This document shows, one piece after another, positions 1 to 64,000 of a stretch of DNA of 64,000 nt (its first letter is position 1; every line of letters starts with the position of its first letter). The position numbers and the translations under genes were made by a program. The DNA is taken from positions 1 to 64,000 of the forward strand of contig NZ_DATIND010000052.1 of assembly GCF_035474595.1 (NCBI RefSeq), in the 5' to 3' direction. The stretch is from Longimicrobium sp. (GTDB lineage Bacteria > Gemmatimonadota > Gemmatimonadetes > Longimicrobiales > Longimicrobiaceae). Under the pieces are notes generated by a model, which ran no database searches, had not been told where the DNA came from, and worked only from the letters and a program-made list of their open reading frames with translations.

Positions 1-141
1 GCTCAAGACTAGGGAGACGTCATCCTGAGGCCGGCCACAGTGCAAGCTGAATCTGCACAGGTATTTGCAGGCCGAAGGATCTATAGCCGGTGCCGCACGT
101 TCGCTGAGGAAATGCACAGCCGATCCTCGAAATCGGTATCA
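1..141. repeat. MITE-like dispersed repeat, copy 1 (partial)
   Basis: This stretch shares the blocks GACGTCATCCTGAGGCCG, GCAGGCCGAAGGATCT and a terminal ATCGGTATCA with copies at 27065-27237 and 59372-59624. The right end is recognisable near position 138. The left inverted terminus seen in the other two copies is missing or lies outside the window. No protein is supported here; short ORFs across it look like shadows. Confidence 0.6.
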
Positions 142-145
142 ATTC

Positions 146-190
146 CAAAAAACAACGGAGCCGGCGGAGGAATCTTCCTCTGCCGGCTCC
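146..190 (-). terminator. Rho-independent terminator of the lipoprotein gene
   Basis: A near-perfect hairpin has arms GGAGCCGGC (157-165) and GCCGGCTCC (182-190), with an inner GAGGAA/TTCCTC pairing. On the minus strand it is followed by a T-rich tract, the complement of the A-run at 146-155. It sits 38 bases past the stop of the minus-strand gene at 228-653. Confidence 0.85.
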
Positions 191-227
191 GCCGCATTCC
201 TGCGGGCGTGGCTACTTGGGATCGTGG

Positions 228-653
228 CTACTGGGAGTCCGTCTCCAGGAAGTAGTCGCCGTAGTCGCCCGACTGGAAGCTGGTGACCGCCAGGTAGTAC
301 GTCCCCGACGAAAGGTCCGCCGCCAGCTCGGAGAAGCCGGTGCCGCCATTGTCCTCCTCCGCGATCACGTTCCCGAACTCGTCCAGGATCTCCACGTACG
401 GATCGATCGTGTTCGAGGTCACGGAGGCGAACACCGTCCGGAAGCTGCTGACGCGGAAGCGGTAGAACTCCACCGCGCTTCCGTCGGTGAGCTGGCAGTC
501 GCCCGGATCCAGGGTGCCGCTGGCGCTGTTGCCCAGCGAGAAGCTGTGCACGCGGTCGCAGCCCAGCCGGTTGTCGTTGAAGGTGCTGCTGTCGCAGCCG
601 GACAGCAGCGCCACGGGCACCAGCAGCGCGAACAGGGAGAGGGAACGTCGCAT
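228..653 (-). CDS. Putative lipoprotein with PPC-like beta domain
   Basis: This encodes a 141-residue exported protein. The chosen start gives a signal sequence MRRSLSLFALLVPVALLSGC ending in a classical lipobox (LSGC), so the mature protein should be lipid-anchored at the Cys. A GGAGA Shine-Dalgarno lies a few bases upstream; the longer reading from position 692 has no such support. The rest is a single acidic beta-rich domain with patterns such as FYRFRVSS, DPYVEILDEFGNVIAEEDN and GTYYLAVTSF. These resemble the bacterial pre-peptidase C-terminal (PPC) jelly-roll fold seen in secreted proteins. No enzymatic motif is visible. It is monocistronic, with a strong terminator just downstream. The PPC assignment is from pattern recognition only. 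Confidence 0.75.
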   Translation of the reverse strand: MRRSLSLFALLVPVALLSGCDSSTFNDNRLGCDRVHSFSLGNSASGTLDPGDCQLTDGSAVEFYRFRVSSFRTVFASVTSNTIDPYVEILDEFGNVIAEEDNGGTGFSELAADLSSGTYYLAVTSFQSGDYGDYFLETDSQ

Positions 654-1310
654 GGGTACGTCTCCGGAAACTCGGGATGGGGGCCCGCACACCCGCGCGC
701 GGACCGACCGCGCACTCCCGGCCCATCGCCAGGTGTTTGCGCGTGCCGGAGGCGAGATTCAAGTCCCGCGCCCGCCAGGGAACCATGCGGAGAAGATCGG
801 GACCCGGGAGATGCCAAGTGGTTTCGTATCAATAAGGTAGGCGAATCACGGAGAGCGCTGCGAGATGCTTTCGCGTCCACCCCGCATCCCCCGCGATGTC
901 CCCCGCGGCGCCCGCGGAATGGCCTCCGATGGCGACGCTCGCACTCATCGCCCCCGATCTCGGGCTTCCCGATTCCACCCCTGATCCCCTACCCGCGAAG
1001 GACCTGTTGCGCGCAGGGAAGCAGAGCAAGGGAGGACGCTCTCTGCTCCTCCGCTTCTCCGCGTGAGCCCATCTTTTTCTGATCCCTGATTCACCGCCGC
1101 GCCATCGCTGGCGGGAAATCTCCAACTCCGGTGTGGAGATGGAGATGCGCCGCTGATCGATCCCGGTCCGCAAACCGCCCGCACGGCGCGTGCGTGCTGC
1201 CGTGCCGGGAATGGAACTTGCTCCCCGCACCGCCCGGCGGCGGGGATGTGCGCACCCGCCGAGAACCGGAAACATCCGGCCGCGCACCCCAACGTTCGGA
1301 GGACTTTACC
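654..1310. other. Intergenic region with one degenerate hairpin repeat
   Basis: No convincing gene is seen in these 657 bases between two divergent genes. ORFs here have shadow-like Arg/Pro-rich composition. Positions about 1005-1066 hold a degenerate member of the GCGGAG...CTCCGCGTGAG hairpin family that is better preserved at 14363, 31388, 44637 and 60970. Confidence 0.5.
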
Positions 1311-1958
1311 GTGGCCCTCACCCGGAACACGTCGCGCGCGATGCAGCGGCAGACCGACCTTGCGACCGCGGTGGCGCAGGAAAAGCTGCTCGACACCCAC
1401 GTCCGCCACGTGCTCGCCCTCGTGGAGCTGGTGAATGGACAGGTCCCGTTCGACGCCGCGCTCGACATCTACGCCCGCATCCTGCGGCTGAACCCCGAGC
1501 AGGCGCGCAACGTGGGAAGCCGCGCCTTCGCCGAGCTGGGGCGCCGCGGCGTATTGCAGGGCGGTGACGAAGTCACGCTGATGGAAGACGACGCCGCCGA
1601 CCGCGAGGACGCGCGGCGCCCGGGCACGGACGACGGCGGGCGCTTCGAGCAGGTGTTCTCGCGCGTGCGCCGCCGCATCCGCGGCCGCGTGCAGGACGAC
1701 CTGCGGCACCGCATCAACCTGGCCGCCGCCCGCGCCGAGGACGACCTCTTCGAGCAGCACGTGGCCAACGCGCTGGAGTTCGCGCGCTCGCTCTCGGCCG
1801 AGGTGCCGCTGCACGAAGCGGTGGACCTGTACCTGGAGATCATGTCGGTTCCCGAGGGCGTGTCGGACGTGGTGTTCAACCGCGCCCTGCGCCACGTGGC
1901 CGACAGCGAGCTGCCGCCGCTGGAAAGCGCCGAAGTGGCGGCGCAGACCGCCGCCTGA
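1311..1958 (+). CDS. Unknown protein with a duplicated alpha-helical motif
   Basis: This is a 215-residue soluble protein of unknown function. The GTG start at 1311 is chosen because GGAGG lies 8 bases upstream (1298-1302) and the upstream reading has low-complexity composition. Two segments resemble each other. The first contains HVRHVLALVELVNGQVPFDA and then LDIYARIL; the second contains HVANALEFARSLSAEVPLHE and then VDLYLEIM. Each is followed by a V..RA motif. They are separated by a charged, Arg/Asp-rich linker. This suggests an internal duplication of a helical domain of about 55 residues. There is no signal peptide or membrane segment. I do not recognise the family, and the neighbours give no clue. 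Confidence 0.7.
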   Translation: MALTRNTSRAMQRQTDLATAVAQEKLLDTHVRHVLALVELVNGQVPFDAALDIYARILRLNPEQARNVGSRAFAELGRRGVLQGGDEVTLMEDDAADREDARRPGTDDGGRFEQVFSRVRRRIRGRVQDDLRHRINLAAARAEDDLFEQHVANALEFARSLSAEVPLHEAVDLYLEIMSVPEGVSDVVFNRALRHVADSELPPLESAEVAAQTAA

Positions 1959-2185
1959 GGACCGACGGAGGCGCTCCGCTGACGCGGCGGGGCGCCGGCA
2001 GGGTTGGGGGTGACGTGCGAAACCCTTCGCGCGTCGCTATCTTGCGCAACGTGATTCTGGCGTTCGGCACCGAAACTGCATATTCCTAACGGAGTATCGC
2101 ACCAACGGAACCGCGGGCGCGCACGGCGAACGGGCCGCACCGGCGCGGGAGAAGCGTCCTCCCGCACGCCGGCCGATGGAGGGGC

Positions 2186-2665
2186 ATGGGGGGCACGTGG
2201 GGGGGCATCGTGTGGTCGGGATTCGTCGCGGGCGTGCTCGCGGCGTCCGTCCTGTGGCTGTTCCGCACTCTTGGTCTTACCCGGCTCAGTGCCACTGGCC
2301 AGCTCGGCTGCCTCTTCTACGACGACCCTCGCCTGCCCATGGCCGAGACCCTCGGCTTCGGGCTGTTCCTGGCGCTCCACGCCACGCTGCTGGCCGCGCT
2401 CTTCGTGGCCGTGCTGCGTGCCGTGGGCGGCCCCGGTTGGGGCACCGGCGTGGGGATCGGGGGAGTGTTCGGCGCCCTGCTGGCCGCCGCGCTTCCCTGG
2501 CTGGCCAAGGCCAGCCGCTGCGTGCGCATGGGCCGCGTTCCCGCGCCCGGGCACCTGGGGTTCGAGTGGGGGCAGGCCACGCCGGTGGCGCTGATCGCCG
2601 GATACGCGGTTTACGGAGGCGTGCTGGGAGCCGTGCTGAACGCCCTGTCCACCCGCGCCCCCTGA
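2186..2665 (+). CDS. Unknown integral membrane protein
   Basis: This is a 159-residue hydrophobic protein with about four predicted membrane segments, near residues 8-28, 52-75, 82-108 and 128-152. A GGAGGGG ribosome-binding site lies directly before the ATG at 2186, which decides this start over an overlapping ATG ten bases earlier in another frame. A loop between the last two segments carries conserved-looking charged residues (KASRCVRMGRVPAPGHLGFEWG). The family is not recognised. It is monocistronic between an unknown gene and the first poly-proline outer-membrane gene. Confidence 0.65.
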   Translation: MGGTWGGIVWSGFVAGVLAASVLWLFRTLGLTRLSATGQLGCLFYDDPRLPMAETLGFGLFLALHATLLAALFVAVLRAVGGPGWGTGVGIGGVFGALLAAALPWLAKASRCVRMGRVPAPGHLGFEWGQATPVALIAGYAVYGGVLGAVLNALSTRAP

Positions 2666-2844
2666 ACGGGCGCCGAAACGCGAGAGGAGGTGCGCCGCAC
2701 GAGCCGTGACGGGAGGGGGAGGCCGGGTTTCGGCAGGCTCCCCGGAAGCAGGTGTGCTGTGTGTGGTCGGGAACGTGTGTTGGCGGGCACCCCGTGCGCA
2801 ACGCGACGGAAAAGGGGCCCAATCACCTGGTTCGGAGAGGACTC

Positions 2845-4002
2845 ATGAAACGAACGCTCACATCCGCCCTTGCGGCCGTGATGCTGGCGTCGGCGGCGGG
2901 GCATGCGCGCGCGCAGGACATGGGAGACATGACCGTGCGCACCGCGCCCCAGTTCGACATCGGCATCTTCGGCGGCGGTGCGTGGACCAGCAGCTGGTTC
3001 ACCATCGGCGACAACGGGTACAAGCCGGGCTTCTCGCCGGTGTTCGGCGCCGAGGCCACCTTCTGGCTGAGCCCCACCTTCGGGCTCCGGCTGGACGGGA
3101 AGTACTTCCCCACCAAGCTGCCGCAGAACAGCGACACGTTCACCAGCGACCGCTGGCTGAACAACATGTGGACGTACGACCTGGACCTGATGTGGCGGCC
3201 GCTGTTCTGGTCGTCGAACAACGCGTGGCTCAGCTCGCTCTACCTGTTCCTGGGCGGCGGCGGTCTGACCTCGGACCCGGTCGGCGACCGCTCGTGCCTG
3301 GCGACCGTGCTGTTCCTGGCCAACGGGGTCTGCGTGCCCGACAGCCGTGACATCGGCACGGTGGGCCAGGGCGTCGCGGGTCTCGGCATCGACGTGTTCC
3401 CCATCACCCCGGGGATCGGCATCTTCCTCGAGGGCGGCGTGCACGGCTACGACTCGCCGGCGCACGTGAGCGAGAACGCGCAGAACGCGGAAGACAAGTT
3501 CGCCTTCACGCCGTACGCGGTGCTGGGGCTGAAGGTCGGGTTCGGCAACATCATTCCGCCGCCGCCCCCGCCGCCTCCCCCGCCGCCGCCGCCCCCGCCG
3601 CCGCCTCCTCCGCCGCCGCCTCCGCCGGTGCAGGAGATGCAGACGATCAACGTCTGCGTGCTGCAGAACGGGCAGCTGACGAACGTGCAGGCGCAGTACA
3701 ACCCGGCGACCGGCGACACCACCGGCGTGCCGATGGTCACCGAGGGCTACGCGGCCAACGCCACGTGGTACATCAACAACGAGCCGGTCACCTTCAACGG
3801 CCGCCGCTACGTGAAGTACGGGCTGCCGCGGGTGCTGGGTGTCACCGAGGTCTCGAGCGCGGGCACCTACCAGGGTGTGCCGGTGTTCGCCGAGACCGGC
3901 GCGAACATGGCGCGTCCGGACGTGATCTACGTGCCGGTGCGCACGGGCTGCGAGTTCCAGCCCTACCAGGTCGAGGTGAAGGCCGGCGCGGTCCGCGGCT
4001 GA
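2845..4002 (+). CDS. Outer-membrane beta-barrel protein with 24-proline linker (paralogue 1)
   Basis: This is a 385-residue exported protein. The signal peptide MKRTLTSALAAVMLASAAGHARAQ ends in ARA-Q, and the ATG at 2845 is preceded by GGAGAGGA. Residues about 30-237 have alternating aromatic/hydrophobic strands (GIFGGGAWTSSW, FWLSPTFGLRLDGKYF, YAVLGLKVGFG) typical of a small outer-membrane beta-barrel. An uninterrupted run of 24 prolines (3556-3627) follows, then a C-terminal domain of about 120 residues with motifs NNEPVTFNGRRYVKYGLPRV and RPDVIYVPV. The layout recalls OmpA-type proteins (barrel, proline hinge, periplasmic domain), but the C-terminal domain is not an obvious OmpA peptidoglycan-binding domain. 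The proline run should need EF-P for efficient translation. A near-copy lies at 4585-5733. Confidence 0.85.
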   Translation: MKRTLTSALAAVMLASAAGHARAQDMGDMTVRTAPQFDIGIFGGGAWTSSWFTIGDNGYKPGFSPVFGAEATFWLSPTFGLRLDGKYFPTKLPQNSDTFTSDRWLNNMWTYDLDLMWRPLFWSSNNAWLSSLYLFLGGGGLTSDPVGDRSCLATVLFLANGVCVPDSRDIGTVGQGVAGLGIDVFPITPGIGIFLEGGVHGYDSPAHVSENAQNAEDKFAFTPYAVLGLKVGFGNIIPPPPPPPPPPPPPPPPPPPPPPPPVQEMQTINVCVLQNGQLTNVQAQYNPATGDTTGVPMVTEGYAANATWYINNEPVTFNGRRYVKYGLPRVLGVTEVSSAGTYQGVPVFAETGANMARPDVIYVPVRTGCEFQPYQVEVKAGAVRG

Positions 4003-4024
4003 TCGCAATCGCCTGACGTGACGG

Positions 4025-4056
4025 AAGGGCGCCTCCGCGAGGGGGCGCCCTTTCGT
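4025..4056 (+). terminator. Rho-independent terminator after paralogue 1
   Basis: The hairpin GGGCGCC/GGCGCCC (4027-4033 and 4044-4050) is followed by TTTCGTCG. The flanking text CTGACGTGACGGAAGGGCG is repeated after paralogue 2, so the terminator was duplicated with the gene. Confidence 0.8.
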
Positions 4057-4584
4057 CGTCTGCTCCGGAGTGCGGAAGTGCGGAGGCGGTGATATTCCGG
4101 GCTGTACATTGTCGTTATGCGGAGCGTTGGGGGATCACCGCTGTGCCTCCCGATTCAGGAATCTTCCCGCATGAGCGCCTGGAATGATGCTCCCGCTCCC
4201 GGCTGCTGGACTGCGACGTAATACGGTGCCACATTGCGGTGGTGCAGTGAAGGCACGGAATCCGGGCAGCGGCGGGAGAGGCATTCATGCCCCATTCCGA
4301 TGCCATTCTGGCGTGGACGGGCGTGTCTTTTCCTGCATCGGGCTCGCATCGAGACGGGGGAGGAGGGGCCTGATAGCACCACCGTGTTCACTCCGCCGTA
4401 AATGTGGAAAACTTTCGATGTTCTTTCATGGACCGAACTTAGGTGTGGCGCGGCGTCGGGGCGGGCGGCCCGTGTGCAATTTTGGAGAAAGCATGGCATT
4501 TTTCTTGTATGGCCGTGTGGCGATGTACTGCTCGCCCCTGGACGCGGGGCTGGGCGTGCGTTTCACCCTCCTTAGGAGAAAGCG
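4057..4584. other. Intergenic spacer between the duplicated barrel genes
   Basis: No coding region is supported in these 528 bases, which are visibly more AT-rich than the flanks. A short GGAGTGCGGAAGTGCGGAGG repeat lies at 4067-4087 and belongs to the intergenic GCACT/GTACT repeat style. The promoter of the second paralogue is expected here, but I cannot fix its boxes. AGGAGA lies eight bases before the 4585 start. Confidence 0.45.
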
Positions 4585-5733
4585 ATGAGAAAACTCGCAA
4601 CGTCAGCGCTCGCAGCCGCGCTGGTGGTGGCGGGGGCGGCGGGGCAGGCGCGGGCGCAGGACATGACCGTGCGCACGGCGCCTCAGTTCGACCTCGGCAT
4701 CTTCGGCGGCGGTGCGTGGACCAGCAGCTGGTTCAGCATCGGTGACAACGGCTACAAGCCGGGCTTCTCGCCGGTGTTCGGCGCCGAGGCCACCTTCTGG
4801 CTGAGCCCCACCTTCGGCCTGCGGCTGGACGGGAAGTACTTCCCCACCAAGCTGCCCCAGAACAGCGACACGTTCACCAGCGACCGCTGGCTGAACAACA
4901 TGTGGACGTACGACCTGGACCTGATGTGGCGGCCGCTGTTCTGGTCGTCGAACAACGCGTGGCTCAGCTCGCTCTACCTGTTCGTGGGTGGCGGCGGTCT
5001 GACCTCGGACCCGGTCGGCGACCGCTCGTGCCTGGCGACCGCGCTGTTCCTGGCCAACGGGGTCTGCGTGCCCGACAGCCGTGACATCGGCACGGTGGGC
5101 CAGGGCGTCGCGGGTCTCGGTATCGACGTGTTCCCCATCACCCCGGGGATCGGCATCTTCCTCGAGGGCGGCGTGCACGGCTACGACTCGCCGGCGCACG
5201 TGAACGAGAACGCGCAGAACGCGGAAGACAAGTTCGCCTTCACGCCGTACGCGGTGCTGGGGCTGAAGGTCGGGTTCGGCAACATCATTCCGCCGCCGCC
5301 CCCGCCCCCGCCCCCGCCGCCGCCGCCCCCGCCGCCGCCCCCGCCGCCGCCCCCGGCGGTCGTGGAGACGACGACTCCGGTGACGGTGTGCGTGGTGCAG
5401 AACGGCTCGCTCACGACCGTGTCGGGCACGTACAACACGGCCACGGGTGACACCACCGGCCTGCCGATGGCCGAGGCGAATGCCCAGAGCGCGACCTGGT
5501 TCATCAACAACGAGCCGGTGACGTTCAACGGCCGCCGCTACGTGAAGTACGGCCTGCCGCGCGTGCTGAACGTGGGCGACGTCAACAGCGTCGGCACGTA
5601 CCAGGGTGTGTCGGTGTTCGCGGAGCCCAGTGCCAACGCCCAGCGTCCGGACGTGATCTACGTCCCGGTCGGGTCGCGGTGCGAGTTCCAGCCGTACCAG
5701 GTGGAGCAGAAGGCCGGCGCGGTCCGCGGGTAA
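4585..5733 (+). CDS. Outer-membrane beta-barrel protein with 22-proline linker (paralogue 2)
   Basis: This is a 382-residue tandem paralogue of the 2845-4002 product, with the same three-part layout. The signal peptide ends ARAQ, a barrel domain follows, then 22 prolines in a row (5290-5355) and a C-terminal domain. I count only five substitutions and one three-residue indel between the two barrels over about 208 residues. The C-terminal domains differ at about one third of positions yet keep NNEPVTFNGRRYVKYGLPRV and CEFQPYQVE. The start is supported by AGGAGA upstream. The product should lie in the outer membrane with the C-terminal domain in the periplasm or outside; the orientation is not clear. 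It is monocistronic, with its own terminator. Confidence 0.85.
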   Translation: MRKLATSALAAALVVAGAAGQARAQDMTVRTAPQFDLGIFGGGAWTSSWFSIGDNGYKPGFSPVFGAEATFWLSPTFGLRLDGKYFPTKLPQNSDTFTSDRWLNNMWTYDLDLMWRPLFWSSNNAWLSSLYLFVGGGGLTSDPVGDRSCLATALFLANGVCVPDSRDIGTVGQGVAGLGIDVFPITPGIGIFLEGGVHGYDSPAHVNENAQNAEDKFAFTPYAVLGLKVGFGNIIPPPPPPPPPPPPPPPPPPPPPPAVVETTTPVTVCVVQNGSLTTVSGTYNTATGDTTGLPMAEANAQSATWFINNEPVTFNGRRYVKYGLPRVLNVGDVNSVGTYQGVSVFAEPSANAQRPDVIYVPVGSRCEFQPYQVEQKAGAVRG

Positions 5734-5762
5734 CCGCGGTCGCAACAGCCTGACGTGACGGA

Positions 5763-5796
5763 AGGGCGTCCCCCGCGAGGGGGGCGCCCTTCCGGC
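5763..5796 (+). terminator. Rho-independent terminator after paralogue 2
   Basis: The hairpin GGGCGTCCCCC/GGGGGGCGCCC sits in a flank (CTGACGTGACGGAAGGGCG) shared with the terminator of paralogue 1. The T-tract is short. Confidence 0.7.
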
Positions 5797-5854
5797 GTTC
5801 AACGGAATGAGTACGAAAGTACAAACCTGCGGAAGTTGGATGAGGCTCCTCATC

Positions 5855-5957
5855 GCACTCACGCACTCACGCACTCACGCACTCACGCACTCACGCACTC
5901 ACGCACTCACGCACTGCGGTCCCGTACTTCCGTACTCTCGTACTTTCGTACTCGCCC
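5855..5957. repeat. Tandem octamer array GCACTCAC x7 plus CGTACTT-type units
   Basis: Seven full copies of the octamer GCACTCAC start at 5855, 5863, 5871, 5879, 5887, 5895 and 5903, followed by a partial unit. Positions 5932-5957 then hold degenerate CGTACTTC/CGTACTCT units. The array lies 70-170 bases before the rpiA start. Translated upstream extensions of rpiA through it are low-complexity and not credible. Similar units precede udk and purE. Confidence 0.9.
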
Positions 5958-6024
5958 GCCGCAAGTACATTGTGGCGCGGCACACGGAATCTGCGACTCA
6001 CACCCAGAGACGGCGGCGAGGCCG

Positions 6025-6747
6025 ATGGACGTGGCGGGCGGCGGCGCGGAGGCGCTGAAGCGGAAGGCGGCGGAGCGGGCGGCGGAATGGATCCGCGACG
6101 GGATGACGCTGGGGCTGGGCACCGGCTCCACCGTGCGCCACCTCCTGGACGTGATCGCGGAGCGGCGCGCGGCCGGCGAGTGGGCCGGCATCGTGGGCGT
6201 GCCGACCTCCGTCGACACGGAGCGCCGTGCGCGCTCTCTCGGCATCCCCCTGGCCACGCTGGCCGAGCGGCCGCGGATCGACCTCACCATCGACGGGGCC
6301 GACGAGGTGGATCCCGGGCTGCGGCTGATCAAGGGGCTGGGCGGCGCGCTGCTGCGCGAGAAGATCGTGGCCGCGGCCAGCCGGCAGCTGGTGATCGTGG
6401 CGGATGATTCCAAGGTGGTCGCGCGCCTGGGGACGAAGGCGCCGCTCCCGGTGGAGGTGGACCCGTTCGGCGAGCCGGTGCAGCCGGACTTCCTCCGCGG
6501 GCTGGGGTGCGAGCCCGTGCTGCGCACCGGGGCGGACGGCGCGCCGTACGTGACCGACGGCGGCAACCACATCCTGGACTGCCGCTTCGCCAGCGGCATC
6601 GCCGACGCGGAGATGCTGGAGCGCTCGCTGGCGCTGCGCCCGGGGATCGTGGAGTCCGGGCTGTTCCTGGGGATGGCCACGGCGGCGGTGATCGCCGGCG
6701 CGGGCGGCGTCCGGGTGATGGAGCGCGGGGGGGAGGCCACGTCATGA
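6025..6747 (+). CDS. rpiA: Ribose-5-phosphate isomerase A
   Basis: This is a 240-residue cytosolic enzyme interconverting ribose 5-phosphate and ribulose 5-phosphate in the non-oxidative pentose phosphate pathway. RpiA-family signatures are clear: GLGTGSTV near residue 30, the IDGADEVD active-site segment, GGALLREKIVA, and DGGNHILDC near the C-terminus. The length is typical. The ATG at 6025 is chosen because the domain begins right after it, although a longer in-frame reading runs back through the tandem repeat. It overlaps rpe by ATGA, so the two pentose phosphate enzymes form an operon. Confidence 0.95.
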   Translation: MDVAGGGAEALKRKAAERAAEWIRDGMTLGLGTGSTVRHLLDVIAERRAAGEWAGIVGVPTSVDTERRARSLGIPLATLAERPRIDLTIDGADEVDPGLRLIKGLGGALLREKIVAAASRQLVIVADDSKVVARLGTKAPLPVEVDPFGEPVQPDFLRGLGCEPVLRTGADGAPYVTDGGNHILDCRFASGIADAEMLERSLALRPGIVESGLFLGMATAAVIAGAGGVRVMERGGEATS

Positions 6748-7424
6748 GGCAGGTGAAGCTGGCTCCGTCGATCCTCTCCGCGGACTTCACGCGGCTGGGC
6801 GAGCAGATCCGCGAGGCGGAGGAGGGCGGCGCGGACTGGATCCACGTGGACGTGATGGATGGACACTTCGTTCCCAACATCACCATCGGCCCGCTGATCG
6901 CCGCCGCGGCGAAGCGCTCGACCTCGCGGGTGATCGACGTGCACCTGATGATCGAGCACCCGGAGCGGTACGTGGAGGCGTTCGCCAGGGCCGGCGCCGA
7001 CCATCTCGTCGTTCACGTGGAGACCTGCCCGCACCTGCACCGCACCGTGCAGCAGATCCGCGAGCTGGGGGTGAAGCCGGGGGTGACGCTGAACCCCGCC
7101 ACCCCGGCCGAGGCGCTGGGCGAGATCCTGCCGTACGTGGACCTGGTGCTGGTGATGTCGGTGAACCCCGGCTTCGGCGGGCAGTCGTACATCCCCACCA
7201 GCACCGCCAAGATCGCCAGGATCCGCCGGATGCTGGACGAGCGCGGGCTGACCGACGTGGAGCTGGAGGTGGACGGCGGCATTGGCCCCGACAACGCCGC
7301 CGCCGTGGTGCGCGCCGGCGCGACGGCGCTCGTGGCCGGCTCGGCGGTGTACAACACCCACGCGTCGGTCGCCGAGAACCTGCGGCGCCTGCGCGAGGCG
7401 GCGGAGAGCGCCCTCCAGTCGTAA
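6744..7424 (+). CDS. rpe: Ribulose-phosphate 3-epimerase
   Basis: This is a 226-residue TIM-barrel enzyme interconverting ribulose 5-phosphate and xylulose 5-phosphate. Visible motifs are LAPSILSADF at the N-terminus, the metal/active-site segment HVDVMDGHFVPN, DVHLMIEHPE, LVMSVNPGFGGQ and the phosphate-binding VDGGIG. The ATG overlaps the rpiA stop (ATGA), giving translational coupling. tRNA-Leu follows 41 bases downstream. Confidence 0.96.
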   Translation: MRQVKLAPSILSADFTRLGEQIREAEEGGADWIHVDVMDGHFVPNITIGPLIAAAAKRSTSRVIDVHLMIEHPERYVEAFARAGADHLVVHVETCPHLHRTVQQIRELGVKPGVTLNPATPAEALGEILPYVDLVLVMSVNPGFGGQSYIPTSTAKIARIRRMLDERGLTDVELEVDGGIGPDNAAAVVRAGATALVAGSAVYNTHASVAENLRRLREAAESALQS

Positions 7425-7465
7425 CGATGGACCGCTCCGCTGGCGCCGCTTATCTTTGCTCCGCC

Positions 7466-7548
7466 GCCGGGATGGCGAAATCGGTAAACGCGGCGCACTT
7501 AAAATGCGCTGGGCACCACCCTTGGGGGTTCGAGTCCCCCTCCCGGCA
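7466..7548 (+). tRNA. tRNA-Leu (anticodon UAA)
   Basis: This 83-base class II tRNA has acceptor arms GCCGGGA (7466-7472) and TCCCGGC (7541-7547) with discriminator A. The anticodon is TAA inside CACTTAAAATG. There is a long variable arm (GGGCACCACCCTTGG) and the T-loop GGGTTCGAGTCCC. CCA is not encoded. Confidence 0.95.
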
Positions 7549-8038
7549 CTTCTTTCGACATGAAGCCCTCGCAAGCTCACCGCTCGCGGGGGTTTCCTGC
7601 GTTCGATGGGCGTTGGGCGAGCGTCCGGAACGGACTTCTTGACAGAGGAAGGGCATTGCACCATTTTGCAGAAATCTTCAACATGCGTCTGAAAACGTTA
7701 GGAGCGCCTCGGGGGCGGGCCTGGGCCGGCGCCGGGGGCGCCTGCCCGTGTTTTCCCAGGTTTCATGCGGGTGTACGCCGCGCGCACTTGCCGTGTGCGG
7801 CGCTTTGGGCTACCTTCCGACCCTGACGGACCCCCCGGCCAATTCTGAGTCGCCGCCGTACCCGCGCCTCGCGGCCCGGTCCCGATTTCCGCGTTTCTTC
7901 TCCGTTCTCAGCAGCAATCGCCTTGGCTTTACCGGCACCCACGCACGTGCACTCCGGCCGCGCCGCGGCCGTCCCGAGCCACGCAGGTGTGCCGCGCTCA
8001 CCCCGCCCGCACCAGGGCACCGCCTCCGGGAGGAGTGA
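7549..8038. other. Long leader region upstream of the alpha-oxoamine synthase gene
   Basis: No gene is seen in these 490 bases. A consensus -35 box TTGACA lies at 7639-7644 with a weak -10 candidate (CATTTT at 7662-7667, spacer 17) in a locally AT-richer stretch. If it is used, the transcript would have a leader of about 370 bases. The rest is GC-rich with no recognised riboswitch. Confidence 0.35.
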
Positions 8039-9220
8039 ATGGGTCTGATCGAGAAGTGCAGCCGCTACACGCGCGCCCGTGAGGTCCAGGCGTCGGGGTT
8101 CTACCCGTACTTCATCCCCATCGAGGCAAGCCACGACACCGAGGTGGTGATCGGGGGGAAGACGAAGATCATGGTGGGCTCCAACAACTACATGGGGCTC
8201 ACGCACCACCCCTACGTGCTGGAGCGGGCGAAGGAAGCGCTGTACCGCTACGGCACCGGCTGCACGGGGAGCCGCTTCCTGAACGGCACCCTGGACCTGC
8301 ACGTGGAGCTGGAGGAGAAGCTGGCCGAGCTGATGGGCACCGAGAGCGCGCTGGTGTTCAGCACCGGGTACCAGACCAACCTCGGCGTCATCTCCACCCT
8401 CGTCGGCCGCGGCGACCACCTCTTCCTGGACAAGCTGAACCACGCCAGCATCGTGGACGGCGCATCGCTGGTGTACGGCACCGTGCACCGCTACGCGCAC
8501 GGCGACCTGCGCGCGCTGGAGCGGCAGCTGCAGGCGGTGCCCGACACCGCGCACAAGCTGGTGGTGACCGACGGCGTGTTCAGCATGGAGGGCGACATCG
8601 CCGACCTGCCGTCGATCGTGGCGCTCACCGAGAAGTACGGCGCCGAGCTGATGGTGGACGACGCGCACTCGATCGGCGTGCTGGGGCCCGACGGCGCGGG
8701 CACGGCGGCGCACTTCGGGCTGAGCGACAAGGTGCTGCTGACCATGGGCACCTTCTCCAAGAGCTTCGCCTCGATCGGCGGGTTCGTGGCGGGGCCCGAG
8801 GTCATCCTGCACTACCTGCGTCACCACGCGCGTTCGCTGATCTTCAGCGCCAGCATGCCGCCGGCGTCGGTGGCCACGGTGCTGGCCGCGCTGGAAGTGA
8901 TGAAGCGCGAGCCGGAGCGCCGCGACAACCTGTGGCGGCTCACGCACCGGATGCAGGAGGGGCTGAAGTCGCTCGGCTTCGACATCGGCCACAGCGAGAC
9001 GCCCATCATCCCGGTGGTGATCGGGGAGATGGAGGACACCTTCGTGATGTGGAAGGCGCTCTTCGACGCCGGCGTGTTCACCAACCCGGTGATGCCGCCC
9101 GCGGTGCCCGAGAGCCAGTGCCGCCTGCGCATCTCGCTGATGGCCACGCATACCGACGATCACATCGACGCGGTGCTCGAGGCCTTCGCCACCGTCGGCC
9201 GCGCGATCGCGGTGATCTGA
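8039..9220 (+). CDS. PLP-dependent alpha-oxoamine synthase, serine palmitoyltransferase-like
   Basis: This is a 393-residue fold-type I PLP enzyme of the family that includes serine palmitoyltransferase, KBL and BioF, which condense an amino acid with an acyl-CoA. The Schiff-base lysine is K241 in TMGTFSKSFASIGGFVAG. VDDAHSIGVLG supplies the PLP-binding Asp, and LDKLNHASIVDGA is also typical. The TFSKSFASIGG form is closer to bacterial serine palmitoyltransferases than to KBL/BioF, which usually have a TLGKA-type motif. Hence I favour the first step of sphingolipid synthesis (serine plus acyl-CoA giving 3-ketosphinganine). A GGAGGAG site lies just before the ATG. No other sphingolipid gene is adjacent, so the substrate assignment is inference. 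Confidence 0.8.
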   Translation: MGLIEKCSRYTRAREVQASGFYPYFIPIEASHDTEVVIGGKTKIMVGSNNYMGLTHHPYVLERAKEALYRYGTGCTGSRFLNGTLDLHVELEEKLAELMGTESALVFSTGYQTNLGVISTLVGRGDHLFLDKLNHASIVDGASLVYGTVHRYAHGDLRALERQLQAVPDTAHKLVVTDGVFSMEGDIADLPSIVALTEKYGAELMVDDAHSIGVLGPDGAGTAAHFGLSDKVLLTMGTFSKSFASIGGFVAGPEVILHYLRHHARSLIFSASMPPASVATVLAALEVMKREPERRDNLWRLTHRMQEGLKSLGFDIGHSETPIIPVVIGEMEDTFVMWKALFDAGVFTNPVMPPAVPESQCRLRISLMATHTDDHIDAVLEAFATVGRAIAVI

Positions 9221-9273
9221 TCGCTGCAGACGAGGCGCGGCTCGACGGACAATCGAAGGAGCATCGGCAGAGG

Positions 9274-9308
9274 AGCCGCTGGACCACAGGTCCGGCGGCT
9301 TCTTGCTG
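9274..9308 (+). terminator. Rho-independent terminator
   Basis: The hairpin GCCGCTGGACC/GGTCCGGCGGC (9275-9285 and 9289-9299, one wobble pair) has a three-base loop and is followed by TTCTTGCTGTT. It ends the 8039-9220 gene. Confidence 0.85.
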
Positions 9309-9350
9309 TTCTGGAGATTCGGGGACGGTGGGGAAAAGGCTTGGAGGACA

Positions 9351-9411
9351 GGAAGGCGAATGAATTCGCGGCAACAACGGCCCGAAGTCCGCCTTCGCGG
9401 ACTCGCTCTCC
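9351..9411. repeat. GAATTC-CGGCAACAAC dispersed repeat, copy 1
   Basis: The text GGAAGGCGAATGAATTCGCG and then CAACAACGGC, AAGTCCGCCTTCGCGGACT matches copies at 11257, 16102 and 21335. The AGTCCGC...GCGGACT part can form a small hairpin. No protein is supported across it, although ORFs run through. Confidence 0.8.
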
Positions 9412-9584
9412 CGGACTGGTGCGACGATCTTGCCTCGCGTGGGGTACTGATGGAAAGGGTGAGCTTCGCTCAGGTGCGGGGCGGGGGGAGGGGCGGTATC
9501 TTCACCGGGTCCCGACGGGGTCGCACGGGGATTGCTCTGGCGACGCGCGGCGGGATGAGATGGAATGTCCAAAGACGGGGGACG

Positions 9585-10487
9585 ATGGACCCGAACGACG
9601 ATTTCACCGCGAACGGCGCCGGCGCGGACGCAGGGGACGAGGGCGGGATGACGGCCGCCGAGGTGGTGGCCGAGGCCGAGTCGCTGGGCGCCGAGGACCG
9701 CTGGGAGGAGGCGCGCGAGCTGCTGCTCGACGCGCTGCCCGACCACGAGACCGACGCGCTCCTCCTCTGCTGGCTGGGGATCGCGTCGGAGCGGCTGGGC
9801 GACGAGGGCGAGGCGTACGAGTTCTTCCGCCGCTCGCTGGCCGCGCAGCCCACGGACCCGTTCGTTCTGGCCGCGGCGGGAACCGGCGTGGCGATGAACG
9901 ACGACCCCGAGGCCGAGAGCGCGCTGCGGCTGGCGGCGATCACCGCGCCGGACTTTCCGTTCGCGCGCTCGTCGTACGGCGCGTACCTGGCGCGCGAGGG
10001 GATGTTCGAGGACGCGGAGCGCGAGCTGATCGCCGCGCGCGACCTGGCGCCCGAGGACGGCGCCGTGCGCGCGGAGCTGGCGATGACGCTGCTGCTGGCG
10101 GGGAAGACGGAGGCCGGGGTGACGGAGCTGGAGGAGGCGCTCTCGCACCTGGACGATCCGTGGCTGCGCGGGCTGTACGGGCTGGCGCTGCTGGAGACGC
10201 CGGGCCGCCACGACGAGGGCGCCGAGCAGCTCCACCAGGCGTCCACCGAGCGCACGGAGGACATGGAGATCCACCTCATCTCCGCGCTGGCGTCGGCGGG
10301 AGAGGGGTGGGAGGACGAGGCCTGGGCGGCGGTGGCGCGGGCCGAAGCCGTGGCCGAGGCGCTGGATACCGGCCTGATCCGCGAGGTGGAGGAGGCCGTG
10401 GAAGCCGGCCCCGAGGCCTCGCGCGACTTCCTTCGCGAACACCTGGGCCCGTCGCTGCTGCGCGAGCGGCTCCACCAGCGCGCCTGA
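9585..10487 (+). CDS. Tetratricopeptide-repeat protein
   Basis: This is a 300-residue acidic protein made mainly of TPR-like helix pairs (LGAEDRWEEARELLLDAL, LGDEGEAYEFFRRSLAAQP, EGMFEDAERELIAARDLAPE, AGKTEAGVTELEEALSHL). It has no signal peptide and is probably cytosolic. TPR arrays usually mediate protein-protein contacts, and the partner is not evident. The ATG at 9585 follows a weak GGGGGA. The long in-frame extension upstream passes through a dispersed repeat and is rejected. The reading frame stays open after its TGA into the next gene (see the 10656 entry). Confidence 0.8.
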   Translation: MDPNDDFTANGAGADAGDEGGMTAAEVVAEAESLGAEDRWEEARELLLDALPDHETDALLLCWLGIASERLGDEGEAYEFFRRSLAAQPTDPFVLAAAGTGVAMNDDPEAESALRLAAITAPDFPFARSSYGAYLAREGMFEDAERELIAARDLAPEDGAVRAELAMTLLLAGKTEAGVTELEEALSHLDDPWLRGLYGLALLETPGRHDEGAEQLHQASTERTEDMEIHLISALASAGEGWEDEAWAAVARAEAVAEALDTGLIREVEEAVEAGPEASRDFLREHLGPSLLRERLHQRA

Positions 10488-10655
10488 TCTCCCCTGTCTC
10501 CGCTCTTCTCCCCCGGCCCCGGCGACCCGCCGCCCGACGACCGCACGCTGGCGTACGGCGAGCGCGCGCCGTCCCCGCAGCCGCCGGCCGATCCGGCGCC
10601 CGAGCGCGACGAGCCCCGCCGGCGGCGGGCGCGGCGTCCGCGCGGGCCGTGGCCG

Positions 10656-11240
10656 GTGCGGCTGGTGCGCGGGGCCATCCGGCTGTTCCTGTTCCTGGTC
10701 GCCTGCTGGGCGCTGCTCCTGGTCTCCATCGCCGTGTACGGGCGCCGCGACGAGGCGCGGGCGGCGGACGCGATCGTGGTCCTGGGCGCGGCGCAGTACA
10801 ACGGGCACCCGTCGCCGGTGCTGGAGGCGCGGCTGCAGCACGCCGTGGAGCTGTACCGCACGGGCAAGGCGGAGACGCTGATCATGACCGGCGGCCAGGC
10901 GCCCGGCGACACGGTGAGCGAGGCCGTGGTCTCGCGGCGCTGGGCGATGCGCCACGGCGTGCCGCGCGACGCGATCCTGGTGGAGACGACGGGGATGAAC
11001 ACGCGCGAGTCGATGCACGCGGTGTCCGAGCTGATGAAGGCGCGCGGGATGCACACGGCGGTGCTGGTGAGCGACCCCTTCCACATGCTGCGCCTGAAGC
11101 TGCTGGCCAGGCAGATGGGGGTGAAGGGGTATACGTCGCCCACCGAGAGCAGCCCGATCTCGCGCAACCCGGCGGAGGAGCGGAAGTTCCTGCTGCGCGA
11201 GAGCATCGGGCTGCCGTTCGCGCTGCTGGGGCTGGTGTAG
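10656..11240 (+). CDS. DUF218/YdcF-SanA-like membrane-anchored protein
   Basis: The minimal product is 194 residues from GTG 10656. It has one N-terminal membrane helix (IRLFLFLVACWALLLVSIAVYG) and then a DUF218 domain: DAIVVLGAAQYNGHPSPVLEAR, TLIMTGGQ, TTGMNTRESM, VLVSDPFHMLR. Proteins of this family (YdcF, SanA, ElyC) act in envelope maintenance, but the chemistry is largely unknown. The frame is open and codon-like back to 10488, encoding a Pro/Arg-rich segment with no ATG. The true start may therefore be an upstream rare codon such as CTG 10494, and that segment would be a cytosolic tail. The frame is the same as that of the TPR gene, separated only by its TGA. Confidence 0.8.
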   Translation: MRLVRGAIRLFLFLVACWALLLVSIAVYGRRDEARAADAIVVLGAAQYNGHPSPVLEARLQHAVELYRTGKAETLIMTGGQAPGDTVSEAVVSRRWAMRHGVPRDAILVETTGMNTRESMHAVSELMKARGMHTAVLVSDPFHMLRLKLLARQMGVKGYTSPTESSPISRNPAEERKFLLRESIGLPFALLGLV

Positions 11241-11256
11241 GGGGACGGGGGCGCTC

Positions 11257-11330
11257 GGGAAGGCGAATGAATTCACGGCAACAACAGCACAAAGTCCCTT
11301 CGGGACTGCTGGGCTGCATTGTCGCTGCGA
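11257..11330. repeat. GAATTC-CGGCAACAAC dispersed repeat, copy 2
   Basis: It contains GGAAGGCGAATGAATTCACG, CAACAACAGCAC and AAGTCCCTTCGGGACTGCTG. The AGTCCC..GGGACT arms form a hairpin. It is followed by TGGGCTGCATTGTCGCT, which is echoed in copy 3. Confidence 0.8.
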
Positions 11331-11499
11331 ACCAGCATCCGCCCCGCCAGGCTGATCCCCCTCTTCCGGCTCCTCCGCGGTTCCGCGGGCGAGGGGAGAA
11401 CTGATCGCGGGGGAGTGCTCCGAGCCGCAGGGATGCGGGAGAGGGCCACGCCTCCCGCCACCGCCGAAGAGTGCGCCACCCACCGCGCGCCGCTATCGA

Positions 11500-11546
11500 A
11501 GTTACCCCCTCCCGTTATCGGGGCCCGTTATCGGGAGGGGGTACGC
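11500..11546. repeat. Imperfect palindrome upstream of the M16 operon
   Basis: ACCCCCTCCCG and CGGGAGGGGGT form arms around two copies of GTTATCGGG. It lies about 100 bases before the M16 start. It may be a REP-like hairpin or a regulatory structure; no terminator T-tract is present. Confidence 0.55.
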
Positions 11547-11644
11547 GGCCCCAGCCGCGGGGGGAGGGTTTCGCGGGCTCGCGCAGCCCGGTCCGACAAT
11601 GCAGTTCCATCGTGGTCCTACCGCGAACCGAGAGCACGGACGGA

Positions 11645-12934
11645 ATGCAGATCCCGATCGAACGATACCAGCTGGACAACGGCATGAAGGTGGTGCTCAG
11701 CGAGGACCACACCACGCCCGTGGTCGCGCTGAACCTCTGGTACAACGTGGGAAGCCGGAACGAGCGTCCCGGCCACACCGGGCTGGCGCACCTGTTCGAG
11801 CACATGATGTTCCAGGGCACCGTGAACGTGCCGGACACCGGCCACATCGCCCACGTGGAGCGGGTGGGCGGGTCGCTGAACGCGTCGACCTGGCTGGACC
11901 GCACGAACTACTACGAGACGGTGCCGTCGGACCGGCTGGAGCTGATCCTGTGGCTGGAGAGCGACCGGCTGGGGTGGTTCGTGCCCGCGCTGACGCAGGA
12001 GAAGCTCGACAACCAGCGCGACGTGGTGAAGAACGAGCGCCGCCAGCGCGTGGACAACCAGCCCTACGGCGACTGGGACGAGCGGCTGCAGATGCTGGTG
12101 TACCCGCCCGACCACCCGTACCACCACTCGGTGATCGGCAGCATGGACGACCTGGACGCCGCCAGCCTGGACGACGTCCGCGACTTCTTCCGCACCTACT
12201 ATGCGCCCAACAACGGCGTGCTCACGCTGTGCGGCGACTTCGACCGCGACGAGGCGAAGCGGCTGATCGAGCGCTATTTCGGCCCCATCCCGCGCGGCCC
12301 CGACATCCCGCCCATCCCCGGGCGCACGGTGGTGGAGCCGCTGAAGCTGGGGCGCGAGGTGCGCGAGACGCGTCGCGGCGGGGTGCCGCTGCCGCGGGTG
12401 TACCTGGCCTGGCGCATCCCCGTCTACGGCGCGGACGACTACTACGTGGGCGACGTGGCCACCGAGCTGCTGGCCGGCGGCAAGTCGGCGCGGATGTACC
12501 GCTCGCTCATCCGCGAGCGGCGGCTGGCGCGCGGGGTGGCGGCCTTCCTCCTCCCCGTCGTCACCGGTGCCAGCGCGCTGATCGCCCGCGGCAACGTGCC
12601 CGCCGGCGACGACCCCGCGGTGCTGGAGCGCGCGATGCGCGACGAGGTGCGGCGGCTGGCCGACGGCGAGATCGACGCGGCCGAGGTGGAGCGGGCGGTG
12701 ACGGGGATCGAGGCGCGCCACGTGTTCGACCTGCAGAAGGTGAGCGAGCGCGCCGACCAGCTTTCGCAGCTGACCACCTTCTTCGACGATCCGGGATTGA
12801 TCAACACCGAGCTGGACCGCTATCGCGCGGTGACGGCGGAGGACGTGCGCCGCTTCGCCCGCGAGTACCTGGGCGACGACAACCTGGTGGTTCTCACCTA
12901 CGAGCCCGGCGACGCCGCGGAGGTGGCGTCGTGA
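11645..12934 (+). CDS. M16 (pitrilysin/insulinase) family zinc peptidase, catalytic subunit
   Basis: This is a 429-residue member of the M16B type. The inverted zinc motif HLFEH lies at residues 49-53 (HTGLAHLFEHMMFQGT), with the third ligand probably E131 in VKNERRQ. The N-terminal half matches peptidase M16 and the C-terminal half the inactive M16_C domain. There is no signal peptide from the chosen ATG at 11645; an in-frame upstream extension exists but is repeat-derived. The stop overlaps the start of a second M16 gene (GTGA). M16B enzymes commonly act as heterodimers of one zinc-binding and one non-catalytic subunit that cleave peptides inside a closed chamber. Confidence 0.92.
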   Translation: MQIPIERYQLDNGMKVVLSEDHTTPVVALNLWYNVGSRNERPGHTGLAHLFEHMMFQGTVNVPDTGHIAHVERVGGSLNASTWLDRTNYYETVPSDRLELILWLESDRLGWFVPALTQEKLDNQRDVVKNERRQRVDNQPYGDWDERLQMLVYPPDHPYHHSVIGSMDDLDAASLDDVRDFFRTYYAPNNGVLTLCGDFDRDEAKRLIERYFGPIPRGPDIPPIPGRTVVEPLKLGREVRETRRGGVPLPRVYLAWRIPVYGADDYYVGDVATELLAGGKSARMYRSLIRERRLARGVAAFLLPVVTGASALIARGNVPAGDDPAVLERAMRDEVRRLADGEIDAAEVERAVTGIEARHVFDLQKVSERADQLSQLTTFFDDPGLINTELDRYRAVTAEDVRRFAREYLGDDNLVVLTYEPGDAAEVAS

Positions 12935-14334
12935 GCGCGTGGAGCGAGGGCGGCGCGGCGACGGGCGCGCTGGACCGCGGCGCCGTGCCCCCGCGCGGGC
13001 CGCTGCGCCCGTACCGCTTTCCCGGCGTGCACCGGCGCCGGCTGGCCAACGGGATGTCGCTGCTGGTGGCGGAGATCCGCAACTTTCCCGTGGTCACGGT
13101 GGACATGGTGCTGGACGCGGGCGGGCTGGCCGAGCCGCCGGAGCTCGCGGGGATCGCGCCCATCACCAGCGCGCTGCTGGAGAGCGGGGCGGGCGGGATG
13201 GACGCCGACGCGATCGCCGAGCGGGTGGACGGGCTCGGGCTTTCGCTGGACGCGGGGGTGTCGTGGGACACCGGCCAGGTGGGCTTCACCTGCCTGCGCG
13301 GGCGGCTGGACGCGGGGTTCGAGCTGACCGCCGACCTGCTGCGCCGGCCGACGTTCCCGGAGCGCGAGGTGGAGCGGGTGCGCGACGAGCGGCTGACCAC
13401 CATCCAGCAGCGCCGCGGCACGCCGTCCACGCTGGTGGACGAGGCCGAGGGGCGGTGGATCTTCGCGCCGGGGCTGGCGTTCGCGCGGTCGCTGGGCGGC
13501 TTGGCGCGCACCGTGGAGGGGCTGGGGCGCGACGACGTGGTGGCCTTCCACGCCCGCCGCTATCGCCCCTCCGCCGCCACGCTGGTCGCGGCGGGCGACG
13601 CCTCGGTGGACGAGATCCAGGCGCTGGCCGAGCGCTGGTTCGGCGACTGGGAGGGCCGGGCGGAGCCGGTGCCCGCGGCCGAGGTGCGGCCGCGGCTGGA
13701 CCGCACCACCATCGTCGTCTTCGACCGCCCCGGCTCGGTGCAGAGCGAGATCCGCGTCGGCCACGTGGGGATCGAGCGCACGGCGCCGGACTACTTCGCG
13801 GTGATGGTGCTGAACTCCATCCTGGGCGGCACCTTCTCGTCGCGGATGAACCTGAACCTGCGCGAGCGGCTGGGCTACACCTACGGCGCATCCTCCTCGT
13901 TCGCGTCGCGGCGGCGGCCGGGGCTGTTCAGCATGTCGACCGCGGTGCAGACCGAGGTGACGGCGCACTCGGTGAGCGAGATGCTGCGCGAGCTGCGGGA
14001 GCTGCGCGAGTCGCCCGTCACCGGCGCGGAGCTGGAGGACGCACGCAACTTCCTGGCGGGGGTCTTTCCCATCGGCCTGCAGACGACCGACGGGCTGGCC
14101 GGAAAGCTGAGCACCATCGCCACCTACGGGCTGCCGGACGACTACTACCAGCACTACCGCGACGGGCTGCTCTCCGTTACCGCCGCCGACGTGCAGGACG
14201 CGGCGCAGCGCCGCCTGTGGCCCGAGCGCGCCGCCGTCATCATCGCGGGCGACGCGGAGAAGATCCGCGGCGAGCTGGAGGCGCTGGACGTGGGGCCGGT
14301 GGAGATGGGGAGCATGGAGGAGCTGGAGGCGTAG
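12931..14334 (+). CDS. M16 family peptidase, non-catalytic partner subunit
   Basis: This is a 467-residue M16 homologue from GTG 12931, overlapping the upstream subunit by four bases. The HXXEH zinc motif is absent at the expected place, where SALLESGAGG appears instead. The Arg/Tyr pair of the M16 C-terminal domain is present in RERLGYTYGASSSF. This is the standard signature of the partner subunit in M16B heterodimers. It should lack catalysis alone and complete the substrate chamber together with the 11645 product. Confidence 0.92.
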   Translation: MSAWSEGGAATGALDRGAVPPRGPLRPYRFPGVHRRRLANGMSLLVAEIRNFPVVTVDMVLDAGGLAEPPELAGIAPITSALLESGAGGMDADAIAERVDGLGLSLDAGVSWDTGQVGFTCLRGRLDAGFELTADLLRRPTFPEREVERVRDERLTTIQQRRGTPSTLVDEAEGRWIFAPGLAFARSLGGLARTVEGLGRDDVVAFHARRYRPSAATLVAAGDASVDEIQALAERWFGDWEGRAEPVPAAEVRPRLDRTTIVVFDRPGSVQSEIRVGHVGIERTAPDYFAVMVLNSILGGTFSSRMNLNLRERLGYTYGASSSFASRRRPGLFSMSTAVQTEVTAHSVSEMLRELRELRESPVTGAELEDARNFLAGVFPIGLQTTDGLAGKLSTIATYGLPDDYYQHYRDGLLSVTAADVQDAAQRRLWPERAAVIIAGDAEKIRGELEALDVGPVEMGSMEELEA

Positions 14335-14362
14335 CCCGCCGCGCGATCCCCACGCGCGGCTG

Positions 14363-14438
14363 GATCTCACGCGGAGACGCGGAGGCGCGGAGGAGCTTGC
14401 CTGCATCCCCGCGTCTCCGCGTCTCCGCGTGAGTCATC
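14363..14438. repeat. CTCACGCGGAGACGCGGAG hairpin repeat
   Basis: GATCTCACGCGGAGACGCGG on the left pairs with CCGCGTCTCCGCGTGAG on the right around a short loop. Family members lie at 31388-31461, 44590-44712 and 60970-61030, with degenerate ones near 1005 and 26958. All are intergenic. Confidence 0.85.
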
Positions 14439-14532
14439 CGCACATGATCGGGGCGATTAGGGTTGAGTTAACGAGCGTTCGAACGGGTTGAACGGGGGCG
14501 GTCCGGCGCGCATCTTCTTTCCACAAGGTGAC

Positions 14533-15105
14533 ATGAGCGACACGCAGAGCCCGGCCGGGGCGGGACTGGTCTCGCGCCGGCCGGTGCACAGGGGGCCGGT
14601 GGTGGACCTGGGGATCGACACGGTCCGCTTTCCGGACGGGTCGACGGGCGAGCTGGAGATGGTGCGCCACTCCGGCGCCAGCGCGGTGCTCCCGGTGCTG
14701 AGCGACCCCGGCGGGCCCGACCCGCAGGTGATGCTGATCCGGCAGTACCGCTACGCCACCGGCGGCTGGCTGTACGAGGTTCCCGCCGGGCGCCCCGCCC
14801 GCCCCGGCGAGCCGTGGGACGAATGCGCGCGGCGCGAGCTGCTGGAGGAGACGGGCCTCGTCGCCGGCGAGCTGCGGTTCCTGACCACCATCTGGACCAC
14901 GCCGGGGTTCACCGACGAGCAGATCCGGCTGTACGTGGCCACGAATCTTTCCGGGGGCCAGACCTCGTACGATCCAGACGAGTTCGTGGAGCTGGTGCCG
15001 ATGCCGCTCTCCCGCGCGCTGGAGATGGTGCGGCGCGGCGAGATCACCGACGGGAAGACGATCTGCACCCTGCTGTACGCCGCCGGGTTCGTGTTCGGGA
15101 TGTAG
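14533..15105 (+). CDS. Nudix hydrolase, ADP-ribose pyrophosphatase-like
   Basis: This is a 190-residue cytosolic hydrolase of nucleoside diphosphates linked to another moiety. The Nudix helix is ECARRELLEETGLVAGEL, preceded by YEVPAGRPARPGEPW, typical of the ADP-ribose pyrophosphatase branch. The REXXEEXG core is intact. The G-to-first-E spacing is one residue longer than the classic five. The ATG at 14533 is preceded by AAGGTGAC, which favours it over an ATG 15 codons upstream. Confidence 0.9.
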   Translation: MSDTQSPAGAGLVSRRPVHRGPVVDLGIDTVRFPDGSTGELEMVRHSGASAVLPVLSDPGGPDPQVMLIRQYRYATGGWLYEVPAGRPARPGEPWDECARRELLEETGLVAGELRFLTTIWTTPGFTDEQIRLYVATNLSGGQTSYDPDEFVELVPMPLSRALEMVRRGEITDGKTICTLLYAAGFVFGM

Positions 15106-15341
15106 CGGCGTCAGACGCCCGGCGGGAGGCGCGTTCTACCGGCACGGCCGCGGGCGATGTGTCGCGGGACGACGCACCCCGTCCCCCACGGTGGACAAGG
15201 ACGGGGCGGCGCGGATCGGGCGCGGCGGAAAAAATCGAGGCAGATTCAGGGTTTCGGCGGTCGCGGCCACCGGGTACGTCCCGTGCCCTCTCCATCCTCC
15301 CGAAGCCTGCCCACACAGCGGTTCCTCACGAAGGGGGTTCC

Positions 15342-15968
15342 ATGTTCGAAGTCCTGACCCACAGCCAGGCGCCACCGCAGCGAAGCACCCTCAAGTCGCT
15401 GGACGACAGCGGCGTGGTGGCGGCTTTCCTGGCGGGGAACCGGCGCGCGTTCGACGAGCTGGTGGAGCGCTACCAGAACCGGCTGCTGAACTTCGTCTAC
15501 CGCACCACGGGCGACCGCGAGCGCGCCGAAGACCTGGTGCAGGAGACGTTCATCCGGGTGTACCGGCACCTGCACCGCTTCGACCAGACGAAGAAGTTCT
15601 CGACCTGGGCGTACACCATCGCCAGCAACCTGGCCAAGAACGAGCTGCGCAACCGCTCGCGCAACCCGCTGGTGCTGTTCCAGACGATCCTGAAGAACCG
15701 CACCGAGGACCAGCGCCCGCTGGAGTGGGAGGACAACACCTACCGCCCCGACGACCTGTTCCGCAAGCGCGCGCTGAAGGCGCAGGTGGACGCCGCGGTG
15801 GACCAGCTTCCCGAGCATCACCGCACGGTGTTCATCCTGCGTGAGATGGAGGGGAAGACGTACGAGGAGATCGCCGAGATCACCGACACCAACCTGGGCA
15901 CCGTGAAGAGCCGCCTGAACCGCGCCCGCAACTCGTTCGCGCGGATCATCGCCCCGGTCCTGGACTGA
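15342..15968 (+). CDS. ECF RNA polymerase sigma factor (RpoE-like)
   Basis: This is a 208-residue sigma factor. Region 2 spans about residues 25-95 (RAFDELVERYQNRLLNFVYR, RAEDLVQETFIRVYRHL, FSTWAYTIASNLAKNELR). Region 4 lies at about 150-200 (LPEHHRTVFILREMEGKTYE, then LGTVKSRLNRAR). It directs transcription of a stress or envelope regulon that is unknown here. The ATG at 15342 follows AAGGGGG. A putative anti-sigma gene lies downstream, but a strong terminator and a dispersed repeat intervene, so co-transcription is not assured. Confidence 0.93.
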   Translation: MFEVLTHSQAPPQRSTLKSLDDSGVVAAFLAGNRRAFDELVERYQNRLLNFVYRTTGDRERAEDLVQETFIRVYRHLHRFDQTKKFSTWAYTIASNLAKNELRNRSRNPLVLFQTILKNRTEDQRPLEWEDNTYRPDDLFRKRALKAQVDAAVDQLPEHHRTVFILREMEGKTYEEIAEITDTNLGTVKSRLNRARNSFARIIAPVLD

Positions 15969-16025
15969 TCACATCCTCAGGGAGATGCGCCAGCGACGCT
16001 GAACTTCGTCCGAGCGACAACGAGG

Positions 16026-16064
16026 GGGCGGGCCGCCGATGGATCGGCGGCCCGCCCTTTCTCT
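16026..16064 (+). terminator. Strong rho-independent terminator after the sigma factor gene
   Basis: There is a perfect 14-bp stem, GGGCGGGCCGCCGA/TCGGCGGCCCGCCC, with a TGGA loop, followed by TTTCTCTTG. It separates the ECF sigma gene from the putative anti-sigma gene. Confidence 0.95.
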
Positions 16065-16101
16065 TGTGGAAGAAGATGACTCGCTCAGGCACCAGCCCTG
16101 G

Positions 16102-16172
16102 TGACCGGGAATGGAATTCCCGGGCAACAACAGCACGAAGTCCCTCCGGGACTGCTGCCCTATATCGTGGCG
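16102..16172. repeat. GAATTC-CGGCAACAAC dispersed repeat, copy 3
   Basis: It contains GGAATGGAATTCCCGGGCAA, CAACAGCACGAAGTCCCTCC and GGGACTGCTGCCCTATATCG. It is the same family as 9351, 11257 and 21335. Confidence 0.8.
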
Positions 16173-16338
16173 GGGCGGAGACATCTTCTTGAGGCAAGCT
16201 CAGATGCTGTCCCCTGTCCCCCTGTCCCCTGCCGTTTTCATCTTCCCCTAATGTCGCTGGAACTCCCGGGGGCACCGCGCGTACAACGCTGCGTTGCCGG
16301 TTCACGAGCGGCAGGCGGCGAACCCAGCGGGGCGAACC

Positions 16339-16920
16339 ATGATCGACTGCGAAACCTATCTCGCGCGCTACTCGGACTACCTGGACCACGACATGACCGT
16401 GGCCCAGCGGGACGAGATGGAGGCGCACGCCGACGAGTGCCCGCACTGCGCGGACTACGATCGCGTGGTGCGCCGCGGCACCGACGTGCTGCGCGGTCTG
16501 CCGGAGCTGGAGGTGTCGGACGACTTCGCCGACCGCCTGCGCTGGCGCCTGTACGCCGCCGAGGAGGAGGAGCGCCGCGCGCGGCGCCTGGCCTCGCCCG
16601 CGCAGGCGGCGGGAACGCTGGCCATCGCCGCGCTGATCGCGGCGGTCGCGTGGGTGCCGCTGATGCACCCGCGCCCGCACGTGGGCCGCCTCCCCGCGGT
16701 GGCCGTCGAGGCGCCGCGCCGCGACGGGTCGTTCTTCCGCCGGCTGATGGCGGGCCCGCAGCACCAGGAGGCCACCAGCCTGACCTCGCGCCTGGCGCAG
16801 ATCGGCGTGAGCGTGCGGGAGATGCCGTACCACGACGTGGTCTTCCAGTCGCAGGGGCCGCTGGTGGGGCAGCTCGCCTCGTACTCTCCGGCGGACGCGC
16901 AGGGCGCCGTCCAGCCGTAA
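16339..16920 (+). CDS. Putative zinc-finger anti-sigma factor
   Basis: This is a 193-residue membrane protein. The N-terminus from ATG 16339 carries the zf-HC2 / anti-sigma zinc-finger pattern: Cys4, then HADECPHC (HxxxCxxC), within MIDCETYLARYSDYLD and VAQRDEMEAHADECPHC. One membrane helix follows (QAAGTLAIAALIAAVAWVPL, about residues 92-112). The remaining C-terminal part is probably periplasmic. Such proteins hold an ECF sigma inactive until a signal arrives, and the preceding sigma gene is the natural partner. The 15-codon longer start lacks the domain and a good ribosome-binding site. holA follows after 26 bases. Confidence 0.8.
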   Translation: MIDCETYLARYSDYLDHDMTVAQRDEMEAHADECPHCADYDRVVRRGTDVLRGLPELEVSDDFADRLRWRLYAAEEEERRARRLASPAQAAGTLAIAALIAAVAWVPLMHPRPHVGRLPAVAVEAPRRDGSFFRRLMAGPQHQEATSLTSRLAQIGVSVREMPYHDVVFQSQGPLVGQLASYSPADAQGAVQP

Positions 16921-16946
16921 CCACCCGACTCCACGACGATCCGCGC

Positions 16947-17969
16947 GTGCCGCAGATCTCCTACGACCAGCTACAGCGCACTCTCCGCGACCGTGCCGCG
17001 GGGGGTGCGTTCTTCTTCCACGGCGACGAGGACTTCTTCCGCGAGGAGGCCGTCAGCCGCGTGGTCTCGGCGTACCTGGACGAGGCCACGCGCGACTTCA
17101 ACTTCGACCAGCTGCGCGGGAGCGACGTGGACGGCGAGGCGCTGGCCTCGGTCATCGCCACGCCGCCGATGATGGCCGAGCACCGCGTGGTCGTCCTCCG
17201 CGACGCGCAGGGGCTGGGGCAGAAGGCGCGCGAGGTGGTCGAGGCCACCGCGAAGTCGCCCGAGCCGGGGCTGGTGCTGGTGGTCTCCGCCTCGATCCCG
17301 TCGGGATCGAAGGCGAAGTTCTACGACGAGCTGAAGAAGGCCGCCGTCTCCGTAGAGTTCAACCCGCTGGCGGCGGACGACGCGCCGGGGTGGCTGATGG
17401 AGGAGGCGCGCCAGGCGCACGGCCTGGAGCTGGACGCCGACGCCGCGCGCGCCATCGTCTCGGCCATGGGGGTGGAGCTGGGGATGCTGACCAGCGAGCT
17501 GAAGAAGCTGGCCGCCTACGCCGTGGACCGGAAGCGGATCACGCTGGACGACGTGAAGGCGGTGGGGGGTTCGATCCCCCGGCAGGACCGCTGGGCCTGG
17601 TTCGACCTGGTGTCGGAGCGCCGCTTCCGCGAGGCGCTGGAGGCGCTTCCCGTGCTGCTGGAGCAGGGGGAGAACGGGGTGGGGCTGGTGATCGGGATGG
17701 GCGGGCAGCTGCTGAAGGTGGGGATCGTGTGCGCCGGCGGCCAGTCGGCGCTGGAGCGCGAGCTGAAGCCGTTCCAGCGGTGGATGGCGCGCCGCATCGT
17801 TCCCGTGGCGCGGAAGTGGACGCTGCCGGAGGTGGACGCCGCACTCGGCGAGCTGCTGCGCACCGACCGCCTGCTCAAGTCCGCGTCGATGAGCGACCGC
17901 CAGGCGATGGAGGAGCTGCTCCTCCGCCTCTGGGCCATCCGCCCGCAGCGCGAGGGCCGCGCGGCGTAG
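16947..17969 (+). CDS. holA: DNA polymerase III subunit delta
   Basis: This is a 340-residue clamp-loader subunit from GTG 16947. HolA features are visible: an N-terminal FFFHGDEDFFREEAVSRVV segment, DFNFDQLRGSDVDGEAL, and a VVVLRDAQGL strand. A middle LTSELKKLAAYAVDRKRITL-DDV segment and a C-terminal helical collar domain follow. Delta opens the beta clamp at the replication fork. It lies just after the putative anti-sigma gene and ends before a bidirectional terminator. The GTG is preferred since the long upstream in-frame reading overlaps the anti-sigma gene in another frame. Confidence 0.93.
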   Translation: MPQISYDQLQRTLRDRAAGGAFFFHGDEDFFREEAVSRVVSAYLDEATRDFNFDQLRGSDVDGEALASVIATPPMMAEHRVVVLRDAQGLGQKAREVVEATAKSPEPGLVLVVSASIPSGSKAKFYDELKKAAVSVEFNPLAADDAPGWLMEEARQAHGLELDADAARAIVSAMGVELGMLTSELKKLAAYAVDRKRITLDDVKAVGGSIPRQDRWAWFDLVSERRFREALEALPVLLEQGENGVGLVIGMGGQLLKVGIVCAGGQSALERELKPFQRWMARRIVPVARKWTLPEVDAALGELLRTDRLLKSASMSDRQAMEELLLRLWAIRPQREGRAA

Positions 17970-18001
17970 CGCCGGCTGGCATGACGGGAAATCGGAGAAA
18001 T

Positions 18002-18040
18002 GGAGCCCGCGCCGCACGATCGCGACGCGGGCTCCGGCCG
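18002..18040. terminator. Bidirectional terminator between convergent genes
   Basis: The hairpin GGAGCCCGCG/CGCGGGCTCC (18002-18011 and 18026-18035) lies between holA (plus) and the precursor peptide (minus). On the minus strand it is followed by ATTTCTCC. Confidence 0.75.
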
Positions 18041-18050
18041 TTCGGTGCGG

Positions 18051-18329
18051 TTACGAGCAGATGGAGTGCTCGTCCGTCCCTACCGTGCAGTTGTAGTACG
18101 AGGCGGGGCAGCCCACCTCGGCGTAGGTGCCGCAGTAGGAGTTGACGAGCTGGCACGACGCGGGGATGCCGCAGGTCTGCGCGCAGGTGTCGTCGCAGGT
18201 GTAGTGCCCGGCGCAGGTGGCGTCCGCGTCGGTGGCGTGGGCGTGGATGGTGCCTCGCGCGGGAACCTCATGCGCCGTCTCGAACGACTCGACTTCCAGC
18301 TGCTCGACGTGCAGGGTGAGCTTGGCCAT
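18051..18329 (-). CDS. Lanthipeptide-like precursor peptide, pinensin-type leader (peptide 1)
   Basis: This is a 92-residue precursor. AGGAGG lies directly upstream of the ATG at 18329, which fixes the start. The leader MAKLTLHVEQLEVESFETA matches the style of pinensin-family class I lanthipeptide leaders (L-x-VESF-x-T). It is clearly related to the second peptide at 63061-63255 (KLLLSPDELRVESFPTA). A GTIHAHATDA segment follows, then a C-terminal core with nine Cys and many Thr/Ser, including TC, TC, TC and SC pairs. This suggests dehydration of Ser/Thr and thioether or disulfide formation. No lanthionine synthetase, protease or transporter lies nearby, so a remote maturase would be needed. 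An alternative is a Cys-rich exported or metal-binding peptide. Confidence 0.7.
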   Translation of the reverse strand: MAKLTLHVEQLEVESFETAHEVPARGTIHAHATDADATCAGHYTCDDTCAQTCGIPASCQLVNSYCGTYAEVGCPASYYNCTVGTDEHSICS

Positions 18330-18631
18330 GCATCCTCCTGTCGTGGAATCGCGACGCTCTCGCGGTGCCGGTGTGCATCGCGGGAGTGGGGGATTCTGGC
18401 GCGAGACGTGAGGAATGGGCAAGCTTCCCGTCTCCATCTCCATCTTGCCGATGATCCGCGGCCTCGCGTCCCGGCAGCTCCGCGCCCGAGACGGCGGATG
18501 TGCACTCCGCGTATCTCCCCGTCTCCAGACCCGTTGCCGTAGTGCTGGCGGGTGCGTAGATTCCGGCCACTTCCCGCGAGCGTTCGCAGTCCCCGGCGCC
18601 GGTTTCCGGCGCGCTCCCCCGGCCCCGCCCG
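18330..18631. other. Divergent intergenic region between peptide 1 and mutS
   Basis: This 302-base spacer must hold the promoters of both divergent genes, but I cannot identify convincing -35/-10 pairs. No repeat of the families seen elsewhere is present, and there is no credible ORF. Confidence 0.4.
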
Positions 18632-21208
18632 ATGGCGTCCGAAGACACACCGCTGATGCTGCAGTGGCGCGAGGTGAAGGCGCGCCACCCGGACGCGCTC
18701 GTCTTCTTCCGCGTCGGCGACTTCTACGAGCTTTTCAACGAAGACGCGGTCGAGGGCTCGAAGCTCCTGGACCTGACGCTCACCTCGCGCAACAACGGGG
18801 GGAGCAAGGCGCCGCTGGCCGGCATCCCCGCGCACGCGCTGGAGACGTACCTCCGCCGCCTGGTGGCCGCCGGGCGCCGCGTGGCCATCTGCGACCAGGT
18901 GGAGGACCCGGCGCTGGCCAAGGGCCTGGTCCGCCGCGCGGTGACGGAGATGGTGACGCCCGGCGCCGTCTTCTCCGACAGCCTGCTGGACGCGCGCCGC
19001 AACAACTTCCTGGCGGCGATCGCGGGCGACGCGGCGGGGGAGGGAAGCGTGGGGCTGGCGCTGGGCGATCTGACGACGGGGGAGATGAGCGTGCGGCGGC
19101 TGGCGTGGGAGGAGCTGCCGGACGCGCTCGGCGTCTTCCAGCCCGCCGAGATCCTGCTGCCGCGCACCTGGGAGCTCTTTCCCATCCCCGGAGCGGCGGG
19201 GGTGACGCGGACCTACCGCCCCGACTGGCTGTTCGACGCGCGCGCCGCCGCCGAGGAGCTGGGGCGCCACTTCCGCGTGGCCAACCTGGCCGGCTACGGC
19301 TTCGAGCCGGGCGACGAGCCGCTGGTGGCCGCCTGCGGCGCGCTGGTCGCCTACCTGGCCGAGGTGCAGCCCGCCGGCTTCGGCGGCCTGCGCGCGCCGC
19401 GCATCGAGCGGCCGGGGCACGTGATGGTGCTGGACGAGATGACGCGGCGGAACCTGGAGCTCGTGGAGACGCTGCGCGGCGCGGGGACGCAGGGGACGCT
19501 GCTGAGCGTGCTGGACGAGGCGCAGACGCCCATGGGCGGCCGCCTCCTGCGCCGCTGGCTGCTGGCGCCGCTGGTGGACGTGGCGGCGATCGGCGCGCGG
19601 CTGGACGCGGTCGGCGAGCTGGTGGGCTCCGAGGCCATGCGCCGCGGGGTGCGCGACGCGCTGGGCGAGGTGCGCGACCTGGAGCGGCTGGCGGTGAAGG
19701 TGGGCTCGGGGCGCGCCAACCCGCGCGAGATGCTGGCGCTGGCCGCCTCGCTGGGCCGCATCCCCCTTGTCCGCGACGCGCTGGGCGAGGCGAAGGCGCC
19801 GATGCTGCGCGCGCTGCTGGACGGGCTGGACCCGCTGGACGAGGTGCGCGAGCGCATCGAGTGCACCGTCGCCGCCGACACGCCCGTTTCCGTGGCCGAC
19901 GGCGGGGTGGTGCGCCCGGGGTGCCACGTCGAGCTGGACGAGCTGCGCGAGGTGCGCGACGGCGCGGTGGACTTCATCGCCCGGCTGCAGGCGCGCGAGC
20001 GCGAGCGGACGGGGATCAACACGCTGAAGGTGGGCTTCAACCGCGTCTTCGGGTACTACCTGGAGGTCACGCGCATGAACGCCGAGCGCGTGCCCGCCGA
20101 CTACATGCGCAAGCAGACGCTGGCCAACGCGGAGCGCTACTTCACCCCCGAGCTGAAGGAGTGGGAGGAAAAGGTCCTGGGCGCCGAGGAGAAGATCGTC
20201 GCGCTCGAGGCCCGGCTCTTCGCGGAGCTGCGCGAGGCCGCGGCGGCCGAGGTCCCGCGCATCCAGGCCGTCGCCGAGCGCGTGGCGACGGTGGACGTGC
20301 TGGCCGCGCTGGCCGAGGTGGCCGTGCGGCGCGACTTCGTGCGCCCGGAGGTGGACGGCGGCTTCACGCTGGAGGTGCGCGGCGGCCGGCACCCGGTCGT
20401 GGAGACGATGATGCCGCGCGAGGACTTCATCCCCAACGACGTGCGGCTGGACCAGGACGCGCGGGTGATGATCCTCACCGGGCCCAACATGGCGGGCAAG
20501 TCCACCGTCCTCCGCCAGGTGGGGCTCATCGTCCTCCTGGCGCAGGTCGGCGCCTTCGTTCCCGCGCGCTACGCCCGCGTGGGCATCGTGGACCGCATCT
20601 TCACCCGCGTGGGCGCGTCGGACAATCTCGTCCGCGGGCAGAGCACCTTCATGGTGGAGATGAACGAGACGGCGGCGATCCTGCATGGCGCCACCGCCCG
20701 GTCGCTGGTGCTGCTGGACGAGATCGGCCGCGGCACCTCCACGTGGGACGGGCTCTCGGTGGCCACCGCCACCACCGAGCACCTGCACGAGGCGGTGGGG
20801 GCCAAGACGATCTTCGCCACGCACTACCACGAGATGACGCGGCTTTCCAACCGGTTGCCGGGCGTGGTAAACTTCTCCGTCGCCGTGCGCGAGGTGGGCG
20901 ACGACATCGTCTTCCTCCGCCGACTGGTTCCCGGCGGCGCGGACCGCAGCTACGGCGTGGAGGTGGCGCGGCTGGCGGGGCTGCCGGAATCGGTCGTCGC
21001 CCGCGCGCGGGAGATCCTGCGCGAGCTGGAGACCGCCGCCGCCCCCGCGCCGCCGCAGCCGCGCCACGAGCCGGAGCTGCAGCTCGGCCTCTTCGGGCCA
21101 CCCGTGCATCCGGCGGTGGAGAAGCTCCGCGGCGTGGACGTGAACCGCCTGACGCCGCTGCAGGCGCTGAACCTGCTGGCGGAGCTGAGCGAGAAGGCGC
21201 GGGGCTGA
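18632..21208 (+). CDS. mutS: DNA mismatch repair protein MutS
   Basis: This is an 858-residue mismatch-recognition ATPase. The N-terminal mismatch-binding domain has the FFRVGDFYELFNEDA segment with the Phe-x-Glu reading motif region. The core and clamp domains follow (GFNRVFGYYLEVTRMNAERV). The ATPase domain has Walker A GPNMAGKST (residues 617-625), LLDEIGRGTSTWDGLSVA and FATHYHEMTRL. The length is normal. No MutL gene is seen in the window. Confidence 0.97.
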   Translation: MASEDTPLMLQWREVKARHPDALVFFRVGDFYELFNEDAVEGSKLLDLTLTSRNNGGSKAPLAGIPAHALETYLRRLVAAGRRVAICDQVEDPALAKGLVRRAVTEMVTPGAVFSDSLLDARRNNFLAAIAGDAAGEGSVGLALGDLTTGEMSVRRLAWEELPDALGVFQPAEILLPRTWELFPIPGAAGVTRTYRPDWLFDARAAAEELGRHFRVANLAGYGFEPGDEPLVAACGALVAYLAEVQPAGFGGLRAPRIERPGHVMVLDEMTRRNLELVETLRGAGTQGTLLSVLDEAQTPMGGRLLRRWLLAPLVDVAAIGARLDAVGELVGSEAMRRGVRDALGEVRDLERLAVKVGSGRANPREMLALAASLGRIPLVRDALGEAKAPMLRALLDGLDPLDEVRERIECTVAADTPVSVADGGVVRPGCHVELDELREVRDGAVDFIARLQARERERTGINTLKVGFNRVFGYYLEVTRMNAERVPADYMRKQTLANAERYFTPELKEWEEKVLGAEEKIVALEARLFAELREAAAAEVPRIQAVAERVATVDVLAALAEVAVRRDFVRPEVDGGFTLEVRGGRHPVVETMMPREDFIPNDVRLDQDARVMILTGPNMAGKSTVLRQVGLIVLLAQVGAFVPARYARVGIVDRIFTRVGASDNLVRGQSTFMVEMNETAAILHGATARSLVLLDEIGRGTSTWDGLSVATATTEHLHEAVGAKTIFATHYHEMTRLSNRLPGVVNFSVAVREVGDDIVFLRRLVPGGADRSYGVEVARLAGLPESVVARAREILRELETAAAPAPPQPRHEPELQLGLFGPPVHPAVEKLRGVDVNRLTPLQALNLLAELSEKARG

Positions 21209-21463
21209 GCGGCATCCCCATCCCCCTGAAGTTCGTTCAGGAAGATGGAGATGGGGATGAAGATCGGACCCGCGAAATCGCGATCCGCGAGACGCGGTTT
21301 GCGACGATTCGATTCGCGAAGATGGGATCCGCGACGATGCGACTGAAGTCGCGGCTACAACGGCACGCAGTCCGCCTTCGCGGACTTCACCGCGCATGAA
21401 GAGACGGCGGCTCGTTCGCGCCACGCCGGCGCGGGGGCGGAAGATCACTTCGAGAACGGGACG
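21209..21463. repeat. Intergenic region with dispersed repeat copy 4
   Basis: Positions 21335-21397 hold a variant of the GAATTC-CGGCAACAAC family (CTGAAGTCGCGGCTACAACG, then CAGTCCGCCTTCGCGGACTT). Before it, 21270-21334 contains imperfect repeats of GATCCGCGAGACG/GATTCGCGAAGATG-type units. There is no gene. Confidence 0.65.
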
Positions 21464-21874
21464 ATGACGCGACCGAACCGCACGCACGCGCTTCTCGCCG
21501 CCGGACTGCTGCTCGCCGGCTGCGAGCGGGGGCCCGTTCCCGAGACGCCGCCGCGGCAGGTGTCCGAGTCGCCGTTCCAGTATCCGGAAGACCTGTGGGA
21601 CGCCCAGGTGGAGGGGCAGACCACGCTGAAGCTTTTCATCTCCGAGAACGGCACCGTCGACACGGCGCGCATCGACCGCGGCAGCGGCTACGCGGCCTTC
21701 GACTCCGCCGCGCTGGCGGGGAGCCGGCAGCTGCGCTTCCGCCCCGCCACGCGCGGCGGGAAGGCGGTGGCCGCCTGGTTCCTGCTACCCGTGCAGTTCG
21801 AGCTGAACACGGCCGATTCGGCCGCCGCGCCCTCGCCGCCCCGGCCGGCGCCCGACACCAGCAAGACGAAATGA
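21464..21874 (+). CDS. Lipoprotein with TonB C-terminal-like domain
   Basis: This is a 136-residue lipoprotein. The signal sequence THALLAAGLLLAGC ends in lipobox LAGC. The body has the TonB_C pattern: EGQTTLKLFISENGTVDTAR, AAFDSAALAGSRQLRFRPA and VAAWFLLPVQFEL. This is the energy-transducer C-terminal fold that contacts TonB boxes. As a small lipoprotein without an ExbBD-coupled membrane helix, it is unlikely to be a classical TonB. It overlaps the cystathionine beta-synthase gene by ATGA, though no functional link is obvious. Confidence 0.8.
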   Translation: MTRPNRTHALLAAGLLLAGCERGPVPETPPRQVSESPFQYPEDLWDAQVEGQTTLKLFISENGTVDTARIDRGSGYAAFDSAALAGSRQLRFRPATRGGKAVAAWFLLPVQFELNTADSAAAPSPPRPAPDTSKTK

Positions 21875-23295
21875 CCGATACAGGCAGCTCCATCGACTTC
21901 GCCAGCACCCGTCCCCGCCACGAGCGCCCCTACGACAACGTGGTGCAGACGATCGGGTGGACGCCGCTCATCCGCCTGAACCGCACGGCCGAGGGAATCC
22001 GCACGCCGGTGTACGCCAAGGCCGAGTTCATGAACCCCGGCGGAAGCCTGAAGGACCGTATCGGCCCGGCGATCATCGAGGCCGCCGAGCGCGAGGGCCG
22101 CCTCCTCCCCGGCGGGACGGTCGTCGAAGGCACCAGCGGGAACACCGGCGTGGGCCTGGCCCTGGCGGCCGCGATCAAGGGGTACCGCTGCATCTTCACC
22201 CTCTCCGACAAGTTCAGCCAGGAGAAGGTGCGGCTGCTGAAGGCGTTCGGCGCCGAGGTGATCGTCACCTCCGCCGCGCTCGCCCCCGACCACCCCGACA
22301 ACTACGTGAACCTGGCGAAGCGCATCGCCGAGGAGACGCCCAACGCGATCCTGGCCGACCAGTTCTACAACCAGGCCAACCCCGAGGCGCACTACCGCAC
22401 CACCGGCCCGGAGATCTGGGAGCAGACCGGCGGCCGGGTGACGCACTTCGTTTCCGCCGCGGGGACGGGGGGGAACCTCACCGGCGTGGGCCGGTTCCTG
22501 AAGGAGCGCAACCCCGCGGTCCGCATCGTGGGCGGCGACCCCGAGGGCTCCATCCTGAAGCGCTACTTCGACACGGGGGAAAAGGGCGAGGCCGCGCCCT
22601 TCAAGGTGGAGGGGATCGGGCAGGACAAGATCCCCGGCACGCTGGACATGTCGGTGGTCGACGAGTGGCGCACGGTGGACGACCGCACCGCGCTCTCCCT
22701 CGCCCGGCGGCTCACGCGCGAGGAGGGACTGTTCGCCGGCGGATCGTCGGGCCTCATCGCCCACGTGGCGCTGCAGGTGGCCCAGGAGGTGGACGATCCG
22801 GACGCCTGCGTGGTCTTCGTCCTCTGCGACACCGGCGAGCGCTACCTGAGCAAGGTGTACAGCGACGACTGGATGCGCGAGAACCGGATGATGGACCCGG
22901 CGCGCGTCTCGGCGGAAGACGTGGTGCGCGGGAAGAGCGCGGGGGCTCCGCCGCAGCTCATCTCGGTGGCGCCCGAGACGCCGGTGCGGCAGGCGCTGGC
23001 CTTCATCACCAGCCACAACGTGTCGCAGCTTCCGGTGGTGTCGGCGGGCGACTGCGTGGGGCACGTGTCCGAGAGCACGCTGATGGGGCGGGTGCTGGAG
23101 AACACGGCGGTGCTGGAGCAGTCGGTGCAGCACGTGATGGACGCGCCGCTCCCGGTGGTGGACGGCCACGTGGAGCTGCCCAGCGTCACCCGCCTCCTTT
23201 CCAAGAACCCCGCGGTGCTGGTGCGCCGCGGCGGGCGCCTGGAGGGGATCGTGACGCGCTACGACGTGATGCGCTACGTGACCAACGAGGCCTGA
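21871..23295 (+). CDS. Cystathionine beta-synthase with C-terminal CBS-domain pair
   Basis: This is a 474-residue PLP enzyme. The catalytic domain (about residues 20-330) has the Schiff-base lysine K61 in NPGGSLKDRIG, the EGTSGNTGVGLALAAA substrate loop, SAAGTGGNLTGVGRFLKE for PLP phosphate, and GEGLFAGGSSG-like EEGLFAGGSSGLIA. Two CBS modules follow (about 345-474; PVRQALAFITSHNVSQLPVV and LVRRGGRLEGIVTRYDVMRYV). The full-length architecture with CBS domains fits cystathionine beta-synthase, the first step of reverse transsulfuration, better than cysteine synthase. The ATG at 21871 overlaps the upstream lipoprotein stop. Confidence 0.9.
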   Translation: MTDTGSSIDFASTRPRHERPYDNVVQTIGWTPLIRLNRTAEGIRTPVYAKAEFMNPGGSLKDRIGPAIIEAAEREGRLLPGGTVVEGTSGNTGVGLALAAAIKGYRCIFTLSDKFSQEKVRLLKAFGAEVIVTSAALAPDHPDNYVNLAKRIAEETPNAILADQFYNQANPEAHYRTTGPEIWEQTGGRVTHFVSAAGTGGNLTGVGRFLKERNPAVRIVGGDPEGSILKRYFDTGEKGEAAPFKVEGIGQDKIPGTLDMSVVDEWRTVDDRTALSLARRLTREEGLFAGGSSGLIAHVALQVAQEVDDPDACVVFVLCDTGERYLSKVYSDDWMRENRMMDPARVSAEDVVRGKSAGAPPQLISVAPETPVRQALAFITSHNVSQLPVVSAGDCVGHVSESTLMGRVLENTAVLEQSVQHVMDAPLPVVDGHVELPSVTRLLSKNPAVLVRRGGRLEGIVTRYDVMRYVTNEA

Positions 23296-23322
23296 TCGCC
23301 CGCCGTGGCGCATGTGGAGCGC

Positions 23323-23368
23323 GCGGGAGCCCGCACCCCCTGCCGGGCGCGGGCTCCCGCCCGTTTCT
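23323..23368 (+). terminator. Rho-independent terminator after cystathionine beta-synthase
   Basis: The stem GCGGGAGCCCGC (23323-23334) pairs with GCGGGCTCCCGC (23349-23360) and is followed by CCGTTTCTTC. Confidence 0.85.
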
Positions 23369-23403
23369 TCGTCCACATCACGGATCGGGGCGGGATGAAG
23401 TCC

Positions 23404-23433
23404 TTGCCGTAAATTGCATAATCGTTACATTTG
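23404..23433 (+). promoter_or_regulatory. Possible Bacteroidota-style promoter (TTG - TAnnTTTG)
   Basis: In an AT-rich island upstream of the receptor gene, TTG at 23404 is followed 19 bases later by TACATTTG (23426-23433). This matches the TAnnTTTG -7 element known from Bacteroidota. It lies about 95 bases before the start codon. It is a single example in this window and so only a candidate. Confidence 0.35.
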
Positions 23434-23528
23434 CCGCGTACCCCGCGGAACACTGATACCTTAGGTTGGCGCAGGTCCTCGTACGCGGGGCCACTCCCCC
23501 AATCATCATCACCACAGAGGGACACTCG

Positions 23529-26500
23529 ATGAAACGAGTCACGCAGACGGCAGCCCTGCTGCTGTGCGCGTTGATGCTGGCATTCGCCGGCACCGCCCGC
23601 GCGCAGGGCGTTACAACGTCGGCGCTGGCCGGGCGGGTCACCAACGCGGAGGGCGCCGGCGTGGTCGGCGCCCAGGTGGTGGCGACCAATACCCAGACCG
23701 GAACGCAGTACCGCGTCGTGACCCGCACCGACGGCCGCTACCAGCTGCAGGGGCTGCAGCCCGGCGGGCCGTACAGCATCACGGTGAGCGGGCTGGGGTA
23801 CACGGCCTCGACCCGCAGCGGCGTGCGCATCGCGCTGTCGCAGACGGAAGAGGTGAACATCACGCTGGCCGCGCAGGCGGTGGCGCTGCAGGGGATCACG
23901 GCCACGGCCGACCGCGGCGCGGTGCTCTCGCCCGGCCGCACCGGCGCGTCGGCGGTGATCAGCGACAGCGCCATCACCCGCCTGCCCACCATCAGCCGCG
24001 ACTTCACCGACTTCACCCGCTTGGTGCCGCAGGTGAGCACCTCGGGGCTGGGAAGCAGCGGCGCGGGGCGCAACAACCGCTACAACAACATCCAGATCGA
24101 CGGCGCGGTGAACAACGACCTGTTCGGCCTTGCCGGCAGCGGCACGCCGGGCGGGCAGGCGAACACCAAGCCCATCACCCTGGAGGCCATCCAGGAGTTC
24201 CAGGTGGTGCTGGCGCCCTTCGACGTGCGCCAGGGCGGCTTCACCGGCGTGGGGATCAACGCGGTGACCAAGTCGGGCACCAACAAGCTGGACGGCACGC
24301 TGACCTTCTTCGGGCGCAACCAGGACCTGGTGGGCAACTACCGCTTCGTCCAGGCCGACAGCAGCGCCCGCTCGAACGACTTCGCCAACTTCCACCAGTA
24401 CGAGAGCGCCTTCTCGCTGGGCGGCCCCATCGTCCGCGACCGCGCCTTCTTCTTCGTGGCGGCCGAGATCTCGCGCCGCGCGGCGCCCACGGGCAACTTC
24501 ATCGACGTGCGGAACAGCCCGGGGATCAGCATCCCCAAGGTGAAGGCCGACTCGGTGGTGAACATCCTGGACAGCCAGTACGGCTTCAACCCGGGCTCGT
24601 TCGGCGACGTGGACCTGCGCCGGCAGAGCAACAACATCTTCGGGCGCCTGGACTTCAACCTCTCGGCCAACAACCACCTGACGCTGCGCCACAACTACGT
24701 GGACGCCTGGGACGACAACCTGGGCACCCGCAGCGACAACAGCTACAACTTCTCGCTGGGCGGCTACCGCTTCAACAGCAAGACCCACTCGACGGTGGGG
24801 CAGCTGAACAGCACGCTGTTCAGCCAGATGTTCAACGAGTTCCGCGTGGGGCTGACCACCATCCGCGAGAGCCGCGGGCTGCCGGTGAGCCCGTTCCCGC
24901 GCGTGCAGGTGGACCTGCCCAACACCTGCGCCGGCGGCTCGAGCTGCTCGCTGCTGGGCGGGCCCGAGAACTCGTCGGTGGCCAACGCGCTGGACCAGGA
25001 CATCCTGGAGATCACCAACGACCTGAGCTTCGCGCGCGGCATCCACAGCTTCACCGTGGGCACGCACAACGAGTTCTTCAAGTTCAGCAACCTGTTCGCG
25101 CAGAACATCTACGGCTTCTACCGCTTCACCAACATCGACTCGCTGCGTGCCGGGCGGCCGAACCAGTACCAGTTCTCGTACTTCAACTCGGACAACCCCG
25201 AGGCCAACGAGCGCGCCGAGTTCCCGGTGCGCACCTACTCGCTGTACGCGCAGGACAAGATCGGGCTGACCACCAACTTCACCTTCACGGTGGGGCTGCG
25301 CCTGGACTGGACCAACCTGCCCAAGAACCCGGGGAACAACGAGCTGTTCGCGACGCGCTTCGACAAGGTGTTCGCCGACAGCGGGCTGGTGTTCGGGCGG
25401 CGCACCAACGAGGTGCCGTCGAGCAACCTCACGTTCAACCCGCGGGTGGGCTTCAACTGGGACGTGCTGGGCGACCAGAGCACCCAGTTCCGCGGCGGCG
25501 TGGGGCTGTTCCAGGGCCGCGCCCCGTACGTGTGGATCTCGAACGCCTACGGCAACACGGGGCTGGACTACATCCGCTTCACCTGCAACGGCTCGGCGAA
25601 CTCGCCCAACTTCGTGACCGACCCGAGCGCCCAGCCGCGCGGCTGCCGCAACCCGGCCAACGGCGCGATCCTGCCGGCCAACGCGGCGCCCAGCGACATC
25701 AACACGGTGGACCCCGACTTCAAGGCGCCGCAGGTGATGCGCGGGTCGCTCGCGGTGGACCGCGAGCTGCCGATGGGGATCATCGGGACGATCGAGGGGC
25801 TGTACAGCAAGAGCATCAACGACCCCAACTACCGTGACCTGACGGTGGTGGGCACCCGCCGGACGGCCGCGGGCGCCGACTCGATCATCGAGGGCCGGGC
25901 GGTGGCGCGCCGGTTTACCGCGCAGGGCTTCGGCAACGTGTACGACATCTACAACACCAGCCGGAACTACAGCTACAGCATCACCGGCCAGCTGCAGCGG
26001 CCGTTCCGCGACGGGTGGGAGGCGTCGGTGGCCTACACCTTCGGCCACGCCTACGACGTGAACGCGGTGCGCAGCAGCACGGCGGCCTCGCAGTTCCGCT
26101 TCAACCCGATCGCCGACAACCCGAACGACCCGCCGCTGCGCCGTTCGGACTACGACGTGACGCACCGGATCGTGGCGGACCTGACGCGGCAGTTCCTGTT
26201 CATCCGCCGCGCGCCCACCGACTTCTCGCTGATCTACGTGGGCGAGAGCGGGCGTCCGTACTCGTACACGTACAACGGCGACATCAACGGCGACAGCCAG
26301 AACGCGAACGACCTGATCTACGTTCCGGCGTCGCAGGGCGAGGTGCGCTTCGAGCCGCTGAGCGCGAACAACCCGATCTCGCCGGCGCAGTCGTGGGCCA
26401 ACCTGAACAACTTCATCGAGCGGGTGGACTGCCTGCGCGAGAACCGCGGCAAGGTTCTGCAGCGCAACGCCTGCGAGCAGCCCTGGAGCAACCGCATCGA

Positions 26501-26777
26501 CGTGCGGATCGCCCAGACGCTGCCCACGGTGCGCGGCCAGGGCCTCCAGCTGACGATGGACATCCTGAACTTCGCCAACCTGCTGAACCCCGAGTGGGGG
26601 AACAGCTCGTTCATCAGCAACCAGAACGAGGCGCTGCTGTCGCGGGTGAACAACAACACCACCGACACGAACGGCCACGTGCTCCTGCGCGCCTTCGCGC
26701 CGAAGCCGGTGACGTTCCAGACCAGCGACCTGAGCTCGCGCTACCAGATCCAGCTGGGGATCAAGTACAACTTCTGA
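23529..26777 (+). CDS. Oar-like TonB-dependent receptor with carboxypeptidase-regulatory-like domain
   Basis: This is a 1082-residue outer-membrane protein. The signal peptide MKRVTQTAALLLCALMLAFA ends near ARAQG. Residues about 27-110 form a carboxypeptidase-regulatory-like beta-sandwich (LAGRVTNAEGAGVVGAQVVA, TRTDGRYQLQGLQPGGPY). A plug domain follows (RYNNIQIDGAVNNDLFGLAG), then a long beta-barrel ending in an aromatic C-terminus (SSRYQIQLGIKYNF). The order matches Oar/OmpA-related TonB-dependent transporters. The substrate is unknown. In Myxococcus an Oar protein is needed for secretion of the subtilisin-like protease PopC, and a subtilisin-family gene lies next here. The ATG at 23529 begins the signal peptide. 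Confidence 0.9.
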   Translation: MKRVTQTAALLLCALMLAFAGTARAQGVTTSALAGRVTNAEGAGVVGAQVVATNTQTGTQYRVVTRTDGRYQLQGLQPGGPYSITVSGLGYTASTRSGVRIALSQTEEVNITLAAQAVALQGITATADRGAVLSPGRTGASAVISDSAITRLPTISRDFTDFTRLVPQVSTSGLGSSGAGRNNRYNNIQIDGAVNNDLFGLAGSGTPGGQANTKPITLEAIQEFQVVLAPFDVRQGGFTGVGINAVTKSGTNKLDGTLTFFGRNQDLVGNYRFVQADSSARSNDFANFHQYESAFSLGGPIVRDRAFFFVAAEISRRAAPTGNFIDVRNSPGISIPKVKADSVVNILDSQYGFNPGSFGDVDLRRQSNNIFGRLDFNLSANNHLTLRHNYVDAWDDNLGTRSDNSYNFSLGGYRFNSKTHSTVGQLNSTLFSQMFNEFRVGLTTIRESRGLPVSPFPRVQVDLPNTCAGGSSCSLLGGPENSSVANALDQDILEITNDLSFARGIHSFTVGTHNEFFKFSNLFAQNIYGFYRFTNIDSLRAGRPNQYQFSYFNSDNPEANERAEFPVRTYSLYAQDKIGLTTNFTFTVGLRLDWTNLPKNPGNNELFATRFDKVFADSGLVFGRRTNEVPSSNLTFNPRVGFNWDVLGDQSTQFRGGVGLFQGRAPYVWISNAYGNTGLDYIRFTCNGSANSPNFVTDPSAQPRGCRNPANGAILPANAAPSDINTVDPDFKAPQVMRGSLAVDRELPMGIIGTIEGLYSKSINDPNYRDLTVVGTRRTAAGADSIIEGRAVARRFTAQGFGNVYDIYNTSRNYSYSITGQLQRPFRDGWEASVAYTFGHAYDVNAVRSSTAASQFRFNPIADNPNDPPLRRSDYDVTHRIVADLTRQFLFIRRAPTDFSLIYVGESGRPYSYTYNGDINGDSQNANDLIYVPASQGEVRFEPLSANNPISPAQSWANLNNFIERVDCLRENRGKVLQRNACEQPWSNRIDVRIAQTLPTVRGQGLQLTMDILNFANLLNPEWGNSSFISNQNEALLSRVNNNTTDTNGHVLLRAFAPKPVTFQTSDLSSRYQIQLGIKYNF

Positions 26778-26802
26778 TCGCCGGTTAGATCGGGCGGGAC
26801 CC

Positions 26803-26838
26803 GGCGGGGGTGGCGCAAGCCGCCCCCGTCTTCTTTTT
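26803..26838 (+). terminator. Rho-independent terminator after the Oar-like gene
   Basis: The stem GGGGGTGGC/GCCGCCCCC has a GCAA tetraloop and is followed by GTCTTCTTTTTCC. Confidence 0.9.
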
Positions 26839-26957
26839 CCGGCGCCGCGGATCGTGTTCGCGGCGCGGAAGGACGGCTGCATCGCGCCCGCGATGCGGCC
26901 GTTTCGCGTCCGGGGGAGGTGCGCGCCGTCGGCGGATCCACCGGCGACAAAAGACAT

Positions 26958-27020
26958 GGTTCACGCAGAGAAGCAGCGAAACGGAGATCCCTCCGCGCTC
27001 CTCTGTCTGGCTTCCTCGCT
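26958..27020. repeat. Degenerate CTCACGCGGAG-family hairpin relic
   Basis: TTCACGCAGAGAAGCAGCG...CTCCGCGCTCCTCTGTCTGGC resembles the better conserved hairpin at 44637-44712 (arms GCGGAGGAGCAGA and TCTGCTCCTCCGC). It is too degenerate to fold well. Confidence 0.5.
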
Positions 27021-27064
27021 CCCTGATGATGAATCCATTGAAGAATCTGCACAGGAATCGTTAT

Positions 27065-27237
27065 CTGATACCGGATCTGGCAATCATCTGTGCATTACAA
27101 ACGCACAGAGAGACGTCATCCTGAGGCCGACCACACCATCGTTGCCCCTGCACGAGCGATTGCAGGCCGAAGGATCTGTATGCGAGGTCGCACGTGCGCT
27201 TCCGGATTGCACGATCAATCCCCAAATTCGGTATGAG
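27065..27237. repeat. MITE-like dispersed repeat, copy 2 (complete)
   Basis: The 173-bp element begins CTGATACCGGATCTGG and ends AAATTCGGTATGAG. The ends are inverted repeats of each other (10 of 12 positions). Internal blocks ACGTCATCCTGAGGCCGACC and GCAGGCCGAAGGATCT are shared with copies 1 and 3. There is no coding capacity. Confidence 0.75.
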
Positions 27238-27543
27238 TTGTTTTTAAATGATCTACTCCAAATCAATGGATGAGACATTGTTCGAGTTGATCGCTGAACA
27301 CGGCTGGTGCAGAAATATCGGGTTTGTCTCCGGCGATTGAATAGTAAAGGCGGGTATTGTAGTGTCCGCGTGCCTCCATATCCCACCCCGGCGCCGGGAC
27401 GTGCGCCGGAAGCTGGCTCCCCACTTCCCACCGGGCGGGGTGACGCGCCGGGCGGAGGCAGGCAGGACTACCACGGACCGCGCGAGCGCCGCGCGGCCGT
27501 GCGGTGCGGCGATCCCGCGTCCCGTTCACCCCTGAGGAGCCCC
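27238..27543. other. AT-richer leader region of the subtilisin gene
   Basis: No gene is seen. The first 120 bases are notably AT-rich, likely carrying the protease promoter, but no box pair with correct spacing stands out. The rest is GC-rich and runs into the start at 27544. Confidence 0.4.
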
Positions 27544-29091
27544 ATGCGTAGAAGCGTGAAATTCCTGTCCCTGGCCGCGATGCTGGTGCTGGCCGCGGCG
27601 TGCGACCGGCAGCCCACCGATCCGGCGGCCGCGCGCGAGCCGGGCGGCCTCGCGCCGCTGCGGGCGGCGGCGCCCGGAAAGGCCATTCCCGGCGCGTACA
27701 TCGTGGTGCTGCAGGACGGCACCAACCCCTCCGCGGTGGCCGCGGCGGTGAACGCCAGCCCGCGCTACACCTGGACCGCGGCGCTGCACGGGTTCGCGGC
27801 CACCCTGAACCCGGGGCAGCTGAACGCGCTGCAGCACAACCCCCGGGTGAAGTACATCGAGGAAGACCAGATGGGACAGATCGACGGCACGCAGTACGGC
27901 GCGCCCTGGGGGCTGGACCGCATCGACCAGCACGACCGGCCCACGAACGGAACCTTCGTGTACGAGCGGGACGGCTCTGGCGTCCACGCGTACGTGCTCG
28001 ACACCGGGATCCGCGCCAGCCACGTGGAGTTCGGCGGCCGCGCCTCGGTCGGATACGACGCCGTGGGCGACGGGCAGAACGGGAACGACTGCAACGGCCA
28101 CGGGACGCACGTGGCCGGCACGCTCGGCGGCGCCACCTACGGCGTGGCCAAGGGAGTGACGATCGTGGCGGTGCGCGTGGCGACGTGCGGCGGCGGGGTG
28201 GCCGCGTCGACCGCGATCGCCGGGTTCAACTGGGTGGCCGCGCACCGGGTGCTGCCGGCCGTGGCCAACGCCTCGTTCGGCAACTCGCCCAGCCAGGCCG
28301 AGGACGATGCGGTCAACGGGATGATCAACAGCGGCGTGACCCTGGCCGCCTCGGCGGGGAACAACAACGGCGACGCATGCCAGCAGACGCCCTCGCGCGT
28401 GCCCGCCGCGCTCACGGTGGGCGCCACCGGCACCAACGACGCGCGCGCGGTGTGGACCACGACGCCGAACCAGGCATCGAACTACGGTACCTGCGTGGAC
28501 CTGTTCGCCCCCGGGAGCGGCATCCTGTCCGCCTGGAACACGTCCAACACGGCCAGCGACACGCTGAGCGGCACCTCGATGGCCAGCCCTCACGTGGCCG
28601 GCGTGGCCGCCCAGTACCTGCAGGACAACCCCACGGCGACGCCGGCGAACGTGGCCGCGACCATCACCGGGTTCGCCACGCTGGGGAAGGTCACCAACGC
28701 GGGGTCGGGGTCGCCCAACCGGCTGCTGTATTCGCGCCTCCCGCTGCCGGCGCCGAACGTCACCGTCACGTACCCGGGCGGCGTGCCCACGCTGTCGTGG
28801 CCGGCGCTCACCGGAGCGCAGCAGTACTCGGTGACGCTCACCATCCGGCACGTGAGCGAGGACGCGTACGACGGCAACACGGTGTTCGAGGACAACGAGT
28901 GGCTGGGGATCACCACCGACAACGGCTTCGTCGACAGCGGCCGCAGCTACACGGGCGCGTGGACGTGCATCCTGAACCAGTCGATGTACGGCCAGCAGTA
29001 CGACGAGTACTACTACGACGTCGAGGTGACGTATCCCGAGAGCACGCGCATTACCCGCGTGACGGCCGACGTGGGGCAGTGCGCGTACTGA
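27544..29091 (+). CDS. Subtilisin-like serine protease (S8) with inhibitor I9 propeptide
   Basis: This is a 515-residue exported protease. The N-terminus MRRSVKFLSLAAMLVLAAAC looks like a lipoprotein-type signal with a weak lipobox (AAAC). An I9 propeptide follows (GAYIVVLQDG, ALHGFAATLNPGQLNAL, VKYIEEDQ). The S8 domain has catalytic D153 (YVLDTGI), H186 (GHGTHVAG) and S345 (SGTSMASPHVAG), with the oxyanion Asn in SAGNNNG. This order and spacing match the proteinase K/aqualysin branch. A C-terminal beta domain of about 130 residues ends with two Cys. It should mature extracellularly by autoprocessing. It is the next gene after the Oar-like receptor, separated by a terminator and repeats. Confidence 0.92.
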   Translation: MRRSVKFLSLAAMLVLAAACDRQPTDPAAAREPGGLAPLRAAAPGKAIPGAYIVVLQDGTNPSAVAAAVNASPRYTWTAALHGFAATLNPGQLNALQHNPRVKYIEEDQMGQIDGTQYGAPWGLDRIDQHDRPTNGTFVYERDGSGVHAYVLDTGIRASHVEFGGRASVGYDAVGDGQNGNDCNGHGTHVAGTLGGATYGVAKGVTIVAVRVATCGGGVAASTAIAGFNWVAAHRVLPAVANASFGNSPSQAEDDAVNGMINSGVTLAASAGNNNGDACQQTPSRVPAALTVGATGTNDARAVWTTTPNQASNYGTCVDLFAPGSGILSAWNTSNTASDTLSGTSMASPHVAGVAAQYLQDNPTATPANVAATITGFATLGKVTNAGSGSPNRLLYSRLPLPAPNVTVTYPGGVPTLSWPALTGAQQYSVTLTIRHVSEDAYDGNTVFEDNEWLGITTDNGFVDSGRSYTGAWTCILNQSMYGQQYDEYYYDVEVTYPESTRITRVTADVGQCAY

Positions 29092-29138
29092 CCGGCGCGG
29101 CTCGGCGCGCGCCGGCGTGACCGGCGAGCCCGGACGAA

Positions 29139-29180
29139 CGAAGCGGGGCGGCCACCGTGGCGGCCCCGCTTCGCCTTCCG
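29139..29180. terminator. Terminator between the convergent protease and LytTR genes
   Basis: The stem CGAAGCGGGGC/GCCCCGCTTCG (29139-29173, with inner GGCCACCGTGGC pairing) lies between the plus-strand protease stop and the minus-strand regulator stop. It could serve both directions, although T-tracts are short. Confidence 0.75.
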
Positions 29181-29194
29181 CCGTCCGTTACCCC

Positions 29195-30046
29195 CTACCG
29201 TCCGACGCCCATCCGGCGCTCCAGCTCCTCCACGCGGGTGCGGGCGACCTTGAGCTTCACGCCGTTCTTCAGGCGCACCGCGTAGTCGCCGCCGCCGCCG
29301 CGCAGCAGCGTGTCGATCACGTCCAGGCGGACGATGATGGAGCGGTGGATGCGCAGGAAGCGCGCGGGGTCCAGCCGCTCTTCCAGCGCCTGCATCCGCT
29401 CGCGGATCACGTAGCCGCGCTCGCTCGTGTGCAGCTCGGCATAGGGGCCGCTGGCGGTGATGTACTCGATCTGCGAGACGGGGACGACGCGCACCTGGCC
29501 CCGCATCTCCACCGCGATCCGCTCGGTCCAGGGAGATGCGGGCGCCGGGGCGGGGGAGGACGCCGCCGCCCCGGGGAGGGGATCGTCCGTCGCCGCCGCC
29601 GGCGACGCGGAGGCGGGGACGGCGCCGCCGCCCAGCAGGGTGCGGAGGCGGCCGGCCAGGCGCTCGACCTCGGAGAGCTCGGCCAGCTTGCGCGCGCGGC
29701 GGAAAGCCTGCTCGAAGCGCTCGTCGTCGTACGGCTTCAGCAGGTAGTCCACCGCCGCCACGTCGAAGGCCTGCAGCGCGAACTGGTCGTACGCGGTGAC
29801 GAAGACGGTCACCGGCATCCGGTCGGGGCCGATCTCGCGCACCACCTCCATCCCCGTCTTCCCCGGCATCTGCACGTCGAGGAAGACGACGTCGGGACGC
29901 AGCGTGCGGATCGCCTCCACCGCCTCGTCCCCATCCGACGCCGCCCCCGCGACGGCCACGTCGCTCTCTCGCGCGAGCAGGTCTTCCAGGCGCTGGCGGG
30001 CCAGGAGCTCGTCGTCGACGATGAGCACGCGCAGCGGGGCCGTCAT
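29195..30046 (-). CDS. LytTR-family DNA-binding response regulator
   Basis: This is a 283-residue response regulator. The receiver domain (residues 5-120) has the acidic pocket DD at VLIVDDE, phospho-acceptor D57 in VVFLDVQMPG, the conserved Thr region FVTAYDQ and Lys in YLLKPY. An Ala/Pro-rich linker (about 135-180) leads to a LytTR DNA-binding domain (ITASGPYAELHTSERGYVIR, FLRIHRSIIVRLDVID). LytTR proteins bind direct-repeat sites and often control envelope or export genes. The start overlaps the upstream kinase stop by ATGA, so the two are co-translated. Confidence 0.93.
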   Translation of the reverse strand: MTAPLRVLIVDDELLARQRLEDLLARESDVAVAGAASDGDEAVEAIRTLRPDVVFLDVQMPGKTGMEVVREIGPDRMPVTVFVTAYDQFALQAFDVAAVDYLLKPYDDERFEQAFRRARKLAELSEVERLAGRLRTLLGGGAVPASASPAAATDDPLPGAAASSPAPAPASPWTERIAVEMRGQVRVVPVSQIEYITASGPYAELHTSERGYVIRERMQALEERLDPARFLRIHRSIIVRLDVIDTLLRGGGGDYAVRLKNGVKLKVARTRVEELERRMGVGR

Positions 30047-31239
30047 CCGCCCACCCCCACGCCGGCGGCGCGCAGGTCGCCGGCGGTGTGGAAGGGGAGC
30101 GTGACCTCGGCCTCCACCCCGCCGCCCTCCGCCGGGCGAAGGTGGAGCGCCTGCGCGTCGCCGTACAGCTGCTCCAGCCGCTGGCGGGTGTTGCGCACGC
30201 CCACGCCCTCGCGCGGGGTGGCCTGGCTCAGCCCGGGGCCGTTGTCGCGCACACTCAGCACCACGCGGCCGTCGTCGCGGAAGGCGTGGATGCGGATCAA
30301 TCCGCCCTCCTTCATGCGGCTGACGCCGTGCTTCACCGCGTTCTCCACCAGCGGCTGCAGGATCAGGTTGGGCACCAGCGCGTCCATCACCTCCGCCTCC
30401 ACCTCGGTCTCCACCTCGAGCGACCCCTGGAAGCGGATGCGCATGATCTCCAGGTAGCGCTCCACGAACTCCACTTCCTTGCGCAGCGTGACCTCCGCCT
30501 CCGCCGCGCCTTCCAGCGAGTGGCGCAGGAGCTCGCTGAGGCGCGCGATCATCCGCCGCACGCCGCGCGGGTCGCGCTCCACCAGCGCGGACACGGCGTT
30601 CAGCGTGTTGAACAGGAAGTGCGGGTCGATCTGGCTGCGCAGCGCCGACAGCCGCGCCTCGGCCAGCTGGGCGCGCAGCTGCGCGGTCTCGGCCTGCAGG
30701 TGCGTGGCCTCGTCCTGCCGGGCGCGGTAGCGGAGCGAATAGTCGCGCGCCAGCCCCGCGGCCACGATCCCCGAGTAGACGATCATCTCCCGCAGGAACC
30801 AGAGGTGGGTGATGGCCCGGAACGGGTCGGCCAGGAAGTTGTGGCGCTGCGGGATGCCCCCCAGCAGCGCGAAGCGGGCGAGGTCCAGCACCAGGTCCAC
30901 GACGATGGAGACCGCCAGCCCGGTGACGACCAGCGCGGCCACCTGCGTCCCCCGGCGCTCGCGCGCGGAGAAGAAGCGGCGGCCGAGGAGAAAGATGACC
31001 ACAGTGACCACCGCCCACACCAGCGACTCGGCGAAGGCCAGCGCGACCGGGGCGGAGGGGAAGGTGGGCTGGATGCCGGGCGGCCGGCGCGGGTCCAGCA
31101 GGCGGTTGGCAGCGGTGAGCACCGCCATGAAGATCCAGAACGCGAAGATGGCCAGCACCTCGCCGCGCGTGAGCCGGGTGTGCGGCTCGGGCGCGGCGGC
31201 GGTGCCGGCGTGGCTCGCGGATGTCGGGTTCGTTGCCAT
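30043..31239 (-). CDS. LytS-like (His_kinase) sensor histidine kinase
   Basis: This is a 398-residue membrane kinase. About four membrane helices (residues 25-160, including ESLVWAVVTVVIFLLG and VAALVVTGLAVSIVVDLVL) precede a coiled segment. The His_kinase motif SQIDPHFLFNTLNAVSAL carries the phospho-His. The ATPase lobe shows LILQPLVENAVKHG (N box), SVRDNGPGL (G1) and GVGVRNTRQRL. This class pairs with LytTR regulators, and the partner overlaps it downstream. The ATG at 31239 is chosen; an ATG six codons upstream is possible. The operon runs divergently from the MacAB-TolC operon 400 bases away, which it may regulate. Confidence 0.92.
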   Translation of the reverse strand: MATNPTSASHAGTAAAPEPHTRLTRGEVLAIFAFWIFMAVLTAANRLLDPRRPPGIQPTFPSAPVALAFAESLVWAVVTVVIFLLGRRFFSARERRGTQVAALVVTGLAVSIVVDLVLDLARFALLGGIPQRHNFLADPFRAITHLWFLREMIVYSGIVAAGLARDYSLRYRARQDEATHLQAETAQLRAQLAEARLSALRSQIDPHFLFNTLNAVSALVERDPRGVRRMIARLSELLRHSLEGAAEAEVTLRKEVEFVERYLEIMRIRFQGSLEVETEVEAEVMDALVPNLILQPLVENAVKHGVSRMKEGGLIRIHAFRDDGRVVLSVRDNGPGLSQATPREGVGVRNTRQRLEQLYGDAQALHLRPAEGGGVEAEVTLPFHTAGDLRAAGVGVGG

Positions 31240-31387
31240 CGGGACAGCTCTTTCCATGCGCGCGCGTGAATGCGCGCGAACGCCCGAAGGGTAGGCATCT
31301 TCCCGCATCTCCCGCAAACCGTTCCGGCACGAACTGCACCGGCGTGGTGCCGAGATGCACTGTCCGCGCATCGGGCCGGCGCTCCGG

Positions 31388-31461
31388 GATCTCACGCGGA
31401 GCCGCGGAGTCGCGGAGTCGCCGCCCTGCACCTCCGCGGCTCCGCGTCTTCGCGTGAGATC
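31388..31461. repeat. CTCACGCGGAG-family hairpin repeat in divergent spacer
   Basis: GATCTCACGCGGAGCCGCGG...CCGCGGCTCCGCGTCTTCGCGTGAGATC forms a long imperfect stem. It sits between the kinase and macA starts and belongs to the same family as 14363 and 60970. Confidence 0.85.
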
Positions 31462-31636
31462 CAGCGATGCCCGGCGAGAAAACGCGTTCGTGTCGCGCGG
31501 AGTGCAGTTCGGAACACGGCGGTGCAGGTGGCGCCGGGAGGGGGACCGGGCGCGGGCCCGAAGGCCTATACTCGGCGTCAGAATCGCGGGGACCGCACGG
31601 CGCGCGTCCCGGGTTCGCGAACCGGCCGAGGAAACC

Positions 31637-32941
31637 ATGAAGAGCATTCGTATCGCCGCAGTTGCCGTGCTGGTGCTGGCCACCGCCGCCTTCTTCTTCC
31701 TGCGCAAGGGCGGAGGCGAGGAGGCCCAGGCCTTCCGCACCGCGCTGCTCACCCGCGGGAGCCTGAGCTCCAGCGTGTCGGCCACCGGCAACCTGGGCGC
31801 CGTGACCACCGTGCAGGTGGGCACCCAGGTGTCGGGCCAGGTGTCGGCCATCTACGCCGACTTCAACGACCACGTGAGGAAGGGCCAGCTGCTGGCGCGC
31901 ATCGACCCCACGCTGGCGCAGCAGGCCGTGCAGGACGCGCAGGCCGGGCTGGACCGCGCCCGCGCCGGGGTGCAGCAGGCGCAGGCCGACTACGCGCGCA
32001 ACCGCCCGCTCTTCGACGCCAGGGTCATCACCGCCGAGGAGTTCCAGGGCTACGAGTACAAGCTGCGCGTGGCGCAGGCGGACCTGAAGAGCGCGCAGGT
32101 GTCGATGCAGCGCGCCCAGCGCAACCTGGGCTACACCGAGATCTATGCGCCCATCGACGGCATCGTCGTCGAGCGCAACGTGGACGTGGGGCAGACGGTG
32201 GCCGCCTCGTTCTCGGCCCCGCAGATCTTTTTGATCGCCAACGACCTGTCGAAGATGCAGATCCTGGCCAGCGTGGACGAGAGCGACATCGGCCAGATCC
32301 ACAACGGCCAGCCGGTGACCTTCACCGTGCAGTCGTACGCCGACCGCACCTTCCGCGGCACCGTGAAGCAGGTGCGCCTGCAGAGCAAGACCACCGAGAA
32401 CGTGGTGAACTACACCGCGGTGGTGGAGGTGGACAACGACGACGGCAAGCTGCTGCCGGGGATGACGGCCACGGTGGACTTCGAGACCGGCGCGGCGCAG
32501 GACGCCCTGCTGGTGCCCAACGCCGCGCTCCGCTTCACGCCGAGCGACGACGAGATGAAGAAGGCCGGGATCAACGTCGATTCCCTCAGGGCGGCCCGCG
32601 CGGCGCGCCAGGGAGCCAACGGCGGCGCCGGCCGCACCCGCACGGCGGACGCGGGTCCCTTCGGCGGCGGCGCCGCCGGCGGCCAGCGCCCGGCGGGCGC
32701 GCAGCGCGGCCAGGGCGGCCGCATCTGGGTGATGGACGGCGCGGGGAAGCTGAAGATGATCCGCGTGCGCACCGGGCTGACCGACGGCAAGAACACCGTG
32801 GTCGAGGGCAACGGGCTCACGGCGGGGATGAAGGTGGTGATCGGCTCGAACACGGCCGCTACGGCGTCCGGCGCGCAGCCGGCCAGCAACCCGCTGGGCG
32901 GGCAGCAGCGCACGGGCGGCGGGCCGCGCGGCGGCTTCTGA
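31637..32941 (+). CDS. MacA-like periplasmic adaptor (membrane fusion protein)
   Basis: This is a 434-residue adaptor with an N-terminal membrane anchor (IRIAAVAVLVLATAAFFFL). It has a lipoyl/biotinyl half-motif (VGTQVSGQVSAIYADFNDHV), a coiled-coil hairpin (about residues 90-155), the second lipoyl half (IYAPIDGIVVERNVDVGQTV) and beta-barrel domains. A Gly/Ala/Arg-rich low-complexity insert (about residues 325-370) and a Gly-rich tail are unusual extras. It bridges an inner-membrane MacB transporter and a TolC-type channel. The next three genes supply ATPase, permease and outer-membrane channel, so this is the first gene of a complete tripartite efflux operon. Confidence 0.92.
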   Translation: MKSIRIAAVAVLVLATAAFFFLRKGGGEEAQAFRTALLTRGSLSSSVSATGNLGAVTTVQVGTQVSGQVSAIYADFNDHVRKGQLLARIDPTLAQQAVQDAQAGLDRARAGVQQAQADYARNRPLFDARVITAEEFQGYEYKLRVAQADLKSAQVSMQRAQRNLGYTEIYAPIDGIVVERNVDVGQTVAASFSAPQIFLIANDLSKMQILASVDESDIGQIHNGQPVTFTVQSYADRTFRGTVKQVRLQSKTTENVVNYTAVVEVDNDDGKLLPGMTATVDFETGAAQDALLVPNAALRFTPSDDEMKKAGINVDSLRAARAARQGANGGAGRTRTADAGPFGGGAAGGQRPAGAQRGQGGRIWVMDGAGKLKMIRVRTGLTDGKNTVVEGNGLTAGMKVVIGSNTAATASGAQPASNPLGGQQRTGGGPRGGF

Positions 32942-32955
32942 GGATGGAGGCGGAG

Positions 32956-33702
32956 ATGAGCGTCATCCATGTCGAAGGCGTGACCAAGATCTACGGCAGC
33001 GGCGAGAACGAGGTGCGCGCCCTCCGCGGCGTGGACCTGACCGTGGAGCCCGGCGAGATGATCGCCATCATGGGCTCGTCGGGCTCGGGCAAGTCCACGC
33101 TGATGAACATCCTGGGCTGCCTGGACGTGCCCACGGGCGGCACCTACCTGCTGGACGGCGTGCGGGTGGACGGGCTGGGAAAGAACGCACTGGCCGACCT
33201 GCGCAACCAGAAGCTGGGCTTCGTCTTCCAGGGCTTCAACCTGCTGGCCCGCACCAGCGCGCTGGAGAACGTGGAGCTTCCGCTCCTGTACGACCGCGGC
33301 GGGCGGTGGAAGGACACGCGCGCCATGGCGGCCCATGCGCTGGAGCGCGTGGGCCTCGGCAAGCGGCTGGACCACCACCCCAGCCAGCTTTCCGGCGGGC
33401 AGCAGCAGCGCGTGGCCATTGCCCGCGCCCTGGTGACGCAGCCCACGCTGCTGCTGGCCGACGAGCCCACGGGGAACCTGGACTCGCGCACCACCGTGGA
33501 GGTGATGGCGCTCTTCCAGGAGCTGAACGAGCAGGGGATCACCATCGTGCTGGTCACGCACGAGCCCGAGGTGGCGCAGTACGCCAGGCGCATCGTGGAG
33601 GTGCGCGACGGTCTGATCCGCCGCGACCACCCCGTGGAGGGCCACCGGCGCGCCGCCGACGACCTGCGGGCACGGGACGAAGAGCTGCTGGAGGCGGCAT
33701 GA
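32956..33702 (+). CDS. MacB-type ABC transporter ATP-binding protein
   Basis: This is a 248-residue ATPase of the LolD/MacB class. Walker A is GSSGSGKST (residues 40-48), the Q-loop [21 protein letters not shown], signature [15 protein letters not shown] and Walker [14 protein letters not shown]. The ATG at 32956 has GGAGGCGGAG upstream; an ATG four codons earlier is possible. It overlaps the permease gene by ATGA. MacB ATPase and permease are separate genes here rather than fused as in E. coli. Confidence 0.95.
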
Positions 33703-34916
33703 AGAAGCAGACGCTGGTGCGCATCGCCGGGCAGAGCATCCTGAAGAACAAGATGCGCACGCTGCTGACGATGCTGGGGATCGTGATCGGGGTGGGCGCG
33801 GTGATCGTGATGGTGGCGGTGGGCCACGGCGCGCAGTCCACCATCGAGGCGCAGATCGGCAACCTGGGGACGAACCTGATCATGGTGACCCCCGGCGCCA
33901 CCCAGCAGGGCGGCGTGAGCCAGGGCGCGCAGACCTTCAACCGGCTGACGGTGGACGACGCCGAGAAGCTGCAGCGCGAGGCCACGCTGGTCTCCGGCAT
34001 CTCGCCCGTGGTGATGTCGCGCGGCCAGGTGATCGGGCCCGAGGGGAACTGGCGCACGCAGATCCAGGGCGTGTCCACCGGCTACACCACCATCCGCTCG
34101 TGGGAGACGTCGAGCGGCGCCTTCTTCTCCGACGCCGACGTGGCGGCCAAGCGCAAGGTGGTGGTCCTCGGCGCCACCGTGGCGCAGAACCTCTTCCCCG
34201 GGCAGGACCCGGTGGGGCAGCAGGTGCAGGTGAGGAGCGTGCCGATGACGGTGGTCGGGGTGATGGCGTCCAAGGGGCAGTCGGCCAGCGGCAACGACAT
34301 GGACGACGTGGTGCTCCTGCCGTACACGACCATGCAGGCGCGGCTGTCGGGGGGGATGTTCATCGGGCAGATCCTGGCCAGCACCGCCTCGGCCAGCGAG
34401 ATCCCGGCCGCGCAGGACGAGATCCGCGCCATCATGCGCGAAAGCCACCGGCAGGGGGATGGAGAGCCCGACGACTTCACCATCCGCAACCAGAACGAGC
34501 TGGCCGCCGCCGCGACGAGCACGACCGCGGTGATGACCTGGCTGCTGGCGGCCATCGCCTCCGTCTCCCTCGTCGTAGGGGGGATCGGGATCATGAACAT
34601 CATGCTCGTCTCCGTGACCGAGCGGACGCGGGAGATCGGGATCCGCATGGCCATCGGCGCGCGCGGGGGCGACGTGCTCCTGCAGTTCCTGGTGGAGAGC
34701 GTGGTGATGAGCCTGCTGGGCGGGGTGATCGGGCTGATGGTGGGCTTCGGCGGCGCGGCGCTGCTGGGGCACCTGACCGGCTGGAGCACGTCGACGCCGC
34801 CGCAGGCGGTGGCCATCGCGGTGGGGTTCTCGGCGGCGGTGGGCATGTTCTTCGGGTTCTATCCGGCGCGCAAGGCCGCGGCGCTGAACCCGATCGAGGC
34901 GCTGCGCTACGAATGA
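33699..34916 (+). CDS. MacB-type ABC transporter permease (FtsX family)
   Basis: This is a 405-residue inner-membrane protein. One helix near the N-terminus ([20 protein letters not shown]) precedes a large periplasmic domain of the MacB_PCD type (residues 45-265), followed by three C-terminal helices of the FtsX domain. The characteristic [21 protein letters not shown] and a C-terminal NPIEALRYE are present. MacB-type transporters act as mechanotransmitters that push substrates from the periplasm through TolC, rather than across the inner membrane. Confidence 0.95.
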
Positions 34917-34964
34917 CGCTCCGTCCCATCGACGGGCGTGGACGATAGAGGAAGAGAGGCTGAG

Positions 34965-36368
34965 ATGTTCGACCGGAACGGAATTTCGCGCTGGGCGCGG
35001 GTGGCGGCGGCGCTGGTGCTGGCGGCCACCGCGGCTCCGGCCCTGGCGGCGCAGACGGGTTCTCCGTCGACGCAGCCGACGGCGACCGCGGGGCAGCCGC
35101 GGACCATCACCTTCAGCGACGCGGTGCGGATCGCGCTGCAGCAGAACGGCACGCTGCGGCAGGCGGTGAACGCGGCGGCGCTGGACACCGTGGCCGTGCG
35201 GCAGCAGCGGATGCAGTTCCTGCCGGACGTGCGCTTCAGCACCACGACCTCGGGCAGCTACGACCGCGCTCCGGGAACGAGCACCGGCGCCGGCAGCGCG
35301 CTGTCGCGCACCAGCACGGCGCTGAACGCGGGCGTCAGCAGCAGCTACACGCTGTACAACGGCGGCGCCAACTCGGCCAACCTCCGCGCCGCCCGGCTGC
35401 AGCAGCAGGCCGGCGCCAGCGACGTGGAGCGCACGCGCCAGTCGGTGGTCTTCACCGTGGTCTCCAACTACCTGTCGCTCATCGAGGGGCAGGAGCAGCT
35501 GCGCGTGCGCAACGAGACGCTGGCCAGCGCGCAGGCGCAGCTGGCGCAGATCCGCGCCTTCGTGGACGCGGGCCGCCGCCCCATCGCCGACCTGTACACG
35601 CAGCAGGCCACCGTGGCCGCGGCGCAGCTGGCCGTGGTGCAGGCGCGCAACGCCGTGGAGCTGGCCAAGGTGGACCTGATCCAGACGCTGCAGCTGGACC
35701 CGCGCGGCGAGTACGCCTTCCAGTCGCCGCCCGCTGCGGCGGGGACCTCCGCCGTTGCCCCGCTGGACACGCTGCTGGACCAGGCGTTCGCGCGGCGGGT
35801 GGACCTGGCCGCGCGGCAGACTGAGCTCAGCGCCACGGAGCAGGGCGTGCGCGCGGCCAAGGCCGGCCGCCTGCCGACGATCTCGGTGAGCGCGGGGTAC
35901 AACACCAGCGTGAACAGCCAGAACGACCTGGGCGTGTTCGACCAGCTGAACCAGCGGCAGGGGGGATCGGTTTCCGTGGGCGTGTCGCTTCCCATCTTCG
36001 ACCGCGGCAACACGGCGGCCGAGGTGCAGCGCGCGCAGATCCTGCAGGACAACGCCCGCATCGCGCTGGAGAACCAGCGGCAGCAGGTGGGGCTGGAGGT
36101 GCGCCGCGCGTACCTGGACTGGCAGGCCGCGCAGCAGCAGCTGGCCGCCGCCGAGGCGCAGCTGACCGCCGCGCAGCAGTCGCTGAACGCCACCGACCAG
36201 CGCTACCGCGCGGGCGTGGGCACGCTGGTGGAGCTGGCGCAGGCGCGCTCGGTGCTCGCCCAGGCGCAGAGCCAGATGGTGAGCGCGCGCTACAACCTGG
36301 TCTTCCAGCGCACGCTGGTGGACTACTACATCGGCGAGCTGAACCCCGACGCGGTCGGCATCGGGTGA
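34965..36368 (+). CDS. TolC-like outer-membrane efflux protein
   Basis: This is a 467-residue exported protein. The signal peptide ends near APALAAQ. Two OEP domains are visible as heptad-rich helices ([20 protein letters not shown], then EARALQQQ-like [11 protein letters not shown], and [20 protein letters not shown]). Typical strand segments include [10 protein letters not shown] and [14 protein letters not shown]. It is the outer-membrane channel of the upstream MacA/MacB set. The start at 34965 follows GGAAGAGAGG. An intergenic repeat begins immediately after its stop. Confidence 0.92.
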
Positions 36369-36844
36369 AGCAGGGAAGCGCGAGAGTGCGAGAGTGCGGA
36401 AGTACGCTGGGGGATGAGGTATGCGACGGCGGGCCGGGTGCGCGGATGCGTGCCCGGCCCGCGGTGCGTTCTCCGGCCTCGCGCCCTCTCCGGCCGGCCG
36501 AGGCCGTCCACCTCTCCCGTACCGGGAGAGGTAGCTTGCACGCATCACCGGCACACCCAAGCTTTTGTGTGATCATGGTATGCAGGCCGCGCGAATGCTG
36601 GACAGCCCCCCTCGCCCGGTACGGGAGAGGGCGAGCGCTCTAAGGCGCGGGGAGAGGGCGGCGCGGATGCCGCCGAAGCACACCCGCAACGTCCTCGCGA
36701 TGAGTTTCCGGTGTTTCGGCGATGGTGAATCGTACGAGGTAGATAGAAGAAGATAAAAACGAGGGGCGATGTGGATGTAGACCTCCCCATCCTTGCTCCA
36801 TCCCCGCCCGCGCCGCATGTTGGCGCCCGCGCAACCGCGCACTT
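36369..36844. repeat. Intergenic region with short inverted and tandem repeats
   Basis: There is no gene in these 476 bases. Positions 36376-36411 hold GCGAGAGTGCGAGAGTGCGG-type units, the reverse of those before udk and purE. At 36511-36531 the palindrome CTCTCCCGTACCGGGAGAG appears, with an inverted echo at 36607-36625 (CCCGGTACGGGAGAGGGCG). An A-rich stretch lies at 36738-36760. Confidence 0.6.
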
Positions 36845-36886
36845 TCGTACTCCCGTACTTCCGTACTCTCGTACTCTCGCACTGTC
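36838..36886. repeat. TCGTACT/TCGCACT short tandem repeat abutting udk
   Basis: Degenerate units (ACTTTCGT, ACTCCCGT, ACTTCCGT, ACTCTCGT, ACTCTCGC) run to within a few bases of the GTG start at 36888. No Shine-Dalgarno sequence remains. The same unit type precedes rpiA and purE. Confidence 0.85.
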
Positions 36887-36887
36887 A

Positions 36888-37532
36888 GTGAAACCGTTCC
36901 TGATCGGAATCGCCGGGGGGACTGGCTCGGGGAAGACCACCGTGGCGCGGCGGATCTACGAGTCGCTGCACCTGGACTCGGCCGTGTTCCTCGACTACGA
37001 CGCGTACTACAAGGAGCTCGCGCACCTCTCCGTCGAGGAGCGCCAGCGCATCAACTTCGACCATCCTGACTCGCTGGACACGGCGCTCCTCATCCACCAC
37101 CTGGAGCGGCTGATCGCGGGCGAGCCCGTCGCGAAGCCGGTGTACGACTTCACCCGCCACACCCGCGCGCCCGAGAGCATCCCCGTGCAGCCGCGCGACG
37201 TGATCCTGGTGGACGGCATCCTCCTCTTCGCCGACGCACGGCTGCGCGAGATGTTCGACCTCAAGATCTTCGTCGACACCGAGGCGGACGTGCGCTTCAT
37301 CCGCCGGCTCCGGCGCGACACCGAGGAGCGCGGGCGGTCGCTGGAGTCGGTCATCGACCAGTATCTCAAGACCGTGCGCCCCATGCACTTCGAGTTCGTG
37401 GAGCCCACCAAGCGCTACGCCGACGTCATTCTCCCCCGCGGCGGCCAGAACAACGCCGGCATCGAGGTCATCGCCGCCAGCATCCGCGAGCGCCTGGCCG
37501 AGAAGGCGCGCCGGGAGACAGTGGCGGCGTAG
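36888..37532 (+). CDS. udk: Uridine kinase
   Basis: This is a 214-residue P-loop kinase phosphorylating uridine/cytidine in pyrimidine salvage. Walker A is GGTGSGKTT (residues 10-18). [21 protein letters not shown] (nucleoside binding), YDFTRHTR and [20 protein letters not shown] follow in the expected order. The GTG start at 36888 gives [11 protein letters not shown] directly before the P-loop. Longer readings cross the repeat. There is no Shine-Dalgarno, so initiation may be leaderless or otherwise unusual. Confidence 0.93.
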
Positions 37533-37683
37533 CGATCCCATCGCCGCTAAACCGTCCGCCGGCGTCGTTGCCGCCGTATCGGCGCAGTCCTACATTCCCC
37601 CGCTCCCAGCCACGGCGCATCTTCATCTCCCATCTCCCGATCACCGGAGAAGCGGGGAGAAAGCGCCGTCGCCGGTGCGGTCC

Positions 37684-37721
37684 GCGCACTTTCGCACTCT
37701 CGCACTTCGCACTTTCGCACC
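37684..37721. repeat. TTCGCAC short tandem repeat abutting purE
   Basis: GCACTTTCGCACTCTCGCAC and then TTCGCACTTTCGCACC form about five units ending two bases before the purE ATG. It is the same family as the arrays before udk and rpiA. Confidence 0.85.
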
Positions 37722-37722
37722 T

Positions 37723-38220
37723 ATGGAACCGCAGCCGCGCGTCGGAATCATCATGGGCAGCCGCAGCGACCGCGAGACCATGCAGGAGGCCGCGCGCGTG
37801 CTGGACGAGCTGGGGATCGCGTACGAGATGGAGATCGTCTCGGCGCACCGCACGCCCGACCGCATGTTCCGCTACGCCGAGGAGGCCGAGGGGCGGGGGA
37901 TCGAGGTGATCGTCGCCGGGGCGGGCGGCGCGGCGCACCTGCCGGGGATGACCGCGGCCAAGACCGTCCTCCCCGTCATCGGCGTCCCCGTCCTCTCCTC
38001 CACGCTGAACGGGCTGGACTCGCTCCTCTCCATCGTGCAGATGCCGAAGGGCGTTCCCGTCGCCACGGTGGCGATCGGGAAAGCGGGCGCGGCCAACGCC
38101 GGGCTCCTGGCCGCGCGCATCCTGGGCGGCCGCGACGCGGAGATCCGCGAGCGCTTGAAGGCGTACGCGCGGCGGATGGCCGAGGACGCGCTCGCCCCCG
38201 ACCCCGCGCCGGCGTCGTGA
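37723..38220 (+). CDS. purE: N5-carboxyaminoimidazole ribonucleotide mutase
   Basis: This is a 165-residue purine-biosynthesis enzyme converting N5-CAIR to CAIR. Class I PurE motifs are clear: [67 protein letters not shown] and [16 protein letters not shown]. It overlaps purK by GTGA, so the two steps are coupled. The 5' side is a short tandem repeat without a ribosome-binding site. Confidence 0.96.
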
Positions 38221-39395
38221 CGGCGGACGGATCCGCGGCCGGCGGCGTGTTCCTTCCCGGCGCCCGCATCGGCATCGTCGGCGGGGGGCAGCTGGGGCGG
38301 ATGTTCGCGCTCGAGGCGCGGCGGATGGGCTACCGCGTGGTCGTCCTGGACCCCGGCGCCGGCGCCCCCGCCGCGCAGGTGGCCGACGAGCACATCCGCG
38401 CGCCGTTCAACGACCCCGCGTCGATGCGCGCGCTCGCCGAACGCTCGGACGTGGTGACGCTGGAGTGGGAGAACGCGGACGTGGCCACGCTCCGCGAGAT
38501 CGAGCGCATGGTCCCCGTCCGCCCCGGCCCCGGCGTGCTGGAGGTGGCGCAGCACCGCGTCCGCGAGAAGGAGACGGCGCGCGCGCTCGGCGTCCTCACC
38601 GCGAACTTCCGCGCCGTCCAGACGCGCGGCGACCTGGACGACGCGTTGCGCGAGATCGGCACCCCCGCGGTGCTGAAGACCGCGCGCTTCGGCTACGACG
38701 GCAAGGGGCAGGCGGTGATCCGCGAGCCGTCGGAGGCCGGGGCCGCGTTCGCCGCGGTGGGGGGAGACGGGACGACGGAGCTGATCCTGGAGGAGTGGGT
38801 GCGCTTCTCCGTGGAGGTCTCCGTGGTCGCCGCACGCGGGGCGGACGGGGAGACGGCGTGCTTTCCGGTGGCCGAGAACGTCCACCGCAACGCCATCCTC
38901 GACGTCTCCATCGTCCCCGCCCGCATCGCCCCCGAGATCGCGGAAGAGGCGCGGCGCGTGGCGGTGCGCATGGCCGAGGGGCTGGGCGTGGTCGGCCTGC
39001 TGGCGGTGGAGATGTTCGTCGCGGAGGACGGGCACGTGCGGATGAACGAGCTGGCGCCGCGGCCGCACAACTCCGGGCACTACACCCTGGAAGCCTGCCC
39101 GGTGAGCCAGTTCGAGCAGCAGCTGCGCGCCGTCTGCGGGCTGCCGCTGGGCTCCACGGATCTCCTCCGCCCGGCGGCGATGGCCAACCTGATGGGCGAC
39201 GACGCGGGGACGGCGCTGGGCCGCCCCGGCGTGGCCGAGGCGCTCGCCGTCCCCCAGACGGCGCTGCACCTGTACGGCAAGGCGGAGGCGCGGCCGGGGC
39301 GGAAGATGGGGCACGTCACCTCGCTCGGCGCCACGCCGGAGGAAGCGCTCGCCCGGGTGCTCCAGGCGCGCGCGCGGATCACGACATCGGGGTGA
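38217..39395 (+). CDS. purK: 5-(carboxyamino)imidazole ribonucleotide synthase
   Basis: This is a 392-residue ATP-grasp enzyme making N5-CAIR from AIR, bicarbonate and ATP. The N-terminal Rossmann-like part has [20 protein letters not shown]. The ATP-grasp core includes [34 protein letters not shown] and [19 protein letters not shown]. The GTG start at 38217 overlaps purE. The length is normal. Confidence 0.96.
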
Positions 39396-39688
39396 GCACG
39401 GTGCCCCTTGCGTTTCGCGCGCTCCGCATGCAATTGTAGAGAGGCCGCCCCAACGCCCCACGCGAGACCCAACCCTCAGCCGGACGCCTCCGTCCTCTCC
39501 CGGGGACGAACACCGCGTCGTCAGGAACGCTCCACGCCACGCGTTCCACCCTTGAGATCGTTGAAACACCCTGCTCCGCGGCCGCGTAAACAATTGGCAG
39601 CGCGCGGTGTACAGGGGTGCGTGGAACTGGCCCGGCCCTTGCCTTGCTCATGGGGTGAGGCGGGCGGATTTGGACCCCAGGAGGCTCC
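39396..39688. other. Spacer after purK
   Basis: No gene or repeat is recognised in these 293 bases. An AGGAGG ribosome-binding site at its end belongs to the next gene. Confidence 0.4.
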
Positions 39689-40111
39689 GTGATCCTTCAC
39701 TGCAACTTCGAAGAGCTCAGGGCACTGACGGCGGCGTCGGAGCTGATCGTGGCGGACGCCGCCCACGGTCATCCGGGCTCCGTGGCGGCCCCGCCCGAGG
39801 GCGTGGGGATGGTGGAGCAGCTCATCCCGCGCCTGACGGGCGACGTCAGCATCGAGACGCTGGACGACCAGCGGCGCGTGCAGAAGGCGGTGTCGTTCAT
39901 CTGCCAGGACCTGCACAACCGGCTGGACGAGCAGATCATCTCCACCAACAACCCGGCCAACGAAGACGCGGTCTCGCTGTACTTCGACTATGGCTACTCG
40001 CGCACCGTTCTCCACCGCCTGGACCTGATGGGCGCGGAGATGGAGGCCATCATCGACCTGATCCACGGCGGCAGCGCCGCCGCGGCCGGCAGCGTCACCT
40101 TCCCGGACTGA
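39689..40111 (+). CDS. Unknown conserved-looking cytosolic protein
   Basis: This is a 140-residue protein from GTG 39689 with AGGAGG five bases upstream. It has no signal peptide or membrane helix. Balanced composition and regular helices (FEELRALTAASELIVADAA, LDDQRRVQKAVSFICQDLHN, DLMGAEMEAIIDLIHGGSAA) mark it as a real gene. I do not recognise the family. It is followed by a good terminator and is probably monocistronic. Confidence 0.7.
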   Translation: MILHCNFEELRALTAASELIVADAAHGHPGSVAAPPEGVGMVEQLIPRLTGDVSIETLDDQRRVQKAVSFICQDLHNRLDEQIISTNNPANEDAVSLYFDYGYSRTVLHRLDLMGAEMEAIIDLIHGGSAAAAGSVTFPD

Positions 40112-40140
40112 CGTTACAAGCTGCCTCGATCCGTTACAGG

Positions 40141-40174
40141 GGCCCCGCACCGAACCCGGTGCGGGGCCTTTCCG
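40141..40174 (+). terminator. Rho-independent terminator
   Basis: There is a perfect 11-bp stem, GGCCCCGCACC/GGTGCGGGGCC (40141-40151 and 40158-40168), followed by TTTCC. Confidence 0.9.
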
Positions 40175-40291
40175 CATCTCCATTCAAAATTGATGATGCG
40201 CGACGCTGGTGCACGGAGCGTCGAACGCCGAAATTGGAGATGTGTGTATCAGCCGCTCCGAGCGGCGTGCCGGGAATCCCGGAGGTTCGCC

Positions 40292-40855
40292 ATGTCGACA
40301 CAGCCTGCAGCCCGCCGCTGGACGTACGCCGAGTTCGCGCGTCTTCCAAGCGACGGAAACCGCTATGAGGTCATTGGGGGGGAGCTCTACGTGTCGCCTT
40401 CTCCACGCCCGCTGCACCAGGAGATCGTCGCCAGGCTGGGCGACGTCATACGTCCCTTCGTCGCGGAGCACCAGCTCGGACGGGCAGTTCCCGGTCCGAT
40501 CGACGTGCTGTTCGCGGAAGGCGACTACATGGCCCCGGATTTCGTTTTCGTGTGCCAGGGCCGCGTCTCCTGTTTCACCCGCCGCGGACTGGAAGGCCCC
40601 CCGGACCTGGTGGTCGAGATCGTCTCTCCTGAAACGGGGCGTCGTGACCGCGGGCTGAAGCGCGACCGGTATGCGCATTTCGGGGTGGCCGAGTACTGGG
40701 TGATCGATCCGGAGAAGAAGCGCATCGAGATCCACCGCGCGACGGACGACCCGGGGCGGAAGACGGAGATCGCGACCGGAGATCTCATCTGGCAGCCCGT
40801 CCCCGGCGGTCCGGTGCTGACGCTGAACGTGCCGGATCTGCTGCGCGAGTGGTGA
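40292..40855 (+). CDS. Uma2-family putative restriction endonuclease-like protein
   Basis: This is a 187-residue member of the Uma2 (DUF820) family, which has a PD-(D/E)XK nuclease fold. The conserved pieces are YEVIGGELYVSPSPRPLHQE, YMAPDFVFV (putative catalytic Asp), PDLVVEIVSPETGRRDR (Glu) and HFGVAEYWVIDPEKK. No biological function is established for most members; they are abundant in Cyanobacteria and Gemmatimonadota. GGAGG precedes the ATG at 40292. Confidence 0.88.
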   Translation: MSTQPAARRWTYAEFARLPSDGNRYEVIGGELYVSPSPRPLHQEIVARLGDVIRPFVAEHQLGRAVPGPIDVLFAEGDYMAPDFVFVCQGRVSCFTRRGLEGPPDLVVEIVSPETGRRDRGLKRDRYAHFGVAEYWVIDPEKKRIEIHRATDDPGRKTEIATGDLIWQPVPGGPVLTLNVPDLLREW

Positions 40856-40901
40856 CACACAGCCTCTCCGCGATCGCCCGCAATCTTGAACTGAGCCGTA
40901 G

Positions 40902-42584
40902 ATGACCACCATCGCCGAAGCGCCCGCGGAGACGCGCCGAACCATCCGCGCGCCGCGCGGCAGCGAGATCTCCTGCCGCGGGTGGCAGCAGGAGGCCGCG
41001 CTGCGGATGCTGATGAACAACCTGGACCCCGACGTGGCCGAGCGCCCCGAAGACCTGGTGGTCTACGGCGGCACCGGGCGCGCGGCGCGCAGCTGGGAGG
41101 CGTTCGACGCCATCGTGGCCGCGCTCCGCGACCTGGCGGGCGACGAGACGCTCATCGTGCAGTCCGGCAAGCCGGTGGCCGTCCTGCGCACGCACGCCCA
41201 CGCGCCGCGCGTCCTCATCGCCAACAGCAACCTGGTCCCCCGCTGGGCCACCTGGGAGAAGTTCCGCGAGCTCGAGCGGCTGGGGCTGACCATGTACGGC
41301 CAGATGACGGCCGGCTCGTGGATCTACATCGGCACGCAGGGGATCCTGCAGGGGACGTTCGAAACCTTCGGCGAGGTGGCGCGGCGGCACTTCGGCGGGA
41401 GCCTGCGCGGCACGTGGACGCTGACCGGCGGGATGGGCGGCATGGGCGGCGCGCAGCCGCTGGCGGTGACGATGAACGAGGGCGTGGTGCTGTGCGTGGA
41501 CGTGGACCCGCACCGCATCGAGCGGCGCATCCAGACGCGCTACTGCGACCGCATGACGCACGACCTGGACGAGGCGCTGCGCTGGACCTTCGAGGCGCGC
41601 GACGCCGGCCGCCCGCTCTCGGTGGGCCTGGTCGGCAACTGCGCCGAGGTGCTGCCGGAGCTCGTCCGCCGCGGGATCACCCCCGACGCGCTGACCGACC
41701 AGACCAGCGCGCACGACGCGCTGAACGGCTACGTCCCGGCCGGCGTCTCGCTGGCCGAGGCGGCGGAGCTGCGCGAGTCGGACGCCGCGGAGTACCAGCG
41801 GCGGTCGATGGCGTCGATGCGCACGCACTGCGAGGCCATGGTGGAGATGATGCGCCGCGGTGCCATCACCTTCGACTACGGCAACAACCTGCGCACGCAG
41901 GCGCTGGACGCCGGGTACGCCGAGGCCTTCGCCTTCCCCGGCTTCGTTCCCGCGTACGTCCGCCCGCTCTTCTGCCAGGGGAAGGGGCCCTTCCGCTGGG
42001 TGGCGCTCTCGGGCGACCCGGCCGACATCCACCGCACCGACGAGCTGGTGCTGGAGCTCTTCCCCGAAGACGAGCACCTGCGCCGCTGGATCACCCAGGC
42101 GCGCGAGAAGGTCGCCTTCCAGGGGCTGCCGGCGCGCATCTGCTGGCTGGGGCAGGGCGAGCGCGCGAAGTTCGGGGTCGCGCTGAACGACCTCGTGGCC
42201 AGCGGCGAATTGAAGGCGCCCATCGTGATCGGGCGCGACCACCTGGACACCGGCTCCGTCGCCAGTCCCTTCCGCGAGACGGAGGGGATGAAGGACGGGA
42301 GCGACGCCATCGCCGACTGGGCCATCCTGAACGCGCTGGTGAACGTGGCCAGCGGCGCCAGCTGGGTCAGCTTCCACCACGGCGGCGGGGTGGGGATCGG
42401 GAACTCGCTGCACGCCGGCCAGGTGATCGTGGCCGACGGCACGCCGGAGATGCGCGAGCGCCTGGAGCGCGTCCTCACCAACGACCCCGGGATGGGCGTC
42501 GCGCGCCACGCGGACGCGGGGTACGAGGACGCGGTGGAAACCGCCCGCCGCGAGGGGCTGAAGCTGCCCATGCTGGACCGGTAG
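40902..42584 (+). CDS. hutU: Urocanate hydratase
   Basis: This is a 560-residue enzyme converting urocanate to imidazolonepropionate in histidine degradation. Typical segments are [69 protein letters not shown] (NAD binding) and [19 protein letters not shown] near the C-terminus. The length matches the family. No hutH, hutI or hutG lies in the window, so the pathway genes are dispersed. A terminator follows. Confidence 0.96.
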
Positions 42585-42604
42585 AGCCGGACGGCGGATG
42601 AGTA

Positions 42605-42648
42605 GCGCCCCGCTTCGGCCATCGAGGCGGGGCGCCGTCTTTTCTCCG
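42605..42648 (+). terminator. Rho-independent terminator after hutU
   Basis: The stem GCGCCCCGC/GCGGGGCGC (42605-42613 and 42627-42635) is followed by CGTCTTTTCTCC. Confidence 0.88.
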
Positions 42649-42862
42649 GAATCGTGACGGAGCGGCCTTCGACAACGCCGCTTCCGGCCGTTATCTTCCT
42701 TCCCCCGGCGGGCATCTTCCCCACTTCCGCCGTTCCCCCGCAGGTGCGTTCCAACCGCGGGCAAATCCCCACATCCCGACCTCCAGATCCATCCGCGCCA
42801 TGCATCCGCGGGCGCGTGGCCATCCGTCTGTCTCCCCACCACTTCCACTGCGTCGTGAGCGA

Positions 42863-43789
42863 ATGAGGACGAAGGGCGAGGGAACCGTGCCGGAGCCGGA
42901 GACGCGCCGGGTGGAGGCCGGCGGCGTGCGGCTGCACCTGCTGGACTGGGGCGGGGAGGGCGATCCGGTCGTCTTCCTTCCCGGGATCGGGCAGAGCGCG
43001 CACATCTTCCGCACGCTGGCGCCCGCGCTGGGCGACGGGTTTCGCCCCATCGCCCTCACGCCGCGCGGGCACGGGGAGAGCGAGACGCCGGACTCAGGCT
43101 ACACGCTGGCCGGTTTCGCCGCCGACGTGGCGGGGGCGATGGACGCGCTGGGGATCGCCCGCGCGGCGGTCGTTGCCCACTCGCTGGGCGGCGCGGTGGC
43201 CACGCGGCTGGCGGGGGACTTTCCCGAACGCGTGACGGCCGTCGTCTACCTGGATTCCGTGACGGACTACCGCGGCATCGGCCACATCCAGTACCGCAAC
43301 CCCGCGCGCCCGCCGCCGCTGGCGCCCGGCGCGGGCGACGCGGAGGAGCGGGCGTGGCACCGCGCGCACATCTACGGCACGTGGGACGACGCGGTGGAGG
43401 CGGACTGGCGCGCGCGCCCGGCCGGCGCCGCGGCGCGCGCGCACCGGCGCGAGCTGATGGAGGCGCTGGTGGACAACGCGGTGCACTCGCGCGAGTCGTT
43501 CGCCTCGCTGCGCTGCCCGGCGCTGGCGCTGATGGCGGGCGAGTCGCTGGAGACGCAGTTCCCCTGGCTGGCGGCCGACGACCCGCGACGCGAGGCGGCC
43601 GAGGCGTTCCTGCGCACCACGCGCGGGCCGTGGCGGCGGAAGTCGGTCGAGCGCTTTTTGCGCGAGGCGCCGCGGGGGCGCGCGGGCGAGGTCCCCGGCA
43701 ACCACTTCTTCTTCCTCTCCGCGCGCGAGCGCACCGCGGCCGAGATCCGCGGGTTCCTTCTCTCCACCCGATCCGGTCCGGTTCCATGA
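42863..43789 (+). CDS. Alpha/beta hydrolase
   Basis: This is a 308-residue hydrolase of the alpha/beta fold. VVFLPGIGQSAHIF forms the oxyanion region, and LTPRGHGESETP follows. VVAHSLGGAVATRLA holds the nucleophile Ser, and PGNHFFFLSARERTA the catalytic His. The substrate is unknown. ATG 42863 lacks a clear ribosome-binding site. GTG 42887, preceded by GGGCGAGGG, is an equally good start and gives 300 residues. It overlaps the methyltransferase gene by ATGA, suggesting a two-gene operon. Confidence 0.88.
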   Translation: MRTKGEGTVPEPETRRVEAGGVRLHLLDWGGEGDPVVFLPGIGQSAHIFRTLAPALGDGFRPIALTPRGHGESETPDSGYTLAGFAADVAGAMDALGIARAAVVAHSLGGAVATRLAGDFPERVTAVVYLDSVTDYRGIGHIQYRNPARPPPLAPGAGDAEERAWHRAHIYGTWDDAVEADWRARPAGAAARAHRRELMEALVDNAVHSRESFASLRCPALALMAGESLETQFPWLAADDPRREAAEAFLRTTRGPWRRKSVERFLREAPRGRAGEVPGNHFFFLSARERTAAEIRGFLLSTRSGPVP

Positions 43790-44568
43790 CGCAGGGAATG
43801 GGGTACGTCGATCCCGCCTACCTGGACGCGGCCGCGCGGCTGGCCGCCGGCGGGAAGCGGCTGAGCTACGAGCGGATGCGTATCTCCCCCGGCGCCACGG
43901 TGCTGGACGTGGGATGCGGGCCGGGGACGGACACGCGCGCGCTGGCGGAGATCGTGGGCGCGGGCGGCTTCGTGCACGGCATCGACCACGACCGGGAGAT
44001 GGTGGAGGAGGCGGAGCGCCGCGCCGCCGCCGAGGGCCTGGCCGGCCGCGTGGAGCACCGCCAGGGCGACGCGTACGCGCTCCCGTTCGCGGACGCCACC
44101 TTCGACGCGGTGCGGAGCGAGCGCCTGTTCCTGCACCTGGACCGCCCCGACCGCGCCACCGCGGAGATGGTGCGCGTGACGAAGCCCGGCGGCCGCGTCG
44201 TCGTCGCCGATACCGACTGGGGGACGCGCTCGGTGGACACGCCCGAGGTCGAGGCGGAGCGGAAGATCGCGCGGGTGCTGGCGGAGCACTGCCTGGCCAA
44301 CGGCTACTCCGGCCGCCGGCTGTACGGATTGATGCGCGGCGCCGGCGTGCGGGACCTCGCGGTCGACCTCATCCCCCTGCACGTGGACGGCTACGAGCTC
44401 TGGCGCCTGCTCTCGCGCATGGAGATGGCGTTCGAGGAAGCGGTCCGCACGGGGGCGATGACGGAGGACGAGGTGCGGCGGCTGGACGACTCGTTCCGCG
44501 ACAGGGACGCGGCGGGGACCTTCTTCGCCTCGACCACGGTGGTGATGGTGTCGGGGACGAAGCCGTAG
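43786..44568 (+). CDS. SAM-dependent class I methyltransferase
   Basis: This is a 260-residue methyltransferase. Motif I is VLDVGCGPGTDTRALAEIV (SAM binding), followed by GIDHDREMVEEAERRA, GDAYALPFADATFDAVRSER and VRVTKPGGRVVVADTDWGT, as in the UbiE/Methyltransf_11 group. The substrate is unknown. It is translationally coupled to the alpha/beta hydrolase upstream. Confidence 0.9.
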   Translation: MTQGMGYVDPAYLDAAARLAAGGKRLSYERMRISPGATVLDVGCGPGTDTRALAEIVGAGGFVHGIDHDREMVEEAERRAAAEGLAGRVEHRQGDAYALPFADATFDAVRSERLFLHLDRPDRATAEMVRVTKPGGRVVVADTDWGTRSVDTPEVEAERKIARVLAEHCLANGYSGRRLYGLMRGAGVRDLAVDLIPLHVDGYELWRLLSRMEMAFEEAVRTGAMTEDEVRRLDDSFRDRDAAGTFFASTTVVMVSGTKP

Positions 44569-44589
44569 CGGCGGACCCCGGCACCGCGG

Positions 44590-44712
44590 GATCTCACGCG
44601 GAGACGCGGAGGCGCGGGGAACTGCATCACGGAACGGATGAAATCACGCGGAGGAGCAGAGAAGCGGAGAGAGAGACCTCTCTGTTCTTCTGCTCCTCCG
44701 CGTGAAATCATC
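44590..44712. repeat. Two adjacent CTCACGCGGAG-family hairpin elements
   Basis: A partial unit (GATCTCACGCGGAGACGCGG, 44590 onward) is followed by a long, nearly perfect hairpin at 44637-44712. Its arms are GATGAAATCACGCGGAGGAG and CTCCTCCGCGTGAAATCATC, with an inner GAGAGAGACCTCTCT pairing. It lies between the methyltransferase stop and the ABC ATPase start. Confidence 0.88.
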
Positions 44713-44812
44713 CGTGCCCGGCCTGCCGCTGTTGCATCGTCCGGCGCGGGAGACGACTTTCCATCGCCCACTTTCTCCATCTTCCTTCCCCGACCCATCC
44801 CCCGGCGCGCTC

Positions 44813-46078
44813 GTGGAACTGGTCATCGATCATCTCTGGAAGACGTATCCCAACGGCGTGGCGGCGCTGCAGGACGTGTCGCTCACCATCCCCCCCGGGC
44901 TGTTCGGCCTGCTGGGGCCCAACGGGGCGGGGAAGAGCACGCTCATGCGCATCCTGGCCACGCTGCAGGAGGCCGACGCCGGGCGCGTGCAGCTGGGCGA
45001 GGTGGACGTGCTGCGCGACCGCGAGGCCGTGCGCCGCACGCTGGGCTACCTGCCGCAGGAGTTCGGCGTCTACCCGCGCATCAGCGCCGAGGCCATGCTG
45101 GACCACTTCGCGCTGCTGAAGGGGATCACCCACCGCCGCGAGCGCCGCGAGACGGTGGACGCGCTGCTGCAGCAGACGAATCTGTGGAACGCGCGCAAGC
45201 AGCGCCTCGGCGGCTTCAGCGGGGGGATGCGGCAGCGCTTCGGGATCGCGGTGGCGCTCATCGGGCGGCCGCGGCTGATCATCGTCGACGAGCCTACCGC
45301 CGGGCTGGACCCGGCCGAGCGCGCGCGCTTCCTGAACCTGCTGAGCGAGCTGGGCGAGGCCGCGGTGGTCATCCTTTCCACGCACATCGTGGAGGACGTG
45401 AGCGACCTGTGCACGCGCATGGCCATCATCCAGGGCGGCCGCATCCTGCTGGAGGGCGAGCCGGCGGGCGCGGTGGATGCCGTGCGCGGCCGCATCTGGC
45501 GCCGCCAGGTGGACCGTGCCGAGCTCCCGGCGTTCGAGCACGCGCTCCCGGTCATCTCCACCACGCTGGTGGGCGGGCGCACGGTGATCCACGTCTTCGG
45601 CGACGCGCCGCCGGACCCCACCTTCGAGCCGGTGGAGCCGGACCTCAAGGACGTCTACTTCACGGTGATCCGGGGGATCCAGGTCGACGCGCGGGGAGCG
45701 GCTTCGGAGCCGTCATCCGAATCCCCCGCTGCCTCGCCGTACGTGAACCGCGTGATGGGGGATGAAATGGAGACGGCGGGGAACCGCGAGCCCGGCATCC
45801 CCCCGCCCGCCTTCCACTCCACCGCCGCCGCCCCGGCGATGCCGGATCCCGCGCCGGCGCCGTCCGATGCCGCGCCGCCGCCGATCACCGTCCCGCCGTC
45901 CACTTTCACGCCGCCTCCGCGGCCGACGCCGGAGCCGTCCGGGCCGGGGCGCGCGAACATGCCGTTCTTCGGCGAGATGCCACGCGGCGGCGCGGACCCG
46001 CGTGCGGGGATCTCGCGCGAGAACCGCGACGCGGTGCCGCCGGCGGACGCGGACCCCGACCAGCCGGAGGGGGCGTGA
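44813..46078 (+). CDS. ABC transporter ATP-binding protein with proline-rich C-terminal tail
   Basis: This is a 421-residue ATPase from GTG 44813. Walker A GPNGAGKST (residues 35-43), signature FSGGMRQRFGIAVAL and Walker B LIIVDEPTAGLDP are intact. After the usual ATPase (about 300 residues) comes an unusual Pro/Ala/Ser-rich extension of about 120 residues, ending in a short conserved-looking piece ANMPFFGEMPRGGADPR. The function of the tail is unknown. The stop overlaps the permease/aminopeptidase gene (GTGA), which is its partner. No Shine-Dalgarno precedes the GTG, so the start is less certain. Confidence 0.88.
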   Translation: MELVIDHLWKTYPNGVAALQDVSLTIPPGLFGLLGPNGAGKSTLMRILATLQEADAGRVQLGEVDVLRDREAVRRTLGYLPQEFGVYPRISAEAMLDHFALLKGITHRRERRETVDALLQQTNLWNARKQRLGGFSGGMRQRFGIAVALIGRPRLIIVDEPTAGLDPAERARFLNLLSELGEAAVVILSTHIVEDVSDLCTRMAIIQGGRILLEGEPAGAVDAVRGRIWRRQVDRAELPAFEHALPVISTTLVGGRTVIHVFGDAPPDPTFEPVEPDLKDVYFTVIRGIQVDARGAASEPSSESPAASPYVNRVMGDEMETAGNREPGIPPPAFHSTAAAPAMPDPAPAPSDAAPPPITVPPSTFTPPPRPTPEPSGPGRANMPFFGEMPRGGADPRAGISRENRDAVPPADADPDQPEGA

Positions 46079-49000
46079 TCAGCGTGATCCGGCTGGCGGC
46101 GTTCGACCTGCGCTACCAGCTGCGGCGGGTGGCCACCTGGGTGTACTTCGTCATCTTCGCCCTGGTCGGCTTCCTGGTGATCGCCGCGGCGGGCGGGGCC
46201 TTCGGCGGCGACACGGGGTCGGCGGTGCTGGTGGTCAACTCGCCGTACCGCATCGCCACGCTGCTGCAGCTGCTTTCCGTCCTCGGCGTGCCCATCACCG
46301 CCGCGCTGGCGGGGAACGCCGTGTACCGCGACTTCCAGACGGGCGCGTATCCGCTCTTCTTCACCACGCCCATCAGGCCCGCCAGCTACCTGGCCGGGCG
46401 CTGGCTGGGCGCCGTGCTGGCGAACCTGGCCTGCTTCGGCGGCGGCGTGCTGGGCATCCTGCTGGCCTGCGTGTGGCCCACGGTGCACCGCGACCGCGTG
46501 GGGCCGATGGACCCGCTGGCGTTCCTCATCCCCCTGGCCGTCCTGGTTCTTCCCAACCTCCTCTCCACCGCGGCCATCTTCGTCACGCTGACGGCGCTCA
46601 CGCGGCGGATGCTGCCGGCGTACGTGGGCGGGGTGGCGCTGCTGCTGGGGTGGGCGGTGTCGCAGGTGTTCGTGAGCCTGGTGGGCGACGACACGGTGGA
46701 GCGGCTGGCGGACCCGTTCGCGATCACGGCGGTGCAGAAGGCCACGCGCTACTGGACGGTGATCGAGCAGAACACCGTGCGCATCCCGCTGGACAGCCTG
46801 CTGATCGCCAACCGCGCGATCTGGCTGGCCGTGGGGGCGCTGATGTTCGCGCTGGGCGCCCTCCTCTTCCGCTTCCGCCAAGCGGGCGACACGGACCGCA
46901 CGCGGCGGTGGCAGCCGGGGTTCGCGGAAGCCGCGCCCCCGCCGCTGCGCGTGCCCGACGCGCGGCGCTCGTTCGCGTTCTCCGCGCGGCTGCAGCAGCT
47001 GGCGGCCGAGACGCGGCGCTCGGTGCGCGAGGTGGTGTTCAACGTCTGGTTCCCGCTGCTGATCGGCGTCTGCCTCACCTTCGTGGCCATCGGCGGGACG
47101 CAGGTGGGAACGATCTACGGGACGCGGACCTTCCCCGTGACCTACAAGGTGGTGGAGCTGGTGCAGGGCACCTTCGTGCTCTTCATCGTCATCATCATCG
47201 CCTTCTACGCCGGCGAGCTGGTGTGGAACGAGCGCGAGCGCCGCGCGGCCGGCATCCACGACGCGCTCCCCGTCCCCACCTGGGTGCCGTTCCTGGCCCG
47301 CCTCTTCGCCCTGATCGCCGTCGTCCTCGGCCTGCAGGCGGCTTCGATGGCGTGCGGGATCGGGATCCAGGCGGCGCACGGGTACTTCCGCTTCGAGCCG
47401 GGGCTGTACCTGTGCGAGCTGTTCGTGCACCAGCTGCTGGGGAGCCTCCTTCCCGTGGTTTTCCTCGCGCTGCTGGTGCAGACGCTGGTGAACCACAAGT
47501 ACGTGGGGCACCTCATCGTCATCCTGGTCTTCGTGGGCCAGGGGCTGCTGTACTACCTGCTCGGCATCAAGCACAACCTGCTGATGTACGGCAGCACGCC
47601 CACGCTGGTGTACTCGGACATGAACGGCTTCGGCCGCAGCGAGGGGCCGTGGGCGTGGTTCGCGCTCTACTGGCTGCTGGTCGGCGCGCTCCTCCTCGTG
47701 CTGGCCAACCTGTTCTGGGTGCGGGGGCAGGAGACGGGGATGCGCTGGCGCGTGCGGCTGGCGCGGCGGCGGCTGACGCCCGGGCTGCTGGGGATTGCGG
47801 GCGGCGTGCTGGCCCTGGTCCTGGCGACGGGGGGATGGATTTTCTACAACACCAACGTCCTGAACCACTTCGAGACGGAGAAGGAGGGGCGGCGCACGCA
47901 GGCGGACTACGAGAAGCGGTACAAGCGCTTCGAGTGGGTGCCGCAGCCGCGCCTGACCGCGGCGGTGCTGAACGTGGACGTGTACCCCGGCACCGGCGAC
48001 CTGCGGCTGCGGGGGACGTACACGCTGACCAACAAGACGGCGCAGCCGATCGACTCGCTGCACGTGGACGTCCCCAACTCGCTCGGCGTGCGGCTGCTGG
48101 CGCCGGACGCTCCCGCGCGCCGCGTGATCGGCGACTCGGCGAGCGGCTACTACGTCTTCCGCCTCGAGCGTCCGCTGGCGCCGGGGGATTCGCTGCGGCT
48201 GCGCTTCGACCTGCGCCACGACGTGCGGGGGTTCGAGAACGAGCCGTCGTATCTTCCCGTGGCGGGGAACGGCACCTTCTTCAACTCGCAGTACCTCCCC
48301 CACATCGGCTACAACGCCGAGGGCGAGCTGACGGACGAGGGCGAGCGGGAGAAGTACGGCCTTCCCGGGCGCCCGCGCGCGGCCAGCATCCACGACCCGC
48401 GCGCGCGGACGCGCAACTTCGTGAGCAGCGACGCCGACTGGATCGCCTTCGACGTCACGCTGGGGACGTCGGCCGAGCAGACGGCCGTCGCGCCGGGCTA
48501 TCTCCGCCGGGCGTGGACGGAGGGGGGACGGCGCTACTTCCGGTACACGATGGACGCGCCGATCCTGAACTTCTACGCCTTCCTCTCCGCGCGGTACGCC
48601 GTCCGCCGCGACCGCTGGCGCGGCGTGGCGATCGAGGTCTACTACGACCCGGCGCACGCCTACAACGTGGCGCGGATGATCCGGGCCACGAAGGCGGCGC
48701 TGGAGTACTGCACGCGCGAGTTCGGGCCGTACCAGCACCGGCAGGTGCGGATCCTGGAGTTCCCGCGCTACGCGCCGTTCGCGCAGAGCTTCGACAACAC
48801 CATCCCCTACAGCGAGGCCATCGGCTTCATCGCCGACGTGCGCAAGGACGACATCGACTACCCGTTCTTCGTGACCGCGCACGAGGTGGCGCACCAGTGG
48901 TGGGGCCACCAGGAGGCGCCGGCCGACGTGCAGGGCGCGGCCATGCTCAGCGAGACGCTGGCCGAGTACACGGCGCTGATGGTGATGGAGAAGGCGTACG

Positions 49001-49680
49001 GGCGGGAGAAGATCGGCCGCTTCCTGCGCTACGAGCTCGATCAATATCTCCAGGGCCGCGGCGGCGAGCGGCGGGCCGAGGAACCGCTCGCGCTGGTGGA
49101 GAACCAGCAGTACATCCACTACAACAAGGGCGCGCTGGCGATGTACGCGCTGCGCGACTACATCGGCGAGGCGGCGGTGAACCGCGCGCTGCGCTCGTTC
49201 CTGGCCGAGTGGCGCTTCCGCGGGCCGCCGTACCCCGTGTCGTACGACCTGGTCCGCCACCTCCGCGCGGAGACGCCGGACTCGCTGCAGTATGTGGTCA
49301 CCAACCTGTTCGAGCAGGTCACGCTCTGGGACAACCGCACCGTCACCGCCCGCTCGCGCCCGCTCCCCGGTGACTCCACGTACGAGGTGACGCTGACGGT
49401 GGAGGCCAGGAAGCTGCTGGCCGACAGCGTGGGGAACGAGGAGCCGCTGCCGGTGAACGACTGGGTGGACGTGGGCGTGTACTCGGGCGCGCGCGCCGTG
49501 TACCTGGGCAAGCAGCACCTCACCCGCAGCCCCCAGACCATCCGCGTCACGGTGGACGCGAAGCCCGACAGCGCCGGCGTCGACCCCGAGCACAAGCTCA
49601 TCGACCGCGACCTGAAGAACAACGTGATCCGGGTGGATGGCGCGTCCGGGGGCGGAGGTGGCCGCGCGGGGCGGCCGTGA
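46075..49680 (+). CDS. ABC transporter permease fused to M1-family aminopeptidase
   Basis: This is a 1201-residue fusion from GTG 46075. Residues 1-590 hold about twelve membrane helices in two blocks, as in ABC-2 type permeases (GAYPLFFTTPIRPASYLAGR; IIAFYAGELVWNERERRAAG). Residues about 600-1201 form an M1-like zinc peptidase. HEVAH lies at 936-940 and the distal Glu at 960 in LSETLAEYTALMVME, one residue further than the usual spacing of 18. The GAMEN motif of classical M1 enzymes is replaced by NTIPYSEAIGF. This permease/aminopeptidase fusion occurs in several FCB-group genomes. The peptidase would lie outside the inner membrane and may process peptides linked to transport. The ATPase gene overlaps upstream. 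Confidence 0.92.
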   Translation: MISVIRLAAFDLRYQLRRVATWVYFVIFALVGFLVIAAAGGAFGGDTGSAVLVVNSPYRIATLLQLLSVLGVPITAALAGNAVYRDFQTGAYPLFFTTPIRPASYLAGRWLGAVLANLACFGGGVLGILLACVWPTVHRDRVGPMDPLAFLIPLAVLVLPNLLSTAAIFVTLTALTRRMLPAYVGGVALLLGWAVSQVFVSLVGDDTVERLADPFAITAVQKATRYWTVIEQNTVRIPLDSLLIANRAIWLAVGALMFALGALLFRFRQAGDTDRTRRWQPGFAEAAPPPLRVPDARRSFAFSARLQQLAAETRRSVREVVFNVWFPLLIGVCLTFVAIGGTQVGTIYGTRTFPVTYKVVELVQGTFVLFIVIIIAFYAGELVWNERERRAAGIHDALPVPTWVPFLARLFALIAVVLGLQAASMACGIGIQAAHGYFRFEPGLYLCELFVHQLLGSLLPVVFLALLVQTLVNHKYVGHLIVILVFVGQGLLYYLLGIKHNLLMYGSTPTLVYSDMNGFGRSEGPWAWFALYWLLVGALLLVLANLFWVRGQETGMRWRVRLARRRLTPGLLGIAGGVLALVLATGGWIFYNTNVLNHFETEKEGRRTQADYEKRYKRFEWVPQPRLTAAVLNVDVYPGTGDLRLRGTYTLTNKTAQPIDSLHVDVPNSLGVRLLAPDAPARRVIGDSASGYYVFRLERPLAPGDSLRLRFDLRHDVRGFENEPSYLPVAGNGTFFNSQYLPHIGYNAEGELTDEGEREKYGLPGRPRAASIHDPRARTRNFVSSDADWIAFDVTLGTSAEQTAVAPGYLRRAWTEGGRRYFRYTMDAPILNFYAFLSARYAVRRDRWRGVAIEVYYDPAHAYNVARMIRATKAALEYCTREFGPYQHRQVRILEFPRYAPFAQSFDNTIPYSEAIGFIADVRKDDIDYPFFVTAHEVAHQWWGHQEAPADVQGAAMLSETLAEYTALMVMEKAYGREKIGRFLRYELDQYLQGRGGERRAEEPLALVENQQYIHYNKGALAMYALRDYIGEAAVNRALRSFLAEWRFRGPPYPVSYDLVRHLRAETPDSLQYVVTNLFEQVTLWDNRTVTARSRPLPGDSTYEVTLTVEARKLLADSVGNEEPLPVNDWVDVGVYSGARAVYLGKQHLTRSPQTIRVTVDAKPDSAGVDPEHKLIDRDLKNNVIRVDGASGGGGGRAGRP

Positions 49681-49825
49681 GCCTGCCGGATCCACGGCGA
49701 TCGGCTTCGCCTGCGCCCGAGCGCGCGTATCGGGCGAAACTATTTGATTCGCGGCCGTGTACGCTTTCGCACGTTCGACCCGCCGCTGGCGCGATTTTCA
49801 GCTCTGAAGTGGCGATTCGACTGGA

Positions 49826-49855
49826 TTGACGTTTCGTGAGCGACGCCTCTACGAT
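49826..49855 (+). promoter_or_regulatory. Sigma70-like promoter candidate before the small exported protein
   Basis: TTGACG (49826-49831) is followed after 18 bases by TACGAT (49850-49855), matching 5/6 and 4/6 consensus positions. It lies 70 bases before the ATG at 49925. Confidence 0.4.
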
Positions 49856-49924
49856 ACGCTGCCGGCGTGCGCTGCCACCCGGATCACGCAGCAATTCGTT
49901 CCCATCACAACCTGTGAGCGACGA

Positions 49925-50161
49925 ATGAGCAGACACACAGCAGTGCGAATGGCCGGGGCGCTGGTGATCGCGGCCGGAGGTGCCCTCCTGGCGAGCTCTC
50001 CCGCCGCGGCGGCATCGAAGGCGAAGACGTCGTGCGACGACTTCGCGGCCGGGTTCGCGGCGGGCGTCTGTGCGAACCAGGGAAAGAGCGTGGTGAGCTA
50101 CAGCTACTACTGCAGCGGTCCGAACGCGCATCCGCTGCAGATCAGCGTCACCTGCGGGTAG
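49925..50161 (+). CDS. Small exported Cys-containing protein
   Basis: This is a 78-residue product from ATG 49925. The signal peptide VRMAGALVIAAGGALLASSP ends in an AxA-type site (AAAAS). The mature part of about 46 residues has four Cys (TSCDDF, GVCANQG, YYCSGP, VTCG) that could form two disulfides. The family is not recognised. It lies 90 bases before the PDZ gene and may share its transcript. A longer in-frame start at 49826 would run through the promoter candidate and is rejected. Confidence 0.65.
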   Translation: MSRHTAVRMAGALVIAAGGALLASSPAAAASKAKTSCDDFAAGFAAGVCANQGKSVVSYSYYCSGPNAHPLQISVTCG

Positions 50162-50250
50162 GATGACGGTATTCGGGGAGCGGTGGCAGCGCACCGCTCC
50201 ACAGGGTTCCTTCCGCCCCGCGCGATTCGGCTTCACCGGAGTGACCGCGA

Positions 50251-50667
50251 ATGCACCTGCGACAAATCTCTCTCCTGGCCGCCCTCCTCGCCCTCCCCGT
50301 GACGGCGCGCGCGCAGACGGGCGCGGACGGTTCGGGGCTCCGGACGGTGGTCGTCAGCGGAGCGCCGGCGGAACCGGCCGACGGGATCGTCGTCCAGACG
50401 CTCTTCGTGCAGGGCCAGCCCGACAACTTCCCGACCATCGTAAGGGTGGTGCAGGGATCGAACGCGCAGCGCGCCGGCCTGATGGCGGGCGACACCATCG
50501 TCAGCGTCGACGGTTGGGATATCCGCGGGCCTCGCCCGTTGTTCGTGGACCGCACGCCCGGGCGTGTCTACACCATGCGCGTCCGCCGCGTGGGCGAGGA
50601 GGTGGAGCTCACGTTCGTGTATCCGGCGCCGCCAGCGGCGCCGCCGCCGACTGCAAAGCCGCGGTAG
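50251..50667 (+). CDS. Exported PDZ-domain protein
   Basis: This is a 138-residue protein with a signal peptide (ISLLAALLALPVTARAQ). It carries one PDZ domain of the HtrA/degP permuted type (IVRVVQGSNAQRAGLMAGDT, IVSVDGWDIRGPRPL, GRVYTMRVRRVGEEVELTF) and a short Pro-rich tail. No catalytic domain is attached. It may bind C-termini of periplasmic or secreted partners. It precedes a TonB-dependent-receptor-like gene by 85 bases. Confidence 0.82.
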   Translation: MHLRQISLLAALLALPVTARAQTGADGSGLRTVVVSGAPAEPADGIVVQTLFVQGQPDNFPTIVRVVQGSNAQRAGLMAGDTIVSVDGWDIRGPRPLFVDRTPGRVYTMRVRRVGEEVELTFVYPAPPAAPPPTAKPR

Positions 50668-50752
50668 GTCGCGGATCATTGGTCCGGAAACCATTCCTGC
50701 CTCGTTCGTGGACCCGCAGCGAGAAGCGCAACTGGCGGAGAGGCGCCGCCGG

Positions 50753-53700
50753 ATGACGGCGGCCCTGCCGATCGTCACCGCCTTCAGCCGCCGGTTGCCA
50801 CGCGCACGCCTGGCGGCGGCCTGCGCGGTGCTCGCGTGCGCCTGTGCGCCGGCAGCCGCCGCCGCGCAGGGCGGGAGCCGGGTGGCCGGCCGGGTGCTGG
50901 ACGACCGCAGCGGCACCCCCATCCCCCAGGCACTGGTCCGCATCAGCGGCGAGGGCGCGTCGGTGGCCGACACCACCGACGCGAACGGCCGCTACTCGCT
51001 GCCGCTTCCGGCTGGTGGCGGGCCGTTCACGCTGCGCGCGGAGCGCATCGGCTACCGGCCGCTCACGGTCTCGGTCCCGGGCGCCACGCCCATCACCTGG
51101 CGCGACCTGCGCCTGGCAACCGAGGCCGTGGCACTCGCGCCCGTGGTCGCGCGCCCCTTCCGCCCCGATCGCCAGGCCGCGCCCCCGGCGTATCCGGGGA
51201 GCACCGCGGCCAGCACCCTTTCCTGGAGCGCCGGCACCGTGCCCGTGCAGCCGGGCGACCTTGCCGGGCTCGCGGCGCTGGAGCCGGGGGTGCAGGGGCG
51301 CGAGGGCGGCATCTCCTTCTTTGGCCAGCCGCCGTCGCAGACCCGCGTCACCCTGGACGGGGCCACCTTCGGGGCCACCTCGCTCCCGCAGGAGGCGGTG
51401 GCCAGCGTGAGCGTGGAGGGGAGCGGCTACGTGGTGTCGCGGGGGCAGTTCTCCGGCGGCACCGTGGCGGCCACCACCCTGGGCGGCACCAACGACTTCG
51501 GCGCGGCGGTGCGCTCGAGCTTCAGCCCGCCGGCGCTGCAGTGGCCGGCCGCGTCCCTCGCCGGAAGCCGGAACGAAGCGACCTTCGTGCACGCGGAGGC
51601 CGGGATGGGCGGGCCGGTGGTGTGGAACCGGCTCTTCTGGTACGCGGCGGCCAGCGCCTCGCGGCGGACCGCGCCCCTTCTCTCGCTGGAGAGCGCGCCG
51701 CCGGCCACGCTGGGTGCCGCCGGGGTCCAGCCGGACTCGGCCGCCGCCCTGCTGGCGACCCTCGGCGGGCTGGGCCTGGCCGGCGCCGGTGGTGGGGATG
51801 CGCGCAGCGATGCCGGCTCGTTCCTGGTCCGCATGGACTGGGACGTATCCGAGCGCCACTCGCTCATGCTTCGCCTGGACGGCCGCGGGACGGAGATGGA
51901 CGGCCTGGGCGCCACCCCGCTCGCCACGGCGGCAAGCGCGGCGTCGCTCCGCGACCGCGCGGGCGGCGTGCTCGCGCGGCTCTCCTCGTACGGAAGCCGG
52001 TTCGGCAACGAGCTGAGCGCGTACCGCTCGGAACGGTCGCAGCGCACGGCCGCCGGCGCCGCCGTGCCCGGGGGGCTCGTCGGCACCGGCGGCGACAGCG
52101 CGTTCGCCTGGCTGCGCTTCGGCGGCGGGGGCGGCGCCACGCGATCGGCCGGCTCGCTGCTGGAGCTCTCCGACGCTCTGCGCGTGACCGGCGGCGGCGG
52201 ACACGAATGGCTTGCGGGCGGTGGCGTCTCCCTCGAGTCGGCCAGCACCGGCGGGAGCGGCAACCCGCTGGGGACCTTCACCTTCGCCACCCTGGCCGAC
52301 CTCCGCGCCGGCCGTCCCGACGCGTTCACCCGCACCCTGGGCGGCCGCGCCGGCCGGGCGCGGGCGGGCTTCGGCGTGCTCTACCTGGGCGACATCTGGA
52401 CGCGGCCGCGGTTCGCCGTCACCTACGGGCTGCGGCTGGAGCGGCGCTGGTATCCCGGGTCGGGCGACGACGTGCCGCCGGCCGGCCCGTTCGCGTCCGC
52501 CGCCCGGCGCATCCCCTCCGGCTGGGGCGTCAGCCCCCGGGCCGGCTTCGCGTGGACGGTGGGGGGATGGAACCTCCACGGCGGTGCCGGCGAGTTCCGC
52601 GGCGAGCTGCCGCTGGACGCTGTCGCCTCGCTGCTGGCGGACGGGACGGACGGGGAGGGCGAGCTGCTCTGCCTGGGCGCCGCGGTTCCCTCTCCCGTGT
52701 GGGATGCCGGTGGGGAGCCGTCCGCGTGCGCCGGCGGCGCGCCCGCCTTCTCCGCGTTCGCTCCCGCGCTGACCGTCGTGAACCCCGGCTTCGCGGCGCC
52801 GCTCACCCGGCGCGCCTCGTTCGGCGCCAGCACCGCGGTGCTCGGCCTGGCCTTCGCGAGCTTCGAGGGATCGCTGACGCGCGGCCTGCACGCATCCGCT
52901 GCCCGCGACCTGAACCTGCGCGGGACGCCCGCGTTCACCCTGGCGGGCGAAGGGGGACGGCCGGTCTACGCGCCCGCCGCGCGGATCGACCCGGCTACGG
53001 GAATGGCGGCGCCGGGCGCCTCGCGCGCGGACGCGGCGTGGGGGATCGTGCGCGAGATCGGCTCCGGCGCGGGGTCCACCGTGGTGCAGGCCACGGTGCG
53101 GGTGAGCCTGCCGTACAACCCGCACCGGATGATCTCCGCGCGCATCCCCCGCCTGGACCTGGCGTACACCTGGACCCGCGCGCGCGACGAGGTGGGCGCG
53201 CTCGGCGCGCTGGAGGGCTCGCGGCCCTTCGCCGCGGCGGACCCGCGGGCGACGGTGCGCGGGCCGGCCGATTTCGAGCAGGCGCACGTGCTGCAGGCCC
53301 GCGTCGGCTGGACGGCGATCCGCGGCGTGCGGGTGGGCGTGGTGGGGCGGCTCGGCTCCGGCCTGCCCTTTACCCCGCGCGTGGACGGCGACGTGAACGC
53401 CGACGGCGCGGCGAACGATCCCGCCTTCGTGTTCGCGCCCGGCGATGCGGCCGGCACCTCGCTGGGGCGGGGGATGGCGGCGCTGCTGGCCGGCGCCCCG
53501 GGGCGGATCCGCGCCTGCCTGGAGCGGCAGGCCGGGCGCGTGGCCGGGCGCAACGGCTGCCGCACCGGGTGGACCGCGGGAATGGACCTGCGGGTGGACT
53601 ACCAGCCGCTCCACCCGCCCCGCCAGCGCGGCCTGCAGCTCTCCCTGGTCACGGAGAACGCGCTCGGGCTGCTGGACCGGCTTGCCCACGGCGCCGCCGA

Positions 53701-54364
53701 CGCACACGGATGGGGCGAGCTCCCGCTCCCCGATGCCACGCTCCTGCGCGTGACCGGGTTCGATCCCGCCGCCGGCGCCTACCGCTACGCCGTGAACCCG
53801 CGGTTCGGCCGCCCCGACGCGGCATTCTCCGCGCGGCCGTTCCGGGTGACGCTCGAGGCGCGGGTGGCCGTCGGCAAGGATCCCGCATACCAGCCGCTGC
53901 AGCGCCTGATCCGGGGCACCGCCGCCAGCGGCCGCTCGCCGCAGCAGCTCCGGGCGCTGCTCGCGGGCCGCATCCCCAACCTTCCCGCGCAGGTGCTGTC
54001 GGTGGACTCGTCGGCGCGGCTGGCGCTGACCGCGGACCAGCGGGCGCGGCTGATCGACCGCGGCGAGGCACTGGGCGCCGTGCTGGCCCCGCTGGCCGAC
54101 TCGCTGGCCCAGGTGGTGAGCGACGGGGAGACCGGCCGCCGCCGCTTCACCCGTGCCACCGCCCGGCAGCTGGACGGGCTGACCCGCGGGGTCCAGGCAG
54201 CGCTCGAGGCCGAGCTCGCGACGATCCGGGAGATCCTGACCCCCGCGCAGTGGTCGCGCCTTCCGGAGGCCATCCGGCTCCCGCCGCACGACTACGTTCC
54301 CGCGCGCTGCATCCCCCTGGGCTCCGCCGCGTCGCGGGGATCGGCCGGCTGCGATCAGCAGTAG
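50753..54364 (+). CDS. TonB-dependent-receptor-like protein with C-terminal Spy/CpxP-like helical segment
   Basis: This is a 1203-residue outer-membrane protein. The signal peptide (LAAACAVLACACAPAAAAAQ) is followed by a carboxypeptidase-regulatory-like domain (RVAGRVLDDRSGTPIPQALV, DTTDANGRYSLPLP). A plug-like domain (FFGQPPSQTRVTLDGATFGA) and a long barrel rich in Gly/Ala strands come next. After the barrel, about residues 1100-1190 are helical with LTADQRARLIDRG and LTPAQWSRLPEAI. The LTxxQ spacing recalls Spy/CpxP periplasmic chaperones. The substrate is unknown. The ATG at 50753 is chosen for its signal peptide; the upstream in-frame extension overlaps the PDZ gene. Confidence 0.82.
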   Translation: MTAALPIVTAFSRRLPRARLAAACAVLACACAPAAAAAQGGSRVAGRVLDDRSGTPIPQALVRISGEGASVADTTDANGRYSLPLPAGGGPFTLRAERIGYRPLTVSVPGATPITWRDLRLATEAVALAPVVARPFRPDRQAAPPAYPGSTAASTLSWSAGTVPVQPGDLAGLAALEPGVQGREGGISFFGQPPSQTRVTLDGATFGATSLPQEAVASVSVEGSGYVVSRGQFSGGTVAATTLGGTNDFGAAVRSSFSPPALQWPAASLAGSRNEATFVHAEAGMGGPVVWNRLFWYAAASASRRTAPLLSLESAPPATLGAAGVQPDSAAALLATLGGLGLAGAGGGDARSDAGSFLVRMDWDVSERHSLMLRLDGRGTEMDGLGATPLATAASAASLRDRAGGVLARLSSYGSRFGNELSAYRSERSQRTAAGAAVPGGLVGTGGDSAFAWLRFGGGGGATRSAGSLLELSDALRVTGGGGHEWLAGGGVSLESASTGGSGNPLGTFTFATLADLRAGRPDAFTRTLGGRAGRARAGFGVLYLGDIWTRPRFAVTYGLRLERRWYPGSGDDVPPAGPFASAARRIPSGWGVSPRAGFAWTVGGWNLHGGAGEFRGELPLDAVASLLADGTDGEGELLCLGAAVPSPVWDAGGEPSACAGGAPAFSAFAPALTVVNPGFAAPLTRRASFGASTAVLGLAFASFEGSLTRGLHASAARDLNLRGTPAFTLAGEGGRPVYAPAARIDPATGMAAPGASRADAAWGIVREIGSGAGSTVVQATVRVSLPYNPHRMISARIPRLDLAYTWTRARDEVGALGALEGSRPFAAADPRATVRGPADFEQAHVLQARVGWTAIRGVRVGVVGRLGSGLPFTPRVDGDVNADGAANDPAFVFAPGDAAGTSLGRGMAALLAGAPGRIRACLERQAGRVAGRNGCRTGWTAGMDLRVDYQPLHPPRQRGLQLSLVTENALGLLDRLAHGAADAHGWGELPLPDATLLRVTGFDPAAGAYRYAVNPRFGRPDAAFSARPFRVTLEARVAVGKDPAYQPLQRLIRGTAASGRSPQQLRALLAGRIPNLPAQVLSVDSSARLALTADQRARLIDRGEALGAVLAPLADSLAQVVSDGETGRRRFTRATARQLDGLTRGVQAALEAELATIREILTPAQWSRLPEAIRLPPHDYVPARCIPLGSAASRGSAGCDQQ

Positions 54365-54390
54365 GGCGGAGCTTTGTCCATCACCCTGCC

Positions 54391-54537
54391 TGGTCGGGCA
54401 GCACTTGGCGCAGACCTGGCAGACGATCCGCGTCCGCGTGGCCGCCCTGCGCCACGGCGCCGGGCGTCGACCCGGAGCACGAACTCATCGACCGCGAGTG
54501 AAGAACAACGTGATCCGGCTCACCTCGGGCGCATCCG
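54391..54537 (+). pseudogene. Decayed remnant of an M1 aminopeptidase/ABC permease 3' end
   Basis: About 147 bases align with the 3' end of the intact fusion gene at 49504-49650. Pieces such as GQHLAQTWQTIRVRV, APGVDPEHELIDRE and KNNVIR appear in different frames, against KQHLTRSPQTIRVTV, SAGVDPEHKLIDRD and KNNVIR in the intact gene. Two frame changes and an early TGA show it is not functional. It marks either a lost second copy of the fusion gene or an old duplication/insertion event. Confidence 0.75.
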
Positions 54538-54565
54538 CGTTCACCCGGGCCTCAGTGAGGCGTCC

Positions 54566-55363
54566 ATGATCGGCGCGATTGCGGGAGACGTGATCGGCTC
54601 GGTGTACGAGCACCATCCGGCGGACGGTCCCGATTTCCGTCCGCTGGTGGCCGAGCGCGCGTGCTTCACCGACGACACGGTGCTCACCGTGGCCACCGCG
54701 GATGCGATCCTGCACGGTGGCGACTACGCCGCGGCGTACCGGGCGTGGGGGACGCGGTATCCGCGGGCGGGCTACGGGGGATCGTTCCGGCAGTGGCTGG
54801 CCACGCCCGGCGCCGGACCCTACAACAGCTGGGGGAACGGCAGCGCGATGCGCGTAAGCCCGGTCGGCTGGGCCTTCGGCTCGGAAACCGACGTGCTGCG
54901 CGAGGCGGCCCGGAGCGCCGCCGTCACGCACGACCATGCGGAAGGGATCAAGGGGGCGCGGGCGGTCGCGCTCGCGGTGTTCATGGCCCGCGGCGGTGCG
55001 GAGAAGGACGAGATCCGGCGCGAGATCTCGGACCGTTTCGGCTACGACCTGGCGCGGACGGTCGACGAGATCCGGCCGGACTACGGGTTCCACGTCTCCT
55101 GCATGAAATCCGTCCCCGAGGCGCTCGTCGTGTTCCTGGACTCGGTGGATCCGGAGCACGCCATCCGCCTGGCGGTGTCGCTGGGCGGGGATGCCGACAC
55201 GCAGGCCGCGATCGCCGGCTCGGTCGCGGAGGCGTTCTATCGCGGCGGCATCCCGGAGCCGGTGCGTGCGCCGGTGCTGGAGCGGCTCACTCCCGACCTG
55301 CGCGCGATCGTCGACGCGTTCGAAACCCGGTTCGTTCGCCCCGCCCAGAACGTATCGGACTGA
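54566..55363 (+). CDS. ADP-ribosylglycohydrolase family protein
   Basis: This is a 265-residue hydrolase of the DraG/ARH family, removing ADP-ribose from proteins or small molecules. Key motifs are MIGAIAGDVIGSVYE at the N-terminus, the metal-binding ACFTDDTVLTVATADAI, and a C-terminal SLGGDADTQAAIAGSVAEAF supplying the second Asp-rich metal site. YNSWGNGSAMRVSPVGW is also typical. It is cytosolic, and its target is unknown. The start at ATG 54566 coincides with the family N-terminus. The upstream in-frame extension is the aminopeptidase remnant. Confidence 0.92.
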   Translation: MIGAIAGDVIGSVYEHHPADGPDFRPLVAERACFTDDTVLTVATADAILHGGDYAAAYRAWGTRYPRAGYGGSFRQWLATPGAGPYNSWGNGSAMRVSPVGWAFGSETDVLREAARSAAVTHDHAEGIKGARAVALAVFMARGGAEKDEIRREISDRFGYDLARTVDEIRPDYGFHVSCMKSVPEALVVFLDSVDPEHAIRLAVSLGGDADTQAAIAGSVAEAFYRGGIPEPVRAPVLERLTPDLRAIVDAFETRFVRPAQNVSD

Positions 55364-55455
55364 CCCGTGCAGAAGCCGTGCGCTTCGTGCGGCTCTCCTG
55401 CGCGCGACGAGGAGCGCGGTACGAGCGCCCCTCGCCCGTCATGCGCATGGCATCA

Positions 55456-55506
55456 TTGTCATCGAGGGTGTTCGATTTTACATTCGTGTTCGGAAATTTT
55501 CGAACA
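55456..55506 (+). promoter_or_regulatory. Promoter and inverted-repeat operator of the AbiE-like operon
   Basis: In an AT-rich island, TTGTCA (55456-55461) and TACATT (55479-55484) with a 17-base spacer make a good sigma70-type promoter. A perfect inverted repeat TGTTCG-8-CGAACA (55487-55506) covers the expected transcription start, and an extra half-site GTGTTCG lies at 55468-55474. This is the layout expected for autorepression by the first gene product. Confidence 0.65.
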
Positions 55507-55524
55507 TAGGAAAAAACCGAACGA

Positions 55525-56628
55525 TTGCACGTGACCGCCCTCGACGTGATGAAACAGGCAGGCGCGATGATTCAGGAACGTTCGGGGTTTCCCGTCGACG
55601 TCGTTCCCGATGCGACGACCGCGCCGGCAGGATCGGCTCGCGGGACGTTCCACCTGGGCGGCCCCAGCCGATGGAACTTCCGCGTCGAATCGAAAGCGGC
55701 GTGGACCGAAGCCGAACTGCAGCTCGTGTCGTCCCGCTCCGAGCCGGAGGAGGATTCCCCTCTTCTGGCGGTCGCGCGCTCCTTCGGCCGCGATGCGCTG
55801 GCGCGCTTGCGCACGGCGGGCGTGAGCCACGCCGATTTGAAAGGGAACATCTTCTTGCGAGGTGAAGGACTGTACCTGTGGCTTCCGGCGGACCGGCGGC
55901 TCCCCGCACGGCAGCCACGAGGCGAGCAGCGGATCAACCCGTTCTTCAAGCGCGCCTCGCTAGTGCTCCGCGCGTTGCTCGAGGACCCGCGCCGCGCGTG
56001 GGGTGTGCGCGAGCTCGCCGCGGAAATCGCCGTGTCCGCCGGGCACGTTTCCGAGATCGCGCGGGCGCTGGCCGACCGTGGGTACGCGCGCGCGCCCGGA
56101 GGAAAGTGGCAGCTCGGCGACCCGGTTGCCGCGTTGCGAGACTGGGCGGGGCGATACGACTGGAGGCGGAACCAGGTGCTTTCGTACGCGGTGCCGTTCG
56201 AGCCCGGCGAGGTCGTTCCGAAAGTGGCGGCGGTGCTGGGCGGCGCAGGAGTGCACTTCGCGTTCACACTCCTCGCGGGCGCGGACCTGGTTGCGCCGAA
56301 CGTTCAGCATGGGCAGACGCACCTCTACGTCGAAGAGTCGAAGCTGGAGGATGCTGCCGCCCTGCTCCGCGACCGGATGTACGCCGAGCCGGTCGCCAGC
56401 GGAGGGACGCTTCACCTGCTACGCCCATACTACGGGCGAGCGGCGTTCTATGGGGAGCGCGAGGCCGGTGGGCTGCCGGTCGTCTCGAACGTGCAGCTCT
56501 TTCTGGACCTGCTGCGGTTCCCGCTCCGCGGCGCGGAAGCCGCGCGCGCCGTGGCCCTCGGACCGCTGGCCGCGCAGCTCGGCTTGATCCGGCACGACGC
56601 GTCCGCGCTCGCGTCGCTGGCGGAGTAG
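55525..56628 (+). CDS. AbiEi-like antitoxin/transcriptional regulator (type IV TA candidate)
   Basis: This is a 367-residue protein starting at TTG 55525 or GTG 55531 (AGGAAA upstream is weak). Residues about 138-200 form a winged helix-turn-helix (RASLVLRALLEDPRRAWGVR, ELAAEIAVSAGHVSEIARAL, RGYARAPGGKWQL). The C-terminal part resembles AbiEi-type antitoxin domains (HLYVEESKLEDAAALL, VVSNVQLFLDLLRFPLRGAE). The N-terminal 135 residues are less clear. AbiEi proteins repress their own operon and counteract a nucleotidyltransferase toxin. The next gene, three bases downstream, is such an enzyme, and an inverted repeat sits at the promoter. The family call rests on pattern memory and context. Confidence 0.72.
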   Translation: MHVTALDVMKQAGAMIQERSGFPVDVVPDATTAPAGSARGTFHLGGPSRWNFRVESKAAWTEAELQLVSSRSEPEEDSPLLAVARSFGRDALARLRTAGVSHADLKGNIFLRGEGLYLWLPADRRLPARQPRGEQRINPFFKRASLVLRALLEDPRRAWGVRELAAEIAVSAGHVSEIARALADRGYARAPGGKWQLGDPVAALRDWAGRYDWRRNQVLSYAVPFEPGEVVPKVAAVLGGAGVHFAFTLLAGADLVAPNVQHGQTHLYVEESKLEDAAALLRDRMYAEPVASGGTLHLLRPYYGRAAFYGEREAGGLPVVSNVQLFLDLLRFPLRGAEAARAVALGPLAAQLGLIRHDASALASLAE

Positions 56629-56631
56629 GCG

Positions 56632-57441
56632 ATGGCGTCGGCCGCCGAGGTCTTCGCGCGCACGGTGCTCGCGTTTCAGCCTTACGCCGATGAGATCGTG
56701 TTCATCGGCGGCTGGGTGCACGCGCTGTATCTCGCGGAGGCGAACGCATCGGACCGGCCGGTGCGGACGGAAGACATCGACGTCACGCTGCCCTCCACGC
56801 TCCTGGCGGCGGACCGCCCGACCCTGCTCGAGCTCGCGTCGGCGGCGCGATACGAGGTGCAGGAGATCGGCACCGAGAGTGGCGTTTTCGAGATCTTTCA
56901 GCAGGGCGCCGACGGAGCGGTGATCGAGCTCGACCTCCTCACCGAATCCCCCGATCCGCTCACGCCCGTGGAGATCGAGGGGCAGCAGGGGCTGACGGTG
57001 CACGGCTATCCCGGGCAGCAGATCCTGCTGGAGAACGCGCGGTGGATCAGCGTGGGCCCCGAGATCCACCCGCTGCTCGCACCGGCGTGCCGCATCCGCG
57101 TACCGTCGATCGCCGCGTACATGCTGGGGAAAGGGCTTTCTTCATCCACGCGCACACGGATCTCGAAGAAGGCGAAGGATCTGGTTTACCTCTTCGAGAT
57201 CGCTCGTCATCCGGCGCTTGGAGCCAACGCAACGCGGGAGCTGCGCGCGTTGGGAGCGCGATATCCCAGCGCCTTCGCTGCATGGCGGCGCCATCTCGAA
57301 ACGACGCTGACCGATGTTCGCTTGCTGGACGAAGTCGTGGAGCAGTTGCTGCTCGGATTTCGGGTGATCGGATCCGGCGAGCAGGTCCGGGCAACGGTCG
57401 TCGCGCGTATCCGCCGATTGCTCGGCGAAACCGCAATCTGA
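56632..57441 (+). CDS. Nucleotidyltransferase-fold protein, probable AbiEii-like toxin
   Basis: This is a 269-residue protein with the DNA polymerase beta-like nucleotidyltransferase signature. EIVFIGGWVHALYLAE holds the GG motif and VRTEDIDVTLP the catalytic DxD. A third acidic strand may be VIELDLLTE. A helical C-terminal region follows (STRTRISKKAKDLVYLFEIA). AbiEii-type toxins use this fold to modify tRNA or other targets with nucleotides. The start is three bases after the AbiEi-like stop, as in type IV toxin-antitoxin operons. It could instead be a generic minimal nucleotidyltransferase, since the exact subfamily cannot be fixed by eye. Confidence 0.72.
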   Translation: MASAAEVFARTVLAFQPYADEIVFIGGWVHALYLAEANASDRPVRTEDIDVTLPSTLLAADRPTLLELASAARYEVQEIGTESGVFEIFQQGADGAVIELDLLTESPDPLTPVEIEGQQGLTVHGYPGQQILLENARWISVGPEIHPLLAPACRIRVPSIAAYMLGKGLSSSTRTRISKKAKDLVYLFEIARHPALGANATRELRALGARYPSAFAAWRRHLETTLTDVRLLDEVVEQLLLGFRVIGSGEQVRATVVARIRRLLGETAI

Positions 57442-57761
57442 GCCACTCGCCGGGCGGAGTTCGCGCGGGGACAAGATCCGGTCGCACGCGGGCGGCGTAT
57501 CGCCGCAACCCCTCAAAAGTTTCGTTGACGCAGGGGGGACAGGGGCTTAGCGTGGACGTCGAGGGCAGGGCGCCGGGCCGGACGGTTCGCATCCGGTTGA
57601 AGCCGTGAGCTTCGTGCGGGCCCCTCCCGCGCGCGAAACGAGTCTGGATGGCCAAACCCGCGCCGGTCCCGACGCCCGCCCCTCCACTTCCCAAACCCAC
57701 CCGCGGCCGGGGCATCCACGCCCCGGCCGCGCGTCATCCCCCTCCCGTTCCGCCGGATCCC
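57442..57761. other. Spacer between the AbiE-like module and a TPR gene
   Basis: No gene is seen in these 320 bases. TTGACG at 57522-57527 with TAGCGT 17 bases later is a weak promoter candidate for the TPR gene. Confidence 0.35.
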
Positions 57762-59375
57762 ATGCTCCGCATCGCACCCCTCGCCGCCGTGCTGGCCGCG
57801 CTCCCGCTGGCGGCGCAGCAGCCCGCGCCGGGCGACTCCATCCCCCTGTTCACCAACCTGGGCGCGCTGCACCACGCCGTCACCGCCACGCCGGCGGCGC
57901 AGGCGTACTTCGACCAGGGCCTGAGGCTGATGTACGGCTTCAACCACGAGGAGGCGATCAACTCCTTCCGGCAGGGGGCGAAGCTCGATCCGGATTGCGC
58001 CATGTGCCACTGGGGGATCGCGCTCGCGCTCGGCCCCAACATCAACGCGCCGATGGACCCGTCGCTGGAGAAGCAGGCCGCGGACGAGGTCGCCGCCGCG
58101 CAGGCGCTGTCCGCGCGGCTGACGGAGCCCGAGCGCGCGTACATCGCCGCGGCGGCGCGGCGCTACTCTGCCTCCGCGGGCGAGAACCGCGCGCCGCTGG
58201 ACTCGGCGTACGCGGCCGCGATGCGCGATGTGGCCCGGCGGTACCCCGGCGACGCCGACGCGCAGGCGCTCTTCGCCGAGGCGATGCTGGACCTGAGCCC
58301 GTGGGACAACTGGTCGTCCGATGGCGCGCCGAAGCCGGGGACGGAGGAGCTGGTCGCCGCGCTGGAGGGCGCGCTGGCGCGGCATCCCGATCACCCCGGC
58401 GCCTGCCACTTCTACATCCACGCGGTCGAGGCGTCGCTGCACCCCGAGCGGGCGCTTGCCTGCGCCGAGCGCCTTCCCGCGCTGATGCCGGGGGCCGGGC
58501 ACCTCGTCCACATGCCCGCGCACCTGTACATGCGCGTGGGCCGGTACGCGGACGCCACCCTGGCCAACGAGCACGCCGCGCACACCGACCAGGCGTACAT
58601 CGCCGACCGGCAGCCGAAGGGGATGTATCCCTTCTACCTCTTCCACAACCTGGATTTCCTGCGCGCCGCGGCGGCCATGGAAGGGCGCAGCGCCGAGGCG
58701 ATCGGCACCGCACAGGGGATCGTGCAGCAGATCACGCCGGAGCTGGCGCGGCAGGTGGGGCAGGCGGAGATGTCGATGCCCTCGCACGCCCTGGCCCTCG
58801 CGCGCTTCGGCCGCTGGAGCGAGGTGCTGGCCGAGCCCGCGCCGCCCGCGGACCTTCGCTACGCGCTGGGGATCTGGCACTACGCGCGCGGGCTGGCCTT
58901 CGCGGGAACGGGCCGCTTCGCCGAGGCCGCGGCGGAGCTGGACAGCGTGACGGCGATCGAGGCGTCGGTGCCGGCGGACAAGCTGCTCGGCTTCCACCGC
59001 GCGAAGGACCTGCTCGGGATCGCGCACCACGCGCTGGCGGGGGAGATCGCGCTGCGGCGGGGGCGCGCGGCCGAGGCGGTGCCGCACCTGGAGGCCGCCG
59101 TGCGGATGCAGGACGCGCTGCGCTACGACGAGCCGCCGCCCTGGTACTATCCCGTGCGCCAGTCGCTGGGCGCGGCGCTGCTGGCTGCCAATCGCCCCGC
59201 GGACGCGGAGCGCGCGTATCGCGACGACCTGCTGCGCAACCCGAAAAACGGCTGGTCGCTCTACGGCCTGGGCCAGGCGCTCCGCGCGCAGCACAAGGAC
59301 GATGCCGAGATTCACCGCCAGTTCACCGCCGCGTGGTCGCGCGCGGACGTGACGCTGGCGTCGTCGCGGTTCTGA
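57762..59375 (+). CDS. Exported tetratricopeptide-repeat protein
   Basis: This is a 537-residue protein with signal peptide MLRIAPLAAVLAALPLAAQQ. TPR-like helix pairs run throughout (AYFDQGLRLMYGFNHEEAIN, SFRQGAKLDPDCAMCHWGIA, EMRVGRYADATLANEHAA-like segments, GRAAEAVPHLEAAVRMQDAL, and a C-terminal PADAERAYRDDLLRNPKNGW). The DCAMCHWG motif and repeated His-rich segments (ACHFYIHAVEASLHPERAL, HLVHMPAHLYMRVGRY) are family features of this large TPR group. No enzymatic role is known to me. The TGA stop lies inside the terminal repeat of the MITE-like element at 59372. Confidence 0.85.
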   Translation: MLRIAPLAAVLAALPLAAQQPAPGDSIPLFTNLGALHHAVTATPAAQAYFDQGLRLMYGFNHEEAINSFRQGAKLDPDCAMCHWGIALALGPNINAPMDPSLEKQAADEVAAAQALSARLTEPERAYIAAAARRYSASAGENRAPLDSAYAAAMRDVARRYPGDADAQALFAEAMLDLSPWDNWSSDGAPKPGTEELVAALEGALARHPDHPGACHFYIHAVEASLHPERALACAERLPALMPGAGHLVHMPAHLYMRVGRYADATLANEHAAHTDQAYIADRQPKGMYPFYLFHNLDFLRAAAAMEGRSAEAIGTAQGIVQQITPELARQVGQAEMSMPSHALALARFGRWSEVLAEPAPPADLRYALGIWHYARGLAFAGTGRFAEAAAELDSVTAIEASVPADKLLGFHRAKDLLGIAHHALAGEIALRRGRAAEAVPHLEAAVRMQDALRYDEPPPWYYPVRQSLGAALLAANRPADAERAYRDDLLRNPKNGWSLYGLGQALRAQHKDDAEIHRQFTAAWSRADVTLASSRF

Positions 59376-59624
59376 TACCGGATTCGGGGATCGATGGTGC
59401 AATCCGGAAGCGCACGTGCGACCTCACCTGTAGATCCTTCGGCCTGCCGTCATTCGTGTGAACGCAATGACGGTGTGGCCGGCCTGAATAGAAAGTCAGT
59501 CCAGATTGTGTTATTCTGGGCGCCCGACTTTCATCCTCTGTGGTCGCGCGCAGCGCGGTGTCCGACTCAGGATGACGTCGCTGTGCGTTTGTAATGCACA
59601 GGTGATTGCCAGATCCGGTATGAG
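59372..59624. repeat. MITE-like dispersed repeat, copy 3 (complete, inverted)
   Basis: This is a 253-bp element in reverse orientation relative to copy 2. The termini are CTGATACCGGAT (59372-59383) and ATCCGGTATGAG (59613-59624), inverted repeats with one or two mismatches. Shared blocks are GATCGATGGTGCAATCCGGA, AGATCCTTCGGCCTGC and CAGGATGACGTC. About 80 extra bases in the middle are absent from copy 2. There is no transposase or coding capacity. Confidence 0.8.
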
Positions 59625-59687
59625 AAAAACAGCGGGGCACCCCGATGACGGCCTGGGTGATCCGCATCCGCGGAGCCTGGCCGCGCA

Positions 59688-60716
59688 TCATCCCGAAATC
59701 CGGGGCTCCAGCTCCATCGCCCCGGCCAGCAGCTCGTAGGAGCGGCGGCGGGCGGCGAAGTCGTGCATCACCGTGACGGCCATCATCTCCTCCACCCCGC
59801 AGTGATCGGCGATGCGGAGGAGCTCGGCGCGCACCTCGCCGGGCGTGCCCGCCACGATCCGGGCGCCGTCCTGCCCCGGCGGCGGCGGCTGCCAGCCGGG
59901 CTCCAGCTCCGCCAGCGCCTCGTCGGGCGAGGGGATGCCGCGGTCGTAGCCGCGCATGATCCGCCGCCGCCACAGCTCGCCGCCGGAGGCCAGCCGCCGC
60001 GCCTCGTCGCGCGTTTCCGCGCAGATGACGCTCACCGCCACGCTCGCGCGCGGCGCCGGGAGGTGCGCGGAGGGGCGGAAGCGCTCGCGGTACGCGCGGA
60101 CGAACGGCGCCGCATCGACCCCGCTGATGAACTGCGCGAACGCGAACGACGTCCCATGCTCCGCGGCGATGTAGCCGCCGTCGCCGCCGGAGCCGAGGAG
60201 CCACAGGTCCGGCACCGAATCGCCGCGCGGCATGGCGCGCACGCGGCCCCACGGGTGCGCGCTGCGGTCGAAGGTGTTGCCCAGCCACCCGGCCAGGTCC
60301 TCCACCTGCTGCGGAAACGCCTCGATGGGCACCGCGCCGCGCCCGTACTGCAGCGCCTGCACGGTGCGCATGTCGCCGCCGGGCGCGCGCCCCACGGCCA
60401 GGTCGATGCGCCCGGGAAAGAGCGTTTCCAGCACGCGGAACTGCTCGGCGATCTTGAACGGCGAGTAGTGCGTCAGCAGCACGCCGCCGGTGCCCACGCG
60501 CATCTCGCGCGTGGCGGCGGCCACCATGGGCAGCAGCACCTCGGGCGCCGAGCCGGCGAAGGAGTTGGTGCTGTGGTGCTCGGCCAGCCAGTAGCGCGAG
60601 TAGCCCAGCCGCTCGCAGAGCCGCGCCAGCTCCAGCGTCTCGCGCAGCGCGTCGGCGCCGGTGCCGCCGGTGCGCACCGGGCTCTGGTCCACCACTCCGA
60701 TCTTCAGCGGCGCCAT
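59688..60716 (-). CDS. LLM class flavin-dependent oxidoreductase
   Basis: This is a 342-residue bacterial-luciferase-like TIM-barrel protein. The N-terminus PLKIGVVDQSPVRTGGTGAD, then YSRYWLAEHHSTNSFAGSAP, RVGTGGVLLTHYSPFKIAEQ, LAVGRAPGGD and DLWLLGSGGDGGYIAAEHG match the MsnO8/YwcH-type group. These enzymes use FMN or F420, and the substrate is unknown. It is monocistronic on the minus strand. The start codon at 60716 is preceded by GGAATCCG. Confidence 0.92.
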   Translation of the reverse strand: MAPLKIGVVDQSPVRTGGTGADALRETLELARLCERLGYSRYWLAEHHSTNSFAGSAPEVLLPMVAAATREMRVGTGGVLLTHYSPFKIAEQFRVLETLFPGRIDLAVGRAPGGDMRTVQALQYGRGAVPIEAFPQQVEDLAGWLGNTFDRSAHPWGRVRAMPRGDSVPDLWLLGSGGDGGYIAAEHGTSFAFAQFISGVDAAPFVRAYRERFRPSAHLPAPRASVAVSVICAETRDEARRLASGGELWRRRIMRGYDRGIPSPDEALAELEPGWQPPPPGQDGARIVAGTPGEVRAELLRIADHCGVEEMMAVTVMHDFAARRRSYELLAGAMELEPRISG

Positions 60717-60872
60717 CGGATTCCGACTGTGTGGGACGACGATCCTGCGGAGCGGTGAAGGTGCGGCGTGGCGCGGTGTCTCGCAACGACGGGAAATCTC
60801 CCACACGGGGACTCCCCCACGCCGGGGATCGGAAGATGTGGGGCAAGGCGGCCTCACCTGGGGGCCCTCACC

Positions 60873-60926
60873 CGAAAAATGGAGGAGGAGATGACAAACC
60901 GCCGTCATCTCCTCCTCCATTTTTCG
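60873..60926. repeat. Perfect 23-bp inverted repeat
   Basis: The left arm starts CGAAAAATGGAGGAGGAGAT at 60873 and ends at 60895. The loop is AAACCGCC, and the right arm (60904-60926) is an exact reverse complement. It lies between two divergent genes, so it terminates no annotated gene. Confidence 0.9.
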
Positions 60927-60928
60927 AC

Positions 60929-61030
60929 CTCTCCCAAAACAGCCTGGGAGAGGTAACCGCGAACCGCCGACGCGGAGACGCGGAGGAGCAGGGCAAGCAC
61001 CTCCGCGACTCCGCGTCTCCGCGTGAGATC
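60929..61030. repeat. Short CCTCTCCC hairpin plus CTCACGCGGAG-family hairpin
   Basis: CCTCTCCC...GGGAGAGG (60929-60954) forms an 8-bp stem similar to the palindrome at 36511. CGCGGAGACGCGGAGGAGCA...CTCCGCGTCTCCGCGTGAG (60970-61030) is another member of the dispersed hairpin family. Confidence 0.8.
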
Positions 61031-61137
61031 CCGCGATGCTGGAGGGCATGCGGAGGCGGCGGAGAACTCCGCGCGGCGCGTCGGGGTACGCGGAAAACGC
61101 GAGACCGAAAGGATTTGCAAGGAGACGAGGACCGATC

Positions 61138-61461
61138 GTGCGAACGCCCCGCAACCCATCGTCCCGGCCCTCGCCGGTGGACGTGTTCGAGTACGAGCTG
61201 GTGCAGGAGAAGGCGGCCACGCTGTCGCGCCTGGGCCGCCGCGCCGCCGCCGCGCTGGACGCGCTGAAGGCCTTCGACGCCGCGCCCGATGCGAGCCAGT
61301 CGCGCGACGAGCTGGTGGACGCGGCGGGGCAGGCGTGGTGGTACTACGTGGTCCAGCGCGAGGTCTGCGGCTTCCGCGACAGCGAGGGGCTGCTGCGGCA
61401 GCTGGGCGTGCCGCGCGAGGTGCGGCTGCGCATGGGCGTGTTCCCGCCGCGCGCGAAATAG
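61138..61461 (+). CDS. Small conserved-looking protein (possibly DUF6665)
   Basis: This is a 107-residue cytosolic protein from GTG 61138, with AAGGAGACGAGG upstream deciding the start. It is helical and charged: VFEYELVQEKAATLSRLGRR, AAAALDALKAFDA, AWWYYVVQREVCGFRDSEGL and LGVPREVRLRMGVFPPR. The YELVQEKA...YVVQREVCGFRD pattern reminds me of a small family annotated as DUF6665, but I cannot confirm this. tRNA-Lys follows 50 bases downstream. Confidence 0.7.
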   Translation: MRTPRNPSSRPSPVDVFEYELVQEKAATLSRLGRRAAAALDALKAFDAAPDASQSRDELVDAAGQAWWYYVVQREVCGFRDSEGLLRQLGVPREVRLRMGVFPPRAK

Positions 61462-61511
61462 GCGCGGCGCTTGAGAAAGCTCGCATCTCCGTTTAGTTTC
61501 CAGCCGTTCGG

Positions 61512-61584
61512 GGGTCGGTAGCTCAGCCGGTAGAGCACCGGACTTTTAATCCGATGGTCGTGGGTTCGAGTCCCACCCGACCCA
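61512..61584 (+). tRNA. tRNA-Lys (anticodon UUU)
   Basis: This is a 73-base cloverleaf. The acceptor arms are GGGTCGG (61512-61518) and CCGACCC (61577-61583) with discriminator A. The D-arm is GCTCAGCCGGTAGAGC, anticodon TTT in GGACTTTTAATCC, and the T-arm GTGGGTTCGAGTCCCAC. CCA is not encoded. Confidence 0.96.
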
Positions 61585-61762
61585 TCTCTCGACAGGCAGC
61601 CCCGGGAGCGGAGACGCTTCCGGGGCTGTTTCGCGCTCCCTCCGGCCGACAAATCCATTACATCATCCGTACGAAACGCCAACCACGCCCGCGCCGGCTG
61701 CGGACATCGTTCATCACGGCGCCGCCGTCTTCCTCCCGTCCCCCGATCCCGATTTCCACCGC

Positions 61763-62998
61763 ATGGCGACCCAGACCGTCGTTCCCGGCCCCCTGTCCGC
61801 TCCCGCCGCCGCGCCGCCGCCGGCGCGGCGGGCGCGGATCGACAGCGTGGACCTGCTCCGCGGCGCCGTGATGGTGCTGATGCTGCTGGACCACACGCGC
61901 GAGTTCGTGCACCGCGACGCGCCGTTCTTCGACGCGGCCGACCTTTCGCGGACCACGGTGGTGCTCTTCATCACCCGCTGGGTCACGCACTTCTGCGCGC
62001 CGGCGTTCGTGCTGCTGGCGGGCACCGGGGCCGCCCTGCAGGTGGTGCGCGGAAAGCCCAAGGGCGAGCTCGCGCGCTTCCTGGTCACCCGCGGCGCGTG
62101 GCTCATCCTGCTGGAGCTCACCGTCATCCGCTTCGGGGTGGTGTTCGACCTGGACTACCGCGCGTTCCCGGGGATGCTGCAGGTGATCTGGGCGATCGGG
62201 GTGTCGATGATGGTGCTGGCGGCGCTCATCCGCCTGCCCACGCGGTGGATCGCGGCCATCGGCGTGGCGATCGTGGCGCTGCACAACCTCACCGATGCGG
62301 TGCGGGTGGCGGGCCCGGAGCCCGGCGGCCTGGGCGCGCTGTGGATGGTGCTGCACCAGCCCGGCTTTGCCAGGGTGCTGGGGATCCGGATGCTGGTGCT
62401 GTATCCGGTGCTCCCGTGGATCGGCGTCTTCCTCTGCGGATACGCGCTGGGGCACGTCTACAGGTGGGACGCGGAGCGGCGGTGGCGCCTGCTGGTGCGG
62501 CTGGGGGCGGGGATGACGGCCGGCTTCGTCCTCCTGCGCCTGACGAACCTGTACGGCAACCCGTTCCCCTGGTCGCCGCAGAAGAACGCCGTGTTCACCG
62601 TCCTCTCGTTCGTCAACACCAGCAAGTATCCGCCCTCGCTGCTGTTCATCCTGATGACGCTGGGCCCCGCGCTGCTGATGCTGGCGTGGGCGGAGAGGAC
62701 GCGCCGCGGTCCGGCGGGAAGCGCGCTGGTGACCTTCGGCCGCGTGCCGATGTTCTTCTACCTGCTGCAGTGGCCCGTGGCCCACGGGCTGGCGCTGCTG
62801 ATCTCGATGGCCGCGGGGAAGCCGACCAGCCACCTCTTCGGCTTTCCCGGCGCGCACCCGCCCCAGCCCGGCGCCGGCTTCGGCCTGGGGGTGGCCTACC
62901 TGTGCTGGGCCGCCGGCGTCGCGATGCTGTATCCCCTCTGCCGCTGGTTCGCCGGCGTGAAGCGGCGCCGCGACGACTGGTGGCTGAGCTACCTCTGA
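61763..62998 (+). CDS. HGSNAT/DUF1624-like multi-pass membrane protein
   Basis: This is a 411-residue inner-membrane protein with about ten helices. The N-terminal [20 protein letters not shown] and [20 protein letters not shown] match the heparan-alpha-glucosaminide N-acetyltransferase / DUF1624 group of acyltransferase-like proteins. Further helices include [17 protein letters not shown] and [20 protein letters not shown], where the His may be part of an acyl-transfer site. It may transfer acetyl groups to envelope sugars. A terminator follows. Confidence 0.85.
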
Positions 62999-63002
62999 TG
63001 CG

Positions 63003-63040
63003 AGGGCCCGCCGGGATGCGTCCCGGCGGGCCCTTTCGCT
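63003..63040 (+). terminator. Rho-independent terminator
   Basis: There is a perfect 14-bp stem, AGGGCCCGCCGGGA/TCCCGGCGGGCCCT, with a TGCG loop, followed by TTCGCT. It lies between the convergent membrane-protein and precursor-peptide genes. Confidence 0.9.
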
Positions 63041-63060
63041 CCGCAGCCCGTCCGGCCGGC

Positions 63061-63255
63061 TCAGAGCTCGGCGAGGGTGCAGGTGGGGGCGCCGAACGAA
63101 ACGCACGAGCGCGCGGCGCAGCGCGTTTCCAGCACGCAGGTGTGCCCCTGCGTGGCGAAGTGCCCGCGAACGGTGCCCGGCGCGCCGTCCTGCAGCGCGG
63201 CGGTGGGGAAGCTCTCCACGCGCAGCTCGTCGGGCGACAGCAGCAGCTTCTTCAT
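63061..63255 (-). CDS. Lanthipeptide-like precursor peptide, pinensin-type leader (peptide 2)
   Basis: This is a 64-residue precursor with GGGAGGAG just upstream of the ATG at 63255. The leader KKLLLSPDELRVESFPTA is clearly related to peptide 1 at 18051-18329 (shared KL-L, L-x-VESF-x-TA, then GTV/GTI and a His-Ala-Thr-type junction). The core of about 30 residues has four Cys with Thr and Ser (GHTCVLETRCAARSCVSFGA, PTCTLAEL), fewer than peptide 1. No modifying enzyme or exporter lies within reach of the window. The downstream terminator is shared with the convergent gene. Confidence 0.7.
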   Translation of the reverse strand: MKKLLLSPDELRVESFPTAALQDGAPGTVRGHFATQGHTCVLETRCAARSCVSFGAPTCTLAEL

Positions 63256-63579
63256 CGCTCCTCCCGGGTGTGATGGGGATGCACGGAGCCGGGCGACGGC
63301 ACGCCGAAGCGCGGGCCGCCGCCGCTCCCGAGGCCGATGATGGTGGGATCACCCGCAAGATCCCGCAGGGGCCGCCGCGTGTCAATCGTCGCGTGAAACG
63401 GCCGTATGATCTCCTCCCCGGACCCGTCCCGCGCCAGTGCCGTGGCCGGCCGACATCGTTGCATCTCCCGAAAGATCCCTGCACGATTCCTCTCCGCGGC
63501 GCCGGCGTGGATTCGCACGCGTCGCGGCGCACGTCCCGGCTTCATGTGATCCACCTTCATCCCACCGCCGGAGGTAGAG
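63256..63579. other. Divergent spacer before the edge gene
   Basis: No gene or repeat is recognised in these 324 bases. They should hold promoters for peptide 2 and for the last gene. GGAGGTAGAG precedes the ATG at 63580. Confidence 0.4.
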
Positions 63580-64000
63580 ATGAACCCCATCGCCAGCACC
63601 CGCACGACCGTTCTGGACGTGGTCCGCGACGCCGCCGATCTCTTCCACCGCCGCGGCGACGGGCACGAGGTGGACGGGCTGGAGGAGGTGTCGCCGGAGG
63701 TGGCGTCGCTGCTCTCGCGCGAGCTGCGGACGGCGGACGAATGGGCCCGCTCGCCCACCGGCGAGGCCGAGGAAGAGGACGAGATGGAGGGCGGCGACGA
63801 CTACGTGTCGCACGACCCGGTCATCGCGCTGGTGCAGGCGGCGCTGGACGAGCACGCCGACGAGCATCCGCAGGAGAAGCACGGCAAGGGCGTCTCGCTG
63901 CTGCGGCTGATCGCGCGGGTGCTGGGAAAGCGCGCGGAGAACTACGTGGAGTTCAGGAAGCCGGAGTCGCTGGACGGCGACGTGTTCGACCTGCCGGAGA
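63580..64000 (+). CDS. Unknown acidic protein, truncated by the window end
   Basis: The frame from ATG 63580 is open to the last base (140 codons), with GGAGG seven bases upstream. It starts MNPIASTRTTVLDVVRDAAD. An acidic stretch (EAEEEDEMEGGDDY) is followed by a helical part (HDPVIALVQAALDEHADEHP, SLLRLIARVLGKRAENYVEF). There is no signal peptide. The family is not recognised, and the C-terminus lies beyond the window. Confidence 0.65.
   Translation, partial: MNPIASTRTTVLDVVRDAADLFHRRGDGHEVDGLEEVSPEVASLLSRELRTADEWARSPTGEAEEEDEMEGGDDYVSHDPVIALVQAALDEHADEHPQEKHGKGVSLLRLIARVLGKRAENYVEFRKPESLDGDVFDLPE

Follow-up and report, generated by a model that had tools for sequence, protein, structure and literature searches.

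The window analysed here is a 64-kb stretch of DNA from Longimicrobium sp., which carries on its minus strand two solitary genes for predicted lanthipeptide precursors, P0001 (18051..18329), encoding 92 residues with 9 Cys and a Cys/Thr-rich core, and P0002 (63061..63255), encoding 64 residues with 4 Cys in the core. These are the two minus-strand open reading frames of the original prediction, with their nine and four Cys, and the GGAGG sites ascribed to them were also found (AGGAGG and GGGAGG upstream of the ATG of P0001 and P0002, respectively). The leaders of P0001 (MAKLTLHVEQLEVESFETAHEVPARGTI; 18246..18329, minus strand, approximately residues 1-28, the cleavage site not being pinned down) and of P0002 (MKKLLLSPDELRVESFPTAALQDGAPGTV; 63169..63255, minus strand) match the leader profile described below with E values of 1.2e-14 and 3.8e-14, respectively, and score 2.9e-14 and 3.2e-13 with a profile built only from the precursors of another species. 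The pattern KL.L....L.VESF.TA...GTI/GTV, previously proposed to be common to the two peptides, was confirmed from their sequences, and it is not due to chance, the control with reversed DNA being empty.

Directly 3' of the P0001 stop codon lies a GC-rich inverted repeat with a 10-bp stem (18002..18035, minus strand), and P0002 is followed by a perfect 13-bp inverted repeat with a 4-nt loop (63004..63033, minus strand), both being probable terminators. A scan for sigma-70 promoters and T-tract terminators at the window gene was empty; the GC-rich hairpins are evident nonetheless. The divergent neighbour of P0001 is mutS (18632..21208, plus strand), which provides a synteny anchor. P0001 and P0002 gave no match in a Pfam search, and their sole match in NCBIfam was the leader_pinensin model NF038180, with 18.2 bits for P0001 and 12.6 bits for P0002 (curated cut-off, 24). 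The same model matches 27 of 58 sampled precursors, with a best value of 2.6e-6 and many leaders below the curated cut-off. By profile comparison, the P0001 and P0002 leaders are related to the pinensin leader, but they are not formal members of NF038180. No LanB or LanC match was detected within the 64-kb window, in agreement with the earlier statement that a maturase is absent nearby.

The two genes belong to a large family. P0001 alone, used as the query against its own genome, yielded 129 matches. A leader profile was built from 60 genes with the strict motif and applied to the 1.19 Mb of DNA surrounding these matches, where 174 precursor genes could be read directly (threshold, at least 11 bits); the identical profile gave 0 matches on the same 1.19 Mb reversed. 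A whole-genome leader-alignment search, in which the best 150 of 347 candidates were scored, added 11 precursors outside the fetched regions, so that at least 185 leader-sharing genes are present in the source genome (6.57 Mb, 163 contigs, 96.9% complete). The latter is a draft with an estimated contamination of approximately 4%, and the precursor count depends on the assembly. The leader consensus is M-[KR]-K-L-x-L-[DN]-x-[DE]-x-L-x-V-[ED]-S-F-x-T-x(n)-G-T-V.

The 174 genes occupy 89 loci on 52 contigs, 56 of them being solitary and the others forming arrays of up to nine genes. An ATG start is found in 170 of the 174, and a Shine-Dalgarno sequence in nearly all; a small number of the precursors are short or carry a weak leader. 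A perfect stem of at least 10 bp within 110 nt downstream accompanies 55% of the precursor loci versus 18% of other called open reading frames and 3% of random places. The best explanation is that each precursor is transcribed as a small unit by itself or belongs to a short array. A common neighbouring gene or mobile element was rejected, since the families found repeatedly next to the scattered loci are limited to generic kinases, acyl-CoA dehydrogenases and genes common to nearby loci, and none is widespread there. A common upstream promoter motif was likewise discarded, as a k-mer search gave no strong k-mer.

A complete class I locus is present on another contig, C23, and comprises on the minus strand LanB, a separate elimination protein (tLanB), LanC with a C-terminal extension, six leader-matching precursors, an ABC exporter and an HlyD protein, as well as an S8 subtilase. 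The elimination protein (Lant_dehydr_C, PF14028, 1.2e-41) is the only one of its kind in the source genome, as is LanC (LANC_like, 2.1e-57) among stand-alone class I cyclases. LanC residues H248, C333, C380 and H381, corresponding to the zinc ligands and the catalytic His, are invariant in 8 homologues. No peptidase domain was recognised in the ABC exporter; the subtilase has all of the catalytic D, H and S motifs and is 62% identical to its relative in genome G009. Lant_dehydr_N was matched at 3.2e-37 on contig C4 and at 2.4e-13 on C23, in the latter case at the end of the gene. LanB of the source genome (G000) is incomplete, being cut by contig ends; in G008 and G009 the open frame has its full length. 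The two LanB fragments (L044:9998-12373 at the end of C4, and L038:16217-17704 at the end of C23) are 86% identical in DNA sequence over their overlap, and that on C4 ends within an Ala/Pro-rich linker; whether they reflect a true duplication or a strain mixture is unresolved. A piece resembling the C-terminal half of the S8 protease of the cluster was also seen in G008 downstream of mutS (L140:4134-4436), and was not found in the window.

The C-terminal extension is in frame with LanC and was modelled with a pLDDT of 85.5. Its best structural match is TglI (E 2.5e-6), followed, with weaker E-values and high probability, by the leader-bound RRE TbiB1, PqqD and lasso B1; a weak, sub-threshold NCBIfam match to the RRE protein HvfC was also obtained. 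From the resemblance of the model to TglI and RRE structures, along with the weak HvfC match, it is inferred that LanC is fused to an RRE-like domain, the binding of the leader being an inference only. The predicted fold is like that of TglI, TbiB1 and PqqD; it differs from TglI and other RREs in being fused to a LanC cyclase, with a sequence identity below 20%.

The criteria for a class I lanthipeptide system, namely LanB domains, a LanC with its ligands and a precursor combining a leader with a Ser/Thr/Cys core, are met at the sequence level. LanC of the source genome is closest to the C-domains of LanM enzymes. A split LanB and a LanM-like LanC have been reported for the pinensin family (PMC7268733), so that the source genome shares with pinensin both of these features and a related leader. 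It differs from pinensin-type loci in the great diversity of the cores, and in that the window leaders fall below the NF038180 cut-off. The Elizabethkingia and Chryseobacterium loci exhibit the same leader motif, but with one precursor beside the enzymes, as opposed to the at least 185 scattered here. The original prediction had anticipated further leader homologues, a remote LanB/LanC set and a resemblance to pinensin-type class I lanthipeptides: the at least 185 leader-bearing genes and the C23 locus bear out the former two, and the NF038180 matches, split LanB and LanM-like LanC support the latter.

The distribution of the leader among genomes links it to the class I enzymes. Across 61 relatives, the leader family (E <1e-7) and Lant_dehydr_C are both present in the same 10 genomes and both absent in the other 51; limited to the 21 genomes of the family of the source organism, the probability of such a ten-on-ten match by chance is about 1 in 350,000, not corrected for phylogeny. 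Precursors are missing from three genomes of the same genus that lack Lant_dehydr_C (G003-G005). Relatives whose contigs are long enough to show it keep the order LanB-tLanB-LanC-precursors-ABC-HlyD. Among 395 genomes of the phylum, the leader (E <=1e-6) was found only in the family of the source organism and in two genomes with a single precursor, which in both adjoins LanB, tLanB and LanC. Similarly, one or two precursors of the leader type adjoin the enzyme set in Melioribacter, Ignavibacteriales, Gemmatimonadaceae, Elizabethkingia and Chryseobacterium. Since outside the family there are only one or two precursors, next to the enzymes, one enzyme set ordinarily has one or two substrates; the expansion is specific to this family.

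The cores have a median length of 41 residues with 6 Cys (174 precursors), many of them carrying 6-19 Cys. Cys accounts for 14.6% of core residues versus 0.3% of leader residues, and Ser and Thr together equal or outnumber Cys in 168 of the 174. In the nearest relative (G008; MutS identity, 92%) there are at least 200 precursors in 93 loci, and a syntenic precursor locus was identified there for 25 of the 89 loci. At seven loci of the source genome both flanks are kept in G008 and the precursor is absent. These include the P0001 site, where the holA-mutS gap of G008 is 369 bp long and empty; no precursor was found at the mutS site in the relatives examined, and a recognisable P0001 homologue lies elsewhere in the G008 genome. 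According to these comparisons, insertion sites turn over between species.

In 60 ortholog pairs, most of them outside the maturation locus, omega was 0.38 for the core (CI 0.33-0.44) versus 0.51 for the leader (CI 0.45-0.57), and 360 of 374 Cys columns of the core (96%) were kept. These pairs were chosen at a core identity of at least 0.6, which favours conserved cores; in 36 syntenic pairs taken without identity selection, the values were 0.45 and 0.51 for core and leader, respectively. Within arrays, pooled omega was 0.48 for the leader and 0.63 for the core. Positive selection on the cores is unsupported, pooled omega being below 1 both within arrays and between species, with the caveat that high GC3 may depress synonymous rates. 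Since orthologous cores keep 96% of their Cys with a core omega of about 0.38, the genes are taken to form a library that is maintained, not a collection of hypervariable junk. The predicted library is diverse within a genome, yet conserved peptide by peptide between species. Thus, of the earlier description of the substrates as hypervariable, the diversity of cores within the genome stands, and the term is incorrect when applied to their evolution. In-locus precursors of two species (L038:11032-11196 and L129:18399) also share HSCLRTACCPDTFQPGCTG as an identical stretch of the core, with leaders that are less similar, as if some products were strongly constrained.

Taken together, P0001 and P0002 are very probably precursors of class I, pinensin-type lanthipeptides belonging to a one-leader library of at least 185 members, with their modification in trans being inferred from sequence relations. 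In the proposed mechanism, the RRE-like domain(s) would bind the leader through the L.V[ED]SF.T motif; LanB, by glutamylation, and the elimination protein would dehydrate Ser and Thr residues of the core; LanC would join Cys to the dehydrated residues forming thioether rings; the protease would cut off the leader; and the ABC/HlyD pair would export the products. The library may have grown by array duplication and dispersal, with turnover of single insertion sites between species. The broader proposal, which we regard as likely, if with somewhat less assurance, is that one class I machine with a cyclase-fused RRE matures approximately 200 scattered substrates per cell, that this is the largest such library known, that it is under purifying selection across species, and that it evolved, within a single Gemmatimonadota family, out of an ordinary cluster having one enzyme and one substrate.

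Other explanations need to be considered. The peptides might be unmodified, Cys-rich secreted products, metal-binding or structural and linked by disulfides, with the leader acting as a secretion or targeting tag; the 6-19 Cys of many cores would suit this reading, and mass data that could contradict it are absent. It is nevertheless judged very unlikely, because the precursors coincide exactly with the class I elimination-domain gene across the 61 genomes, the same leader is found inside LanB/LanC loci of several relatives and of other phyla and matches the pinensin leader model, and this leader, charged and with a conserved ESF.T, is unlike a signal peptide. Slightly less credible still is that only the in-locus precursors are true substrates, the scattered ones being decaying duplicates: empty sites in the nearest relative, and the few short or weak-leadered precursors, could be read in this way, but decay is difficult to reconcile with the nearly universal ATG and Shine-Dalgarno sequences, the enrichment of terminators after precursor loci, and the retention of Cys and low core omega in orthologs that mostly lie outside the locus.

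The least probable alternative assigns the scattered precursors to another modifying system. The source genome does encode two LanM enzymes (C136 and C25) and one class III synthetase (C87), so that a different enzyme, including an unrecognised one, cannot be excluded for some precursors. However, both in relatives and in other phyla the VESF leader is found next to class I enzymes, and genomes without PF14028 are also without the leader family. The LanM on C25 was rejected as the enzyme of the library since it has its own precursor with a nitrile-hydratase-like leader. The two genes lie in a low-GC island (L039:6420-10370, approximately 26.4-30.4 kb on C25) that looks recently acquired and is unrelated to the VESF leader family. 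The further LanM lies at L041:297-3545 (C136) and the class III synthetase, which is RamC/LanKC-like, at L042:5598-8411 (C87).

With prochlorosins, one promiscuous class II enzyme serves tens of substrates. To our knowledge, their purpose has not been established. Prochlorosin and synechococsin precursors share one leader, have varied cores and are scattered or in tandem, with one remote enzyme, and the largest stated case is SyncM, a class II enzyme with 79 substrates (PMC10783134). The source genome resembles them in having one enzyme set and many scattered precursors with a common leader, action on all of them being inferred. ProcM and SyncM are, however, class II LanM enzymes acting on at most 79 precursors with a Nif11 leader and a GG site, whereas the source genome has class I LanB, tLanB and LanC, a different leader, an S8 protease and at least 185 precursors. 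Thus, the system is prochlorosin-like in its working but is not a prochlorosin, because its enzymes are of class I and its leader is pinensin-like. For Longimicrobium terrae three lanthipeptide-type clusters have been listed in a paper that does not speak of a scattered library (PMC7291104), and a published description of such a scattered class I library was not found in the open literature, most subscription journals not being covered.

The library described here, of class I and more than double the size of its class II counterparts, comes from a phylum that has barely been cultured and would mean that the same evolutionary solution was invented independently. With the empty sites and the ortholog data, the growth of such libraries and the forces that retain each peptide become open to study, and the system readily offers diverse ringed peptides as well as naturally tolerant LanB and LanC enzymes for engineering. 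Since most precursor loci are far from any enzyme, genome mining based on clusters would miss most of the library.

Further class I genes were observed in relatives. In G009, Lant_dehydr_C matches a 1287-residue LanB-like open frame (L127, G009:C9:156542-157312); the 20 kb examined around it contain no precursor with the VESF leader, and the gene may belong to a second class I system. The core of the sole leader-type precursor of G006 (L134:14241, G006:C30, minus strand) is repetitive and (S/T)C-rich, and contains CSSCTSCTSCSGCSGC; this precursor adjoins a LanB locus of a second, divergent kind, which is also found in G008:C98 and G020:C45.
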